A DNA stretch of 39,975 bases, from assembly GCA_002868945.1 (NCBI GenBank), contig PKTX01000037.1:1-39975 (forward strand), read 5' to 3'. The translations under genes and the position numbers were made by a program. The notes beneath the pieces were generated by a model. That model was not told the origin of the DNA. It saw nothing but the letters and a program-made list of their open reading frames with translations, and did no database searches. The DNA comes from Desulfobulbaceae bacterium (lineage in GTDB: Bacteria > Desulfobacterota > Desulfobulbia > Desulfobulbales > SURF-16). Positions 1 to 39,975 of this stretch are shown here, in pieces; positions within the stretch are counted from its first letter, which is position 1; each line of letters opens with the position of its first letter.

Positions 1-53
1 ACATATCATTAATATGCTGCGCTTTTTATTTTCTATGCTTCTTGAACTCGAAC

Positions 54-112
54 AGGTAAGCGAGCGGAGCGAGACTCCGAAATATCTAATTATTCAAGAC
101 ACCCTAAAGATA
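54..112. repeat. Copy of palindromic intergenic repeat family
   Basis: Positions 54-82 are the reverse complement of a 29-nt motif found again at 31528-31556 with two mismatches. The following bases (82-112) resemble, in reverse orientation, the start of the two roughly 100-bp repeats at 29000-29097 and 29881-29980. The element lies just before the first gene. It can be read in frame with that gene, which produces a spurious N-terminal extension. Confidence 0.6.
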
Positions 113-121
113 GAGAAAAAA

Positions 122-1294
122 ATGGAAATACGCGTATCAACAAATTGGGACCCGCAACTGCCCGCCATGCTCAGGGATTTCCCTGTCACCCATGTCTACG
201 GCAAGCTGGCCGATGACGTGGTGGGCGGCTGCCGCCCCTCCTTCCTGCTGCCCCAGGTGAGCCGTACGGAGATCGCCGAGCATGTCTCGCTCCTGCACGA
301 GCAGGGCATCAAGTTCTCCTACCTGCTCAACACCCTGAGTCTGGCCAATGTCCAGTACACCAAGGAGGGCTACCAACAGATCCGCGAGCTGCTCGACTGG
401 CTCTCAGAGATCAAGGTTGATGCCCTGACCATTGCCATTCCCTATCTCATTCGCCTGGTCAAGGAGCATTATCCCCATTTCTTCATCAAGGTCTCCTCGG
501 TGAGCCGTATCAACACGGTGAGCCGTGCCCGGCAGTATGAGGATATGGGCGTTGACGAGCTCATTGTCGATGAAATGCTCAACCGCGACTTTGAGACGCT
601 CAAGGCGATCAACGACAGCGTCCGGATCCCCCTGGAGGTGATCGCCAATCCCTGCTGCGTCTGGGAATGCGCCCAGCAGTTCGAACATGTCAACCATGAC
701 GGCCATGCCTCCCAGAGCCACAGCCATAACGACTACTGCTACCTGCAGCTACCCTATGTCATCTGTTCCAGCCAGAAGCTCGAAGAGCCGGTCAATATCC
801 TCAAGGCCCGCTGGATCCGGCCCGAAGACCTGCACTACTATGAAGAGATCGGCATCAGCCGTTTCAAGGTGGTGGAGCGCTTCAAGACCTCCGGCGCCTT
901 GACCATGGCGGTGAAGGCCTACAGTGACCGCAGCTTTGACGGCAATCTCATCGACCTGCTCACCCTGCCCAACAAGGGCTCCTTTCTGCCGCCCAACATG
1001 GACTACTTCAACAAACCGGACAAGGTGGACATGAAGCAGGTCCAGCAGGTGGCCGGCCTGATGAACTTCTCCTTTAACGACGCCATCGAGATCCCCAACA
1101 AGGAGCTGGACGGCTTCATCAAATACTTCCTCAACCATGACTGTCGGCGCCTGTCATGTGACGAGTGCGGCTATTGCCAGAGGTTCTTCGACAAGGTGGC
1201 CGTCTACAACAGGGACGTGGCCTTGGAACAGGCCGACAACCTGAAAAATTTCGCCAAGGTCATCACCGACGGCCGTATCTTCGGCTCCGAGTAG
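122..1294 (+). CDS. U32 peptidase-family protein (UbiU/V-, PrtC-like)
   Basis: The protein has 390 residues from the ATG at 122. An upstream in-frame ATG at 14 exists, but the added 36 codons run through a repeat element, so 122 is preferred. The sequence has the look of U32 proteins: a barrel-type N-terminal half with repeated 'VSSVSRINT' and 'ELIVDEML' segments, then a cysteine-rich stretch (NPCC, then WEC, YCY and ICSS). Known relatives such as UbiU, UbiV and RlhA bind a [4Fe-4S] cluster through four cysteines and act in oxygen-independent hydroxylation; others are called collagenase-like peptidases. A second group of cysteines near the C-terminus (C-x5-C-x2-C-x2-C, about residues 341-352) could hold another cluster. 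The gene opens the visible part of the biosynthetic operon, 105 bp before a B12-radical SAM gene. A role in modifying the operon's product is inference; the substrate is unknown. Confidence 0.75.
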   Translation: MEIRVSTNWDPQLPAMLRDFPVTHVYGKLADDVVGGCRPSFLLPQVSRTEIAEHVSLLHEQGIKFSYLLNTLSLANVQYTKEGYQQIRELLDWLSEIKVDALTIAIPYLIRLVKEHYPHFFIKVSSVSRINTVSRARQYEDMGVDELIVDEMLNRDFETLKAINDSVRIPLEVIANPCCVWECAQQFEHVNHDGHASQSHSHNDYCYLQLPYVICSSQKLEEPVNILKARWIRPEDLHYYEEIGISRFKVVERFKTSGALTMAVKAYSDRSFDGNLIDLLTLPNKGSFLPPNMDYFNKPDKVDMKQVQQVAGLMNFSFNDAIEIPNKELDGFIKYFLNHDCRRLSCDECGYCQRFFDKVAVYNRDVALEQADNLKNFAKVITDGRIFGSE

Positions 1295-1300
1295 TTTTTC

Positions 1301-1371
1301 TTCACCACAGAGGCACAGGGACACAGAGGTTTTTAAAATCATTTCTTTGTGTCTTTGTGTCTGTGTGTTTT
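1301..1371. repeat. Intergenic hairpin repeat (ttcaccacagag type)
   Basis: An imperfect inverted repeat fills the gap between the first two genes. The left arm begins ttcaccacagaggcac and the right arm is rich in tttgtgtct. A related copy lies at 6949-7025. The type resembles dispersed palindromic spacers seen in many genomes. It may fold in the operon mRNA and modulate stability or coupling. Confidence 0.6.
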
Positions 1372-1399
1372 CAATCATCTTGCTATATGACTGCTGATT

Positions 1400-2992
1400 A
1401 TGAAAACCCTGTTCCTGCACGTTCCCAAGTTTAATAACAGCTACAAGCCCATCGGCGACTTTATCTGGATCAACTACATGCCCATGGGCCTGATGGCCAT
1501 TGCCGATTATGTCCAGCGCCACGGCTTTGCCAGCGAGATCGTCCATGTCGGTGTCGAGTGGGTGGAGAATCCGCACTTCAAGATCAACGAATTGGTGCAG
1601 GACAAGCCGGAGATCAAGGCCGTCGGCATGTCGCTGCACTGGCACTATCAGGCCTACGACGTTATTGAGGCGGCCCGCCGCCTCAAGGAACTGCGCCCCG
1701 ATATCTTTATTTTTTTAGGGGGCTACACTGCCTCCTTCTTTCACGAGCAGATCATGGCCGACTACCCGATGATCGACGCCGTGGTGCGCGGCGACGGTGA
1801 GGTGCCGGTGCTGGAGCTGCTCACGGCACTGGAGGCCGGCACCAGCCTGGCGGCTACCGCCAACCTCACCTGGCGTGCGGGCGACCGGATTGTCGTCAAT
1901 GACCACAGCTACGTGGGCGACGAGGAGATGGTCTCCAGCCTCAACTACACAAACTTCTCACTGCTGCGCCACCGCGACACCTACATCAAGTACATCGGCC
2001 TGCCCTTTTTCTATGCCAAGGGCTTTTCCAAGGAGCAGAACTTCAAGCAGTTCACCATCCAGTCACCGCTGTTGCCGGTGGCCATCGGTCGCGGCTGTCC
2101 CTTCAACTGCACCTGGTGCGGCGGCTCTCACATTCCCCAGCAGCGTCATATCAGCAAGCGGGTCGGCTTTATCTACCGCAGCCACGACTCGGTGCTCCAG
2201 ACCGTCAGAGAAGGCATTGCCGCCGGCTACCGCACCATGCACACGGCCACGGACCCGGAACCGGAGACCCAGGAGTATTTCACCGAACTGTGGAAAAAGA
2301 TCAGGGCGGCGGGCATCAAGACCAACTGGATGTTCGAGTGCAACGGCCTGCCGGCCGACGAATTCATCGACGAGTTTCACAAAACCTTTCCAGGCAAGGA
2401 CTCCATCATCGCCATGTCGCCGGAGTGCGGCAACCAAGAGCTGCGCCTGCGCCACAAGGGGCCGGGCTTCAGCACCGAGGCCTTTCTGGCCAAGATGGAC
2501 AAGCTCGACGCCATGGGCATCTCCACCGAGATCTTCTTCACCTATGGTCTGCCCGGCGAAAACGAGACGATCATGGAGGACACCTTCCGGTTGCGCAAGA
2601 CCATCATGGAGCGCTACAAGCACGTGCGCGGCCTGCGGACGCTCTCCATCGAGATGGAGCCGGGCGCCCCCTGGCAGATCGATCCGGACCATTACGGCAT
2701 TGTCACGGACCGCACCACCTTCACCGATTTTTACAATGCCCATGCCGAGCAGGGCAACTCCACCTACACCTCGTTTGGCTACTATCTGCCCGATTTTTTT
2801 AAGAAGCCGCTGGACATGACAAGACCCTACGACGATTTTGCCCAGCGGCTGCAAAAGATCAAGTGCAAGCGGCTCTGCTTTCTGCACCCCAACCCCAAGA
2901 AATACGGCAAGCCGTGGCAGGGCCGCCTGCTCTGCACCGTGGCCTCCAATCTGCTCAAGCTTAAGCCCAAGAATTACCAGAGGCCCTATTAA
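1400..2992 (+). CDS. B12-binding-domain radical SAM protein
   Basis: The protein has 530 residues. The N-terminal about 190 residues resemble a cobalamin-binding Rossmann domain, including the 'FLGGYTASFF' and 'DAVVRGDGEVPVLELL' segments typical of this family, although no DxHxxG motif is evident. A radical SAM core follows with CxxxCxxC at C233, C237 and C240 (CPFNCTWCGG). The C-terminal part ('YGLPGENETIMEDTFRLRK', 'MEPGAP') is also typical of B12-radical SAM proteins. Members of this class carry out methylations, cyclisations and ring rearrangements, so the reaction cannot be named from sequence. The gene is the first of two such enzymes in the operon; the second is at 7943. It is followed 66 bp later by the MMPL exporter. 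Confidence is high for the family and low for the substrate. Confidence 0.88.
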   Translation: MKTLFLHVPKFNNSYKPIGDFIWINYMPMGLMAIADYVQRHGFASEIVHVGVEWVENPHFKINELVQDKPEIKAVGMSLHWHYQAYDVIEAARRLKELRPDIFIFLGGYTASFFHEQIMADYPMIDAVVRGDGEVPVLELLTALEAGTSLAATANLTWRAGDRIVVNDHSYVGDEEMVSSLNYTNFSLLRHRDTYIKYIGLPFFYAKGFSKEQNFKQFTIQSPLLPVAIGRGCPFNCTWCGGSHIPQQRHISKRVGFIYRSHDSVLQTVREGIAAGYRTMHTATDPEPETQEYFTELWKKIRAAGIKTNWMFECNGLPADEFIDEFHKTFPGKDSIIAMSPECGNQELRLRHKGPGFSTEAFLAKMDKLDAMGISTEIFFTYGLPGENETIMEDTFRLRKTIMERYKHVRGLRTLSIEMEPGAPWQIDPDHYGIVTDRTTFTDFYNAHAEQGNSTYTSFGYYLPDFFKKPLDMTRPYDDFAQRLQKIKCKRLCFLHPNPKKYGKPWQGRLLCTVASNLLKLKPKNYQRPY

Positions 2993-3058
2993 GCGGCGCA
3001 GGTACGGCACCCGGCCGGATTGATGCCGCCGGATCAATTCCCCAGAAAGAGACGGACA

Positions 3059-5476
3059 GTGGAGAAACTCTTACACTACATAACCCAGCGACCGGGCCGG
3101 GTGCTGACCAGCTTTGGGGTTGTGATGGTGGTGGCCATGCTGCTCACCGGTCTGCTCCACTTTGAACAGAATATCCTGGCCCTGCTGCCCCAGGACAACC
3201 GCTCCTTCAAACTCCTCTCCCATACCGTCACCGCCACAAACGGCCAGGACAAACTTTACGTCCTGGTCCGGGGCGTCAAGGACGACGAGCTGCTCAAGGC
3301 CGGCAAGAGCCTGGTTCGTGATCTGGAAGGCCTGACCATCAAGCAGGAGCCCGCCTTTAGCAAGGTCACCATGCTCAAGGCCGAGGCTGTCAGCGCCGAC
3401 GACTTCCTGGCCCTGCTGACAACCTACCTGGAAAAACCATCCCTCTTTCTCACCGAGGAGGAGCTGGGCGAGCTCAGTCGCCTGCTGCACTCGCCGCAAC
3501 AGCTCGACAAGGAGGTGCGCCGCTCCCTCTCCCTGCTTGCCACGCCAAGCGCCCCCATGCTCACCAAGGTGGTGAGCATCGACCCCCTTAATCTGCGCCG
3601 CTTCCTTATCGACAAAATACACGCCCTGCAGGGTGGCATGGCCTTCAGCGACGGCAACGCCATGCTGAGCAGGGACGGCAAGGCCCTGATTCTTATCGCC
3701 AGCCCCGGTCATGCCGGCAGCGACACGGCCTTTGCCCATGAGCTCATAGCCGCCGCCCATGAGCTCTTTGCCTCCTATCCCCACCTCTCCATCGGCCTGA
3801 CCGGCGGCTATGCCATTGCCGCCCAGGAGGAGGCCTTGATGCGCGGTGATATCCTGAACTGCCTGCTCGGTTCGGTGCTCGGCATCGGCCTGCTCTTCCT
3901 GCTGGCCTATCGCCGCCTGTCGGTTCTCCTCTTTATCATCATTCCCCTGGCTGTGGGCCTGCAATTGGCCCTGGGGGTGATGGCCGTCAGTCTCGGCCGG
4001 GTCCACATGATCGCCGTGGCCTTTGCCGCCGTGGTACTCGGCCTGGGAGTGGATTTCGCCATCCATGTCTATGACCGCTATGCCTCTGAACGTCTGGCCG
4101 GCCTGTCACCGGCCCGGGCAACCAGGCGGGCCGTATGCAACACCGGGTCGGCCGTGCTGGTGGGCGGCCTCACCAGCCTCACCGCCTTTGCCGTACTCAC
4201 CAGCACGGCCAGCCCGGTGTTGCGCCAGATCGGCTGGCTGGTCAGTCTCGGTCTCTTCTTCTGCCTGATCACCATCCTCTGGGCCCTGCCTGCCTGGCTC
4301 AACTGGCTGGAGGGGCACGGCCGCGTTCATGCCCCGAAACCCTTCTCCTCCCTGGGTATGCAGCGTGTCAGCCGCTTTGTCAAGACACGGCCGCTTCTCT
4401 GTCTGCTCCTCAGTGCTGTGGTCCTGCTTGCCTGCCTGCCCGGCCTGGACAGACTCCATTTTGAACGCGACCTTGAGGCCCTCCATCCTGAAGGCCTGGA
4501 GGCGGTTCAGGTTCGCAGCCATATCCAGGAACATTTCGGCAGCGGCACCATTCCCATGCTTGTCTCCTGGCAGTCATCCACAGAGGAGGAATTCTTCCGC
4601 CAATCCCGCCGCATCGACAAGATGCTGGCCGCGGCACCGGCCACGCAGATCAGCAGTTTCACCTCGCTGACCACCTTGAGCGACGGTAAAAAACTGTACC
4701 TTGACCATTTCGACCACACCCTCCTGGACCAGGCCTTGGCCGCCTATGGCCTGGAACGGGCCAGTTTTCCGGCCCTCAACTCCTTTCTGGCCGCGCTGAC
4801 CGACCAGGAGGCCGAACCCGGCTCCTTTCTGGCCGACCTCCACCCCCTTCATCAGCGCTTTTTCTTCCGGGACGACCAGGGCATCATCGGTGTCACCTGG
4901 GTCAATCTCCCCTCCCATGCGGCGGTCGCCCAGCTTGACAGCCGCATGGCCCGACTTGACCCCGCCATCCTGGTGGTCAGTCTGGAGCGGGCCATGGCCA
5001 ACCTGATGGATTCGGCCAAAAGCGGCCTGCTGCGCACCGTCATCCTGGCCACCATCCTGGTGATGGCCATTCTCCTCATCTTTTTCGGCAGCCTGAGCAA
5101 AACCCTGCTCGTCCTGCTGCCCACCGGCCTGGCCCTGCTCACCACAGCCGGTCTCATGGGGTATCTGGGCATCTCCATCAACCTGATTAATTTTATTATT
5201 ATCCCCATCCTTATCGGCATCGGTCTGGATGACGGCATTCATATCATGGACCGCTTCCGGGAAAACAACGATATCGGCATCACCCTCAACTCCACCGGTC
5301 GTTCCATCCTGCTCACCACCCTGACCACCTGCCTCGGTTTCGGCTCCCTGGCCCTGGCCAGGTATCAGGTCCTCTCCGCCATGGGCCTGTTGACCATCAC
5401 AGGCGTGCTGAGCTGTTTCCTCTATTCGGTCTTCACCCTTTCCGCTATTTTACATCTGCGAGGCAAGCATGGCTGA
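3059..5476 (+). CDS. MMPL/RND-superfamily lipid exporter
   Basis: The protein is about 805 residues from a GTG at 3059, chosen because a purine-rich agaaaga lies about 8 nt upstream. A TTG at 3020 or ATG at 3023 would add 12-13 residues. The layout is typical of small RND/MMPL exporters: one N-terminal membrane helix, a periplasmic loop, a membrane bundle, then the same arrangement repeated. Paired signature helices are visible: GLGVDFAIHVYDRY at about residue 328 and GIGLDDGIHIMDRF at about residue 721, both carrying the acidic residues expected for proton coupling. Relatives include HpnN (hopanoid transport) and the exporters in aryl polyene clusters. It overlaps the next gene by 8 bp, so the two are translationally coupled. 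Its probable role is moving the operon's lipid product out of the inner membrane (inference). Confidence 0.88.
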   Translation: MEKLLHYITQRPGRVLTSFGVVMVVAMLLTGLLHFEQNILALLPQDNRSFKLLSHTVTATNGQDKLYVLVRGVKDDELLKAGKSLVRDLEGLTIKQEPAFSKVTMLKAEAVSADDFLALLTTYLEKPSLFLTEEELGELSRLLHSPQQLDKEVRRSLSLLATPSAPMLTKVVSIDPLNLRRFLIDKIHALQGGMAFSDGNAMLSRDGKALILIASPGHAGSDTAFAHELIAAAHELFASYPHLSIGLTGGYAIAAQEEALMRGDILNCLLGSVLGIGLLFLLAYRRLSVLLFIIIPLAVGLQLALGVMAVSLGRVHMIAVAFAAVVLGLGVDFAIHVYDRYASERLAGLSPARATRRAVCNTGSAVLVGGLTSLTAFAVLTSTASPVLRQIGWLVSLGLFFCLITILWALPAWLNWLEGHGRVHAPKPFSSLGMQRVSRFVKTRPLLCLLLSAVVLLACLPGLDRLHFERDLEALHPEGLEAVQVRSHIQEHFGSGTIPMLVSWQSSTEEEFFRQSRRIDKMLAAAPATQISSFTSLTTLSDGKKLYLDHFDHTLLDQALAAYGLERASFPALNSFLAALTDQEAEPGSFLADLHPLHQRFFFRDDQGIIGVTWVNLPSHAAVAQLDSRMARLDPAILVVSLERAMANLMDSAKSGLLRTVILATILVMAILLIFFGSLSKTLLVLLPTGLALLTTAGLMGYLGISINLINFIIIPILIGIGLDDGIHIMDRFRENNDIGITLNSTGRSILLTTLTTCLGFGSLALARYQVLSAMGLLTITGVLSCFLYSVFTLSAILHLRGKHG

Positions 5477-6947
5477 TCAATCTGTTGTTATCATGGGCGG
5501 CGGCATGGCAGGACTGACGGCCGCCGCCCTGCTCAGCAAACGGGGCCTGCAGGTCACCCTGCTGGAAAAGGAGGAGAAGACCGGCGGCTATGTCACCGGC
5601 TTCCGGCGGCACGGCTTTTATTTCGATGCCACCGGCGCCTTTCTGGCCGCCTGTAAACCGGGCAGTGAGTTCCACGCCATTTTCAGGGAACTGGGCATTG
5701 CCGAGGATCTCGACTTTCTGCCCATACCCGCCATCCGCAACATCTATCCCGGTTTTGAGATCCAGCTGGATTACCGCAATCCGGCCGCCTATGTCGACTC
5801 TCTGGCCCAGCGCTTTCCGCCGGCCAGGGAGGCTCTGGCCGCCTATAGCCGCTTGACCGCCAAGCTGGGCCGCCAATTCCTGGCCTTTGAAAAAGCACCG
5901 CTCTGGAAAAAGGTGCTCCTACCCCTTCTTTACCCCACCCTGTTTCGCTGTGCCCGCCATTCACACGGCACTATTCTGCAGCGTTTTTTCAAGGGCAATC
6001 AGGATATTATCCATGCCCTCTCCGCCCTGCCCACCACCCTGCCGCCCAGCCAACTCTCCTACATATTCGTGGCAGTGTTGTGGGCCAAGGTCTTAAGGGA
6101 CGGGGTCTTTTATCCCAGGGGCGGCATGGTGCAGGTCACCGACACGCTACGCCGGGTCATCCTGGCTCATGGCGGCAAGGTGCAGACAGACCAGGAAATC
6201 AGCCTTATCAAAAACAGGGACAACAGGGTGGAGGCGGTCCTGAGCCGCGACGGCAGCCGCCATGAGGCCGATTGGTACATCGGCGCCATGAATCCCATAC
6301 GCGGCCAGGCCCTGCTGGCCGAGAGCATGCCCCTCTACTCCAAGGTCTTTGATCTGCAGCGCTATACGGTATCACCGTCGGCCCTGCTCTTTTATGTGGC
6401 CCTGAACGGCGAGGCCCTGCCGGCCGACTGGCCCTATTTTGTGTCGCTGCACACCAGCGAAGATGCCGAGATGGAGGCAGAGGCCATCAACAGGGGAATC
6501 TACAAAAACGGCCTGCACCTGGTGATCACCACCCCCTCCCTCCTTGATCCGCAGCTGGCGCCGGCCGGTTGTCATGCCATGAAGATCCTGGTCCACGCCC
6601 CCCATGCCTCGGTCTTTGCCGAGGAGTTTCCCGACAAGGCCGACATCGACCGGCTGCAGGCGGAGATCTTCGCGATAATCAAGGAAAAAACCGGCCTTGA
6701 TGCGGCGAGCCACAGCCTCTTCACTATCCGGGCCACCCCCAGGACACTGCTGGAGCGCACCGGCAACGAGGAGGGGGCCATGTACGGCTTTGATTCGGCC
6801 CTGGGCCAGGTGGGACCGGGCCGGCCGCCCCTGGCCACCAGGCTTGACAACCTGTTATGGATTGGGCATTATAACCGCCCTGCCCACGGCATTGTCGGCA
6901 GCGCCCTATCCGGTTGTTTTGCCGCCAATATCATCTCAAGTAAATAA
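5469..6947 (+). CDS. Phytoene desaturase-like FAD-dependent oxidoreductase
   Basis: The protein has 492 residues. The N-terminus carries a dinucleotide-binding fold (VVIMGGGMAGLTAAALL, glycines at 10, 11, 12 and 15) followed by the E-K-x-x-x-x-GG segment of the CrtI/CrtN/CrtISO superfamily. The C-terminus has a conserved flavin-contacting segment (RPAHGIVGSALSGCFAA). Enzymes of this group desaturate, saturate or isomerise polyene chains, including phytoene desaturases and retinol saturases. No phytoene synthase or other carotenoid gene is present in the window. Action on an acyl chain made by this operon is therefore as likely as action on a carotenoid. Phytoene-desaturase-like proteins paired with radical SAM enzymes have been proposed for ladderane lipid synthesis in anammox bacteria (general knowledge, not checked here). 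The gene overlaps the exporter by 8 bp. Confidence 0.85.
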   Translation: MADQSVVIMGGGMAGLTAAALLSKRGLQVTLLEKEEKTGGYVTGFRRHGFYFDATGAFLAACKPGSEFHAIFRELGIAEDLDFLPIPAIRNIYPGFEIQLDYRNPAAYVDSLAQRFPPAREALAAYSRLTAKLGRQFLAFEKAPLWKKVLLPLLYPTLFRCARHSHGTILQRFFKGNQDIIHALSALPTTLPPSQLSYIFVAVLWAKVLRDGVFYPRGGMVQVTDTLRRVILAHGGKVQTDQEISLIKNRDNRVEAVLSRDGSRHEADWYIGAMNPIRGQALLAESMPLYSKVFDLQRYTVSPSALLFYVALNGEALPADWPYFVSLHTSEDAEMEAEAINRGIYKNGLHLVITTPSLLDPQLAPAGCHAMKILVHAPHASVFAEEFPDKADIDRLQAEIFAIIKEKTGLDAASHSLFTIRATPRTLLERTGNEEGAMYGFDSALGQVGPGRPPLATRLDNLLWIGHYNRPAHGIVGSALSGCFAANIISSK

Positions 6948-6948
6948 G

Positions 6949-7025
6949 TTTCACCACAGAGACACCGAGTTTCCTGAGCATGCCATACAAATCATGCGCC
7001 CTCCCTTTGTGTCCCGGTGATGAAA
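6949..7025. repeat. Intergenic hairpin repeat (ttcaccacagag type)
   Basis: This is the second copy of the repeat seen at 1301. The left arm is tttcaccacagagacacc and the right arm, ccctttgtgtcccggtgatg, is its approximate reverse complement. It fills the space between the desaturase-like and acyltransferase genes, where no terminator T-run is present. Confidence 0.55.
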
Positions 7026-7050
7026 TAGAGAGTTCTTAGAAAAGAAGAAA

Positions 7051-7962
7051 ATGCTCATTCCCCGTAAACTCTACCTCCTTCTCACCTATTTTTACGCCCG
7101 CTTCGTGCCCCACTGGTGGCAACGCATCCAGAATGGCGTGGTGAGTTTTTTATACTACCTCTTCTGGGGACGCATACGCCGGCCCCTGCTCAAAAACACC
7201 TCTATTATCCTTGGTCTGCCGGAGGACAACCCGCAGGTCAAGAGGACGGTGCGTCGCCTCTTTGCCAACTATGGCTGGTACCTGCGCGACTACGTGCTCA
7301 TCCATCGCCTCACCAGGGACAATTACCAGGAGACCGTGGCCGACGAGGTGGGGGCCCACTACATCGAGGGCGCCCTGGCCCAGGGCAACGGCGCCATTCT
7401 CATCACACCCCATCTCGGCAACTGGGAGCTGGGCGGCGTCACCTTTGCCCTGCGCGGCTGCCCCATCTACGCCTTGACCCTCAAGGATCAGGAGGAGGAG
7501 GTCCAGCAGTATCGCGACACCGTCCGCGGCAGCCTGGGCATCAAGACCATTCACATCAACCCCGATGATAACGGCACCATCATCAAGATGGCCCGGCTGC
7601 TGAAGGACAACAAGGTCATTGCCATGCTGGGCGACCGGTATGAGGGCGGCAAGAAGACAGCTGTTACCTTTTTCGGCAAAAAGGTGTATTTTCCAGCCGG
7701 TGCCATGGCCCTGGCCCTGGCCACCGGCGCGCCGGTGATTCCGGTCTTTATTGTTCGCCGTCCCGACGGCCCCTATCGGGCCTGGATGGAAAAGCCGATC
7801 AAGGTCAGACGCCGATCGGACCAGGACAATGACGCCCTCATCGCGCAGAAAACCCAGGAACTGGCCACAATCTTTGAAAAAAATATCCGCCATCACCCTG
7901 ATCAATTCTATCACTTCTTTGATTACTGGAGCCGATTTCGCTGTGAAGATACTTCTGCTTGA
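7051..7962 (+). CDS. Lysophospholipid/lipid A-type acyltransferase (HtrB/LpxL family)
   Basis: The protein has 303 residues starting at an ATG with aagaagaaa upstream. It carries the H-x4-E catalytic motif of the LPLAT superfamily (HLGNWELGG, H121 and E126), followed by 'GDRYEGG' and 'FPAGAMALALATGAPVIPVF', both typical of the HtrB/LpxL branch. These membrane-associated enzymes transfer an acyl chain from acyl-ACP or acyl-CoA to a hydroxyl. In aryl polyene and similar clusters such acyltransferases attach the product to a lipid head group. The stop codon lies 20 bp inside the following radical SAM gene, so the two are coupled. The likely role is loading an unusual acyl chain onto a glycerolipid or lipid A-like acceptor (inference from context). 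Confidence 0.88.
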   Translation: MLIPRKLYLLLTYFYARFVPHWWQRIQNGVVSFLYYLFWGRIRRPLLKNTSIILGLPEDNPQVKRTVRRLFANYGWYLRDYVLIHRLTRDNYQETVADEVGAHYIEGALAQGNGAILITPHLGNWELGGVTFALRGCPIYALTLKDQEEEVQQYRDTVRGSLGIKTIHINPDDNGTIIKMARLLKDNKVIAMLGDRYEGGKKTAVTFFGKKVYFPAGAMALALATGAPVIPVFIVRRPDGPYRAWMEKPIKVRRRSDQDNDALIAQKTQELATIFEKNIRHHPDQFYHFFDYWSRFRCEDTSA

Positions 7963-9385
7963 CCCGCCCCATCAGATTTTCGCCGCCCTGCGTATGTGGA
8001 TGCCCTCCCCCGGCCTCATGGCCCTGGGTGCCTATGTGGAACAGTCGGGCCATAAAATTGAAATCATCGACTCCACCACCCTGGAGCGCCCCTGGACCGA
8101 CCTGGAAGAGCGCCTGCGCCGGGGAAACTACGATGTGGTGGGGGTGACCTGCCAGGCCGCCACCTTTCATAAGGATGCCATCCACGCCGTGCGCCTGGTG
8201 CGCCGTACCCTGCCGGAGGTCACCATCATCGGCGGCGGCGGCCACTTCACCCTCAACTACGAGGTGATGTTCCGCCAGGCACCGGAGGTTGATTTTATCA
8301 TCATGGGTGAGGGTGAAGAGACCCTGGTGGAGCTGCTGAACAGCCTGCCGGGCGGCCGGGATGGGTGCCGGGTGGCAGGCGTGGCCTACAAAAAGGAGGG
8401 CAAAATCGTCTGCAATGCAGCGCGGCCGCTGATCGCCGACCTGGACACACTGCCCATGCCCGGCTACCACCTGATGGACCTCGACAATCCCACCTATTAC
8501 CTGCACGGCATGGGGCGCCGCGCCGTGGGCATCTCCACCAGCCGCGGCTGCGGTGACCACTGCTCCTACTGCTCCGAGTCCCAGCTCTGGCAGGCCAACT
8601 GGCGGGGGCGCAGCGGCGCCATGGTGGTGAAGGAGATGGAGATGCTCCATGAGCGCTACAACAAATCGCTCTTTGTCTTTAACGAAAACTCCTTTAATCA
8701 GAACCGTAAGCGCAACGAAGACTTTCTGGAGTGCCTGGGCCGCTCCAACCTCACGTGCGACTTCTGGTTCCAGTCACGCATCAAGGACATCCTGCGCGAC
8801 CGCGACCTGCTGGCCGACTATAAAAAGCTGGGGCTGTATGAGGTCATGCTGGGGGTGGAGTCGATCAGCCCGGAGACCCTGAAGAACTACACCAAGAACC
8901 AGAACGTCGAGCAGATCAGGGAGGCGGCCGAACTCCTGCGTTCCCACGGCATCATGGTGATGACCAATGTCATGTTCGGTGATGTGAACGACACCGAGGA
9001 GACGCTCAAGACCATCTATAAATTCGCCGCCGACATCGGCGACTTTCTGGTCATGACCCTGACCACGCCGCTGCCCGGTACGCGCTACTACGACCAGGCC
9101 GAGGCGGACGGCCGTATCGAAGAACGCGATTTTTCCAAGTATGACTTCATGCACCCGGTGATTCGTAACAACGCCTACAGCCCCGCCGAGATCCTTGCCC
9201 TGCAGAAGAAATACCTGAAGAAGTACTACACCCGGCCCTCCATCTTCTGGAAGATGTTCTTCTCTCCCAATAAGTTTATCCGCATGGCCTACAAGCTCAT
9301 CATGCGCTATGCCTATTACGAGGCGCGCCAGATGGAGTGGCGCCAGGCCAACTTCCAGGAAGTCCCGCCGGAGATCAAACTGTAA
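7943..9385 (+). CDS. Second B12-binding-domain radical SAM protein
   Basis: The protein has 480 residues from a GTG at 7943, which gives the natural N-terminus 'MKILLLDPPHQIFAAL'. Longer in-frame readings run inside the preceding gene and are rejected. The N-terminal B12-binding domain shows 'MPSPGLMALGAYVEQSGH', 'VVGVTCQAATF' and 'DFIIMGEGEETLVELL'. The radical SAM motif is C203, C207 and C210 (CGDHCSYC). Downstream segments such as 'YEVMLGVESISPETLKNYTK' and 'GIMVMTNVMFGDVNDTEETL' match the family well. It overlaps the acyltransferase by 20 bp. Two different B12-radical SAM enzymes in one lipid-type operon suggest successive radical steps on one product. The reaction is unknown. Confidence 0.88.
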   Translation: MKILLLDPPHQIFAALRMWMPSPGLMALGAYVEQSGHKIEIIDSTTLERPWTDLEERLRRGNYDVVGVTCQAATFHKDAIHAVRLVRRTLPEVTIIGGGGHFTLNYEVMFRQAPEVDFIIMGEGEETLVELLNSLPGGRDGCRVAGVAYKKEGKIVCNAARPLIADLDTLPMPGYHLMDLDNPTYYLHGMGRRAVGISTSRGCGDHCSYCSESQLWQANWRGRSGAMVVKEMEMLHERYNKSLFVFNENSFNQNRKRNEDFLECLGRSNLTCDFWFQSRIKDILRDRDLLADYKKLGLYEVMLGVESISPETLKNYTKNQNVEQIREAAELLRSHGIMVMTNVMFGDVNDTEETLKTIYKFAADIGDFLVMTLTTPLPGTRYYDQAEADGRIEERDFSKYDFMHPVIRNNAYSPAEILALQKKYLKKYYTRPSIFWKMFFSPNKFIRMAYKLIMRYAYYEARQMEWRQANFQEVPPEIKL

Positions 9386-9387
9386 GA

Positions 9388-9515
9388 TGGCCACGGACAC
9401 CGCGGAAGTAGACTGAAATGAGGTGACATCTCCCTGCGGGTATCGCCACTTCGTCTTCTGGTTAAGAGTAAGAGGTTCCGTGTCGTTCCGTGGATGCCGT
9501 GGCACCATAAACAGT
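9388..9515. repeat. Intergenic inverted repeat (ccacggacacc type)
   Basis: The arms ccacggacaccgcggaa (left) and ttccgtggatgccgtgg (right) are reverse complements with about three mismatches, and a second ttccgtgtcg unit lies inside. It fills the 138-bp gap before the FabD-like gene, which itself has no obvious ribosome binding site. It resembles a known style of dispersed spacer and is distinct from the repeats at 1301 and 6949. Confidence 0.5.
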
Positions 9516-9523
9516 AACTTGCA

Positions 9524-10444
9524 ATGTCAAACACACCAAAAATCGCCTTTCTCTACCCCGGCCAGGGAGCCGTGCCTGAGAAGCCGCTCGCCGATCTCTA
9601 CGGCGCCGAGGTCCGCGCCCTCTATGGCGCCGTGCGCAGTGGCGCCTGCCCGGCCTACGACGATTTCCACCAGGCGGCCATTGCCAGCGATCTCAGCGCC
9701 CAGCTCGGCGTCTTCTGTCTGAGCCACTGTCTGGCCGAGATCCTCAAGCAAAACGGCGTCAGACCGGCACTGGTGACGGGCTACAGCTCCGGCCTCTACG
9801 GTGCCATGGCGGGTTGCGGCTGTCTCAGCCCGGCGCAGGGCATGACCGCCATTTGTCACGCCTATAAGCGGATCGCCGCCGACACAAAAGCCCACTCCTT
9901 TGTCATGGTGGCGGTGATCGGCCTGCCGCTTGCTGAACTGCACCAGGAACTGGCCCGGCTCAGTGGCCCCAACTGGCTGTCGCTGATCAACAACAAGAGC
10001 CAGACCATTGTCTCCATTACCAGGGCTGAACTGGCATCGTTTGCCGCGGCCTGCCTTGACGCCGGTGCCCTGCGGGTGGTGGAACTGCCCTTTGAGTATC
10101 CCTACCATGGTGAGCCGCTCAAAGCAGCGAGCGGCTCCCTGCTCGCCCTGTTCAAGGCCATGCCGCTTGCCGCGCCGCAGACTCCGATTATTGCCGGCAG
10201 TTCACCTGTCTATATAAACGGCTCGGCCCAGGAGGTGGCCACTCAGGTGGCCGGCCAGCTCTGGCAGACGGTGCACTGGCATGACACCATTGCCGAGCTG
10301 ATCGGCCGCGATATCGATATCTTTGTGGTGCTCGACCCCACCAGTGCCCTGACCCGCATCATCCGCTGGCTGAACCGCTCCATCCGTACCATGGGCATTG
10401 CCTCGCTGACCGACCTCAAGAAAGTGAGCGCCTCTCTTTCATGA
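9524..10444 (+). CDS. FabD-like acyl/malonyl transferase
   Basis: The protein has 306 residues. It begins with the acyltransferase signature 'IAFLYPGQGAVPE'. The nucleophile elbow reads GYSSGLYGA (S88) where FabD usually has GHSLGE. A histidine at the position of the catalytic base is present (FEYPYHGEPL, H195). The fold and order match malonyl-CoA:ACP transacylases, but the changed elbow suggests altered substrate choice or a trans-acting acyltransferase. The length is normal for FabD. The stop overlaps the next start by 4 bp (ATGA). In this operon it could load extender or special acyl units onto a carrier protein encoded elsewhere. Confidence is good for the family and moderate for activity. 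Confidence 0.8.
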   Translation: MSNTPKIAFLYPGQGAVPEKPLADLYGAEVRALYGAVRSGACPAYDDFHQAAIASDLSAQLGVFCLSHCLAEILKQNGVRPALVTGYSSGLYGAMAGCGCLSPAQGMTAICHAYKRIAADTKAHSFVMVAVIGLPLAELHQELARLSGPNWLSLINNKSQTIVSITRAELASFAAACLDAGALRVVELPFEYPYHGEPLKAASGSLLALFKAMPLAAPQTPIIAGSSPVYINGSAQEVATQVAGQLWQTVHWHDTIAELIGRDIDIFVVLDPTSALTRIIRWLNRSIRTMGIASLTDLKKVSASLS

Positions 10445-11598
10445 CGCCACGCATCCTCATCCTCGATGGCCACTGGAACAAGAGCGTGGCCGCCATCCGC
10501 AGCCTGGCGCGGGCCGGTTACCAGGTGAGCGTGGCTGAATCGAGCCGGCTGGCGGCCGGTATGCTGAGCCGCTACCCGGTCCGTCGGATCACCTACCCGG
10601 CCCCCCGGCACGAGCCCGCCGCCTTCCTTGCCAGCCTTGAACAGCAGGTTGCCGGAAACAGGTATGACGTGGTGCTGCCCATGGAGCTTGCCACCCTGCT
10701 GCTTATTGCTCAAGAGCGGCAGCGCTTCAGCCCCCACGTCCACCTGCCCTTTGCCGAGTATGATATCCTGCGCCAGGCGGCCGGCAAGATTGCCGCCAGC
10801 ACGGCGGCCCACAGCGCCGGCATTGCCGGCCCGGCATGGCAGCCGGTCAACCCCACCAGCACGGCTGACCAGCTAGCCGACAAGCTTGGCCTGCCCCTGG
10901 TCTTGAAACCGGACATGGGAGAAGGGGGCCGCGGCCTGATCTACTGCCACAACATGGCCGAGCTGAGCCACGCCCTCAACACCATCCAAAAGCAGCCGCA
11001 GGCCTACCTGGCCCAGACACTGGTGGCGGAAGGCGGCTATGGCCTGGGGGTTTCGGTACTCATGGATGACAACCAGACGGTCCTGGCCTCCTTCACCCAT
11101 AAACGGCTGCGGGAATTCCCGGTCCGGGGCGGCCCCAGCAGCCTGCGCCAGGCCACACATCACCTGCAGGCGGAAGAGGATGCCGTGACCCTGCTCAAAA
11201 AAATCAAGTTCTCCGGCGTGGCCATGGTGGAGTTCAAGGTGGAGCCAGTCAGCAACCAGGCCTTTTTTCTGGAGATCAATCCCCGTTTCTGGGGCTCCCT
11301 GCCCCTGGCCATTGCCGCGGGCGTCGATTTTCCGGTCTTGCTGTGCCAGTGGACCATGGGCCACGATTTTGCCGAGCCGCAGCCCGAGGAGGGCGTCACC
11401 ATGCGCAACCTGCTGCCCGGCGACCTGCTCCATCTCCTGGCCAGCCGCGGCAGGGTGGGCCGCGATTTCTGGGACCCCACAATCGCCGACGACCTGCTCA
11501 GCCTGCGTGACCCCGGTCCGGTTGTCGGCCGCCTGCTCTCTCCCCTGGTGGCCCTCTGGGACCCGCAACTCAGATCAGTATTTCAAAAAAGAGAGTAA
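10441..11598 (+). CDS. ATP-grasp domain protein (carboxylate-amine/thiol ligase type)
   Basis: The protein has 385 residues. The N-terminal 'RILILDGHWNKSVAAIRSLARAGYQV' resembles the pre-ATP-grasp domain of carbamoyl-phosphate-synthase-like ligases. The ATP-grasp body shows 'GLPLVLKPDMGEGGRGL' (nucleotide-binding lysine and glycine loop) and 'FFLEINPRFWGSLPLA' (metal-binding E-x-N-x-R). Such enzymes form an acyl-phosphate and join it to an amine, thiol or hydroxyl. It is coupled to the FabD-like gene by a 4-bp overlap. A role in adding an amino-acid-like head group to the acyl product is possible but not shown. Confidence 0.82.
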   Translation: MTPRILILDGHWNKSVAAIRSLARAGYQVSVAESSRLAAGMLSRYPVRRITYPAPRHEPAAFLASLEQQVAGNRYDVVLPMELATLLLIAQERQRFSPHVHLPFAEYDILRQAAGKIAASTAAHSAGIAGPAWQPVNPTSTADQLADKLGLPLVLKPDMGEGGRGLIYCHNMAELSHALNTIQKQPQAYLAQTLVAEGGYGLGVSVLMDDNQTVLASFTHKRLREFPVRGGPSSLRQATHHLQAEEDAVTLLKKIKFSGVAMVEFKVEPVSNQAFFLEINPRFWGSLPLAIAAGVDFPVLLCQWTMGHDFAEPQPEEGVTMRNLLPGDLLHLLASRGRVGRDFWDPTIADDLLSLRDPGPVVGRLLSPLVALWDPQLRSVFQKRE

Positions 11599-11605
11599 TC
11601 CTGCT

Positions 11606-12025
11606 ATGCTGCATCGTATGCGAAATCTGCGCTCACTCTTTCTTATTGTCCTGCTTGCCGGCTGCAGCACCACCCCGCATCTCAAGCCCTTTACCACTGA
11701 TGGCTGCAGCGTCTTTTTTGACGGCACCCTCAGCCAGAAAGAGCTGTGGCTGGCCTGCTGCATCGAGCATGATCGGGCCTACTGGCAGGGCGGCACCTAT
11801 GATGATCGATTGGCTGCCGACAAGCAGCTCAGGGAGTGCGTGGCCCAGGTGGGTGAGCAGGCCATTGCCGAACTGATGCTGGGCGGCGTGCGGGTGGGCG
11901 GCACCCCGCTGTTGCCCACCCGTTTTCGCTGGGGCTATGGCTGGGATTACCCGCGCTGGTACGGGCCACTGATTGAAGAAGAAAAAGAGTTGGTCAACAA
12001 GGCCATGGCCGCGGAGCAGCCGTGA
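11606..12025 (+). CDS. Phospholipase A2-like lipoprotein
   Basis: The product has 139 residues from ATG 11606; ATG 11618 is an alternative start. A signal peptide ends in a lipobox (LIVLLAGC), so it is probably membrane-anchored. The mature part contains CCIEHDRAYWQGG, which resembles the C-C-x-x-H-D-x-x-Y active-site helix of phospholipase A2, and a later 'AADKQLREC' that could supply the aspartate. Several tryptophan-rich segments follow. A lipase-like lipoprotein fits an operon that makes and exports an acyl lipid. The resemblance is motif-level only, and an enzymatically silent role is possible. A longer reading frame beginning at 11312 lies inside the ATP-grasp gene and was rejected. The stop overlaps a GTG of the next small ORF. 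Confidence 0.6.
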   Translation: MLHRMRNLRSLFLIVLLAGCSTTPHLKPFTTDGCSVFFDGTLSQKELWLACCIEHDRAYWQGGTYDDRLAADKQLRECVAQVGEQAIAELMLGGVRVGGTPLLPTRFRWGYGWDYPRWYGPLIEEEKELVNKAMAAEQP

Positions 12026-12093
12026 AAGATCCTCTGGCCTGGCTCAAAAAACTCGGTCGCTACCTGTGGGGCAAACGCGCCGAGCTTACGTAG
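12022..12093 (+). CDS. Possible 23-residue ORF or interrupted N-terminus of the next gene
   Basis: A GTG overlaps the preceding stop as GTGA and opens 23 codons reading KDPLAWLKKLGRYLWGKR near its start, a basic amphipathic helix. The frame ends in TAG at 12091-12093, directly followed in the same frame by the ATG of the ParB-like gene. Either this is a short coupled peptide, or the ParB-like protein once started here and an amber codon now splits it. The GTGA overlap and matching frame favour the second reading. Confidence 0.4.
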   Translation: MKDPLAWLKKLGRYLWGKRAELT

Positions 12094-12546
12094 ATGTCAG
12101 AGGCTGATGTGCTGCTTGGCAAGGTGGTGCTTGATATCCATCGTAAACGGAGGCGCTCGCACTTTGTCAGCGTACCGCTTTTCTCCCTCAAGCAGATCCA
12201 CCCCATCAACCGTGACAACTCCGTGGCTGCCACCGAAAAACGGATAGCCGTTCTCAAGGAACATGGCCAGGCCATTGCCCAGGCCGGTCACCTGGACCGT
12301 GCAGGGCTCAACCGCTATCTGCCGTCGGTCTCGGCCGTTAAGGTGGTGGCTGACGGCAACGGCAACTATATCGCCTTTGAGGGCAACGGCCGTCTGGTGG
12401 CCCTACAAAATGTCTTTACCCCGGTTGACAATATCAATGTGGAGGTAGAAGAGTACCTCTTTAGCGACAGCGCCACGATCCTCCGCCGCATTAATAGAGT
12501 TCGGGCCCTCCACAACCTGCGGCCCGAAGAGGACATGCCCCGGTGA
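12094..12546 (+). CDS. ParB N-terminal-like domain protein
   Basis: The protein has 150 residues. 'FVSVPLFSLKQIHPINRDN' followed by 'LPSVSAVKVVADGNGNYIAFEGNGRLVAL' resembles the ParB/Srx fold, where a short parameter-like N-terminus is followed by a 'GNGR' loop like the ParB GERR box. It has no helix-turn-helix DNA-binding domain, so it is not a partition protein. Proteins of this sort are found in varied operons with unknown roles; some ParB/Srx-fold proteins bind CTP or ATP. The gene may continue upstream through an in-frame TAG (see the entry at 12022). The stop overlaps the deacetylase start as GTGA. Confidence 0.6.
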   Translation: MSEADVLLGKVVLDIHRKRRRSHFVSVPLFSLKQIHPINRDNSVAATEKRIAVLKEHGQAIAQAGHLDRAGLNRYLPSVSAVKVVADGNGNYIAFEGNGRLVALQNVFTPVDNINVEVEEYLFSDSATILRRINRVRALHNLRPEEDMPR

Positions 12547-13379
12547 AAAATGGTATCACCATAGACTGGGAGGACTGGTTCCATATCTGCGAGGTGGACC
12601 ATCTCCTGCCGCGCCATGAGTGGGACAGCTATCCCTCTATCCTGCCGGAGGCCACAAAGAATATTCTTGCCTTTCTGGCTGCCCGCCGCATCCGCGCCAC
12701 CTTCTTTATTCTCGGCTACTGCGCCCGCCGTCATCCCGACCTGGTGGAGAGCATTGCCAGGGCCGGTCATGAAATCGCCTACCACACCGACAACCATCAA
12801 CTGCTCTACAGCCACGGACCACAGGATTTTCAGGAAGATCTGCAGAGGGGCACTACCCTGCTGGCCGAGCTTTGCGACCGGCAGATCCACGGCTTCAGGG
12901 CGCCGCAATGGTCCCTCAACCGGAAAACGCCGTGGGCCATTGATCTGCTCATCAAAAACAACTTTCGTTATGACTCAAGCCACGCCCCCATGCCCATCAT
13001 CGGTGACCCCGCCTTCCCCGAGGTTGTCCATGGCCTGAAAGGCTCCGAGGGGACGGGAAGCATCTGGGAATTCCCTCCCCTGGTCCTTAACCTGGCCGGC
13101 CTCAAGGTGCCGGCCGGCGGCGGCTGGGGCTTGCGAACCTGGCCCATATCCCTTATTATCCGCAAGGTCAGGGCCTTGAACAGAGCAGGATCACCGGCCA
13201 CCTTTTTCCTGCATCCGGTTGATTTTACCGGACATCGCTATGATCGCTCCCTCCCCCTTGTCAAGAGAGCGGTTCTCACCTATGGTCTGCGCAGACCCCT
13301 GCGCAGCCTGACTCATCTCATGGATCATTTAGAGTTTACCAGCCTGAGCGAATGCCTGGAGAGATTAGAAGAGAGATGA
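12543..13379 (+). CDS. Polysaccharide deacetylase-family protein
   Basis: The protein has 278 residues from GTG 12543. It shows the NodB-type motifs: the catalytic aspartate region 'TIDWEDWFH' (D8/D11), a metal-binding H-x3-H in 'AYHTDNHQ' about 80 residues in, and 'GFRAPQWSLN' with the conserved arginine-proline. The D-W-E-D-W-F-H variant resembles deacetylases of exopolysaccharide/PEP-CTERM loci. It would remove N- or O-acetyl groups from a sugar or other amide. In this operon it may trim a glycolipid or head group. It overlaps its neighbours on both sides by 4 bp. Confidence 0.85.
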   Translation: MKNGITIDWEDWFHICEVDHLLPRHEWDSYPSILPEATKNILAFLAARRIRATFFILGYCARRHPDLVESIARAGHEIAYHTDNHQLLYSHGPQDFQEDLQRGTTLLAELCDRQIHGFRAPQWSLNRKTPWAIDLLIKNNFRYDSSHAPMPIIGDPAFPEVVHGLKGSEGTGSIWEFPPLVLNLAGLKVPAGGGWGLRTWPISLIIRKVRALNRAGSPATFFLHPVDFTGHRYDRSLPLVKRAVLTYGLRRPLRSLTHLMDHLEFTSLSECLERLEER

Positions 13380-14173
13380 AAAGATCGCAGCAGATTATCC
13401 TTGTTATACTCCTGCTCACGCTGTCGTCCTTAAGCGGCTGCGCAGCCCGGCGTCCGCCGGCAGAACCGCAGCCCCGGCTACAGCTCAACTGGGAACGGGA
13501 AACGCCGCAGAGCCTGCTTGCCAGCCTGCAGACAAAAACAGAGGCCCTGAACGCCTTTACCGCCTACTTCCAGATCAGCATGGATCCGCCCCCCAAGGGC
13601 ATGCCCTCCTCCTTTTCCGGCGTTCTTTACCTGCACAAGGAAGCAACCAGAACCAGCCTGCGTATCAAGGCCTTCCACATGTTCGGCACCACCCTCTTTG
13701 ACATGGTGGCCCAGGATGGTACCACCCGCCTCTATATCCCCTCGCAGCGCACCCTCTATGTCGGCCGCATGGACCAGAACGCCCAGGACGGAAACCAAGG
13801 TCCGCAGGCTGTTTTCAGCGCCATGCTCATTGATTTCAGCAGGCTCAACGCCCGGCCGCACAGCACTCTCACCATTGGCCGCCACCACGTCAAACTGCCC
13901 CTGGAAGGGGGTGAAATATGGCTGGACAAAGAGACAGGTCACATTGTCAGCCTGAGCCGGGGGGACAAAACGATTTCCTACGGCAACTACCAGGAGCTGC
14001 AGGCGGGGAAGCCGGCCATGCCCACGGAAATCAACCTTACCACTGCCACGGGCAAGGCCCGCTGTCTGCTCAAGGAAGTTACCCTGCAGGACAAGATGGC
14101 ACCCAGCAATTTCGATATCTCCCACTACCAAGTCAAGGAGACAAAGCCCCTGTCCGCGGCCACCAAGCGCTGA
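13376..14173 (+). CDS. LolA-like outer-membrane lipoprotein-sorting domain lipoprotein
   Basis: The product has 265 residues from the ATG at 13376, which overlaps the deacetylase stop as ATGA; a longer frame from 13352 is less likely. A signal peptide ends in a lipobox (SSLSGC). The body alternates beta-strand segments such as 'FTAYFQISMD', 'FSGVLYLHKEATRTSLRIKA' and 'VAQDGTTRLYIPSQ', consistent with LolA/LolB- or DUF4292-like half-barrels that carry lipid. LolA-like proteins accompany MMPL exporters in aryl polyene-type clusters, where they are thought to move the product across the periplasm. It is the last gene of the operon. The fold assignment comes from pattern and context and is moderate. 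Confidence 0.65.
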   Translation: MKRSQQIILVILLLTLSSLSGCAARRPPAEPQPRLQLNWERETPQSLLASLQTKTEALNAFTAYFQISMDPPPKGMPSSFSGVLYLHKEATRTSLRIKAFHMFGTTLFDMVAQDGTTRLYIPSQRTLYVGRMDQNAQDGNQGPQAVFSAMLIDFSRLNARPHSTLTIGRHHVKLPLEGGEIWLDKETGHIVSLSRGDKTISYGNYQELQAGKPAMPTEINLTTATGKARCLLKEVTLQDKMAPSNFDISHYQVKETKPLSAATKR

Positions 14174-14579
14174 GCCGGCCGGCGCAGGTATGACGCTTGG
14201 GCGCTTGTCATAATAGACGACACCCTTTAATCTGTTGCACTCTGCCACCGATCAAGTATCATGTGTAACTGTCGAACATAACGCTGATCTACTGCGGTAA
14301 AACTGGATTCGGCCATATTGCCCTCGCTACGATCGGTCAAGCCCGACAGACTCCTGGCCTCAAGTTCCGTCACACACATCCGGCCCACCATTCTTCCGTT
14401 CAGGCGAAAGAGGGGAATACGGGAGGCGTCAGGACAATCAAAAAAATCCCCTGATCCGAGCTTTTGTACCTCTCAACCATAACGCCTCACCCTTCCCCGG
14501 CAAAACAGTGAAACACCATCTTCAGGCTCTCTGGGACAGTGTATTTTCGCAACCGTGAAAGGTTTCCAGATGGAGAAAC
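14174..14579. other. Intergenic region after the biosynthetic operon
   Basis: This is a 406-bp gap. The only coding-like content is the broken minus-strand ORF at 14227-14480. No clear Rho-independent terminator follows the LolA-like gene. The ribosome binding site of the downstream methyltransferase (tggaga) lies at the right end. Confidence 0.5.
14227..14480 (-). pseudogene. Small frameshifted ORF, unknown protein
   Basis: On the minus strand an ATG at 14480, preceded by an aagggtgagg Shine-Dalgarno-like stretch, starts MVERYKSSDQG. The frame is lost at a run of four G and seven T (about 14440-14450). Adding one T would restore a continuous frame of about 84 residues ending at a TAA at 14227. 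The restored part reads plausibly as protein (FFDCPDASRIPLFRLNG, then GRMVGRMCVTELEARSL). The unshifted frame alone gives 54 residues from ATG 14391. This is either a real homopolymer frameshift, a sequencing error, or chance. No family was recognised. Confidence 0.35.
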
Positions 14580-15230
14580 ATGCCTGCCCTGCGTATTCGT
14601 TACCAGACCATTGAATTTGACCAGGTGGACATCCATGTCCGAACCTTGCGGGACAAGCAACAGTATCTTGACAGGGATAACGCCGCCCAGAAACTGAATA
14701 TTTCCTCGGCCTCCTGGCCCCTGTTCGGCGTCGTCTGGTCCTCCAGCCGAATCCTTGCCGAGCTGCTCTGCGACTATGATATTGGCGGAAAGCGTATCCT
14801 GGAGGTGGGGTGTGGCATCGGCTTAAGCAGCCTGCTGCTCAACCAGCGCCAGGCGAATATTACCGCCACCGATCACCATCCCGAGGCGGAACATTTCTTG
14901 AGCGAGAATGTCAAACTCAACCAAGGCAGGGCCATTCCCTTTGTACGCACGGGCTGGGCCGAAAAAAAGAGCAGCCTGGGCCGATTCGACCTCATTATCG
15001 GCAGCGACCTGCTCTATGAGCAGGATCATGTGGAGCTGCTCTCCGGCTTTATCAACCGGCACGCCGCAGAGCATTGCGAGGTGATCATTGTTGACCCGGG
15101 TCGCGGCCTGCATCCCCGGTTCAGCCACAAAATGACGGGCCTTGGTTTCGAGCACAACAAGAGTAAACCCAGGCAACGACAGGAGCTGGAACCGCCGTTT
15201 CGTGGTGTCATACTGCACTATAATCGCTAG
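14580..15230 (+). CDS. Class I SAM-dependent methyltransferase (METTL21/PF10294-like)
   Basis: The protein has 216 residues with ggaga 5 nt before the ATG. The SAM-binding loop is ILEVGCGIGLSSLLL, followed by an acidic strand end in 'ITATDHHPEA' and the family motif 'DLIIGSDLLYEQDHVELL'. 'FGVVWSSSRILAELL' upstream matches the 'W-x-s-x-x-L' segment of lysine-methyltransferase-like METTL proteins. The target is probably a protein side chain (inference). It stands alone between two long gaps and ends in its own terminator hairpin. Confidence 0.8.
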   Translation: MPALRIRYQTIEFDQVDIHVRTLRDKQQYLDRDNAAQKLNISSASWPLFGVVWSSSRILAELLCDYDIGGKRILEVGCGIGLSSLLLNQRQANITATDHHPEAEHFLSENVKLNQGRAIPFVRTGWAEKKSSLGRFDLIIGSDLLYEQDHVELLSGFINRHAAEHCEVIIVDPGRGLHPRFSHKMTGLGFEHNKSKPRQRQELEPPFRGVILHYNR

Positions 15231-15256
15231 GAGCGATTTATTTATTTTTATTTAGT
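15222..15256 (+). terminator. Rho-independent terminator of methyltransferase gene
   Basis: A seven-bp stem (aatcgct / agcgatt, loop agg) overlaps the stop codon and is followed by the T-rich stretch tatttatttttattt. The stem is short but the T tract is long. Confidence 0.55.
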
Positions 15257-15689
15257 TGCACTATCTGAAAAAGAGTGTAAAGTATTTTTTTATAACTTAT
15301 GAAACAGAAGTTCTCTTCTCTCTTTCATCTTCGCTTTTCCTTTAGCATCTTTTGCACCGTTGAAGTTAATGCTGATTACTTAAATCGAAGAACAGTATAC
15401 AACTTTTGACGGACATCTCTTTTTTGGACACCCTACACGCACCAGCCTTTAATGTGATTGCAGTTGTCGAGCACGTCCTGTCCCAACCTCAGGCTACATC
15501 GTGCTGATCAGGACAACAGCTCACCCTACTGCGTCTTTTTTCAATACCATACCCAACCTTTACATAGAATAAACCAGAAAATGATCAGCGGCTCCTGACG
15601 GTGCCGCACCTTAACACCCCAGGGAAAAGCCCTGACAGATCATTGACATAAACAGAGCGAGGCGCCTGCCGTTTCGCCAAGGAATTTTA
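15257..15689. other. Long AT-richer leader region upstream of the DEAD-box gene
   Basis: About 430 bp without a convincing gene, visibly more AT-rich than the surroundings. It holds a small hairpin (CAGGG-aaaag-CCCTG, 15620-15634). A 36-codon ORF at 15299 lacks a ribosome binding site and is not supported. Long leaders are usual for cold-inducible RNA helicase genes, so this may be a regulatory 5' UTR (inference). Confidence 0.35.
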
Positions 15690-16958
15690 ATGAGTTTTAA
15701 AGTATTTCAATTGCACCCCAAGGTTTCCGCCGGAATTACCGCCTGCGGCTTCACCACCCCCACTCCCATTCAAAAAGAATCGATCCCGCCGATCCTGGCC
15801 GGTCGCGACATCCTCGGCCTGGCCCAGACCGGCACCGGTAAAACGGCAGCCTTTGTCCTGCCCCTTCTGCAACACCTGCTTGCCGGACCGCGCAACAAGG
15901 TCCGCGCCCTTATCGTGGCACCCACCCGGGAACTGGCCGAACAGATCAATGATAATATTGTTGCCATGGCCAGGGAAACCGGCCTCAAGAGTGTCGTCAT
16001 CTATGGCGGTGTCGGCAAACAGCCGCAGATCAATAAAATAAAGGCCGGCGTTGATATTGCCGTGGCCTGCCCCGGTCGTCTCCTTGACCTGGTCAATGAC
16101 AGGGCCATCAACCTCGGCAATGTTGAGATGCTCATCCTTGATGAGGCTGATCATATGTTTGACAAGGGCTTCCTGCCCGATATCAGACGAATTATCAAGC
16201 AGCTCCCCAGCGAGCGGCAGTCCCTGGTCTTTTCGGCCACCATGCCCGCTGAAATCCGCCACCTGACCAAGGAGATTCTCCGCAAGCCGGTCACCGTGCA
16301 GATTAACCACACCCTGCCGGCACCGAGCATTGCCCATTTTCTCTATCCGGTGGCCAAGGAAAAGAAGACCTCGCTGCTCAAGAACATTATCGCCACAGAG
16401 GAGATGACAACCACAATTGTCTTCACCCGCACCAAACATAAGGCCAAAAGCCTGGCCCTCCACCTGCAGAAGGCAGGCTTCAGTGCCACCTCCCTGCAGG
16501 GCAACCTCTCTCAGCAGAAACGCAAGAAGGCCATGGACGGCTTTCGCGACGGCACCTTCAAGATTCTGGTGGCCACGGATATTGCGGCGCGCGGCATTGA
16601 CGTCAGCGGCATCTCCCATGTCATTAACTATGATGTGCCCAATACCGCCGAGACCTACACCCACCGGACCGGCAGAACAGGCCGGGCTGAACAGAGCGGC
16701 CGGGCCATCACCTTTGCCAGCCAGGAGGATGGTCGGATTATTTCCCAGATTGAACGCTGCCTCGGCAAAAAAATCGCCAGAGAGGTGACGCCACCCCTGT
16801 CGGCCGACAAAATCGACAATGAGCGGCCGCCTCGCCACAACAGGCCGAAAAGCCCCATGCCGGGCCGCAGCAAAAGCAGCGGGCCGAGCCGCAATAAAAG
16901 TCGAAGACGGGCCTGTTCCGTTGATTTTGGCCTGCGCACCCCGTCACCCGTAAATTAA
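15690..16958 (+). CDS. DEAD-box ATP-dependent RNA helicase (RhlE-like)
   Basis: The protein has 422 residues with aaggaa upstream of the ATG. All core motifs are visible in order: Q motif (FTTPTPIQKESIP), motif I AQTGTGKT, Ia PTRELAEQI, Ib PGRLLDL, II DEAD, III SAT, IV 'TIVFTRTKHKA', V 'ATDIAARGIDV' and VI HRTGRTGR. The C-terminal tail is basic and rich in R, K, S and P, as in RhlE, where it aids RNA binding. The role is RNA unwinding in ribosome assembly or mRNA decay, often in cold adaptation. The downstream neighbour is a cold-shock protein gene, which fits that role. Confidence 0.93.
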   Translation: MSFKVFQLHPKVSAGITACGFTTPTPIQKESIPPILAGRDILGLAQTGTGKTAAFVLPLLQHLLAGPRNKVRALIVAPTRELAEQINDNIVAMARETGLKSVVIYGGVGKQPQINKIKAGVDIAVACPGRLLDLVNDRAINLGNVEMLILDEADHMFDKGFLPDIRRIIKQLPSERQSLVFSATMPAEIRHLTKEILRKPVTVQINHTLPAPSIAHFLYPVAKEKKTSLLKNIIATEEMTTTIVFTRTKHKAKSLALHLQKAGFSATSLQGNLSQQKRKKAMDGFRDGTFKILVATDIAARGIDVSGISHVINYDVPNTAETYTHRTGRTGRAEQSGRAITFASQEDGRIISQIERCLGKKIAREVTPPLSADKIDNERPPRHNRPKSPMPGRSKSSGPSRNKSRRRACSVDFGLRTPSPVN

Positions 16959-16962
16959 GTTT

Positions 16963-16982
16963 GTCTGGACAACCAGACTTTT
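16963..16982 (+). terminator. Short terminator hairpin after DEAD-box gene
   Basis: A GTCTGG stem, acaa loop and CCAGAC stem are followed by tttt. The stem is perfect over six bp with a short T tract. A second inverted repeat follows at once (16984-17014, gccggcagatc / gacctgccggc around an A-run), which would put a U-run in the loop only on the opposite strand. Confidence 0.55.
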
Positions 16983-17026
16983 CGCCGGCAGATCAAAAAA
17001 AATGACCTGCCGGCCTTACACCAAGT

Positions 17027-17044
17027 GGTTCCACTTTTGGAACC
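17027..17044 (+). promoter_or_regulatory. Leader hairpin before the cold-shock gene ribosome site
   Basis: A perfect seven-bp stem, GGTTCCA-cttt-TGGAACC, ends about 10 nt before the aaaggag ribosome binding site of the cold-shock gene. Its position suggests an RNA structure that could modulate translation with temperature, as in other csp leaders (inference). Confidence 0.45.
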
Positions 17045-17065
17045 GAGAACAAAGGAGTAGTACCG

Positions 17066-17266
17066 ATGTCAGAAGGAACAGTTAAATGGTTTAACGATGC
17101 TAAAGGTTTTGGATTTATCGAGCAGGAAGGCGGCAAGGATGTGTTTGTTCATCATTCCGCCATTCAGTCTCAGGGCTTCAAGTCCCTTGAGGAAGGCGCT
17201 CGGGTAACCTTCGACGTTGTCGATGGCCCCAAAGGTCCGGCTGCTGAAAACGTTGTACAGCAGTAA
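17066..17266 (+). CDS. Cold-shock protein (CspA family)
   Basis: A 66-residue, single cold-shock domain protein of normal length. RNP1 is KGFGFI and RNP2 is VFVHH, both intact, and the start '[17 protein letters not shown]' is typical. It binds single-stranded RNA or DNA as a chaperone or antiterminator. A strong ribosome binding site (aaaggag) and a leader hairpin precede it, and a textbook terminator follows it. Confidence 0.96.
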
Positions 17267-17283
17267 AGCCTGACAGTGACCAT

Positions 17284-17317
17284 AAAAAGCCCCCGCCCTG
17301 TGCGGGGGCTTTTTTTT
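17284..17317 (+). terminator. Strong Rho-independent terminator after cold-shock gene
   Basis: A GC-rich perfect stem (AGCCCCCGC / GCGGGGGCT, loop cctgt) is followed by a run of T residues, with A residues upstream that would also let it work on the other strand. The next small gene begins 47 bp later, so some read-through or a separate promoter is needed. Confidence 0.92.
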
Positions 17318-17363
17318 GCCTTTATCCGGCAACGCCGGAAAATCTACCCAAGGATGGAGCACC

Positions 17364-17507
17364 ATGGCCAGAACAAACTATTCGTTTGAAAAGCGTCAGA
17401 AAGAACTGGCAAAAAAGAAAAAGAAAGAAGAAAAGAGACAGCGTAAACTGGAGAAGAAACAAGACCCTCAACCGGTGCCGAGCGAAAATCTTGGTTTTGA
17501 GGAGTAA
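17364..17507 (+). CDS. 47-residue lysine-rich protein next to cold-shock gene
   Basis: The ATG at 17364 follows aaggatggag and gives MARTNYSFEKRQKELAKKKK and a highly charged helix, then a proline-containing acidic tail ending GFEE. A longer frame from 17316 starts within the terminator and is rejected. Similar small basic proteins with an N-terminal 'NYSFEKRQ' segment are widespread hypothetical proteins in proteobacteria, often near csp genes (recollection). A role in RNA or ribosome binding is possible from its charge. Function is unknown. Confidence 0.75.
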   Translation: MARTNYSFEKRQKELAKKKKKEEKRQRKLEKKQDPQPVPSENLGFEE

Positions 17508-17662
17508 GCGGCGCCTCTCGGGCCGACACACAGGAGGGCTTGCCTGCCGTTAAGGCGGCCGGACAGGCGATGAGCGGTGAACCCGCCCTTGCCTTGTTGT
17601 ACAGTTTGCAATAAGATCAACAGATTACAGCCAACTTTTCACAGCAACCGAATCCCGGCGCC

Positions 17663-18172
17663 ATGCCTCCTCTTTACGCGCTTACAGCCGACATCACCAC
17701 ACTGCAGGTGGATGCCATCGTCAATGCCGCCAACAACTCACTGTTGGGTGGTGGCGGTGTTGACGGCGCCATCCATAAGGCAGCCGGTCCTGAACTGCTT
17801 GCCGAGTGCCGCACACTGGCAGGCTGCCGTACGGGTGAGGCCAAAATCACCAAGGCATACAACCTGCCGGCCCGCTATATTATCCATACAGTTGGTCCGG
17901 TCTGGCAAGGCGGCAGCGCCGGGGAAGAGCAGCTTCTGGCGTCCTGCTATCGTCACTGCCTGGAGCTTGCCGTACAGTATGGCGTCAGAACCATCGCCTT
18001 TCCGGCCATCAGCTGCGGCGTCTACGGTTTCCCCCTTGAGCGGGCCTGTCGCATCGCTGTTTCCGAGGTAGAAACATTCCTCAAACAGGCACCCTCCATC
18101 TCCCGGGTGCTCTTTGTCTCTTTCAATGAGCGCGTTGCCGATTGCTATGACCGGGAATTGGCTCGTCTTTAG
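17663..18172 (+). CDS. Macro-domain protein (O-acetyl-ADP-ribose deacetylase, YmdB-like)
   Basis: The protein has 169 residues, the whole being one macro domain. Conserved ADP-ribose contacts are visible: '[33 protein letters not shown]' (split: D-I-x-x-L near the start, NAANN, then [10 protein letters not shown]), 'YIIHTVGP' and '[16 protein letters not shown]'. YmdB-type enzymes hydrolyse O-acetyl-ADP-ribose, a sirtuin product, and some remove ADP-ribose from proteins. It faces a Sir2 gene across about 150 bp, which supports linked NAD-dependent chemistry. Its ribosome binding site is weak. Confidence 0.92.
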
Positions 18173-18322
18173 CAGCCCCTTGGAAAACGGCCTGTCGGGA
18201 AGCCGCCTGTACCGCAATCATCGTGGCATAAAGTCGGCTTCCTGATGCATGGACACGGCTCGCAAGGCCAGGCATGATGCCAGGCGATCCGCCGGCTGGC
18301 TGCCCCCCATGAAGAACAGGAC

Positions 18323-19063
18323 TCAAACGTCTCTTTGCAGCCAAACGGCAAGCTCCGTCATCATCTGCACAAATCCCCCCTTCAGCACCACCTCCGCCTT
18401 GCCGGTCAACACCGGTTCCTTGTTGATTTCAATAAGCTTACCACCCTGGGCCAGCACCGTTTCCGGGAATGTCGCGGCCGGCTCAACCGCACAGGAGGTG
18501 CCGGCCACAATGAGCAGATCCGCCTGGTGGACAAGATCACGACTCCGCATCAGGGCCGCAGCAGGGATCTCCTCATCAAAGAAGACCACATCAGGCTTGA
18601 GCACGGCCCGGCAACGTGGGCAGAGGGGGGGCAGTGCTTGCCCCTTGATCAGTGACAAGGGATAGCCGGCCTGACACGGCAGACAGGTAAAGGAGGCCAG
18701 CGTGCCATGAAACTCCACAACATTCCTGCTGCCCGCCTTCTGATGCAGGGAATCGATATTCTGGGTGATGATGCCGGCCAACAGACCGGCCTCCTCCAGC
18801 GCGGCCATGGCCATATGCCCCTTATTGGGCCGGGCCTCGACAATGGCAAGCAGCTCGGCCACCATCCGCCACACCTTGACCGGATCGCGCTGAAAGGCGC
18901 CAAAGGTGCCATACTCCATGGGGTCGAAGCGGCTCCACAGGCCGCCCTTGCTGCGGAAATCCGGGATGCCGCTCTCTGTACTGACACCGGCGCCGGTGAG
19001 GGCAATGGTTTTATTGGCGCCTTGTACGAGCCGCGCTGCCGCCACAATAGGATCATCCACCAC
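18323..19063 (-). CDS. Sir2-family NAD-dependent protein deacylase (sirtuin)
   Basis: The protein has 246 residues from a GTG at 19063 (or 19060), preceded by ggggaaga. Core motifs are visible: NAD loop 'GAGVSTESGIPDFRSKGGLW', 'TQNIDSLHQKAG' with the catalytic 'EFHGTL' histidine, a zinc ribbon of two CxxC pairs (CLPC and CPRC), 'DVVFFDE', and 'GTSCAVEPAA'. It removes acetyl or other acyl groups from lysine using NAD, producing O-acyl-ADP-ribose. The convergent macro-domain gene could process that product. The predicted location is cytosolic. Confidence 0.93.
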   Translation of the reverse strand: MVDDPIVAAARLVQGANKTIALTGAGVSTESGIPDFRSKGGLWSRFDPMEYGTFGAFQRDPVKVWRMVAELLAIVEARPNKGHMAMAALEEAGLLAGIITQNIDSLHQKAGSRNVVEFHGTLASFTCLPCQAGYPLSLIKGQALPPLCPRCRAVLKPDVVFFDEEIPAAALMRSRDLVHQADLLIVAGTSCAVEPAATFPETVLAQGGKLIEINKEPVLTGKAEVVLKGGFVQMMTELAVWLQRDV

Positions 19064-19263
19064 TCTTCCCCCTTTTTTCCGTTGATAGTCACCGGCCCGG
19101 ACCCTGTCGCCACATTATTATTTTAACAGGCCCCAGGCAAAGGGTAAACTTTCATGAAAACGATTTCGCCGCAAAGCGGCAAAGAAGAAAAAAGCAGCAG
19201 CCATGATGTTGCGCCCCAGCCGTACCCATTACATTTTGCCACGTCCTCAATGCGAACTTTACC

Positions 19264-19292
19264 TTGGCAAGTCCTTCTCCTCTGCTTATAAT
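19264..19292 (+). promoter_or_regulatory. Sigma70-type promoter for coiled-coil gene
   Basis: TTGGCA (19264-19269) and a perfect TATAAT (19287-19292) are separated by 17 bp. It points to the gene at 19395 with a leader of about 95 nt. It lies inside the longer alternative frame starting at 19203, which argues against that start. Confidence 0.75.
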
Positions 19293-19394
19293 ATAGGTTA
19301 TGGTCTTTATGGTTACATGGCTCGGGAACTTAACGAACCAGCCGACACCAACCAGGGCGGATCACCTCTGACAACCGGACAAGAGGAAGATACC

Positions 19395-19679
19395 ATGGCA
19401 GACATCACCGTAACAGCTGGCAGCACTCCTCCAGCCGCCTCGGCCGCCAGTCGCCGCTATGACGCAGCCCAGGCGGCAGCCGGCCGCCGCGTCCAGGAGG
19501 CCCGACGCGAAGAACAGCAGGCCAGCAGCGCCAGGCGCCAGGCCGAGATCCAGGAACAACGGGCCCAAGAGCGTCTCGATCAGGCCAAGGCCGAGGAACA
19601 GAGGGCCCGTCAGCAGCTGAGAGAGGCCCAGACCGAAAACCAAAGGGTAGAACGGCAGCGCATCGACGTGGTTGCCTAA
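19395..19679 (+). CDS. Small coiled-coil protein, unknown function
   Basis: The protein has 94 residues from the ATG at 19395, which follows aagaggaag. The first 25 residues are alanine/threonine/serine-rich. The rest is one long charged helix rich in E, Q, R and A with heptad character (for example AEIQEQRAQERLDQAKAEEQ). A 158-residue reading from 19203 would overlap the sigma70 promoter and is rejected. No signal peptide is seen. The low-complexity composition prevents family assignment. The strong promoter suggests it is well expressed. Confidence 0.65.
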   Translation: MADITVTAGSTPPAASAASRRYDAAQAAAGRRVQEARREEQQASSARRQAEIQEQRAQERLDQAKAEEQRARQQLREAQTENQRVERQRIDVVA

Positions 19680-19846
19680 TGAGCATCCCCGCACAGCCTT
19701 GCGCCGCCGTCCCCTCCGGACAACCTCTTTCTCCTCTCTTACCGCCAACCTTCCTGTTTTCACCCATGCCGTTCAGGCTGATCCTCCACAGACCAGGCCT
19801 GCCGAAGACCATCGGCGGCCATTCGGTGCCCATCACAAAAAATTAT

Positions 19847-20068
19847 TCACGTCCACCAGATAGAGCGTTTGGGCGGATTGCCGTTTTTCTCAAAGACATC
19901 GCCTGATTCCTTGAGGACGGCGTCAAGCTCATCCACGGTAAAGTTGTAGCCGTCGGCCGCTGCCAGGGCGACAAACTCCTCCATGGTGGCCGGCACATCA
20001 TATTTGGCCCGCAGGCCTTTATCTTCGCCGCCGGCCACCAACAGGTCTTCCACATCTTTCTTTGCCAT
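19847..20068 (-). CDS. Nif11-family small protein
   Basis: The protein has 73 residues with aaaggagaa before the ATG. The sequence fits the Nif11 domain: an N-terminal helix with 'LRAKYDVPATMEEFVALAAADGYNFT' split around the family's 'eefvalAa..GY.ft.eel' pattern. The C-terminus ends in a short basic aromatic tail (KRSIWWT). Nif11 domains occur in nitrogen-fixing bacteria and as leaders of some peptide natural products. No double-glycine cleavage site is seen here, so a nif-associated role is favoured. It is the last gene of the ferredoxin-led operon on the minus strand. Confidence 0.8.
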   Translation of the reverse strand: MAKKDVEDLLVAGGEDKGLRAKYDVPATMEEFVALAAADGYNFTVDELDAVLKESGDVFEKNGNPPKRSIWWT

Positions 20069-20094
20069 GATTTTTCTCCTTTAAATAAAAATGA

Positions 20095-20550
20095 TTAATG
20101 GGCAATTTTGTTCAGGGTTATTCTCTGCACCTCTTTGGCAAGTTCCAGCATTCCGGAGACCTCGGCCATGGTAGGAGGTGTAATGTTATAGCTGTCAATA
20201 TCGCAGATCTCCTGGTAGTCATCCAGGGCCTTGAGTTCTTCAGCCTGGGCTGTGAGTTCACCTGGTAAAAACTCCTCCATGGACTCCACCAGATCATGCA
20301 TGGTGTGGTTATAAGGCAGGTTGCCGCTTTTCATGAGCACGGCCATCAGCAGCTTTTCAATGGCCATGGCGATCAGGTTGTAGAGTATCTCCGGGGTGAA
20401 GGCCTGCTTGCGTTTGAGATAGGCCTTGCCGGCCGTGAGCAGAAACTGGTCACCGTGGGCGAGGAACTCCTGCCAGCCGTCAATGGGGCGGGTCTTGATG
20501 TCGCTGAATCCTACCAGTTTTACGGCTTGCGACTGTTGCGTTTCCAGCAT
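20095..20550 (-). CDS. HEPN-like domain protein in nif accessory operon
   Basis: The protein has 151 residues with gaaggagac upstream of the ATG. The predicted all-helical layout resembles HEPN proteins: a long helix 'FTPEILYNLIAMAIEKLLMA' followed by a Gly/Pro turn, 'HTMHDLVESMEEFLP', then helices with a late tyrosine-rich stretch. No canonical R-x4-H RNase motif is obvious, so ribonuclease activity is doubtful. It sits between Nif11 and GNAT genes in an operon with a sigma54 promoter. The function in nitrogen fixation is unknown. The HEPN assignment comes from pattern only. Confidence 0.55.
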   Translation of the reverse strand: MLETQQSQAVKLVGFSDIKTRPIDGWQEFLAHGDQFLLTAGKAYLKRKQAFTPEILYNLIAMAIEKLLMAVLMKSGNLPYNHTMHDLVESMEEFLPGELTAQAEELKALDDYQEICDIDSYNITPPTMAEVSGMLELAKEVQRITLNKIAH

Positions 20551-20570
20551 GACGTGTCTCCTTCTGCAGG

Positions 20571-20610
20571 TTGTTGAAAAACGGAGCGAGAGGGCAGTAG
20601 TTTTTTAAAG
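20571..20610. repeat. Short gttgaaaaac / gtagttttttaa hairpin
   Basis: An inverted arrangement of gttgaaaaacggagcgag and ggcagtagttttttaa fills the gap between the GNAT and HEPN-like genes. It resembles the ends of the 237-bp element at 31395-31631 (gttgaaaaa and cagtagtttttcaac). Confidence 0.4.
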
Positions 20611-21060
20611 GCCTGGCCGCCGGCGCAGGCAGATAAGCTCTGTGGCCTGCCAGCCGAGTTTGGTATAAAATGCCAGGGCAGGGTCGTTGTTGCGGTCAGC
20701 CAGGAGCTGCAGCCGCCCGATATCTCGGCTCCGGGCCCAGCCTTCAAGGGCGTGCAGCAAGGCGCGGCCCACACCACGGCCCTGTTGTCCCTGCCGGACC
20801 ACCACGTCCTCCACCAGCAGGGCAGGCCCGCCTTCGGCGGTGGAGATGGTGAGCTGGCCTGTACACATACCGATGACCTGGCCGCTCTCCTCAGCCACCA
20901 GCACCACGCTCTGCTTACTGGCAAGCATCAGGGCCAGGCCGTGCCGGACGCGAGCCGTGTCAAAGACGAAGTCCTTCTCGATGCTAAAAAGAAGATGGAG
21001 CAGGCTCAGGAGGTCGTCGATATCCGTGATCCCGGCCGGGCGGATGCTGAGCGCAGCCAT
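20605..21060 (-). CDS. GNAT-family N-acetyltransferase
   Basis: The protein has 151 residues. The acetyl-CoA pyrophosphate loop is visible as 'VVVRQGQQGRGVGRALL' (Q-x-x-G-x-G/A), with the preceding beta-strand 'GGPALLVEDVVV' and C-terminal 'NNDPALAFYTKLGWQ', all typical of GNAT enzymes. The substrate is unknown. It begins 3 bp after the stop of the preceding small gene, within an operon controlled by a sigma54/NifA-type promoter, so a nitrogen-fixation-related acetylation is plausible (inference). Confidence 0.88.
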   Translation of the reverse strand: MAALSIRPAGITDIDDLLSLLHLLFSIEKDFVFDTARVRHGLALMLASKQSVVLVAEESGQVIGMCTGQLTISTAEGGPALLVEDVVVRQGQQGRGVGRALLHALEGWARSRDIGRLQLLADRNNDPALAFYTKLGWQATELICLRRRPGL

Positions 21061-21063
21061 TGT

Positions 21064-21369
21064 CTAACAGGCCTCGTCAAACTCGATACGGATGCTGTCA
21101 TCCTCCTCTTCATAGAGGCTATAAAAACTGCCCTGAACAAAACGCATATCGTGGCTGACAGCACTCTCTGCGAGCTGGCCGACATCGCGGCTTATCACCT
21201 CTTTATCCGCCTCTGCATTGAGATGGATCAACACCTCCTTGTCGTTGTCGGTGAACTGGAGCAAAAAGCCGTTATGATCGAGAAAGACCAGGTCCTCATG
21301 GGCAAACGAAACGGCCATGCCCGCCGTCTCGACGATTTCCTTGATCACTCCCAGGGGTTTGCTGCTCAT
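21064..21369 (-). CDS. Unknown small acidic protein of nif accessory operon
   Basis: The protein has 101 residues from the ATG at 21369, which has a strong ribosome site (aaggagaagag); a further in-frame ATG at 21384 lacks one. The sequence is acidic, alternates strands and helices ('DLVFLDHNGFLLQFTDNDKE') and ends 'IRIEFDEAC'. No cysteine pairs or known motifs are seen apart from the single penultimate-type cysteine at the very C-terminus. It lies between the ArsC-like and GNAT genes and is tightly packed. Function not recognised. Confidence 0.7.
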   Translation of the reverse strand: MSSKPLGVIKEIVETAGMAVSFAHEDLVFLDHNGFLLQFTDNDKEVLIHLNAEADKEVISRDVGQLAESAVSHDMRFVQGSFYSLYEEEDDSIRIEFDEAC

Positions 21370-21390
21370 CTCTTCTCCTTGCATCTCGTT

Positions 21391-21810
21391 TTAGGCGCGG
21401 CGCTCATCGCAGGACAGGATCTGCAGGTTGGGGCAGGTCACCACATCTTCACGGCCATGCCAGTCGCCCAGGTAAGGGGCCAGGCGCGCATCGTTGAAAC
21501 CTTGGATTTTGTGACCGTCCACCTCGATCAGCGGCCGTTTGATCAGGATGGGCTCCTTGACCATCAGGTCCAGGGCCTGCGAAGCGGATAACTGCTCCGG
21601 AACAATCTCACCGTTTTTTATGGCTGGAGCGGTGTGATTCATCATCTCTGTAGCGGTCTTACCGGCCATAAACTCCCCTAATCTATTATGGGACCAGGTC
21701 TGCTTCAGGATGTTCAGACACTGCAGGGTGTGGCCGGCAGCGCGCAAAATGGCCTTCTGCTTCTCGCCGTTGATACAGCCCGGTTTTTCATAGAAGATAA
21801 TGTCGGCCAT
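21391..21810 (-). CDS. Nitrogenase-associated protein (ArsC/Spx thioredoxin-like fold)
   Basis: The protein has 139 residues from the ATG at 21810; a longer frame to 21912 overlaps the ferredoxin gene. The N-terminus 'MADIIFYEKPGCINGEKQKAIL' (split: FYEKPGCINGEKQK) is the hallmark of the nitrogenase-associated branch of ArsC-like proteins, and 'ILIKRPLIEVDGHKIQGF' matches the ArsC C-terminal half. It has a C-x-N in place of a CxxC redox pair, so it is probably not an arsenate reductase. Homologues, including the product called NifO in Azotobacter, are found in nif clusters. The biochemical role is unclear. Confidence 0.88.
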   Translation of the reverse strand: MADIIFYEKPGCINGEKQKAILRAAGHTLQCLNILKQTWSHNRLGEFMAGKTATEMMNHTAPAIKNGEIVPEQLSASQALDLMVKEPILIKRPLIEVDGHKIQGFNDARLAPYLGDWHGREDVVTCPNLQILSCDERRA

Positions 21811-21832
21811 GTCCGTTTCTCCGGATGCACGC

Positions 21833-22141
21833 CTATGAGGCGGCGATGAGGTAGTCCTCGGCCGGTTCACCGTCTTCCAGGCCGTCAAGAATGGCGTCGA
21901 TGGCCTCCTCACTGTCCACGCCCTTGAACCACCAGTTTTCCGGTTGAATCACCATGATTGGGCCGCTGTCGCACTGTTTGAGGCAGGTGGTGGCGGTGAT
22001 CAGGCAGTCGAGGCCACGGTCAAGGACCTCTTCTTCGATGTATTGTAAAAAACCGTCGGTCTGCTTGTGGCAGATGCCTTTTTTATCTCCTGCCACCCGA
22101 AAGCTTTGGCAGAGCAGTATTTGTCGTTCTGAAGTTGCCAT
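21833..22141 (-). CDS. Thioredoxin-like [2Fe-2S] ferredoxin, nif-associated
   Basis: The protein has 102 residues from the ATG at 22141, which has a strong aggagg site. Four cysteines are placed as in thioredoxin-fold [2Fe-2S] ferredoxins: C11, C24, C53 and C57 (TTCLKQCDSGP), with 'VIQPENWWFKGV' after them. The family includes the Clostridium pasteurianum 2Fe ferredoxin and Azotobacter FeSII, linked to nitrogenase electron supply or protection. It is the first gene of the minus-strand accessory operon, 37 bp downstream of a sigma54 promoter. Its role is electron transfer or protective binding to nitrogenase (inference from family). Confidence 0.9.
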   Translation of the reverse strand: MATSERQILLCQSFRVAGDKKGICHKQTDGFLQYIEEEVLDRGLDCLITATTCLKQCDSGPIMVIQPENWWFKGVDSEEAIDAILDGLEDGEPAEDYLIAAS

Positions 22142-22177
22142 GGTTTTTCCTCCTGTGTTGGCTTTGTCAGAAGAAAT

Positions 22178-22193
22178 AGCAATGGCTGTGCCA
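22178..22193 (-). promoter_or_regulatory. Sigma54 -24/-12 promoter of the ferredoxin operon
   Basis: Read on the minus strand it is TGGCACAGCCATTGCT, an exact match to the TGGCAC-N5-TTGC consensus. The expected start of transcription is about 22165, giving a short leader with the aggagg site of the ferredoxin gene. Confidence 0.88.
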
Positions 22194-22281
22194 CTGCAGG
22201 GAAATAGATATTTAGTCACATTCTTTCAATGAGATACGCGGAGAAGATGCCAGAAGACACCCGGAACGGCTGCTGCGAAAA

Positions 22282-22297
22282 TGTAGGAGAAGCGACA
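22282..22297. promoter_or_regulatory. NifA-type upstream activator site TGT-N10-ACA
   Basis: The palindromic NifA consensus is present exactly as TGT, ten bases, ACA. It lies about 90 bp upstream of the -24 element of the ferredoxin operon, the usual distance for looping activation by NifA. The rest of the 22142-22474 gap shows only a GCCACC...GGTGGC hairpin near 22350-22375. Confidence 0.7.
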
Positions 22298-22474
22298 AAA
22301 ATGAAGGAGTGCTTCTTTTTGGGTGTCATTGCTGTTTTAGGTCTGGAGCCACCGTGTCTGAGCGGGTATGGTGGCCTCTCTGTTACTGAGCATTTTCCCA
22401 CCAGCCTCCTGGTTTCGTGTCAACCATAAAGCCTTGAAAACGCCCTTGGACAGGCTTAAGGCGTCAGCTGACGA

Positions 22475-23707
22475 ATGACACGGCATCCGTGGTCCCTACA
22501 ACCTATGCCCAGATCGCTTTCCACAAATATTTACTGCCTCTACCTGATTAAACTCGCCAAGTGGTTGATGCTGATCATGCCCATTGTTGCCCTGTTTTAT
22601 AGCGCCAATGGCCTGGATCATTTTGACATCTACCTCTTACAGGCCGTCTATTCACTGAGCGTGGCGCTGTTGGAGATCCCCTCAGGCTATATGGCTGATG
22701 TAATTGGCCGGAAAAAGTCCCTGGTGGTGGGCAGTGTACTCGGCACCCTGGGCTACGGGATCTACGCCATCTCCTCCGGATTTTACGGTTTCCTGGCAGC
22801 GGAAATGGTTTTGGGACTGGGCGGCAGTTTTATCTCAGGGTCCGACTCGGCCATGCTCTACGAGACTCTGGCAGCCATGGACAAAAAACATCGCTATTTT
22901 CGCCTTGAAGGAAGGATCACCTCCCTGGGCCATTTTGCCGAGACCATTGCCGCCCTGTGCGGTGGTTTTATCGCCGTTTCTCTAAGCTACCGGGCTGTTT
23001 ATGTCTCCCAGACCCTGGTGGCCGCTCTCGCCATCCCCGCCGCCCTCTATCTGCTGGAACCTCCACGGACCAGTCTTATTCACCGGCCTGGCCTGGGGCA
23101 TATTATCGCGGTGTGCAAGGAGAGTCTGCTGGGCAATAAAAAGTTGAGCTCCACCCTCCTGCTCTCCTCCCTGATCGGCACCTGCACCCTCTGCATGGCC
23201 TGGACCTCGCAAGTCTATTTTGTCAGCATGGGCCTTGACGAAAAATCGATCACGCCCCTCTGGATCCTGCTCAATCTGACCGTGGCCCTGGTGGCGGCCA
23301 TGGCCGACAAGGTGGTGGCGACAATCGGTCGCCGCGTGGCCCTCTCTATCATGATCCTCGTCATCCCTGGCGCCTATATCCTCCTTGGGGTTATGGCCCT
23401 GCTGCCGGCACTGCTTGTTCTTTTTGCCTTTTATGCCGTCCGCGGCTATGCTACGCCCTTGCTCAAAGATCTGGTCAACACATATTGCCCTTCCGAGACC
23501 CGGGCTACGGTGCTCTCCATCCGCAGTTTGCTCATCCGGGGCAGCTTTGCCCTCCTTGGCCCATTTATCGGCAGCCTCTCGGCTGGTTACAGCCTGGCAA
23601 TCGCCCTGCAGGTGAGCGGTGTCATCCTGGTGATCCTCGCCCTGCTTGCCGGCCTTTTCCTCTTTCTCGCCGTGGGGAAAGATATATCCCTTGCCGGGGA
23701 AGGCTAA
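22475..23707 (+). CDS. MFS transporter
   Basis: The protein has 410 residues; ATG 22505 is an alternative start giving 'MPRSLSTNIYCLYLIK'. Twelve hydrophobic segments are apparent. The first cytoplasmic loop carries the MFS signature 'GYMADVIGRKKSLVVG', and the mid-protein counterpart reads 'DKVVATIGRRVAL'. The substrate cannot be told. The gene is on the opposite strand from both nif operons around it and has no visible sigma54 promoter, so it may be unrelated to nitrogen fixation or serve export of a small compound. Confidence 0.85.
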   Translation: MTRHPWSLQPMPRSLSTNIYCLYLIKLAKWLMLIMPIVALFYSANGLDHFDIYLLQAVYSLSVALLEIPSGYMADVIGRKKSLVVGSVLGTLGYGIYAISSGFYGFLAAEMVLGLGGSFISGSDSAMLYETLAAMDKKHRYFRLEGRITSLGHFAETIAALCGGFIAVSLSYRAVYVSQTLVAALAIPAALYLLEPPRTSLIHRPGLGHIIAVCKESLLGNKKLSSTLLLSSLIGTCTLCMAWTSQVYFVSMGLDEKSITPLWILLNLTVALVAAMADKVVATIGRRVALSIMILVIPGAYILLGVMALLPALLVLFAFYAVRGYATPLLKDLVNTYCPSETRATVLSIRSLLIRGSFALLGPFIGSLSAGYSLAIALQVSGVILVILALLAGLFLFLAVGKDISLAGEG

Positions 23708-23801
23708 CTGCTGCCGGCATAAAGGGAGTTGGGGCAGGGGCATGTGGTTGAGCAGGGGGAGAGGACAGAACGCCGCAATTTTATTCAGAGAGGTAAAAGA
23801 G

Positions 23802-24122
23802 ATGGAAATTTGGTCGCAAAGCCCTCATGTTGAGAGCCACAACCGCATCATTGCCGGCCAGCCGCAATCAAGGACGCAGGTGGTGGAGGTGCCGTTTCGG
23901 CAAGAGGCTGCCCTTACGAGTGTGGACTATGGTGAGATCCTGATCACCATCATCAAAGGGGAAGGCTTTATTATGACGGCAGCAGAGAAGCTCCCTGTCC
24001 GCCAGGGTGACCAGATCTACCTGGCCCAGGGCGATGCGTTTGCCCTGCTGGCAGCCAGGGAGAATGAGCCTTTTATCGCGCAATCCTACTGGGCACCTCA
24101 TGTAATTGAGCAGCTCCTTTAA
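23802..24122 (+). CDS. Cupin-like small protein
   Basis: The protein has 106 residues from the ATG at 23802, after gaggtaaaagag; a longer frame to 23646 overlaps the MFS gene. A single beta-barrel-like pattern is seen with 'GEGFIMTAAEKLPVRQGDQIYLAQGDAFAL' (split: GEGFIM, then LPVRQGDQIYLAQGD), matching the second cupin motif (G-D-x-x-x-x-x-x-G). The metal-binding histidines of the first motif are not evident, so it may be a ligand-binding cupin rather than an enzyme. It lies 94 bp after the MFS gene, possibly in one transcript. Confidence 0.6.
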   Translation: MEIWSQSPHVESHNRIIAGQPQSRTQVVEVPFRQEAALTSVDYGEILITIIKGEGFIMTAAEKLPVRQGDQIYLAQGDAFALLAARENEPFIAQSYWAPHVIEQLL

Positions 24123-24139
24123 GGGGCTTCCTGTGGAAG

Positions 24140-24154
24140 TGGCACCCTTTCTGC
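24140..24154 (+). promoter_or_regulatory. Sigma54-like site facing the 3' end of the NifB-like gene
   Basis: TGGCACCCTTTCTGC has correct GG to GC spacing and one weak position in the -12 box. It points rightward into the end of the minus-strand NifB-like gene, with no + strand gene downstream for kilobases. It is either a chance match or the origin of an antisense RNA. Confidence 0.3.
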
Positions 24155-24231
24155 CGCTCGGCGGAAATGTTCTCGCCTCTCTGGAGGGATGAGAGGGGGC
24201 ATGGAGCGGCCAGATGGATCTGGTCGCCAAG

Positions 24232-25368
24232 CTATTTTCGGCCTTTTTTACCCTTTTTACCGCCACCAAAGAGCACATCCACACTGCCCTCGACATTATC
24301 CTCGCTAAGCAGCAGGGGGAGCCCGTGCTCGCTGAGGATATGTCTGGGCCGTTGCCCGGCACTGGTGGCAAGCAGAACAAAACAGTCATCTAATAGTGCG
24401 GCCAGCTGGTGCCAGCGGCTGTCGCCACCACCCGGCTCCGGCAGGTCGCGGGCCTCAAGCAGGCAGGCCAGGCCGTCTTCTCGGGGGCCATAGATCAGGG
24501 CCTTGATGGCCTGGCCCAGATGCAGATCAATGTCCATGCCGTTTGCACTGAGCACCGCCACATTGGCTCGGTCTGCACTGGGCTTGGGCAGAGTCGCGGC
24601 AGTTTGCGCCGCGCTCTGACATCTCTCCGCGGCCTGGTGGGCCTCAACCAGCTCCAGGTGTTCTGCCACCTGCCCTGCCAGTACGGCCATGCTTGCCGCT
24701 GTTGGCAGGGGTAATTTCTCGCCACTGGCATCTAAGCCCTTGCCGGGCAGCAGGGCCATGGCCTCGGCGCCCAAATCGGCACAATGTTTGGCAATGGCTC
24801 CAATCTCGTGATCATTACAACCTGGATAGACCGCGGTGAGCACCGTCACCGGCACTCCTGCCTTTTGGCAGGCGGCCAGGGCAGCAGTCTGCTCACGGAG
24901 CAGGATCTCGGCGGCCCGGGCCAGGGGCATATTGCGTTTTGCCGGCCGTATCCAGCGGTAGAGTTTTTTAACAGTCTCTGCCTCCACGGCGTCCACCAAC
25001 AGGGTGATACGGCCTGCGCCATGCCGGGCCAGCTCTTCCACCTGGTCAGCCAAGCCAAGGCCCAGGGTCGTCAGTGCCAGAGGAAACTGCGGATACCTCT
25101 CTTGAAGCTGGCTGAGTATCTCCAGGGTCAGGGCCAGGGAGGCCAGAGGATCGCCTGGACCGTCAAGATTCAGGCCGGCAATGGCCTGGTCCTGCTCCAG
25201 GAGGTCTGCCAGCCAGTTAAGGGCGCCATAGAGCGGCACGGCCGCCGGCAGTTTGTCCTCCCCGGCAAAGATCAAGCGGGCGACGGCCTGGGGGGCCACC
25301 GGCAGGGTGAGCCACGTGGGGCCATTACAGCCACAGCCTTTTTGGTCGGGGAAGGGAATGATGGTCAT
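24232..25368 (-). CDS. NifB paralogue lacking the radical SAM cysteines, with C-terminal NifX-like domain
   Basis: The protein has 378 residues. It is collinear with the true NifB at 38083: LPVAP (22-26), then GPGDP, 'YPQFPLALTTLGLGL', 'KKLYRWIRPAKR', 'GCNDHEIGAIAKHCADLGAE' and a C-terminal domain matching the NifX/NafY-type half of NifB (VAVLSANGMDIDLHLGQ). At the cluster-binding site, where NifB has CNIKCNYC after LPVAPK, this protein has A28, L32 and A35, so all three cysteines are gone and it cannot bind the SAM cluster in the usual way. A CGC near the N-terminus (residues 12-14) is unrelated. The tail is GK-rich. The gene follows nifK on the same strand, behind a large palindrome. It may be a cofactor-binding or scaffold protein (inference). 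The reading frame is intact, so simple decay is unlikely. Confidence 0.85.
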   Translation of the reverse strand: MTIIPFPDQKGCGCNGPTWLTLPVAPQAVARLIFAGEDKLPAAVPLYGALNWLADLLEQDQAIAGLNLDGPGDPLASLALTLEILSQLQERYPQFPLALTTLGLGLADQVEELARHGAGRITLLVDAVEAETVKKLYRWIRPAKRNMPLARAAEILLREQTAALAACQKAGVPVTVLTAVYPGCNDHEIGAIAKHCADLGAEAMALLPGKGLDASGEKLPLPTAASMAVLAGQVAEHLELVEAHQAAERCQSAAQTAATLPKPSADRANVAVLSANGMDIDLHLGQAIKALIYGPREDGLACLLEARDLPEPGGGDSRWHQLAALLDDCFVLLATSAGQRPRHILSEHGLPLLLSEDNVEGSVDVLFGGGKKGKKGRK

Positions 25369-25462
25369 TGTTAATCCTTGTTTCTGGGCCCATCAGGAAT
25401 GCCCTTCGACAGGCTCAGGGCTGGATGGGAAAAAATGAATGAGAAATCTTTAAAAAATGAGG

Positions 25463-25595
25463 CCTCTGGCCCGTAGACAAGGAGTGGTAAAAAAGAAAAG
25501 GCGGAGCATAGAGGTCATATGTGCCCGCAGGGGGCATAAACTCGCATTTTTCTTTTTTGCCACGACGCCGTATACGGGCCAGAGGACCTTTTTTT
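25463..25595. terminator. Large three-tier palindrome, bidirectional terminator-like
   Basis: The outer stem is a perfect 13 bp (25463-25475 with 25573-25585). A second stem of 16 bp with one G-T pair follows (25484-25499 with 25548-25563). A small inner hairpin is TGCCC-gcag-GGGGCA near 25522. T-runs lie just outside both ends (ttttttt on +, tttttta on minus). It separates nifK from the NifB-like gene and could stop or attenuate nif transcription or protect the nifK 3' end. Confidence 0.7.
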
Positions 25596-25602
25596 ATGAT
25601 TT

Positions 25603-26976
25603 CTAGAGGACGAGCTCGAACTTCTCCTCCGGTGCATCACGGTCGAGTCGATCAAGCAGCACACCGAGGATCTTCTCCAGCAGTCTGAGGCCGCCCTTGT
25701 AGCCCACCGTCGGGAAATACTGGTGGCCCTGGCGGTCAAGGATGGGAAAGCCCCAGCGTACGTAGGGGACATCCTCGTCACGGGCGATGTACTTGCAGTA
25801 GCTGTTGCCGATAAGCACATCCACGGGCTCGTTCTTGATCCACTGGTGGAGGAGGAACATGTCGCCCTTGGCCTTGACATTGACCTCGAAACCGGCCTCC
25901 GCGGTGATCTCTCTGATCCGTTTTTCAAACTTCTTGCCCGGCGTACCGGTAACGATATGCACGGGTTTCATGTCCAGGGAGACGAGAAACTCGGTCATGG
26001 CGATGAGCTGATCCGGATCGCCCACCAGGGCAACCTTCTTGCCGTACAGGTACTGGTGCATGTCGGAGATCATGTCCACCAACTGGCCGCGCTCCTTGGC
26101 GATCTCGTCGGGAATGGTGACGCCGGCCAAGGTGCGCAGGGCATCGATGAAGCGGTCGGTGGCCGCCAGGCCAAAGGGCATGTCCAGCACCGAGCAGGGC
26201 ACCTTATGCTTGCTGTCCAGCTCACGGGCCGCATCGGCCGAACACCACTCGCCCAGGGCCAGGGTGCCGGTGGAATCGCCGGTGGATTTCAGCTCGGCCA
26301 TGGTGGTGCCACCCTCGGGAAACATGGTGTATTCCCCGGACAGCGGACCATTAAGAACACCGGAGGTGTCGGGGAAAAGGATGGTCTTGACCCCGATAAG
26401 GCCAGTGAGGCGTTTGATCTCCTCCATGTCGGCCGGCTCTACCCAGCCGGGAATGACGTTGATCTTGCCGTTTTTCTTGCCGGTGGGCTCGGCCATCATG
26501 GCCATGGACTTGACCATGCTGGCAAAGCCGGTGACGTGCGAGCCGGCATAGCTCGGTGTCGAGGCGCTGATCATATACTTGCCTTCCGGCAGTTTGCCCT
26601 CCTTTTCCGCCTTTTTCTTGATCTGGGGCAGATCATCGCCGATGGTTTCGGACAGGCAGGTGGTATGGACGGCAACAACCTCAGGGTTGTAGACGGTGAA
26701 TATATTGTTGATGGCCTGCAGCAGGTTGGCCTGGCCGCCGAACACCGAGGCCCCCTCGGTAAAGGAGCTGGTGCCGGCCGGGATCGGCTCTTTGTAGTGG
26801 CGGGTCAGGGTGCTGCGATGATAGGCGCAGCAGCCCTGGGAGCCATGGCTGTGGGGCAAACAGCCATGCACCCCCAGGGACGCATACATGGCGCCTATGG
26901 GCTGGCAAGTCTTGGCCGGGTTAATGGTCAAGGCCTTGCGCTCGCTGACTTCTTCGGGTGTATGTCTCAATAACAT
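25603..26976 (-). CDS. nifK: Nitrogenase MoFe protein beta subunit
   Basis: The protein has 457 residues, lacking the N-terminal extension of Azotobacter-type NifK, as usual in clostridial/sulfate-reducer types. The P-cluster ligands are present: C24 in AKTCQPIGA, C49 in GSQGCCAYHRS (an adjacent second cysteine, C50, replaces the usual valine or alanine), and C107 in TTCLSETIGDD. 'YFPTVGYKGG' near the end is typical. It pairs with NifD to form the alpha2-beta2 protein holding P-clusters and FeMo-co. It follows nifD after a 209-bp gap containing hairpins, one of them only about 20 nt before its ribosome site (agaggac). Confidence 0.97.
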   Translation of the reverse strand: MLLRHTPEEVSERKALTINPAKTCQPIGAMYASLGVHGCLPHSHGSQGCCAYHRSTLTRHYKEPIPAGTSSFTEGASVFGGQANLLQAINNIFTVYNPEVVAVHTTCLSETIGDDLPQIKKKAEKEGKLPEGKYMISASTPSYAGSHVTGFASMVKSMAMMAEPTGKKNGKINVIPGWVEPADMEEIKRLTGLIGVKTILFPDTSGVLNGPLSGEYTMFPEGGTTMAELKSTGDSTGTLALGEWCSADAARELDSKHKVPCSVLDMPFGLAATDRFIDALRTLAGVTIPDEIAKERGQLVDMISDMHQYLYGKKVALVGDPDQLIAMTEFLVSLDMKPVHIVTGTPGKKFEKRIREITAEAGFEVNVKAKGDMFLLHQWIKNEPVDVLIGNSYCKYIARDEDVPYVRWGFPILDRQGHQYFPTVGYKGGLRLLEKILGVLLDRLDRDAPEEKFELVL

Positions 26977-26994
26977 TTTTATGTCCTCTGGGTG

Positions 26995-27015
26995 GTCCCG
27001 CCATCTAGGCGGGAC
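26995..27015 (-). promoter_or_regulatory. Hairpin in nifK leader
   Basis: A perfect eight-bp stem (GTCCCGCC / GGCGGGAC, loop of five) lies directly upstream of the nifK ribosome binding site. A second perfect hairpin, CGCTCAA-ttt-TTGAGCG, sits at 27039-27055. These may mark an RNA processing or stability site between nifD and nifK. Confidence 0.45.
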
Positions 27016-27059
27016 AGTACCTGGTTAGAGTTTTTTTACGCTCAATTTTTGAGCGGGAA

Positions 27060-27168
27060 ACGAGGCATTTTCGTCAAGATCGAGGGAATCGAGGACGACC
27101 GCGGAGGCGTATTGCAATACGCCGCACAAGGTCGGCCCGAAGATTGACGAAGATATTGGCGAAAAGGG
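27060..27168. repeat. About 110-bp imperfect palindromic element between nifD and nifK
   Basis: It is centred on the perfect 18-bp palindrome GGCGTATTGCAATACGCC (27106-27123), with nested outer matches cgacc/ggtcg, tcgtcaa/ttgacga and ttttcg/cgaaaa. The 15-mer gattgacgaagatat at 27142 recurs at 31200 in the nifH upstream region. It resembles a dispersed palindromic unit. Confidence 0.6.
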
Positions 27169-27185
27169 CCGTTCCCCGCCGAAAA

Positions 27186-28826
27186 TTATTCCCAGTTATA
27201 GGATGCAGACAGCTGCGGGTTCTCCTGCCAGGGCGCCTTCATGTAGCCCCAGACCTTGGAGTTTACCAGCCGGTCAATCTCCTTATAGAAGTTGATGGCA
27301 CCCTTGAATCCGGCATAGGGTCCGCCGGAGTCATAGCTGTGCAGCTGCTTCATGGGCACACCCAGCTTCTGGATGGAATACTTCTCCTTGATGCCGGCAC
27401 AGAAGATGTCCGGTTTCATCAGTTCCACCAGTTTGTCGGCCTCGTACTGGTTGAGGTCGTCAATGATCAGGGTTCCCTTATCCATGTCCGGGGCCAGGCC
27501 GTCGTAATCCTTGAAGCGGTAGCCCTTCTTGGCCAGGGCGGCAAGCTCCTTGTCGCTCTTGCGCGGCTTGTAGCGTTTCTCGTCAGCCGTAACCTCCAGT
27601 TCCTCGATGTTACGGCTGTCGGCATCCAGTTTGATGTTGGGCAGCACCTGGCGGCCCTCGTAATCATCCTGGTGGGCGAACTCATAACCGGCCGAGATGG
27701 TCTTCATCTCCATCTCGGAGAAGAGGTCCTGGTAATGGTGGGCCCGGGAGCCGCCGACAAAGAGCATGGCTGTTTTGCCGGTGGTGCGCGGGGTGATGTC
27801 GGCAAGGGCTGCCTCCACCTCGGGCATCTCCTCGGCAATGACCTCCTCCACCTTGTCGATGAGCTCCTTCTCGCCGAAGTACTCGGCGATCTTGCGCAAC
27901 GATTTGGCAGTGGATTTGGCGCCGATGAAGTTCACCTTGATCCAGGGAATGCCGTATTTGGTCTCCATCATGTCAGCCACATAATTGATGGAACGATGGC
28001 ACATGACGGCGTTTAAGTCGGCGGTATGGCTGGAGGCGAACTGATCATAGGTCGAGTTACCGGAAAAGGTGGAAATGCAGGTAATGCCGCATTTCGCGAA
28101 AATCCGGTCGATCTCGAAGCCGTCGCCGCCGATGTTATACTCACCGAGCAGGTTGATCTTGTATTTGCCCGGTTTCTCTTCGTCGTTTTCGCCGACAATG
28201 TGCCGGAACACCTGGTTGTTGGCGATATGATGGCCGGCCGACTGGCTGACGCCTTTGTAGCCCTCGCAGGAGAAGGCGTAGACGTTACAGTCGCCCAGTT
28301 TCTCCTTCATGTTGGCCGTTACCGTGTGGATATCGTCACCGATCAGGCCCACCGGGCAGGTGGCAAAGACGGCAATGGACTTGGGATGAAAGAGGTCGTA
28401 GGCCTCCTGGATTGCCGCGGCCAGCTTCTTTTCGCCGCCGAAGATGATATCCTGCTCCTGCATGTCGGTGGAGAAGCAGTAGGGCATAAAGTTGTCACCG
28501 TCCGCGCCGGCATCGGTCTGGTTTCGCCTGGTGAGCCAGGAGTAAAAACCGCAGCCGATGGGGCCGTGGGTGATGTTGACGATGTCCCGAGTGGGACCCA
28601 GGATAACGCCCTTGCAGCCGGCGTAGGTACAGCCGCGCATGGTGATGATGCCGGGAATGGTCCGCACGTTGGCGGTAAGCGACGGCGTCTCATTCTGCTG
28701 GGCCTCGTTGATCATAATCTGCTTGGCGCGTCTGCGGGCCACCTTGGGTGGGTATTTTTCAAGGAGCTTGGCCTTGATATCCGCCGGCTCCCACTGCACT
28801 GATTTTTCCTTGGTTGCTGTTGCCAT
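27186..28826 (-). CDS. nifD: Nitrogenase MoFe protein alpha subunit
   Basis: The protein has 546 residues from the ATG at 28826 (gaggag upstream). A longer open frame to 29081 only reads through a repeat. P-cluster ligands: C71 (AGCKG), C92 (IGCGFYSW) and C157 (ATCPVGLIGDD). FeMo-co ligands: C276 (CHRSINY) and H496 (QLHSYDSGGPYAGF), with Q195 and H199 in GVSQSAGHH near the cofactor. An insertion at about residues 385-445, rich in K, D and E, makes it longer than Azotobacter NifD, as in other anaerobe-type sequences. It is the catalytic subunit for N2 reduction. It lies after nifI2 in a NifA-controlled operon. Confidence 0.97.
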   Translation of the reverse strand: MATATKEKSVQWEPADIKAKLLEKYPPKVARRRAKQIMINEAQQNETPSLTANVRTIPGIITMRGCTYAGCKGVILGPTRDIVNITHGPIGCGFYSWLTRRNQTDAGADGDNFMPYCFSTDMQEQDIIFGGEKKLAAAIQEAYDLFHPKSIAVFATCPVGLIGDDIHTVTANMKEKLGDCNVYAFSCEGYKGVSQSAGHHIANNQVFRHIVGENDEEKPGKYKINLLGEYNIGGDGFEIDRIFAKCGITCISTFSGNSTYDQFASSHTADLNAVMCHRSINYVADMMETKYGIPWIKVNFIGAKSTAKSLRKIAEYFGEKELIDKVEEVIAEEMPEVEAALADITPRTTGKTAMLFVGGSRAHHYQDLFSEMEMKTISAGYEFAHQDDYEGRQVLPNIKLDADSRNIEELEVTADEKRYKPRKSDKELAALAKKGYRFKDYDGLAPDMDKGTLIIDDLNQYEADKLVELMKPDIFCAGIKEKYSIQKLGVPMKQLHSYDSGGPYAGFKGAINFYKEIDRLVNSKVWGYMKAPWQENPQLSASYNWE

Positions 28827-28999
28827 TGTAACTTTTCTCCTCGTATGAGAGGGCCTCGCAAAGATTTGCGCAAAAGCGGTGTTCAGACCGCTCTCCTGTT
28901 GTTCTGCAGGGTCGGGGATCTCCCCGGGCCTGGGTGTCGTGCCCTTACCTACTGCCTTATTTGCGGGGCCGGACATTTTTTTGCACTGACCTACGGGCA

Positions 29000-29097
29000 T
29001 CTTGAATAGTGAGATATTCTCTTTTCGTAGCGCCGAAAAAATCGGCCAGGTAAGCGTGCCTACCAGACTCCGAAAGAGCACTTCTTCAAGATGGCCT
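29000..29097. repeat. 98-bp dispersed repeat upstream of nifD (copy A)
   Basis: It matches 29881-29980 in the same orientation over its whole length, by eye at about three quarters identity, sharing tcttga, gatatt, atcggc, aggtaagcg, agact and aagatggcct. The start of the window carries a rearranged copy. It ends at the nifI2 stop codon. Confidence 0.65.
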
Positions 29098-29471
29098 TAT
29101 GAGATGGAGGCCTTGCCCGTCTCACCGGTCCTGACGCGGACCGCGTCGCTCAGGGGCACGACAAAAACCTTGCCGTCGCCCGGCATGCCGGTCTGATTTG
29201 TATTGATGATGGTATCCACCACACAGCCCACCATGGCATCGTCCACCACAGCGGTGATCATGCGTTTGGGATAGAGTTTGCCCTTCTCACCAAGCAGGGT
29301 TGCAGCCTCTTCATAGCCCTTTTCCGCCCCCTCCAGAATCTCGGGGTTGACAAAACCCTTACCGCGACCATGGGCCTCATGGGCAAAGAAGGCGGCAATA
29401 CCGCAGTCGGTGAGGGCCTGCTTGGTCTGATTCATCATGTTAATGCGTACCACGGCGATCACCTCTTTCAT
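29097..29471 (-). CDS. nifI2: PII-like nitrogenase regulator NifI2
   Basis: The protein has 124 residues, longer than NifI1 as expected. It starts 'MKEVIAVVRINMMNQTKQAL' and contains 'HGRGKG', a long T-loop region and 'ITAVVDDAMVGCVVDTIINT' followed by 'GDGKVFVVPLSDAVRVRTGE', all PII-family features. With NifI1 it forms a complex that binds and inhibits the MoFe protein when ammonium is plentiful and is released by 2-oxoglutarate (known from methanogens). It overlaps nifI1 by 4 bp. Confidence 0.94.
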   Translation of the reverse strand: MKEVIAVVRINMMNQTKQALTDCGIAAFFAHEAHGRGKGFVNPEILEGAEKGYEEAATLLGEKGKLYPKRMITAVVDDAMVGCVVDTIINTNQTGMPGDGKVFVVPLSDAVRVRTGETGKASIS

Positions 29472-29824
29472 GCCGGCACCTCCTCGGCTGTGCCGCCGCT
29501 CTCCTTGACGCCGGAACTGATGGTATAGGATTCCTCCACCTCGGAGACAAAGATCTTGCCGTCGCCAAAGGCGCCTTTACCGACCGAACGGGCCGTATCC
29601 ATAATCGTTTCAATGACGAAATCCTTGTCTGCCGTCTTGACCACACTGAGCAGCATGACCTTGGGAATCTCGTCATAGGTGACTTCACCGATCTTGATAC
29701 CGCGCTGCTTACCGCGCCCGGCTACCGAGTATCGGGTAACGGCGGGAAAGCCGGCATCCATAAGGGCCGCCAGCACAGCGTCCGCCTTTTCAGGGCGGAT
29801 AATAGAACGAATCATTGTCAGCAT
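29468..29824 (-). CDS. nifI1: PII-like nitrogenase regulator NifI1
   Basis: The protein has 118 residues from the ATG at 29824, nine nt after ggag; an upstream ATG at 29839 is weaker, and a much longer frame reads through the repeat at 29881. 'MLTMIRSIIRPEKADAVLAA' and 'SVAGRGKQRGIKIGEVTYDEIP' (split: VAGRGKQRGI, EVTYDEIP) are diagnostic of NifI1, and 'VGKGAFGDGKIFVSEVEESYTI' resembles the PII C-loop. It acts with NifI2 in ammonium switch-off. It sits between nifH and nifI2. Confidence 0.94.
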   Translation of the reverse strand: MLTMIRSIIRPEKADAVLAALMDAGFPAVTRYSVAGRGKQRGIKIGEVTYDEIPKVMLLSVVKTADKDFVIETIMDTARSVGKGAFGDGKIFVSEVEESYTISSGVKESGGTAEEVPA

Positions 29825-29880
29825 TTTTCTTTTCTCCATATTTATCGACGAACTCTTTCGCCGGATTTCTCTAAAAGGTG

Positions 29881-29980
29881 TCTTGATTAATGCGATATTG
29901 TCTCTGCGTACCGCCGACAAAAAAATCGGCAGGTAAGCGAACCAGCCAGACTCTGCAAGAGCACTTCGCCAAGATGGCCT
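29881..29980. repeat. 100-bp dispersed repeat between nifH and nifI1 (copy B)
   Basis: This is the second copy of the repeat at 29000. Both copies sit in gaps of the same operon, before nifD and before nifI1, in the same orientation. With the hairpin at 30068 it makes up most of the 327-bp nifH-nifI1 gap. Confidence 0.65.
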
Positions 29981-30067
29981 GAAGGCGTTTTCCCCCGGGA
30001 TAGTGAAGGAAAGCGCGGCATGATTGAAAACGTCGCGGCCGCCGGCAGGGCCAGGAAGAGTTTGCCT

Positions 30068-30091
30068 AAAAAGCGCGCATACAAAGCGCGC
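30068..30091 (-). terminator. Terminator/attenuator hairpin after nifH
   Basis: On the minus strand, GCGCGC-tttgtat-GCGCGC is followed by ttttt, about 60 nt after the nifH stop. It could partly end transcription, giving more nifH than nifDK message. Confidence 0.65.
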
Positions 30092-30151
30092 GTTTTTCGA
30101 CAAACTCTGAGGCCGCAATGCCAAGCCCGGCAGATTTTTCAACATCCCGGC

Positions 30152-31147
<996 letters not shown>

Positions 31148-31162
31148 TCAAGGGCTGTGCCA
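31148..31162 (-). promoter_or_regulatory. Sigma54-like promoter of nifH operon (imperfect -12)
   Basis: On the minus strand the site reads TGGCACAGCCCTTGA. The -24 half is perfect and the spacing correct, but the -12 GC is GA. It is 166 bp before the nifH start. It shares TGGCACAGCC with the promoters at 22178 and 35233, which supports function despite the mismatch. Confidence 0.6.
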
Positions 31163-31250
31163 GAGCCGATCTTTTTTTGCAATCCATTGCCGGACAAGGG
31201 ATTGACGAAGATATCCAGCCAAAAACAAAAAAAATGCACCCCGGCCTTTT

Positions 31251-31266
31251 TGTCTGTTTGTCGACA
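31251..31266. promoter_or_regulatory. NifA-type activator site TGT-N10-ACA (nifH)
   Basis: TGTCTGTTTGTCGACA matches the NifA consensus exactly. It lies about 90 bp upstream of the nifH sigma54-like promoter, the usual distance. Confidence 0.7.
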
Positions 31267-31394
31267 TTTTGGAAGAAAACGGACAAAAAGGTATGCTCCG
31301 GGGCCCGGCCCGCCAGGATGACGTGTCGTCCTTGTTGACAAAGATCGTTGCCCGAGACCGGCAGGTGGTGCACCCAGGCATAAGCCGCTAACAG

Positions 31395-31631
31395 CCCGTT
31401 GAAAAAGGTAGCGAGCGAAGCTGAGGCTGGGAAAAATGAGGTGAAAAAATGCGCGCCCGCAGGAGGTAAGGGAGCCTGCGACACTCCGAGTAGCCTTGGG
31501 GTCCTGTTTACATGGGCTTTAGGAGCATTTCGGCGTCTCGCTCCGCTCGCTTAGCTCAAGCCGAATTTTGACGACGCATCAGCAGATAGCGAACGAAGAG
31601 AGACCTTCGAGCGCAGTAGTTTTTCAACGGG
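31395..31631. mobile_element. 237-bp MITE-like inverted-repeat element between nifH and nifA
   Basis: The ends are cccgttgaaaaa (31395) and tttttcaacggg (31620-31631), a perfect 12-bp inverted repeat, with further weaker pairing inwards (tagcgagcg / cgagcgcagta). Inside lie a CGCAGG...CCTGCG hairpin and, at 31528-31556, the 29-nt motif also found at 54-82. There is no transposase. No clear target duplication was seen. Confidence 0.5.
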
Positions 31632-31766
31632 ATGCTAAGGTGCAAGTGGAAGTAACCGGAGGAGCAACCCACAAAAATGACAAAAACGTAGTGATTCAGA
31701 GTTTCCTTTTGACAAAAAAGTAGCGCTTCCAGCGAAGAATGTCCTGAAAATGGCATATTTGTGCTG

Positions 31767-31781
31767 TGGCATGCTTGATGC
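31767..31781 (+). promoter_or_regulatory. Sigma54-like promoter of nifA
   Basis: TGGCATGCTTGATGC keeps the GG and GC of the -24/-12 elements at correct spacing. The expected start is near 31793, about 64 nt before the nifA ATG. It would allow autoactivation or control by another sigma54 regulator. Confidence 0.45.
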
Positions 31782-31856
31782 TTACTTCCTTAGCAAAGGT
31801 CGACCACCCACGGAGGGCAGAATCTTCTGCATGGTCGGCAAAGCACGAGGTTGTCT

Positions 31857-33488
31857 ATGGATTATTCAAAAATCGAGAAACCCGACAAGGAACGCAGCCT
31901 GATGGCACCGCCCCTGGAGACCTTGAAGATCAGGGCGTTGTCGGAGATATGTAAATTGATCGGCAAGGCCGTCCACCTTGACACCACCCTCGGCCGGGTC
32001 CTGCAGGTGCTCCACGATATTCTTCGCATGGAGAGGGCCTCCCTGGTGCTGCTGGATGCCAACCTGCAACGTCTGGTCATCAAGGCCTCGCACGGTCTGA
32101 CCGTGGAAGAGGAACAGCGCGGTATCTATGGTCTGTCTGAAGGGGTCTGCGGCCAGATCTTCCAGTCCGGTTCCCCCTGCGTGGTGCCGGACATCAACAG
32201 TGACCCCCTCTTTCTCAACCGCACCGGGGCCCGCAATATCAATAAGGAAAAGCTCTCCTTTATCGGGGTGCCCCTCTTTGTGGAGGGCAGGGCCGTGGGG
32301 GTGCTCACTGTTGACAGCCTGTTCGGTCCGGAGGTCTCCTTTGAAGAGGACATCAGCTTTTTAAACGTGCTGGCCACCCTGATCAGCCAGTTTCTCCTTC
32401 TTCACCAGGCCATTGCCCAGAAGGAGGAAAGGCTGGTGGAGGAGAACAAATCCCTCAAGGCGGAGTTACACAGCCGCTTTAACCGCCACTATATCATTGG
32501 TCAATCCCATGCCATGCAGGAGGTCTTCTGGACCATTGAAAAGGTGGCGCCCAGCCGGGCCACCGCCCTGTTGCTCGGAGAATCAGGCACCGGTAAGGAG
32601 CTGGTGGCCCGCGCCATCCATGAATCGAGCCCGAGAAGACAAAAGCCCTTTATCAAGGTGAACTGTGCCGCCTTGCCCGAGAATCTTCTGGAAAGTGAAC
32701 TGCTCGGTCATGACAAGGGCGCCTTTACCGGGGCCAGCAGTGCCAAGCCGGGCCGTTTCGAACTGGCTGACGGCGGCACCATCTTCCTGGACGAGATCGG
32801 CGAAATGCCGCTGCTGCTGCAGGCCAAATTACTGCGCGTCCTGCAGGAAAACCAGTTTGAACGGATCGGCGGCACCCGCACCATCACGGTGGACGTCCGC
32901 GTCATTGCCGCCACCAATGTCGACCTGCAGGATGCCGTGGATCGCGGCCTTTTCCGCAACGATCTGTTCTACCGCCTCAACGTGGTGCCGGTGCATTTGC
33001 CCTCTCTGCGTGAGAGACGCGATGACATCCCCCTCTTGATCGATCATTTTCTGCGGTCAAGCAACGAGCGGAACGACAAGCAGGTCATCCTGACCCATGA
33101 CGCCCTTGATTTTCTGATGGAATATAGCTGGCCCGGCAATGTCCGCGAGCTGCAGAATCTCATTGAACGGCTGGTCATTCTGGCGGATAACATGGTCATC
33201 AGAACCGTGGACCTCCAGGAGCAGATGGGCCGGTTGCCGGCCTCACCCCAGAGCCCCGGCCGGGCAACAGACCCTGCCGGCGCACAAAGCGCTGTTGCCG
33301 TCAGACCGCTGCCCAGCGGCTCCCTGCGCGACATGGAACGCCAGGAGATTGAGGCGGCCCTGCGCCGTAACGGCTGGGTCCAGGCCCGCGCTGCTCGTGA
33401 GCTGGGACTTACCCAGCGCCAAATGGGCTACCGCATCAAGAAGTTTAACCTTATTCGACCGAGTTTTGCCCTGGCAGAGGAGCGTTGA
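31857..33488 (+). CDS. nifA: Nif-specific sigma54 transcription activator NifA
   Basis: The protein has 543 residues from the ATG at 31857, after acgagg; a TTG at 31851 is possible. An N-terminal GAF domain (about 35-190) is followed by an AAA+ domain with Walker A GESGTGKE, a GAFTGA loop in [13 protein letters not shown] (about 285-297), Walker [11 protein letters not shown] and an arginine finger region, and a Fis-type helix-turn-helix ([18 protein letters not shown]). The linker before the helix-turn-helix lacks the cysteines of the oxygen-sensing NifA type, so oxygen control would have to come from elsewhere. It activates sigma54 promoters through TGT-N10-ACA sites, several of which are present here. 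Divergent from nifH, convergent with nifV. Confidence 0.95.
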
Positions 33489-33630
33489 CACGGTTCCCCC
33501 CATATGGCGTCCACCATTTCCTTGCCGCCATGGCCAGCCAGTGGATGCAAGCCGCCAAAAGCGGCAACTGAGGAGAAACAACGGCCGCATTCACCCTCTC
33601 CTTCCATCCGCACCAGGGTGTGCTCTGGCA

Positions 33631-33652
33631 CCCCGGAAAAATCGGCCCGGGG
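33631..33652. terminator. Hairpin between convergent nifA and nifV
   Basis: CCCCGG and CCGGGG pair around a ten-base loop containing aaaaa. It lies between the two stop codons and could act on either transcript. There is no long T tract, so termination is uncertain. The rest of the 182-bp gap shows nothing else. Confidence 0.35.
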
Positions 33653-33670
33653 CCCTTGTCTCGCCGCCAA

Positions 33671-34855
33671 TCACAAAGAGACCATGTCAACGGAACAGTT
33701 GCGGCGGGCAGCCGGGCCAGCCTCGCCCGGCACTCCCTTTTGGCTGGCCAGGGCCCGTAACTCCCCTGAGGTGAGCGGCCGTCGCAACAAGGTGGCCATG
33801 GCCCGCATCCGCTGCCATAAATGGTGCAGATCCGCAGCCGTGGGTCGGGGAAGGCCCAGGTGGTCCAGGGCTGCGGCAAGGGCATGTCGGCCACTGCCCG
33901 CCCCCATGACAAGCGTCCGTCTGCCGCCCACCAGCGCCGGGCTATACGGCTCATAGAGGGCCGGTTCCTTAAGCAGGGCGTGCTGGTGAATACCTGATTC
34001 ACAATCGAATATGGCAGAGCCGAGCAGGGGGCGGCGCGCCGTAATCTGCTGGTTGGTTAAGCGGGCCACGCGGCGGCACAGCTCCAGCAGCTCCGCCACC
34101 TTATATTTCGTCACTGCCTGGCGGATGGCCAGGTAGGCCATCACCTCTTCGGTTCTGCTGTTGCCGGCCCGTTCACCCAGGCCGAGCAGGGTCACATCTC
34201 CCCACTGTGCCCCGGCGCCAAAGGCGGCCATGGTGTTGGCGGTGGCCATGCCGAAATCATTATGGCAGTGGACCGCCACCTGCAAACCCGCGCCTGCCAC
34301 ACCCTGCACCAACTCAGCCATCAGATCCGGATCCGCAATGCCGACGGTATCGGCCAGGCGCAGGCGAAAGGCACCGGCTTTGCAGGCAGCCCGAGCCAGA
34401 TCCCCCAGAAAGGGCTGATGGGCCCGGCTGGCATCCTCCAGCCCCAGGGAGACCCGTTCAATGCCCAGGGAACGAGCCAAATGAATGGCCTGCACGGCTC
34501 GGTCCAGAGCCCAGGAACGCCCCCTGCCAAACTTACCGGCCAACTGGCGATCAGAGGCGGGGATGGAGAGAGAAAGCACCCTGGGCGCCAAGGTGGCGGC
34601 AAAACGGATATCCGCCGGCCGGCAGCGGCACCAGAGCGACCAGGCCTGCTGCGGGAATTTTCGGCCGACATAGTCGCACAGGACCTTGACATCCCGACAT
34701 TCCTCATTGGCGACGCCAAGCTCTATCTCATCAATGCCGGCTGCCACAAGCCCTGCCACAATACACTTTTTGACGGTCAGGGAGAGGCAGAGTCCTGCTG
34801 TCTGCCCTCCCTCACGCAGGGTGGTGTCAATAAGTGCTGGTATCTTTTGCGCCAT
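33671..34855 (-). CDS. nifV: Homocitrate synthase NifV
   Basis: The protein has 394 residues from the ATG at 34855 (ggagagagt upstream). The longer frame to 35218 crosses the promoter region and is rejected. It begins 'IDTTLREGGQTAG', a variant of the DTTLRDGEQ acetyl-CoA/metal motif. The second metal motif is HCHNDFGMATAN, and 'LLGLGERAGN' and 'ESGIHQHALLKE' are typical of the homocitrate/isopropylmalate synthase family. It condenses acetyl-CoA with 2-oxoglutarate to give homocitrate, the organic ligand of FeMo-co. Its position beside nifA and nifE supports NifV over LeuA. A sigma54-like site lies about 105 bp upstream. Confidence 0.93.
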   Translation of the reverse strand: MAQKIPALIDTTLREGGQTAGLCLSLTVKKCIVAGLVAAGIDEIELGVANEECRDVKVLCDYVGRKFPQQAWSLWCRCRPADIRFAATLAPRVLSLSIPASDRQLAGKFGRGRSWALDRAVQAIHLARSLGIERVSLGLEDASRAHQPFLGDLARAACKAGAFRLRLADTVGIADPDLMAELVQGVAGAGLQVAVHCHNDFGMATANTMAAFGAGAQWGDVTLLGLGERAGNSRTEEVMAYLAIRQAVTKYKVAELLELCRRVARLTNQQITARRPLLGSAIFDCESGIHQHALLKEPALYEPYSPALVGGRRTLVMGAGSGRHALAAALDHLGLPRPTAADLHHLWQRMRAMATLLRRPLTSGELRALASQKGVPGEAGPAARRNCSVDMVSL

Positions 34856-34960
34856 ACTCTCTCCATCAGAGCGGTGCCGTGCCGAAGCTCGCCAAACAAA
34901 GGCCGCGGCAACAGCATGATTTTCCTGGTCCACTTCGGACTCCTCCATGCAGATGAATCT

Positions 34961-34975
34961 GCCAAAGTCATGCCA
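34961..34975 (-). promoter_or_regulatory. Sigma54-like promoter of nifV
   Basis: On the minus strand the site reads TGGCATGACTTTGGC. GG and GC are kept with correct spacing, but the -12 box is TGGC, not TTGC. The NifA site at 35128 lies about 155 bp upstream and could serve both nifV and nifE. Confidence 0.4.
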
Positions 34976-35127
34976 AGGGCCGGCAGACCACAACAAAAAA
35001 GCCGGCTGCACTCCGCAGGCCAGGCCATGGTCGGCATATGAGCTTTTCCCGAGGCCGGGCCGAGGCGCAGCGGCGCCACGCAAGAGCGCTCCGCCTTGCC
35101 GACAAAAACGAAGCTCCTCTTCCTTTT

Positions 35128-35143
35128 TGTCATCTTTACGACA
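35128..35143. promoter_or_regulatory. NifA-type activator site TGT-N10-ACA (nifE/nifV)
   Basis: TGTCATCTTTACGACA is an exact match. It lies 90 bp upstream of the nifE -24 element and between two divergent operons. The remaining parts of the 34856-35304 gap hold only the two promoters. Confidence 0.7.
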
Positions 35144-35232
35144 ATTTCCTGCCGCCACCCATGCCGCCCAAAAGAGGCTGCCTCGACCCCCATCACCCCG
35201 AAGTAACGTCTTTATCAAAAAAAGAATCGGTC

Positions 35233-35248
35233 TGGCACAGCCGTTGCT
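35233..35248 (+). promoter_or_regulatory. Sigma54 -24/-12 promoter of nifENBX
   Basis: TGGCACAGCCGTTGCT is an exact TGGCAC-N5-TTGC match, differing by one base from the ferredoxin operon promoter at 22178. The expected start is about 35260, 45 nt before the nifE ATG. Confidence 0.9.
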
Positions 35249-35304
35249 CTTTCAGAAAGGCCAACACCCCTGATAATCGCAAAGACAATGACAAGAGGCC
35301 AACC

Positions 35305-36657
35305 ATGGAAGCTGCACTCAAGGAACGACAGGATCAGATACATCGCACCGGCGACAAGCCCTTTGCCCTGGTGTGCAACAAGGATTCCCTGGCCGGCGCC
35401 GTCAGCCAACGGGCCTGCGTCTTCTGCGGCTCGCGGGTGGTGCTCTATCCCATTGCCGATGCCCTGCATCTGGTGCACGGTCCCATCGGCTGTGCCGTCT
35501 ACACCTGGGATATCCGCGGCGCCCTCTCCTCAGGACCGGAGCTGCACCGCCTCTCCTTTTCCACCGACCTGCAGGAGCTCGATGTCATCTTCGGCGGCGA
35601 GCAGAAGCTAAGTCGCGCCCTCCTGGAACTGATCGAACGGCACAGCCCCAAGGCCGCCTTCGTCTACTCCACCTGCATTGTCGGCATCATCGGCGACGAC
35701 CTGGAGGCCGTCTGTAAGAAGGTGGCGGCCGAAACCGGTATTCCGGTAATCCCCGTGAAGTCGGAGGGGTTCAAGGGCAATAAGCGGGCCGGCTATACAG
35801 CGGCCTGCAATGCCATGGCCCGACTCATCGGCACCGGTGACACCACCGGCATCTCACCTCACTCCATCAATATCCTTGGCGACTTCAACCTGGCCGGCGA
35901 TATCTGGATGATCCGCGACTATTTCGCCCGCATGGGCGTGGAGGTGGTGGCCAATATCACCGGTGACGGCCGGGTGGCGGATATCAAACGGGCCCACGGC
36001 GCCGCCCTCAATGTCGTGCAATGCTCCGGCTCCACCATGGACCTGGCCCGACTCATGGAAGATGACTATGGCATCCCGGCCCTGCGCGTCTCCTATTTCG
36101 GTGTGGAAGACATGGCCCAGGCCCTCTACGACGTGGCAAACCATTTCAACGATCCTGATATTCTGCAGCGCACCCGGGAATTGGTCAGAGAGGAGCTTGA
36201 ACATCTCCTGCCCAAACTGGAGTTTTACAAGCAGGCCTTAACCGGCAAAAAGGCGGCCATCTACGTGGGCGGCTCCTTTAAGGCCTTTTCCCTGGTCAAG
36301 GCCTTCCGCCTGCTGGGCATGGATGTGGTGATGGTGGGCTCACAGACCGGCACCGAAGAGGAGTATCGGGAACTGGCGACAATCACCGATCCCGGCACCA
36401 TTATCGTTGACGACACCAACCCGCTGGAGCTCACCGGTTTCCTGGAGGAAACAAGGGTGGATATCTTTGTCGGCGGCGTCAAGGAACGGCCCATTGCCTA
36501 CAAGCTGGGCGTCGGCTTCTGCGACCATAACCATGAAAGAAAAGAGGCCCTGGCCGGCTTTGCCGGCATGCTGGGATTTGCCCAGGAGGTCTACGCCTCG
36601 GTGATGAGTCCTGTATGGCGTTTCACAGAGCACTATCAGTCAGGAGACAGAGCATGA
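35305..36657 (+). CDS. nifE: FeMo-cofactor scaffold subunit NifE
   Basis: The protein has 450 residues from the ATG at 35305 (aagaggcc upstream). A longer frame to 35038 crosses the promoter and is rejected. It is NifD-like: 'CVFCGSRVVLYPIADALHLVHGPIGCAVYTWD' (split: CVFCGSR, HGPIGCAVY) and 'STCIVGIIGDD' hold the conserved cysteines, and 'VVQCSGSTMDLARLMEDDYG' corresponds to the FeMo-co cysteine region. The histidine that anchors FeMo-co in NifD is replaced in the 'KLGVGFCDHNHERK' region, as expected for a scaffold that hands the cofactor on. With NifN it matures the NifB cofactor to FeMo-co. The stop overlaps nifN by 4 bp. Confidence 0.96.
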   Translation: MEAALKERQDQIHRTGDKPFALVCNKDSLAGAVSQRACVFCGSRVVLYPIADALHLVHGPIGCAVYTWDIRGALSSGPELHRLSFSTDLQELDVIFGGEQKLSRALLELIERHSPKAAFVYSTCIVGIIGDDLEAVCKKVAAETGIPVIPVKSEGFKGNKRAGYTAACNAMARLIGTGDTTGISPHSINILGDFNLAGDIWMIRDYFARMGVEVVANITGDGRVADIKRAHGAALNVVQCSGSTMDLARLMEDDYGIPALRVSYFGVEDMAQALYDVANHFNDPDILQRTRELVREELEHLLPKLEFYKQALTGKKAAIYVGGSFKAFSLVKAFRLLGMDVVMVGSQTGTEEEYRELATITDPGTIIVDDTNPLELTGFLEETRVDIFVGGVKERPIAYKLGVGFCDHNHERKEALAGFAGMLGFAQEVYASVMSPVWRFTEHYQSGDRA

Positions 36658-38012
36658 CAAAAAATCCCAAGCCCAACTATATATCCACCACCAACGCCTG
36701 CAAACTGTGTACGCCCCTGGGCGCGGCCCTGGCCTTCAAGGGCATTGAGGGTGCGGTGCCCTATCTGCACGGTTCCCAGGGCTGCGCCACCTATATGCGC
36801 CGTTATATCATCAGCCATTTCAATGAGCCCATTGATATTGCCTCCTCATCACTCTCCGAAAAACACGCGGTCTACGGCGGCGGTCCCAACCTCAAACTGG
36901 GGCTCTTGAATGTCACCAAAAAATACCGGCCCAAGCTGATCGGCATTGCCACGACATGCCTTACCGAAACCATCGGTGACGATGTTCGTCTCTTTCTCCA
37001 GGAGTACGAGCGTGAGGTCAAGGGTGACAAGCCGCTCATGGTACGGGTGGCCACCCCAAGTTATAGCGGCACCCACATGGAGGGCTTTCACGGTGCCGTT
37101 GCCGCCGTGGTGGACAGCCTGGCCGCGGCCCTGGAAACCAAGACCTCGACAGTCAACATCCTGCCAGGTTTCGTATCGCCGGCCGACATCCGCTATCTCA
37201 AGGAGGTGGTCAGCGACTTCGGCCTCAGCGCCACCATTCTGCCGGACATCTCCGAGACCATGGACGGCCCGGCCGCCAAAAAATACGAAAAGATCCAGGC
37301 CGGCGGCACCAGCATTAACGAGATCGGCAACATGGGCGCCAACCTGGCCACCCTGGAGTTCGGCCACACCATGCCGGTGGAGAGTGGCGGCGCCATTCTC
37401 CAGCAGCGCTTCCAGGTCGAAAACAGGCGCCTGCCGCTGCCCATGGGCATTACGGCCAGCGACCGACTCTTTGCCATTCTGACCCGGATCAGCGGCCGGG
37501 AAATTCCCGACAAACACGGCAAGGAACGGGGCCGCCTGGTGGACAGCTACGTGGATGGCCACAAGTACCTGTCGGGCAAGCGGGCCATTGTCTATGGCGA
37601 GGAGGACCTGGTGGTGGGGCTCACCGCCTTTCTGGCCGAAATCGGCATTATACCGGTGCTCTGCGCCTCGGGCGGCAAAAGCGGCAGACTGGCGGCGGAG
37701 ATCGCCGCTGCCACGGCTGACCTCATACCAGAGCAGCCCCAGGTCTTTGAGGGCATGGACTTCTTTGACATCAGTGAGATGGCTGCGGACCTGACCCCGG
37801 ATCTCCTGGTGGGTCATTCCAAGGGCTATTCCCTGGCCCGCAAACTCGACATTCCCCTGATTCGGGTGGGTTTTCCCATCCATGACCGCATGGGCGGCCA
37901 ACGCATCCAGCATCTTGGTTACCGTGGCGCCCAACACCTCTTTGACCAGGTGGTCAATGCCATGATCGCCAGGAAGCAGGCCGATTCGCCCGTGGGCTAC
38001 GCCTATATGTAA
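36654..38012 (+). CDS. nifN: FeMo-cofactor scaffold subunit NifN
   Basis: The protein has 452 residues from the ATG at 36654, which overlaps the nifE stop (ATGA) and has aggaga upstream. It is NifK-like, with 'NACKLCTPLGAALAFKGIEG', 'LHGSQGCATYMRRY' and 'TTCLTETIGDD' near the N-terminus, and 'LIRVGFPIHDRMGGQRIQHL' near the C-terminus. It forms the NifEN complex that receives NifB-co and inserts molybdenum and homocitrate. It is followed by a heptamer repeat and then nifB. Confidence 0.96.
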   Translation: MTKNPKPNYISTTNACKLCTPLGAALAFKGIEGAVPYLHGSQGCATYMRRYIISHFNEPIDIASSSLSEKHAVYGGGPNLKLGLLNVTKKYRPKLIGIATTCLTETIGDDVRLFLQEYEREVKGDKPLMVRVATPSYSGTHMEGFHGAVAAVVDSLAAALETKTSTVNILPGFVSPADIRYLKEVVSDFGLSATILPDISETMDGPAAKKYEKIQAGGTSINEIGNMGANLATLEFGHTMPVESGGAILQQRFQVENRRLPLPMGITASDRLFAILTRISGREIPDKHGKERGRLVDSYVDGHKYLSGKRAIVYGEEDLVVGLTAFLAEIGIIPVLCASGGKSGRLAAEIAAATADLIPEQPQVFEGMDFFDISEMAADLTPDLLVGHSKGYSLARKLDIPLIRVGFPIHDRMGGQRIQHLGYRGAQHLFDQVVNAMIARKQADSPVGYAYM

Positions 38013-38016
38013 AACA

Positions 38017-38055
38017 GAATTCAGAATTCAGAATTCAGAATTCAGGATTCAGGAT
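38017..38055. repeat. ttcagaa heptamer tandem repeat between nifN and nifB
   Basis: About five to six tandem copies of a seven-base unit (ttcagaa, drifting to ttcagga at the right end). It is located in the 70-bp spacer. Such runs are prone to slippage and occur as spacers in other genomes. No function is evident. Confidence 0.75.
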
Positions 38056-38082
38056 TTTAAGAATAACAATAATGGAGCAGCC

Positions 38083-39372
38083 ATGAAAACAATACCAGCC
38101 ATCACAGCCCCGGACCTCAGCCGTCACCCCTGCTTTAATGCCGAGGTCAAAGGCAAGTTCGGTCGAGTCCACCTGCCGGTGGCACCCAAGTGCAATATCA
38201 AGTGCAACTATTGCAACCGCAAGTATGACTGCGTCAACGAATCGCGCCCCGGTGTGACCTCCACCATACTGTCACCGCGCCAGGCCCTGCTTTACATGGA
38301 AAAGGTGCTGGTGGCCGAACCACGTATCAGCGTGGCCGGCATTGCCGGGCCCGGTGATCCCTTTGCCAATGCCGCAGAGACCCTGGAGACCATGCAGCTC
38401 CTGCGCCGGGCCTATCCGCAGCTCATCCTCTGCCTCTCCAGTAACGGCCTGGGGCTGCCTCCCCATGTGGACGAGGTGGCGGACATCGGCGTCTCCCATG
38501 TGACCATAACGATAAACGGTATTGACCCGCATATCACCCGCAAGATCTACACCTTTGTACGCGACGGCAATATCGTCTACCGGGACATCCAGGCCGCCGA
38601 ATTGCTGCTGGCCCGCCAGCTGACTGCCATCGAAAGATTGAAGCGTCGTGGCGTCACCGTCAAGGTCAACTTCATCACTATTCCCGGGATCAACGATCAT
38701 CATGCCGAGGATACGGCCAAGACCATGGCCAAGATGGGCGTTGATCTTTTCAACTGCATGGCCATGCTGCCCAATGCCGACACGCCCTTTGCAGAGTGCG
38801 GCGAACCGGACAAGGCCAGCATGAATACGCTGCGCAATCGCTGTGAAAAACATCTGCCGCAGATGCGCCATTGCAAAAGATGCCGGGCCGATGCCGTGGG
38901 CCTGCTCGGCAAGGACCGCTCCGGTGCCATGGCCGGTTGCCTCAAGGCCTGCGCCGCCATGCCGGTTGCCGCCAAACAACCACGGCCCTATGTGGCGGTG
39001 GCCAGCCTGGAGGGTATGCTGGTCAACCAGCACCTGGGGGAGACCACCACGTTTCTCATCTATGGCCGGGAGGGTGACGACTACAAACTGGTGGAGGAAC
39101 GCTCGGCCCCCATGCCGGGCGGCGGCATGGGGCGCTGGCAGGCCCTGACCAGGCTGCTTTTTGACTGCCGGGCCGTCCTGGTCAGCGAAATGGGTGACTC
39201 GCCCCGCCGCATCTTCCAGGATGCCGGCATCAAACCGGTGACCATGTCCGGCTTTATCGAGGCGGGCCTCAAGGCCATCTACACCGCCGAAGGGCTGCAC
39301 ACCTTGAAGAGAAGAGCCAAGAAATCGTGTTCAGGGGATAGTTGCAAGGGAACCGGAACCGGCTGTGGTTAA
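38083..39372 (+). CDS. nifB: FeMo-cofactor biosynthesis radical SAM protein NifB, with NifX-like domain
   Basis: The protein has 429 residues from the ATG at 38083 (atggagcag upstream). Radical SAM motif C37, C41 and C44 (CNIKCNYC) sits within 'HLPVAPKCNIKCNYCNRKYD' (residues 30-49). Further NifB cysteines and 'ESRPGVTS' are intact, as is GPGDP. 'CKRCRADAVGLLGKD' follows. The C-terminal part from about residue 300 ('YVAVASLEGMLVNQHLGE') is a NifX/NafY-type cofactor-binding domain. It builds the 8Fe carbide-containing NifB-co. The tail is cysteine-containing (CSGDSCKGTGTGCG). It is the catalytically competent partner of the cysteine-less paralogue at 24232. Confidence 0.97.
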   Translation: MKTIPAITAPDLSRHPCFNAEVKGKFGRVHLPVAPKCNIKCNYCNRKYDCVNESRPGVTSTILSPRQALLYMEKVLVAEPRISVAGIAGPGDPFANAAETLETMQLLRRAYPQLILCLSSNGLGLPPHVDEVADIGVSHVTITINGIDPHITRKIYTFVRDGNIVYRDIQAAELLLARQLTAIERLKRRGVTVKVNFITIPGINDHHAEDTAKTMAKMGVDLFNCMAMLPNADTPFAECGEPDKASMNTLRNRCEKHLPQMRHCKRCRADAVGLLGKDRSGAMAGCLKACAAMPVAAKQPRPYVAVASLEGMLVNQHLGETTTFLIYGREGDDYKLVEERSAPMPGGGMGRWQALTRLLFDCRAVLVSEMGDSPRRIFQDAGIKPVTMSGFIEAGLKAIYTAEGLHTLKRRAKKSCSGDSCKGTGTGCG

Positions 39373-39519
39373 AAAAGTCTTGTTACTTTGCGGCCGCTTT
39401 ACTGGCTGCTTGCCCCAAAAACGTGAAAAGGGCCTGCCGGAAGAAGGGCAGCGCTCAGGCATGCTGAAACGCCTATCCCTTACCAGGCTCTGCATGGCAA
39501 AGAGACTACATGACAAGCC

Positions 39520-39536
39520 CTCTCCCTGCCGGAGAG
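39520..39536 (+). promoter_or_regulatory. Hairpin in the nifX leader
   Basis: A perfect six-bp stem, CTCTCC-ctgcc-GGAGAG, ends about 6 nt before the aaaggagag ribosome binding site of the nifX-like gene. It may influence translation or message stability. Confidence 0.35.
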
Positions 39537-39554
39537 GAGTGAAAGGAGAGAAAA

Positions 39555-39866
39555 ATGAAAATCGCCTGCGCATCAACCAACGGCATAAACGTGGACGAGC
39601 ATTTCGGCACGGCCTCGGCATTTTATATCTTTGACCTGGCTGACGGTGTCTTGACCCCACTGGACAAGGTACTGGTGGAGCCATACTCTGACGGCGACCA
39701 AAAGGATCACCCCTTTACCCCCACCGCCTTTGAGAGAGTGAGCACCGCCCTTGCCGGCTGCGAGCGGGTCTATGTCCGGAAGATTGGTGACAAACCGGCC
39801 GCGGAGCTGCGCAAAATCGGTATTGAGCCCATTATCCATGAGGGGGCCATCGACGCCATCGGCTAG
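39555..39866 (+). CDS. nifX: NifX-like dinitrogenase iron-molybdenum cofactor biosynthesis protein
   Basis: The protein has 103 residues with aaaggagag before the ATG. It is one domain of the NifX/NafY/NifB-C-terminal family: 'MKIACASTNGINVDEHFGTA' at the start, 'AFYIFDLADG', 'VYVRKIGDKPAAELRKIGIEPI' in the middle and an 'EGAIDAI' end. The conserved 'DEHFG' histidine suits cofactor binding. It holds NifB-co or a FeMo-co precursor during assembly. It is the last gene of nifENBX, 182 bp after nifB. The exact symbol is less sure than the family. Confidence 0.88.
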   Translation: MKIACASTNGINVDEHFGTASAFYIFDLADGVLTPLDKVLVEPYSDGDQKDHPFTPTAFERVSTALAGCERVYVRKIGDKPAAELRKIGIEPIIHEGAIDAIG

Positions 39867-39975
39867 ACATCATGTATCGACCTGTCCTCCTCGATTATGG
39901 CTCTGTTTTAAGGGTATCCAACCTCTAGAATAACCCACGTCTTCGAGGTTGGACAGGTCGATACATGATGTCTAG
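39863..39975. repeat. 113-bp element with perfect 25-bp inverted ends
   Basis: The first 25 bp (39863-39887) and last 25 bp of the window (39951-39975) are exact reverse complements. Further inward pairing is cctcga / tcgagg. A second overlapping inverted repeat is tccaacctc / gaggttgga. The left end includes the nifX stop codon. It may be a terminator-like structure, a MITE, or an insertion-sequence end. The window ends here, so its full length is unknown. Confidence 0.7.

Follow-up and report, generated by a model that had tools for sequence, protein, structure and literature searches.

What does a NifB-like protein do directly after nifK when the cysteines of a radical SAM enzyme are missing from it? 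The question is raised by a 378-residue protein (P0001; working name psB) encoded in the window, by which we mean the whole stretch of 39,975 nucleotides analysed here. We propose that psB is a NifB-derived pseudo-enzyme that works like NifY/NafY, escorting the cofactor to NifDK or inserting it there, and we put the probability of this reading at roughly one half. Searches of the open-access literature returned no published description of psB, in agreement with the preliminary description of this DNA, which knew of no described role for such a protein. The genes that matter to the argument are these:

24232-25368, minus strand: psB, a non-catalytic NifB paralogue
25369-25605, minus strand: gap between nifK and psB, with a hairpin element (25440-25605) and an AAGGA ribosome-binding site ahead of the psB ATG
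25603-26976, minus strand: nifK, the constant upstream neighbour of psB across the family
27186-30982, minus strand: nifH (30152-30982), nifI1, nifI2 and nifD, in the same operon upstream of psB
21833-22141, minus strand: a 2Fe-2S ferredoxin gene (fdx), directly 3' of psB in nearly all relatives
35305-39866, plus strand: nifE, nifN, catalytic nifB and nifX, a cofactor-synthesis operon with which psB would cooperate
39555-39866, plus strand: nifX, separate from psB in the same window

The psB reading frame is exact, begins with ATG and is open on the minus strand, with stops on the plus strand. The open frame and its place after nifK are as the preliminary description had them, and the strand, which it left unstated, is minus. 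The catalytic NifB of the window (38083-39372, plus strand) carries LPVAPKCNIKCNYC and scores 387 bits against the TIGR01290 cut-off of 343.65, the genome having no other full-scoring NifB. Against the same model psB reaches 89.2 bits, below the cut-off, and Pfam and NCBIfam yield weak Radical_SAM, Nitro_FeMo-Co and nifB traces, all below their cut-offs. The 234 bp between nifK and psB contain a 166-nt near-perfect inverted repeat on the minus strand (-69.6 kcal/mol, z -8.8). This hairpin is a MITE-like element with one other copy in the genome, partial and diverged (C7:103-225, 72%).

Several other genes lie nearby. A gene pair for an MFS transporter and a cupin-like protein (22475-24122, plus strand) is inserted between psB and fdx on the opposite strand. 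Three minus-strand genes are frequent in the nif operons of relatives: one encodes a GNAT acetyltransferase (20605-21060), and the products of the other two (21064-21384 and 20095-20550) match no family. A gene for a nitrogenase-associated ArsC-like protein (TIGR01616; 21391-21816, minus strand) occurs in the nif operons of only some relatives. A Nif11-domain peptide of 73 residues (PF07862; 19847-20068, minus strand) is encoded close to the nif operon, and a similar peptide lies between nifK and fdx in another genome (G240, L075).

What psB has lost and what it retains was read from an alignment of 50 psB proteins with 15 NifB proteins, in which the following parts of psB matter:

25261-25305, minus strand: residues 22-36 (LPVAPQAVARLIFAG), the site of the lost CxxxCxxC (A28, L32, A35)
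24643-25317, minus strand: residues 18-242, a radical SAM/NifB-type barrel without cluster ligands, AlphaFold2 pLDDT mostly above 85
24259-24582, minus strand: residues 263-370, a NifX/NafY-core-like domain, the most constrained part
24520-24522, minus strand: codon of H283 (in DIDLHLG), the equivalent of NifX H35 and of NafY H121 in its HFG motif

The alignment bears out the replacement of the three radical SAM cysteines by A28, L32 and A35, and the match to the window's NifB in LPVAP (residues 22-26), GPGDP (residues 70-74) and the NifX-like C-terminal half. CxxxCxxC, which binds the SAM cluster in the radical SAM superfamily, is absent from psB and from all 50 members: 35 lack every one of the three cysteines, and the other 15 retain just the third. 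The preliminary description was right about this loss and missed its breadth. In Methanosarcina NifB the ligands are Cys50, Cys54 and Cys57 for the SAM cluster, Cys30, Cys63, Cys129 and His43 for K1, and Cys264, Cys274 and Cys277 for K2 (PMC7145814). All 50 members have a gap at Cys63, its loop being deleted, and nearly all also have a deletion of the ExRP motif behind it. No member retains more than three of the nine alignable ligand positions, Cys264 being left uncounted. HPC, TxTxN and Cx2CRxDAxG are gone from the window's psB; 35/50 members have a cysteine aligned close to the HPC position, in an N-terminal stretch that aligns uncertainly. From the six fingerprints of catalytic NifB (HPC, Cx3Cx2C, ExRP, AGPG, TxTxN and Cx2CRxDAxG; PMC5715403), psB keeps GPG only, which is invariant in the psB alignment. 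Little is lost from the NifX half, where all 50 members have H283 and C329. One member from another family of the phylum (L020) has HPC and the His43 equivalent, with S, R and G in place of the three cysteines; judged by these residues, it looks like an intermediate form.

The folds tell the same two parts apart. The AlphaFold2 model of psB has a mean pLDDT of 82.8, and its barrel superimposes on NifB 7jma with Z 27.7 (1.9 Å over 214 residues), whereas other radical SAM proteins reach at most Z 18.6. A separate prediction of the NifX half (pLDDT 73.6) resembles TM1816, the NafY core (1p90, Z 9.7) and the NifX of the NifEN-NifX complex at Z 8.8-10.1; family members take ranks 1-9 (Z 8.0-10.1), against at most 6.5 for unrelated folds. 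Its top Foldseek match is NifX in the NifEN-NifX complex (9ian), and as a single sequence it falls just under the Pfam cut-off (25.4 against 26.3). Among solved structures, the psB family profile picks out NifB (E 6e-41) and, more weakly, the NafY core (4.5e-5), and on the former match chance resemblance was rejected. H283 aligns with the ligand histidine of NafY 1p90.

In a tree, psB proteins form a single clade (SH-aLRT 100) on a long stem, nested within the NifB of their own phylum and apart from the NifB of Pantoea and Rhizobium; given a quick tree search and long branches, the exact sister group is unsure. Repeated independent loss of the cysteines was rejected on this single clade. Nei-Gojobori estimates from 86 psB pairs (dS 0.1-0.8) give the same median dN/dS, 0.23, for the whole protein and for the barrel; the linker stands at 0.40 and the NifX half lowest, at 0.13. 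Over 15 close pairs the ratio is 0.21 for psB against about 0.08 for nifK, the latter only a rough yardstick because nifK frames were taken stop to stop. None of the aligned members has a frameshift.

To find relatives, we surveyed 395 genomes of the phylum and scanned GTDB contigs. The family is mostly from Desulfobulbales, with a few members from other families (f18, f43 and f80). Within the order, psB occurs in 142/258 genomes and full-length nifD in 149, with both in 133 (odds ratio 92, p 1e-42, uncorrected for kinship); of the nine genomes with psB but no full-length nifD call, most show nifD-family matches that are partial or weaker. At all family loci with flanks psB is 3' of nifK, and wherever the downstream flank is present a 2Fe-2S ferredoxin gene comes next, barring local insertions, of which the window is an example. 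The preliminary description took psB for a retained, non-catalytic protein rather than a dying gene, and the survey agrees: an orthologous clade in Desulfobulbales and three other families, beside nifK and with dN/dS about 0.2, well below 1. Of the checks it had proposed, a search for homologues without CxxxCxxC beside nifK, a measure of purifying selection and a structural comparison with NifB agree with such retention, and the three outcomes it had named against itself (no orthologues, relaxed selection, an assembly error) were each looked for and not found. An assembly error was rejected because full-scoring orthologues exist in same-genus genomes (G604-G606) and all 50 aligned members lack the motif.

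The exceptions are informative. Five inspected genomes of the order have nifDK and fdx without psB (G195, G240, G474, G602 and G625), so psB is dispensable somewhere. In G240 a C-terminal psB remnant (...EGTVDLLYGGGKKGKCRK) stands ahead of fdx, and the loss there is therefore secondary. One draft genome (G577, L079:8685-9119) has, between nifK and fdx, a psB whose barrel is deleted in frame; what remains is the start peptide and a NifX half that has the HLG histidine. In G297 (L082:3482-5503) psB overlaps nifK within a 674-residue open frame, and its start is ambiguous. On two Nitratidesulfovibrio vulgaris plasmids nifK is followed by a ferredoxin gene, with no psB; the plasmid matches listed outside Desulfovibrionaceae are mostly annotated nifB.

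Expression with the nitrogenase genes is suggested by the following site:

31147-31162, minus strand: sigma-54-like -24/-12 site TGGCACAGCCCTTGAA, one mismatch, upstream of nifH

This site presumably drives nifHI1I2DK-psB. Exact sites of the form TGGCACAGCC(A/G)TTGCT lie upstream of fdx (22178-22193, minus strand) and of nifE (35233-35248, plus strand). As the scan overall showed no enrichment over shuffles, the argument is one of site position. The scan found no match between nifK and psB, so co-transcription of psB with nifK is likely.

How, then, might psB act? NifX passes NifB-co to NifEN, with H35 as ligand (PMC13128457), and NafY uses H121 of its HFG motif to bind FeMo-co and another, N-terminal domain to bind apo-NifDK (PMC8496260). 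MoFe protein that lacks FeMo-co co-purifies with NifY and NafY, which shield its cofactor ligand Cys275 (PMC6016461). By analogy, psB would be co-expressed with NifHDK and would hold finished FeMo-co, or its precursor NifB-co, on the NifX-like domain via H283; the dead barrel would dock on the apo-NifDK tetramer and protect the empty site, and psB would then hand the cofactor into NifDK. We infer the binding, the partner and the insertion from the adjacency to nifK, the presence of psB in 133 of the 149 nifD genomes, the strongest constraint and the NifX/NafY-like fold of the NifX half, H283 kept while ligands of the MaNifB type were lost, and the matching slot in the Pantoea nif operon. The G577 protein, which keeps the NifX half between nifK and fdx, also counts for the escort role, and its missing barrel counts against, in that the barrel may not be an essential part. 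H283 and the NifX fold were inherited from the C-terminal domain of NifB, so their presence alone is insufficient evidence of a new role; nor does gene adjacency prove a physical interaction. NifB has been modelled docking into the valley of NifEN (PMC13031127), and since NifDK is homologous to NifEN, an inherited docking surface on psB is plausible. We tentatively suggest that the cluster-stripped barrel is the NifDK docking module, and psB an independently evolved insertase that fills the role of NifY/NafY through a surface derived from NifB-NifEN docking.

The main rival is that psB is a NifX-type carrier of NifB-co from NifB to NifEN rather than a factor for NifDK. It owes this standing to the rarity of orthologues of the window's NifX, present in only 34/258 genomes of the order, which often leaves psB the sole NifX-type protein of the nif cluster besides NifB. 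The ligand histidine shared with NifX and the top Foldseek match, to NifEN-bound NifX, fit such a carrier. However, it is nifK that psB tracks, rather than nifEN or nifB, psB and nifX occur together in the window's organism, and NifX is not clearly commoner where psB is missing (4/16 genomes without psB, about 27/142 with it); we therefore consider this carrier unlikely. A strict replacement of NifX by psB was rejected, there being no clear complementarity across the genomes of the order. It is improbable, too, that psB binds no cofactor and serves NifDK as a structural prop or at the P-cluster stage. Adjacency to nifK in all loci and constraint on the barrel (dN/dS 0.23) would suit such a role, but it does not account for H283 being invariant or for the NifX half being under stronger constraint, and G577 kept only the NifX half.

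The preliminary description had suggested a cofactor carrier, an insertase-like chaperone or a regulator of NifB. With a NifX half under strong constraint and an invariant H283, psB is more readily seen as a carrier or insertion chaperone than as a NifB regulator, as far as such conservation can indicate a role. Dead paralogues that control a live enzyme are described for other systems (PMC5201418), and psB retains the NifB fold. A non-catalytic partner that activates or inhibits NifB is nevertheless very unlikely: MaNifB is monomeric, at about 38 kDa (PMC7145814), the most constrained half of psB is the one dispensable for NifB catalysis (PMC5715403), and the psB gene does not adjoin nifB. 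That psB is a decaying duplicate without function is scarcely credible despite the lost catalytic ligands, its disappearance from some lineages and the remnant in G240, given dN/dS about 0.2 over 86 pairs, on which pseudogene status was rejected as already contradicted by the selection data, a single origin, a spread over at least four families and intact frames in the aligned members.

Most nitrogen-fixing members of the order, then, keep a dead NifB after a nitrogenase gene, probably to carry or insert the finished cofactor. If psB is indeed an escort for NifDK, it would offer a route by which nitrogenases without NifY/NafY may obtain cofactor, a natural separation of the NifB scaffold from catalysis, and an extra accessory protein for engineered nif clusters. 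Counts of nifB-like genes would in any case overcount catalytic NifB in these bacteria. A motif filter has removed 28% of NifB-annotated sequences, most of them lacking Cx3Cx2C and taken for NifX (PMC5715403).

Among known systems, psB shares with NifB (TIGR01290) common descent, the fold of both domains, GPGD, an LPVAP-type strand and a C-terminal NifX-like domain with HLG. It differs from NifB in having no radical SAM site, in the loss of ExRP, TxTxN, Cx2CRxDAxG and most of the K1 and K2 ligand positions that were aligned, in its score (89 bits against 344) and in its place after nifK. It resembles NifX in the fold and ligand histidine (H35 in NifX) of its C-terminal half, but NifX has no barrel and consists of one small domain. 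A search with PF16844, the NafY N-domain, gave no match, but likewise none on a Pantoea plasmid that carries a NifY-position protein, so that this blank is no evidence for the absence of NafY. The nif operon of Pantoea, a gammaproteobacterium and our yardstick for gene position, has a NifY-type protein with a C-terminal Nitro_FeMo-Co domain in the slot that matches psB (nifH-D-K-T-[here]-E-N-X), and psB is like nifY in standing after nifDK. Like NifY and NafY, psB has a C-terminal domain with the cofactor-binding fold and the ligand histidine; unlike NafY, whose N-terminal part is a small domain that binds apo-NifDK, it carries in front of this domain a NifB-type barrel of different origin.
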